Source: a bacterium (GTDB lineage Bacteria; UBP15; UBA6099; JAJRTR01). From it: a stretch of 6,755 bases of DNA. A program made the translations under genes and the position numbers. Shown one piece after another: positions 1 to 6,755 of this stretch. The stretch lies in assembly GCA_024278215.1 (NCBI GenBank), contig JAJRTR010000089.1, forward strand, positions 1-6,755, given 5' to 3'. Under the pieces are notes generated by a model, which worked only from the letters and a program-made list of their open reading frames with translations, was not told where the DNA came from and ran no database searches. The first letter of the stretch is position 1, and each line of letters begins with the position of its first letter.

Positions 1-170
1 AAATTATGTTCGTAGCGAGGTCGAGCGAAATTGTTCAGAGCAAGGCGGAGGTGTAAAATCCTCGCAGGCGTACTTGTAGAGTACGTCGAGGACGATTTCG
101 CGCCGACAACGCAGCTATGGACAATAGCAGCCGACCGCAGTAGAATCATAATTTTGCAATTGGCTCTAAC
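1..170 (+). repeat. Dispersed palindromic repeat, copy A (left end cut by window)
   Basis: This copy is about 89% identical by eye (some 15 substitutions and one gap over about 135 bp) to the reverse complement of 6623-6755. It is also an imperfect inverted repeat over nearly its whole length. The ends AAATTATG (1-8) and CATAATTT (147-154) are perfect complements. 30-41 pairs with 114-125 (10 Watson-Crick pairs, one G-T, one mismatch). 56-60 pairs with 94-98, 61-64 with 87-90, and the core CGTACT (69-74) with AGTACG (80-85) around a 5-base loop. The right end reads ATTTTGCAATTGGCTCTAAC (151-170), after which similarity to the other copies stops. The element probably begins about 12 bases before the window. 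No coding sequence lies in it, so it looks like a non-autonomous MITE-like or REP-like element; that classification is inference. It lies 76 bp downstream of the flavoprotein gene stop and could also act as a transcript-end hairpin. Confidence 0.85.
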
Positions 171-245
171 ACTTTCGGATATATGAATACTGTTCGGGAC
201 GGTTACGCGTCGCCGCACAAATCAGCAGTGGGATGCAAGGCAAAA

Positions 246-974
246 TTACGCCTTCCGCGCTTCTTTAATCTGTTCGTCCCACCATGAGTTTGCTGTCGCG
301 ATATACATGTCGACCGGGACGAGCGGTTTTTCGAGTTCCGCGGCAGTCGATTCGGAGATTTTCGAGTTTACGGCGACTTCCGCGCCCGCCTTCCTGAGCA
401 GATTCTTATAACCGTCGATAACAGGCTTCAAAGGTGTGTCGACAGCATCGAGAAGCGGGCCGCCGCCCCTGTATATTTCCATGGCGACCTCCGTATCCAG
501 GTTGCGCGCCATCCGGCGTATTATTATCTTCAGCGCCGGAAACTGCGACTGCTCGGGGAAACCGCAGTTCGATATTACGCCGAGCAGCGGGTATTTGTCG
601 TGTTTCTTAACGTGGCGAACTTCCCCGTTTTCGTCCTTTTCAAGGTGTGGGTCGAGTATAGGTATCAGCCTGTCGATGAATGTTTTCGTCTGGCCGGAAA
701 AATTGTCGGCGTATAGTGGAGAAGCAAAAATCGCCACATCGGACGCCATGAACTTTTTGATAAGCTCACCCTGATCGTCCTTATGTATACATATACCGGG
801 TGTCTTTATCAAACAATTGAAACAGCCCAGGCAGGGCTTGATCTTCTTTTTCTGAAGCAGGATATGCTCGACCTGTGCGCCCGCCTCGGCTGCTCCCCTG
901 AGAAATTCATCGGCTATAGTATACGTCCTGCTCTTTTTCATGCGCGGGCTTCCGTTGAACAATGTTATAATCAT
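246..974 (-). CDS. Flavodoxin-fold iron-sulfur flavoprotein / NADPH-dependent FMN reductase family
   Basis: This is a 242-residue cytoplasmic protein of the NADPH-dependent FMN reductase / iron-sulfur flavoprotein (Isf) group, which moves electrons through FMN and, in Isf, a [4Fe-4S] cluster. Seen in the sequence: the N-terminal beta strand followed by NGSPR...SRTYT (7-19), the FMN-phosphate loop; a compact cysteine motif CLGCFNC...C at C48, C51, C54 and C62 (spacing 2-2-7), typical of Isf-type cluster binding; and ASPLYADNFSGQTKTFIDR (84-102), the second flavin-contact segment of this fold. The length fits the family. The ATG at 974-972 is supported by GGAGGT (985-980) five bases upstream. 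A TATAAC box lies about 62 bases upstream and a terminator-like hairpin separates the gene from the lipoprotein gene, so it is probably transcribed alone. The physiological electron donor and acceptor cannot be told from the sequence. The family assignment is firm and the redox partner unknown. Confidence 0.92.
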   Translation of the reverse strand: MIITLFNGSPRMKKSRTYTIADEFLRGAAEAGAQVEHILLQKKKIKPCLGCFNCLIKTPGICIHKDDQGELIKKFMASDVAIFASPLYADNFSGQTKTFIDRLIPILDPHLEKDENGEVRHVKKHDKYPLLGVISNCGFPEQSQFPALKIIIRRMARNLDTEVAMEIYRGGGPLLDAVDTPLKPVIDGYKNLLRKAGAEVAVNSKISESTAAELEKPLVPVDMYIATANSWWDEQIKEARKA

Positions 975-979
975 AAGAT

Positions 980-985
980 ACCTCC
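980..985 (-). promoter_or_regulatory. Ribosome binding site of the flavoprotein gene
   Basis: GGAGGT read on the minus strand, with five bases to the ATG at 974. This strong match fixes the start. Confidence 0.85.
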
Positions 986-1035
986 AGAGGGTGGTGCCGG
1001 AATACGATCCGGTGGCTATGTGAAGAGTGCTGAAT

Positions 1036-1041
1036 GTTATA
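1036..1041 (-). promoter_or_regulatory. Candidate -10 box of the flavoprotein gene
   Basis: TATAAC on the minus strand, one mismatch from the TATAAT consensus, about 62 bases upstream of the start codon. No good -35 hexamer is visible at 16-18 bases. An inverted repeat TCGAC-N6-GTCGA (1065-1080) lies just upstream of where the -35 would sit and could bind a regulator, which would fit a weak -35. This is inference from position only. Confidence 0.35.
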
Positions 1042-1122
1042 CTTACTGAATCATGCCCTGCAGGTCGACACGCCCGTCGAAAACTTGACGATGTTATTCA
1101 GAACAATTAAGGAAATTATTAA

Positions 1123-1144
1123 CCCGCATATTTTCCAATGCGGG
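1123..1144 (-). terminator. Hairpin, candidate intrinsic terminator of the lipoprotein gene
   Basis: CCCGCAT (1123-1129) and ATGCGGG (1138-1144) form a perfect 7-bp stem with an 8-base loop. On the minus strand it is preceded by TTTTTTG and followed by TTAATAATTT, a broken U tract. It sits about 180 bases past the lipoprotein stop and before the flavoprotein promoter candidate. On the plus strand it is followed by A residues, so it would not terminate there. The interrupted U tract makes it a moderate candidate. Confidence 0.5.
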
Positions 1145-1191
1145 CAAAAAAGGTGATTTCAAGTGCTCGCGCTTCATCTTCCGCACAAAAT

Positions 1192-1305
1192 TTCAGGACA
1201 AGGCGCAGGTTCCTGCTTCGCCGTATGCGACAACATGTTATCGCAAAAAAAGGATGACTCGACATTCGACCGCAGCCGAATCAGAATTTCACAATTGGCT
1301 CTAAC
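1192..1305 (+). repeat. Degenerate copy of the dispersed repeat, copy C
   Basis: 1267-1305 matches the right end of copies A and D closely: CGACCGCAGCCGAATCAGAA, then TTTCACAATTGGCTCTAAC, differing mainly by CA for TG near the end. Leftward, pieces such as ACAAGGCGCAGG (1198-1209) and GCGACAAC (1227-1234) echo the left arm and middle of the repeat, but the central CGTACT/AGTACG hairpin is missing. It is best read as a decayed or internally deleted copy. Its right end lies 18 bases from the stop of the lipoprotein gene. The left boundary is approximate. Confidence 0.65.
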
Positions 1306-1323
1306 ATATATATCGTTGCCGGA

Positions 1324-2121
1324 TCAGCCTTCGGAGCCTGTATCCTTGTTCTTTCCTGTTTGCGGAATCGAATCCATATTGAAGGAAGGGCATTCGAGAT
1401 ATGATTTTGGCGCGTATGAATCTGTGTTGGCTACGATCAGGCAGGGATCGGAATTAAGGGTTTTCGCCGTTATAAGATATGAACTCTCGCCTGTCATTTC
1501 AATGTTTAGTTCTTCACATGTCATTTCATTAAGATCGGGCATCACTTTCAGGAGAGCGGCGACGGAGGCGGCATACTCGCCACGCATCTGTCTTGTTTTT
1601 TCCTCGGCTATTGCAGCGTCCATCACGGATTCAAGGCAACTCATGAATATCCGACTTTCAACTTTCTGATCGAAATCTTTGAATCCTGTTTTCCTGACGC
1701 GCCAGATATCGTCCTCTTTGACAAGCTTGAATATTTTTTCAGAGACCTGTTTTTTCGTTCTGCGCGCGAAAGCCCCGTCGACTTTTGGAATGAATCTGTA
1801 TAATATTTTTACTTCGGCATTCTTTGCATCGGAGCTGACCGGGAGCGCCTTATACTTGTCGATCTTCATGCTCGAGTTGATATTTTTTACAAATTCTTCG
1901 ACCAGACCGGGTGTAATTTCCGCAGAAAAATATGCGTCGATCCCCGTGAGTTCTCCCGTCTGGATAGCGGTGAACACACGTTCGACAATACGTTCCGGGG
2001 TGAAATCTTTTCCGCCCGGTATTGCCCTGGCATCCAGTGTTTCTTTCTGAGCGCAGCCTGCAAGCGCAATAAACGCAGTTATTGTAATTGCCATAATAAA
2101 TTTTGTTGTGGATCGGCTCAT
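1324..2121 (-). CDS. Predicted lipoprotein of unknown function, possible NTF2-like domain
   Basis: 265 residues, family not recognised. The N terminus is a classic lipoprotein signal: basic residues (R3, K7), a hydrophobic stretch (8-20) and the lipobox LAGC with C23 as the lipidated cysteine, so the mature protein should be membrane-attached facing the periplasm. Residues about 41-146 (a helical FTPERIVERVFTAIQTGEL-type start, then alternating strands ending KEDDIWRVRKTG) resemble small NTF2-like / DUF4878-type lipoproteins; this is a fold-level impression only. The second half (about 158-250) holds four cysteines, C162, C202, C227 and C244, which could form two disulfides outside the cytoplasm. 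A helix followed by strands there loosely recalls a pseudopilin head domain, without support beyond shape. The tail is polar. The ATG at 2121 has GGAGG (2131-2127) five bases upstream. It has its own promoter candidate and a downstream hairpin, so it is probably monocistronic. Confidence 0.85.
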   Translation of the reverse strand: MSRSTTKFIMAITITAFIALAGCAQKETLDARAIPGGKDFTPERIVERVFTAIQTGELTGIDAYFSAEITPGLVEEFVKNINSSMKIDKYKALPVSSDAKNAEVKILYRFIPKVDGAFARRTKKQVSEKIFKLVKEDDIWRVRKTGFKDFDQKVESRIFMSCLESVMDAAIAEEKTRQMRGEYAASVAALLKVMPDLNEMTCEELNIEMTGESSYLITAKTLNSDPCLIVANTDSYAPKSYLECPSFNMDSIPQTGKNKDTGSEG

Positions 2122-2126
2122 CTTTG

Positions 2127-2131
2127 CCTCC
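2127..2131 (-). promoter_or_regulatory. Ribosome binding site of the lipoprotein gene
   Basis: GGAGG on the minus strand with a five-base spacer to the ATG at 2121. It supports the start that places the signal peptide at the very N terminus. Confidence 0.8.
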
Positions 2132-2187
2132 AGGGTATTCAGCGTAATATTACAATAAACTTGTGCTGATGTAAGGTATTCATAAAC

Positions 2188-2193
2188 ATTATA
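2188..2193 (-). promoter_or_regulatory. Candidate -10 box of the lipoprotein gene
   Basis: A perfect TATAAT on the minus strand in an AT-rich stretch, 66 bases upstream of the start codon. The best -35-like hexamer (TTATCA) is 19 bases away, which is long. The intergenic gap of 137 bp to the metallophosphoesterase stop leaves room for a separate promoter. Confidence 0.45.
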
Positions 2194-2258
2194 TAAAATG
2201 CACGGTTTCAGATGATAATTTTAATCTGATTTGCAATTCCAATCAAGATGCGGCGAAC

Positions 2259-3014
2259 CTATATTCCACTCCCGAGCCTCTGCCCGTGTAGTGGCGGCAG
2301 ACCAGCGTCTATGATCTTTTTACGTGTCTTGCTGAAATCATACTCGAACCGGATGAAATTGATACTGTTTCCAATGTCGTCCCACTCGATAAAACATCCT
2401 TTCGATGTTCCATCTCTGGGCTGTCCCACGCTGCCGACATTACAAATCATCGCTTCCCCATGTCGCAGTTTCACAGAGCAGGCGTCGCTGTCGCAGTTTA
2501 TTTGTTTTATTCCGCCGTCCATATCTTTCAGCCAGTAACAAGCCTTGTGGGTGTGGCCGATAAAAGCATAAATCACTCCTCGACTGCTCATGCTGTCGAA
2601 TACTTCACCGGCCTGCACGTCCGTCATAATATAATCATCCTTGTCGTCGGGGCTGCCGTGAACAAGAATAGCTTTCCCGAGCGAAGAGTCCACCCAGAGA
2701 AAATCTCCAAGTGTTCTTAGATAGTTTTTATTATCTTCCGTAAGCACACTGCGTGCCCACAGGATAGAGCGTCTCGCGTCCGGATTGAAATTCACTGGTT
2801 CATATCTTCCAAGCACAACATCGTCGTGGTTGCCCGTTACGGAAGGTATCTCTCTTTCTCTCATTATTTCTACACAACGGTTGGGATCGGCCCCATATCC
2901 TACTGTGTCGCCAAGGTTGAATATCCTGTCGTATTCCATCTCGTCGGCTATTTTTAGAAAAGCCTCGAAAGCTTCCAGATTTGCGTGTACGTCTGAAAAA
3001 ATGATGATCTTCAT
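2259..3014 (-). CDS. Calcineurin-like metallophosphoesterase (YfcE/Metallophos_2 type)
   Basis: A 251-residue soluble two-metal phosphoesterase. All family motifs are visible in order: DVH (D8, H10) in SDVHANLEA; GDTVGYG with D36; GNHD (61-64, N62 and H63); HGSP with H119; GHTH (153-156, H154 and H156); and the closing NVGSVGQPRDG (192-202) typical of the YfcE/MJ0936-like COG0639-type proteins. A complete metal site predicts an active enzyme. Related proteins hydrolyse phosphodiesters or nucleotides, but the substrate cannot be inferred here. The motif SDVHAN directly after MKIIIF makes the ATG at 3014 the only sensible start, although the Shine-Dalgarno is weak (AGAGAA, AAGAA). It lies 112 bp downstream of the ppiase-TPR gene on the same strand and may be read with it, subject to a weak terminator candidate in the gap. 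The family is firm, the role unknown. Confidence 0.94.
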   Translation of the reverse strand: MKIIIFSDVHANLEAFEAFLKIADEMEYDRIFNLGDTVGYGADPNRCVEIMREREIPSVTGNHDDVVLGRYEPVNFNPDARRSILWARSVLTEDNKNYLRTLGDFLWVDSSLGKAILVHGSPDDKDDYIMTDVQAGEVFDSMSSRGVIYAFIGHTHKACYWLKDMDGGIKQINCDSDACSVKLRHGEAMICNVGSVGQPRDGTSKGCFIEWDDIGNSINFIRFEYDFSKTRKKIIDAGLPPLHGQRLGSGI

Positions 3015-3092
3015 TTCTTATGTTCTCTGTCGTCTCTGCTTAATGTGTCGCCGCAATTGCTCGCACAGTGAAAAACAAATAACGCTTGCGAC

Positions 3093-3111
3093 AAAAAAAC
3101 GACGTATCGTC
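3093..3111 (-). terminator. Weak terminator candidate after the ppiase-TPR gene
   Basis: On the minus strand GACG-ATA-CGTC forms a 4-bp stem, then one G and a run of seven T (3099-3093), 16 bases past the stop at 3127. The U run is good but the stem is short, so termination may be partial or absent. Confidence 0.25.
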
Positions 3112-3126
3112 TCCTCGACAAATCGT

Positions 3127-4725
3127 CTATTGCTGCATCTCGATCATGCTCTCGTCCGGCAGTCCGATGTTTTCTCTGACGGAGTCCGGGCCCTTGTCGG
3201 TCAGGCCGCTGGGCATCTTGTATTCAGGTGCCTTGAAAATACCGCCGGGCATCTGTGGTCCGCCGGAGCCTTTCAGCAACTCGAAGGCATGAACCGCCCT
3301 GTCCTGTTCTTCGTTCGCTTCCTCGACCAGCCCGAGTTTCGAATAAATCTGGCCGAGTGTCTGGTGGAGATTATAGTCGAGTTTGGAGAGGTCAGACGCT
3401 TTTCTGAACTCCGCAAGACCTTTCTCATGCTCGCCCACTTCCATATACGCGCGGCCCATAGCAAAGAAAAGTTTCGGGTCTGTCGGTGCCTCTTCCGTCG
3501 CCATGCGCAATTCCCTCAGCGCTTCCGAATACCTTTTCTGCCTCGCGTATATCATCGAGATATCTATATGGTAATACGGTGCGCCCTCTTTATCTGTTTT
3601 TATGGCTTCCCTGTATGCCTTTACCGCCTCATCCATTCTGCCCATATTCCTGAGTTTGTTTGCCTTGATCACCGGCTGATATATTTTTATATCATCATTC
3701 TCCTCGAGTTTCCTGAGTCGCTGATAGAACCAGCCTACAAAGTCCGCCTTCTGTTTCCTTATGATTACTGCTTTCTTCGCGACTTTTCTGAAGTTGCGGA
3801 ATCTTGCGCCGTCCGGGTCCAGCACATTAATACATTTTATTATGTGCAGTCCCTGGCTTGTAGCAAACGGCTCTGATATTTCGCCCGGCTGCATTCTTTT
3901 AGCAATATCCCAGAAAAGCGGTACAACCGATCTCATTGTTATCCAGCCGATATAGCCGCCTTCCGCGCCGTATGCTTCCTGCGAATATTTCTTTGCCAAT
4001 TTAGCAAAATCAGCGCCTTGCTTCAACTGCTCATACACCTTCCATGCCTTATTATACTGTTTCTTGTTGGCATAATTTATATCACTTCCCGAAGATTGGC
4101 TCTCATTATAGATGAAAAAAATCTGCCTCAACTCGACACGTGGCAGATTCGCCTCGACCTCTACGTCCGATACGGTATAGTGTTCTTCAGGGAAAAGATG
4201 CTTTGCCAGCTTGTCTTCATATATTTCGTATTTAAGATATTCGAGAAATTCCTCTTCCTGTCTGAACCCGAGTGTGCTCCACAGGTGCGAATACATCGCT
4301 TCGGCGTCAGGCACAGTGCTTGTGGGGGCGGCATCCTTCTTCATATATTTCGCCTGTTTCTCAAGGTATAAGATAATCCCGCTCTTCTTCTTCATTATAT
4401 CCTCGGCGGTGACCACAACACCTTCTTCACCTGCACTGATAGCCAGTATCTTGTCGAAGAGCATACCTCTGAATACCGACAGCATTACACCTTCCTTGTC
4501 TGCTGAAGACAGTCTGCCGGTGACCGCTATCAACCTTGTCAGTCGCCTGTTCACCGCCGCCGTGAACTCGAACGCTGTTATCTGCCTGCCTTTGACTTCA
4601 GCAATGATATTCGGGGTTCTGACAACATCCTCCGATCCCCAGTACTTCGCGAAAATCGCAAAACCAGCAACCAGTACAAGCAGTCCCAACACCTGGAACC
4701 ATCGTTTTTTCAATACATCTACCAT
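3127..4725 (-). CDS. Membrane-anchored parvulin-type peptidyl-prolyl isomerase with TPR repeats (SurA/PpiC-like)
   Basis: 533 codons from the first ATG (4728). The second ATG (4725) is preferred because GGAG (4734-4731) is five bases from it but only two from the first. Numbering here is from the first. Residues 10-28 are one hydrophobic segment after KKR: an uncleaved anchor placing the rest in the periplasm. 38-190 is a SurA-N-like helical chaperone region (AEVKGRQITAFEF strand, then helices). 196-302 is a parvulin domain: LRQIFF, FAKLAKKYSQ, GGYIGW, PGEISEPF and GLHIIK (H295). The usual first histidine of the RHIL motif is Q202 here. 349-483 holds four TPR-like repeats of 34-35 residues (starting near 349, 383, 418 and 452; NMGRMDEAVKAYREAI is typical). 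The tail 487-533 is Gly/Pro-rich. Its likely role is folding or assembly of envelope proteins, with the TPR part as partner-binding module. The metallophosphoesterase gene follows. Confidence 0.92.
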   Translation of the reverse strand: MVDVLKKRWFQVLGLLVLVAGFAIFAKYWGSEDVVRTPNIIAEVKGRQITAFEFTAAVNRRLTRLIAVTGRLSSADKEGVMLSVFRGMLFDKILAISAGEEGVVVTAEDIMKKKSGIILYLEKQAKYMKKDAAPTSTVPDAEAMYSHLWSTLGFRQEEEFLEYLKYEIYEDKLAKHLFPEEHYTVSDVEVEANLPRVELRQIFFIYNESQSSGSDINYANKKQYNKAWKVYEQLKQGADFAKLAKKYSQEAYGAEGGYIGWITMRSVVPLFWDIAKRMQPGEISEPFATSQGLHIIKCINVLDPDGARFRNFRKVAKKAVIIRKQKADFVGWFYQRLRKLEENDDIKIYQPVIKANKLRNMGRMDEAVKAYREAIKTDKEGAPYYHIDISMIYARQKRYSEALRELRMATEEAPTDPKLFFAMGRAYMEVGEHEKGLAEFRKASDLSKLDYNLHQTLGQIYSKLGLVEEANEEQDRAVHAFELLKGSGGPQMPGGIFKAPEYKMPSGLTDKGPDSVRENIGLPDESMIEMQQ

Positions 4726-4730
4726 CATGT

Positions 4731-4734
4731 CTCC
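4731..4734 (-). promoter_or_regulatory. Ribosome binding site deciding the ppiase-TPR start
   Basis: GGAG on the minus strand is followed by AC-ATG-ATG. Spacing is two bases to the first ATG and five to the second, so initiation at 4725 is more likely. Confidence 0.55.
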
Positions 4735-4758
4735 ATGTCGTTTTTTCGAGGCTGAACT

Positions 4759-4764
4759 ATTTTA
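4759..4764 (-). promoter_or_regulatory. Candidate -10 box of the ppiase-TPR gene
   Basis: TAAAAT (within GTTAAAATAG) on the minus strand, about 30 bases upstream of the start. It is one mismatch from consensus, and no convincing -35 is seen. An alternative AATAAT lies further upstream. Confidence 0.25.
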
Positions 4765-4878
4765 ACACACTCACTGTTTTTATGCTACATAACGACTTTA
4801 TCCGCATTATTCTCTGCCTTATCATCATCATCCAAGCAGATCATTCCTGCCTGGTTTTATAATATGAACTTTTATGAT

Positions 4879-4898
4879 ATTTTGCAATCGGCTCTTAA
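4879..4898 (+). repeat. Solo end fragment of the dispersed repeat, fragment E
   Basis: ATTTTGCAATCGGCTCT (4879-4895) matches the right end of copy A (ATTTTGCAATTGGCTCT) at 16 of 17 bases. No left arm is recognisable upstream. It lies inside the 5' extension of the EEP reading frame and argues that this extension is not translated. Confidence 0.55.
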
Positions 4899-4913
4899 GG
4901 ATGTTCTGTTTTT

Positions 4914-4941
4914 TTGCCGATGTCCTTTCATTTGTTATAAT
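4914..4941 (+). promoter_or_regulatory. Candidate extended -10 promoter of the EEP gene
   Basis: TTGCCG (4914-4919), a 16-base spacer, then TGT-TATAAT (4933-4941): a perfect -10 with the TG extension. Transcription would start near 4948, leaving a leader of only about 7-13 bases before ATG 4955 or 4961. Neither ATG has a Shine-Dalgarno sequence, so a near-leaderless message is possible. The alternative is that the gene starts upstream and this match lies by chance in AT-rich coding sequence. Confidence 0.45.
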
Positions 4942-4954
4942 ACATATTTTAGTT

Positions 4955-5974
4955 ATGACAATGCCGATAATATACATCATCTTTTCTTTGTCAGTTGTCG
5001 TTGCGGTACTCTTCATTTACGTTTACAGACATGTGGCCTGTGAACTGTCGGTTTTTAATAATAGAATCAAACCGCTCGAGCTCAAACTGCTTACAGCGAA
5101 TATCGGCAATGTGAATATTCGAAGAGCCGTGCACCGCTTCAAACTCAGCGACGATGAAACAGTGGTCTTAAAACAGAATATAGAAAAACTGTCGCCGGAT
5201 ATAATATTCCTGCAGGAACTCGCGTCTGAAAAACAGGTCGGGATGCTTGTCGACCATGATCACTATTTGACTCACTATTCTTTCGACTGTTGCATTGCGG
5301 TCAGAAAAGGTGTATTCAGCAGGTTGATCAATGTCGAGACCGACCCCGGGTCCGACGGTTATATGCACTGCCGTGCTCTTGTCGCCGAAAGAGGATACGA
5401 GCTGTCTCTTCTGAATGTTCATACAACTAGCTTCTTCAGTGATCCCAGCTTTAATAAATGCGGTGAACAGATAAAAAATATGTTCAACTTAATACGCAAA
5501 GAGTGCGACAAAAGCAGGAGAATCATTGTTGCCGGCGATTTCAATTTCGATCCTTACCGGTTCGATAGATTTTCTGAAAAAGTTGCTGGAACTGAAAAAC
5601 AATCGGAACTCAAGTCGCTGCTCGAAGGATTATTGTATTCGAAGCTTAAGGTGCTGCTCGAAGGATGGAATAAAGAATTCAGGGAACTGCACCCGGGCGG
5701 ACTGCGTGTTGTCAGCACCGAAAAGCCCACATGGTGTCTGGGATATAAATTCTCGCTTGATCACGTGATGACAAATCTCAAAACACGCAACTGCTCTGTG
5801 CTCGACTCTGAAGACAACCGCATTGATATTGACCACGAATATGAACTGGTGTCTATGCCTGAGCGGTTTATGGACCACCGCGCTGTCTCCGCGGCATTAC
5901 TCCTTGATTTCGATCCCGATACATTAATTACATTGAAGAAAAAGATACTTTATATGCTTGCGAAGAGACATTGA
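4955..5974 (+). CDS. Membrane-anchored endonuclease/exonuclease/phosphatase (EEP) family protein
   Basis: 339 residues from ATG 4955; the frame is open back to ATG 4874 (366 residues, numbering used here). The downstream start is preferred because 4879-4895 is a repeat fragment and a strong promoter match lies at 4914-4941. ATG 4961 is equally possible, and no start has a good ribosome site. Residues 31-51 form one hydrophobic anchor. The EEP domain follows with all catalytic motifs: TANI (N76), IIFLQE (E115), LLNVHTT (H183), VAGDFNFD (D222, N224), SLDHV (D296, H297) and the final MDHRAVSA (D334, H335). This Mg-dependent fold covers DNases, sphingomyelinases and phosphatases, and the substrate here is undetermined. 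Residues 247-258 and 259-270 (LKSLLEG / LKVLLEG) are a 12-residue tandem duplication. The gene is divergent from ppiase-TPR and convergent with cvpA. The C terminus is a basic helix (KKKILYMLAKRH). Confidence 0.85.
   Translation: MTMPIIYIIFSLSVVVAVLFIYVYRHVACELSVFNNRIKPLELKLLTANIGNVNIRRAVHRFKLSDDETVVLKQNIEKLSPDIIFLQELASEKQVGMLVDHDHYLTHYSFDCCIAVRKGVFSRLINVETDPGSDGYMHCRALVAERGYELSLLNVHTTSFFSDPSFNKCGEQIKNMFNLIRKECDKSRRIIVAGDFNFDPYRFDRFSEKVAGTEKQSELKSLLEGLLYSKLKVLLEGWNKEFRELHPGGLRVVSTEKPTWCLGYKFSLDHVMTNLKTRNCSVLDSEDNRIDIDHEYELVSMPERFMDHRAVSAALLLDFDPDTLITLKKKILYMLAKRH
5611..5666 (+). repeat. 36-bp tandem duplication within the EEP gene
   Basis: GCTGCTCGAAGGAT occurs at 5617-5630 and 5653-5666, exactly 36 bases apart. 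The 22-base blocks around them differ at only three positions, and they translate to LKSLLEG and LKVLLEG. Because the period is a multiple of three the frame is kept. Confidence 0.7.
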
Positions 5975-6100
5975 TATTCATTGTCGAGTAAAAACCCCAA
6001 TCATTTCCAGTATGCTTTATTACGCTTCCACCATTGCAGGCGGGAACACACGGGATGAGCGATCCATCATTTACTATTGCGACTATATTGCGGCATTCGA

Positions 6101-6559
6101 TCAGAAATCAGGGTTCCTGAGACTTGTAGTCCTGCTCATCAATGTCTGGTAAGGAGTAATATTGAAAATGTCCCAGGCGACCAGGCTGCCGGCCTGTATG
6201 TTTGCCGTAAAAGCCGCATCAGGTATATAGAACCAGTAAATGGAAAAGATGAATCTCGCAATACCCCAGCCGACACAAAAACCTAAAATCGCTCCGAAAA
6301 CACCTTCTAACGAATCGATCGGATGGATTTTTGTAGCTCCATAGAACAATACTCCCGCTATGGTAAGGACAATAAATATCCCAAGAAATGTTGCAATGTA
6401 TGAGCCCTTTGAAGCTTCATTCAACAGCATTCTATCGGTGACCTGAAATGCAAGGACTATGCCTCCGAATGAGAAACCTGCTCTCACTGTACCCAGAACA
6501 ATGCCGAACACCGTAAACAGTACTATCATTCCTATCCCGACGACATCTGCCGAATTCAT
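6101..6559 (-). CDS. cvpA: CvpA-family inner-membrane protein
   Basis: 152 residues from ATG 6559. The frame stays open to 6703, but those 48 extra codons run through the leader and into repeat copy D, while GGAGG (6572-6568) sits eight bases before ATG 6559. Four hydrophobic segments (about 5-24, 28-44, 54-76 and 85-108) match the four-helix CvpA (colicin V production) family. Family-like features are the N-terminal DVVGIGMIVLF helix, the GTVRAGF turn (23-29) and DSLEGVFGAILGFCVGW (82-98), which resembles the D.llG..fG...G signature of helix four. CvpA proteins are inner-membrane proteins linked to envelope homeostasis and, in enterobacteria, colicin V export and purF co-transcription; no purF is present here. 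The polar tail 111-152 is not obviously homologous. The gene converges on the EEP gene with 126 bp between stops and no clear terminator. Confidence 0.85.
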   Translation of the reverse strand: MNSADVVGIGMIVLFTVFGIVLGTVRAGFSFGGIVLAFQVTDRMLLNEASKGSYIATFLGIFIVLTIAGVLFYGATKIHPIDSLEGVFGAILGFCVGWGIARFIFSIYWFYIPDAAFTANIQAGSLVAWDIFNITPYQTLMSRTTSLRNPDF

Positions 6560-6567
6560 AGCATGTT

Positions 6568-6572
6568 CCTCC
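6568..6572 (-). promoter_or_regulatory. Ribosome binding site of cvpA
   Basis: GGAGG on the minus strand, eight bases before ATG 6559. An out-of-frame ATG at 6564 encodes only Met-Leu-stop. The site shows that translation starts after the repeat, not within it. Confidence 0.8.
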
Positions 6573-6608
6573 GTTACCCTGTTATTTCCCTCACTCACTC
6601 TGAATAAC

Positions 6609-6635
6609 TCTATAGTGATATCGAGCCAATTGCAA
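6609..6635 (-). promoter_or_regulatory. Possible cvpA promoter using the repeat end as -35
   Basis: On the minus strand TTGCAA (6635-6630, the end of repeat copy D), a 15-base spacer, then TATAGA (6614-6609). Both hexamers are imperfect and the spacer is short, so this is only a suggestion that the repeat end supplies a -35-like element about 50 bases upstream of the start codon. Confidence 0.2.
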
Positions 6636-6755
6636 AATTCTGATTCGGCTGCGGTCGGCTGCAATTGTACATAGCTGCGTTGTCGGCACAAAATCATCCT
6701 CAACGTACTCGGCGAGTACGCCTGCGGGGATTTTGCACCTCCGCCTTGCTTCTGA
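6623..6755 (-). repeat. Dispersed palindromic repeat, copy D (cut by window end)
   Basis: The reverse complement aligns to 35-169 (copy A) with about 15 substitutions and one gap by eye. Its core is a better hairpin than in copy A: CGTACTCG (6704-6711), one base, CGAGTACG (6713-6720), a perfect 8-bp palindrome. The flanks CAAAATC and GATTTTG also pair across it. The terminal sequence ATTTTGCAATTGGCTC (6638-6623, minus strand) ends 64 bases upstream of the cvpA start. The other end lies outside the window. It is inverted relative to copy A, and no transposase is associated. Confidence 0.85.

Follow-up and report, generated by a model that had tools for sequence, protein, structure and literature searches.

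The window, which is the whole 6,755 bp stretch of DNA analyzed here, makes up all of contig C60, one of 207 in a draft genome of 4.55 Mb, and it both begins and finishes within copies of one repeat. The genes between these copies include those for an FMN reductase (246-974, minus strand), a metallophosphoesterase (2259-3014, minus strand), a SurA/PPIase protein with TPR repeats (3127-4728, minus strand) and an Exo_endo_phos-like protein (4874-5974, plus strand). The copy at the left end, copy A (1-166, plus strand), corresponds to nhmmer model positions 13-178 of a 178-bp palindromic element; the contig start has removed its first 12 bases, which read GAGCCAATTGCA in intact copies. Its right terminal inverted repeat, AATTTTGCAATTGGCTC, matches the 20-base end pattern and occupies positions 150-166 (plus strand). 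It is followed at 167-170 by TAAC, presumably the right-hand 4-bp target duplication, whose left-hand partner lies beyond the contig. Copy D (6623-6755, minus strand; nhmmer model positions 48-178) comprises the right part of the element, is cut by the contig end, and matches copy A at 89% across 128 nt. Two remnants lie in between. One is a decayed partial copy at 1263-1301 (plus strand; nhmmer model positions 140-178, E 4e-5), which retains only the right arm and right terminal repeat and is 94% complementary to 6623-6657; the other is a solitary right terminal repeat (ATTTTGCAATCGGCTCT) at 4879-4895 (plus strand; repeat family D2, 94% identity).

Intact copies elsewhere in the genome show that the complete unit is a 178-bp imperfect palindrome devoid of coding content, GAGCCAATTGCAAAATT ... 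AATTTTGCAATTGGCTC, with perfect terminal inverted repeats of 17 bp. These copies start with GAGCCAATTGCAAAATTATGTTCG and finish with ATAATTTTGCAATTGGCTC, and their left end reads GAGCCAATTGCA|AAATTATG. A preliminary description of the window had predicted, from pairing, the bases just left of position 1. As the window is a whole contig, its own left flank is off the contig and the prediction was checked on intact copies elsewhere, where it proved correct for the family. The same description viewed copies A and D as palindromes folding back from a central stem, and this is borne out: both are palindromic, the central stem is CGTAC-TTGTAGA-GTACG in copy A and a longer GTACTC-GCC-GAGTAC in copy D, and the 178-nt consensus folds into a single hairpin over its entire length (-80.8 kcal/mol). 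The DNA fold of copy A had a z-score of -3.06 despite the missing 5′ end, and that of the 133-nt piece of copy D a z-score of -1.83.

The 20-base end pattern had 312 matches genome-wide at two mismatches or fewer, compared with none for the reversed-pattern control. Further copies of the dispersed family proposed in the preliminary description are therefore abundant. A first look with copy A gave 472 candidates in its own genome, and at least 47 matches to this copy were present among the matches listed. The 1.9 Mb of the genome that was read contained 189 copies if fragments are counted, of which 102 were full length, and extrapolation from contigs picked regardless of hits gives ∼340 copies and fragments per genome. 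According to a crude gene call based on simple open reading frames, 89 of 96 copies (∼93%) are intergenic. The types of gap that hold copies resemble the genome background, and 34 of the 51 copies located between codirectional genes are in the sense orientation (34:17, p about 0.02). A blastn search of plasmids with copy A gave no match.

An exact 4-bp direct repeat flanks 58 of the 98 full copies for which both flanks are available, against 1.7% of random positions. When one mismatch was allowed this number rose to 78, whereas duplications of five to nine bp were near zero among the same 98 copies. The target is AT-rich and symmetric (A-N-N-C-[4 bp]-G-N-N-T), and internal deletion derivatives of 38-63 bp retain both the ends and the 4-bp duplication. 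Thus, the element has the properties by which prokaryotic MITEs are recognized, i.e. terminal repeats and a target duplication of fixed length in a short, non-coding, multicopy and mostly intergenic unit. These data support the suggestion that it is MITE-like, and the target-site duplications that the preliminary description proposed to look for are present: the element is a high-copy non-autonomous DNA transposon that inserted with a 4-bp duplication. Chunjie, Correia/NEMIS, RUP and MITEAba12 likewise combine terminal inverted repeats, a target duplication, a length below 200 bp and mobilization in trans. The present element differs from them (from Chunjie as judged by its description) in that its interior is a structured core common to MITEs of other ends and other phyla. 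The combination of a fixed short duplication with terminal repeats excludes a REP/RAYT origin and suggests that the element is moved in trans by a transposase of the DDE type. Such a transposase would recognize GAGCCAATTGCAAAATT and would cut symmetric AT-rich targets with a 4-bp stagger.

Two other origins were considered for the repeats themselves. The first is that they were produced by mis-assembly at contig ends. In line with this, 32 of 133 contig ends examined, including both ends of the window, fall within copies; yet 98 full-length copies are internal, with flanks that differ from copy to copy and target duplications of their own, and we give this explanation practically no credence. 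The second, in line with the REP-like reading offered in the preliminary description, is that a Y1 (HUH) transposase acts on the ends while they are folded into hairpins of single-stranded DNA. REP/BIME sequences moved by RAYT are palindromic and extragenic, as the element is, and reach high copy numbers, and the genome has six Y1_Tnp (RAYT-type) profile matches (C56:24161, C6:35766, C115:55606, C201:4222, C59:2390 and C112:80568). REP/RAYT elements, however, make no target duplication, are far shorter and depend on HUH chemistry. The exact 4-bp duplications at most copies, the 17-bp perfect terminal repeats and the length of 178 bp contradict the REP-like reading, and none of the six Y1 genes could be linked to copies; we consider it very improbable. 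These Y1 genes may be the source of other REP-like repeats in this genome.

The preliminary description also called for a search for a parent transposase or a RAYT gene. Genes of the latter type are present, as just described, though no link to the element was seen, and in the part of the genome that was read no partner transposase bearing the element ends was found among matches to PF01609 (three), PF05598 (DUF772; none), rve (none) and Y1 (six). None of the three PF01609 genes has element ends nearby, and the 1.9 Mb read contained no multi-copy transposase genes. Long-spaced terminal repeats were also considered as candidate autonomous elements, but their interiors turned out to be ordinary genes or neighboring broken copies. 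At C186:67714-69039 and C186:23820-27300, a right half and a left half of the element enclose genes (including one radical-SAM-like open reading frame), as a split copy would; no target duplication was apparent there.

The interior of copy A contains a structured core (28-128, plus strand) that is common to several phyla. It scored 78.3 bits (E 4e-20) with covariance model R1, which was built from 23 elements and has the consensus of this family among its training rows; copy D scored 52.8 bits at 6754-6669. In copy A the apical hairpin, AGGCGTAC - TTGTAGA - GTACGTCGAG, lies at 66-90 (plus strand). According to the A1 and A2 alignments, AAGGC (42-46, plus strand) and AACGCAG (108-114, plus strand) form the left and right sides, respectively, of the middle internal loop. 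The core pattern is strand-specific and reads AAGGC - about 19 nt - AGGCGTAC-loop-GTACGTCGAG - about 17 nt - AACGCAG. The window family falls into a proposed ERIC-like core superfamily, having the AAGGC/AACGCAG internal loop on the outside and an NA/GA mismatch below the apical stem, on the same strand and at fixed spacing.

Scanning named genomes for the apex, AGGCGTAC-N3-9-GTACGTCGAG, gave at least 114 stretches, from Deltaproteobacteria, Nitrospira, Clostridia, Planctomycetota, Spirochaetia, Acidobacteriota, Rokubacteria and other groups; it is on these apex-scan loci that the breadth by taxon name rests. By our estimate roughly 50 hits to the apex pattern are expected by chance in 257 Gb, so the pattern by itself proves little and the flanks constitute the test. 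The flanks of most apex loci are self-complementary well above shuffled flanks. Moreover, AAGGC upstream and AACG-AG downstream, both of which are outside the search pattern, co-occur in 11 of 72 loci, where 0.1 would be expected, and in 25 elements these motifs are located at nearly fixed distances from the apex (18-21 nt and 16-19 nt). The core is also carried by the isolate genomes of Geobacter sp. AOG1 and Acanthopleuribacter pedis, and contamination of metagenome bins is therefore not the explanation. A stricter apex pattern was absent from viral contigs, and neither the window nor 18 cross-phylum loci had a match in Rfam 15 at the gathering cut-off. In the open-access literature we found no paper on this core, including under bacterial palindromic repeats. 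A variant from Clostridia keeps the apex and is devoid of the AAGGC/AACGCAG loop (loci L209-L213, L219, L225, L235, L250, L260, L265 and L269), and some of these variants have an additional hairpin in the 5′ arm. Locus L218 (6139-6549), from a Deltaproteobacteria bin, contains four core elements in tandem at a spacing of 126-135 bp.

In the 23-row alignment, 90.5% of cells were paired, against 31-39% when the partners were slid, and changes on both sides of a pair numbered 107 compared with 41 in shuffled alignments (a value reached in 0 of 500). Model R1 recovered 91 copies from 86 sources. In the resulting 91-row alignment 83.4% of cells were paired (34-38% when slid), both-side changes were present at 29 of 31 pairs, and pairing reached 99.2% of cells in the apical hairpin, where T-A/C-G and G-C/A-T exchanges occur in other families. 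At E≤1e-5, a rough value because the calibration was shortened, R1 had matches in 35 of 290 genomes sampled across the bacterial domain and in 25 of 253 of good quality, many of them with multiple copies. Stems vary freely across 45 rows while the unpaired loop bases A21, G24, A49, G83, A86, A108 and G110 are nearly invariant; these rows were obtained through the model and not by the exact apex, and as the model prefers those bases the loop bias is partly built in. The invariance of the apex is likewise partly imposed, since the exact apex served to pick the seeds, from which the models behind the later hits were then derived. Constant unpaired loop bases amid compensating stems are the usual mark of a recognized RNA or single-stranded DNA motif. 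Long palindromes gain some model score from pairing alone, an effect against which the strand bias argues. Together these results show that the internal 100 nt belong to a hairpin core that is strand-specific, has mismatched internal loops that are conserved, and is present across bacterial phyla.

Covariation across families thus supports the structured element envisaged in the preliminary description, and none of the three results named there as refuting came about. The compensatory changes that the description proposed to look for across copies were present between families and not within the genome itself, where the number of double changes (15+8) did not exceed the 24 expected. Because the copies in this genome decay without such an excess, selection does not appear to operate copy by copy, and we infer that selection on the fold acts in the lineages that spread rather than on each resident copy.

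The ends differ from family to family. In genome G005, which belongs to the same order and another family, a palindromic repeat of 179 bp has a core that is 72-74% identical to that of the window family, but it has its own terminal repeat (GAGGCTCTAACAAAA) and, in place of the 4-bp duplication, TTA (TNA-like) on both sides. Each family in eight other genomes also has its own terminal repeats, for example GCCCGCATTTCTCACC, GCCTGGATTATTCATGA, ACTGCTCAGGTTGC, CGGCTGTTCAAAAA and ATACTAAGTTGCATTC, and several of these families have TA at one or both flanks; outside the genome of the window, ends and targets were read from two to five copies per family. TA flanks are expected of IS630/Tc1-like target choice. 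Since the interior is common and both ends and targets differ, different transposases are presumably involved, and the core would have a history of its own, as a unit that became joined to the terminal repeats of several transposase families.

The known system closest to this arrangement is ERIC, also named IRU or RU-1. This element of about 127 bp is likewise a long imperfect palindrome that is extragenic, present in high copy number and devoid of a transposase gene. Known since about 1990, it serves worldwide as a tool for typing strains, and we know of no established origin for it. The two elements agree in the order, strand and spacing of their motifs, which in ERIC read AAGGC - 19 nt - AGG.GCTTAC / GTAAGTGA - about 18 nt - AACGCA. 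The apex differs (GCTTAC in ERIC, GCGTAC in the window family), and ERIC ends are flanked by TA whereas those of the window family are GAGCC...GGCTC with a 4-bp duplication; on these grounds the window family is not ERIC proper. The ERIC consensus used was matched in 5,376 of 5,426 E. coli genomes. R1 detected nothing in ERIC. A second model, R2, was built from 91 more varied copies with ERIC left out. When it was applied to ten ERIC loci from Escherichia, Klebsiella, Kosakonia, Rahnella, Salmonella and Vibrio, ERIC was the top match on the right strand in all ten (15.3-25.7 bits). Seven scored above 20 bits, and the two weakest (15.3 and 16.0) were barely above the background of 14.9 bits, the best score in 50 kb of K-12; this background hit also scored 13.1 bits on the opposite strand, as a plain palindrome would. 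In Rfam 15, ERIC itself matched V_AS5 below the cut-off of that family. We conclude from these sequence comparisons that ERIC is probably a member of the core class. Reviews treat ERIC as restricted to Enterobacteriaceae and Vibrionaceae (PMC10969869, PMC2229807); in Yersinia it is reported to destabilize mRNA in an orientation-dependent manner, its transposase being not known (PMC2229807).

Our preferred reading, to which we assign a probability of about 0.8, is that the repeat is a non-autonomous MITE whose strand-specific, cross-phylum core was joined to the ends of several transposase families. The competing view of the core is that unrelated palindromes converged on, or were selected by us for, a shared 18-base apex. 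The choice of seeds by an exact pattern and the number of chance hits expected in 257 Gb are in agreement with this, but it does not account for the joint occurrence of the two flanking motifs, for their fixed spacing or for the fact that R1 gave another 45 copies in which the apex varies and the loop bases do not; we judge it unlikely. A regulatory RNA or terminator selected by the host, its copies being kept for transcript effects on neighboring genes as reported for Yersinia ERIC (PMC2229807), would agree with the intergenic location of most copies and with the excess of sense orientation. It is at odds with gap types that are like the genome background, with the decay of copies lacking compensatory changes and with the widely varied terminal repeats, which indicate selfish spread, and we hold it to be about equally unlikely.

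How a MITE with such a core might benefit from its fold can be proposed only with low certainty. A widespread cellular factor might bind the folded single strand, either as a transcript or as extruded DNA, and thereby promote spread of the element or protect it. The 34:17 excess of sense orientation leans slightly to RNA as the acting form. More tentatively still, and in our estimate rather short of even odds, the core would be recognized in folded form by a common bacterial factor and would have spread domain-wide through repeated joining to different transposase ends, with ERIC as a branch. Hairpins with a common core suggest a single, very widespread mobile class that has gone unrecognized, and if the core of ERIC is the same, ERIC would be one branch of a class that extends over the domain. 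If this is true, two questions become testable: the identity of whatever recognizes the fold, and the way in which different transposases come to carry a single interior.

Finally, this genome has another dispersed hairpin repeat, a tiny one that reads AACCCGGATTTCTTTGTGAGAAATCCGGGTT or a variant of it; it lies in the window at 1119-1145 and also on contigs C160, C109, C22, C44 and C53. In 40 of 45 strand-wise matches, a TA lies no more than 4 nt upstream. Several of the MITE copies contain this repeat at the same TA (GCAGC-TA-TGG). Its ends are similar to those in the G277 family, and it may be a mini-MITE that targets TA. Another short repeat, about GTCAACAAAGAAAAGATG, is present at the junctions of broken copies at C22:7368, C67:19543 and C112:22786.
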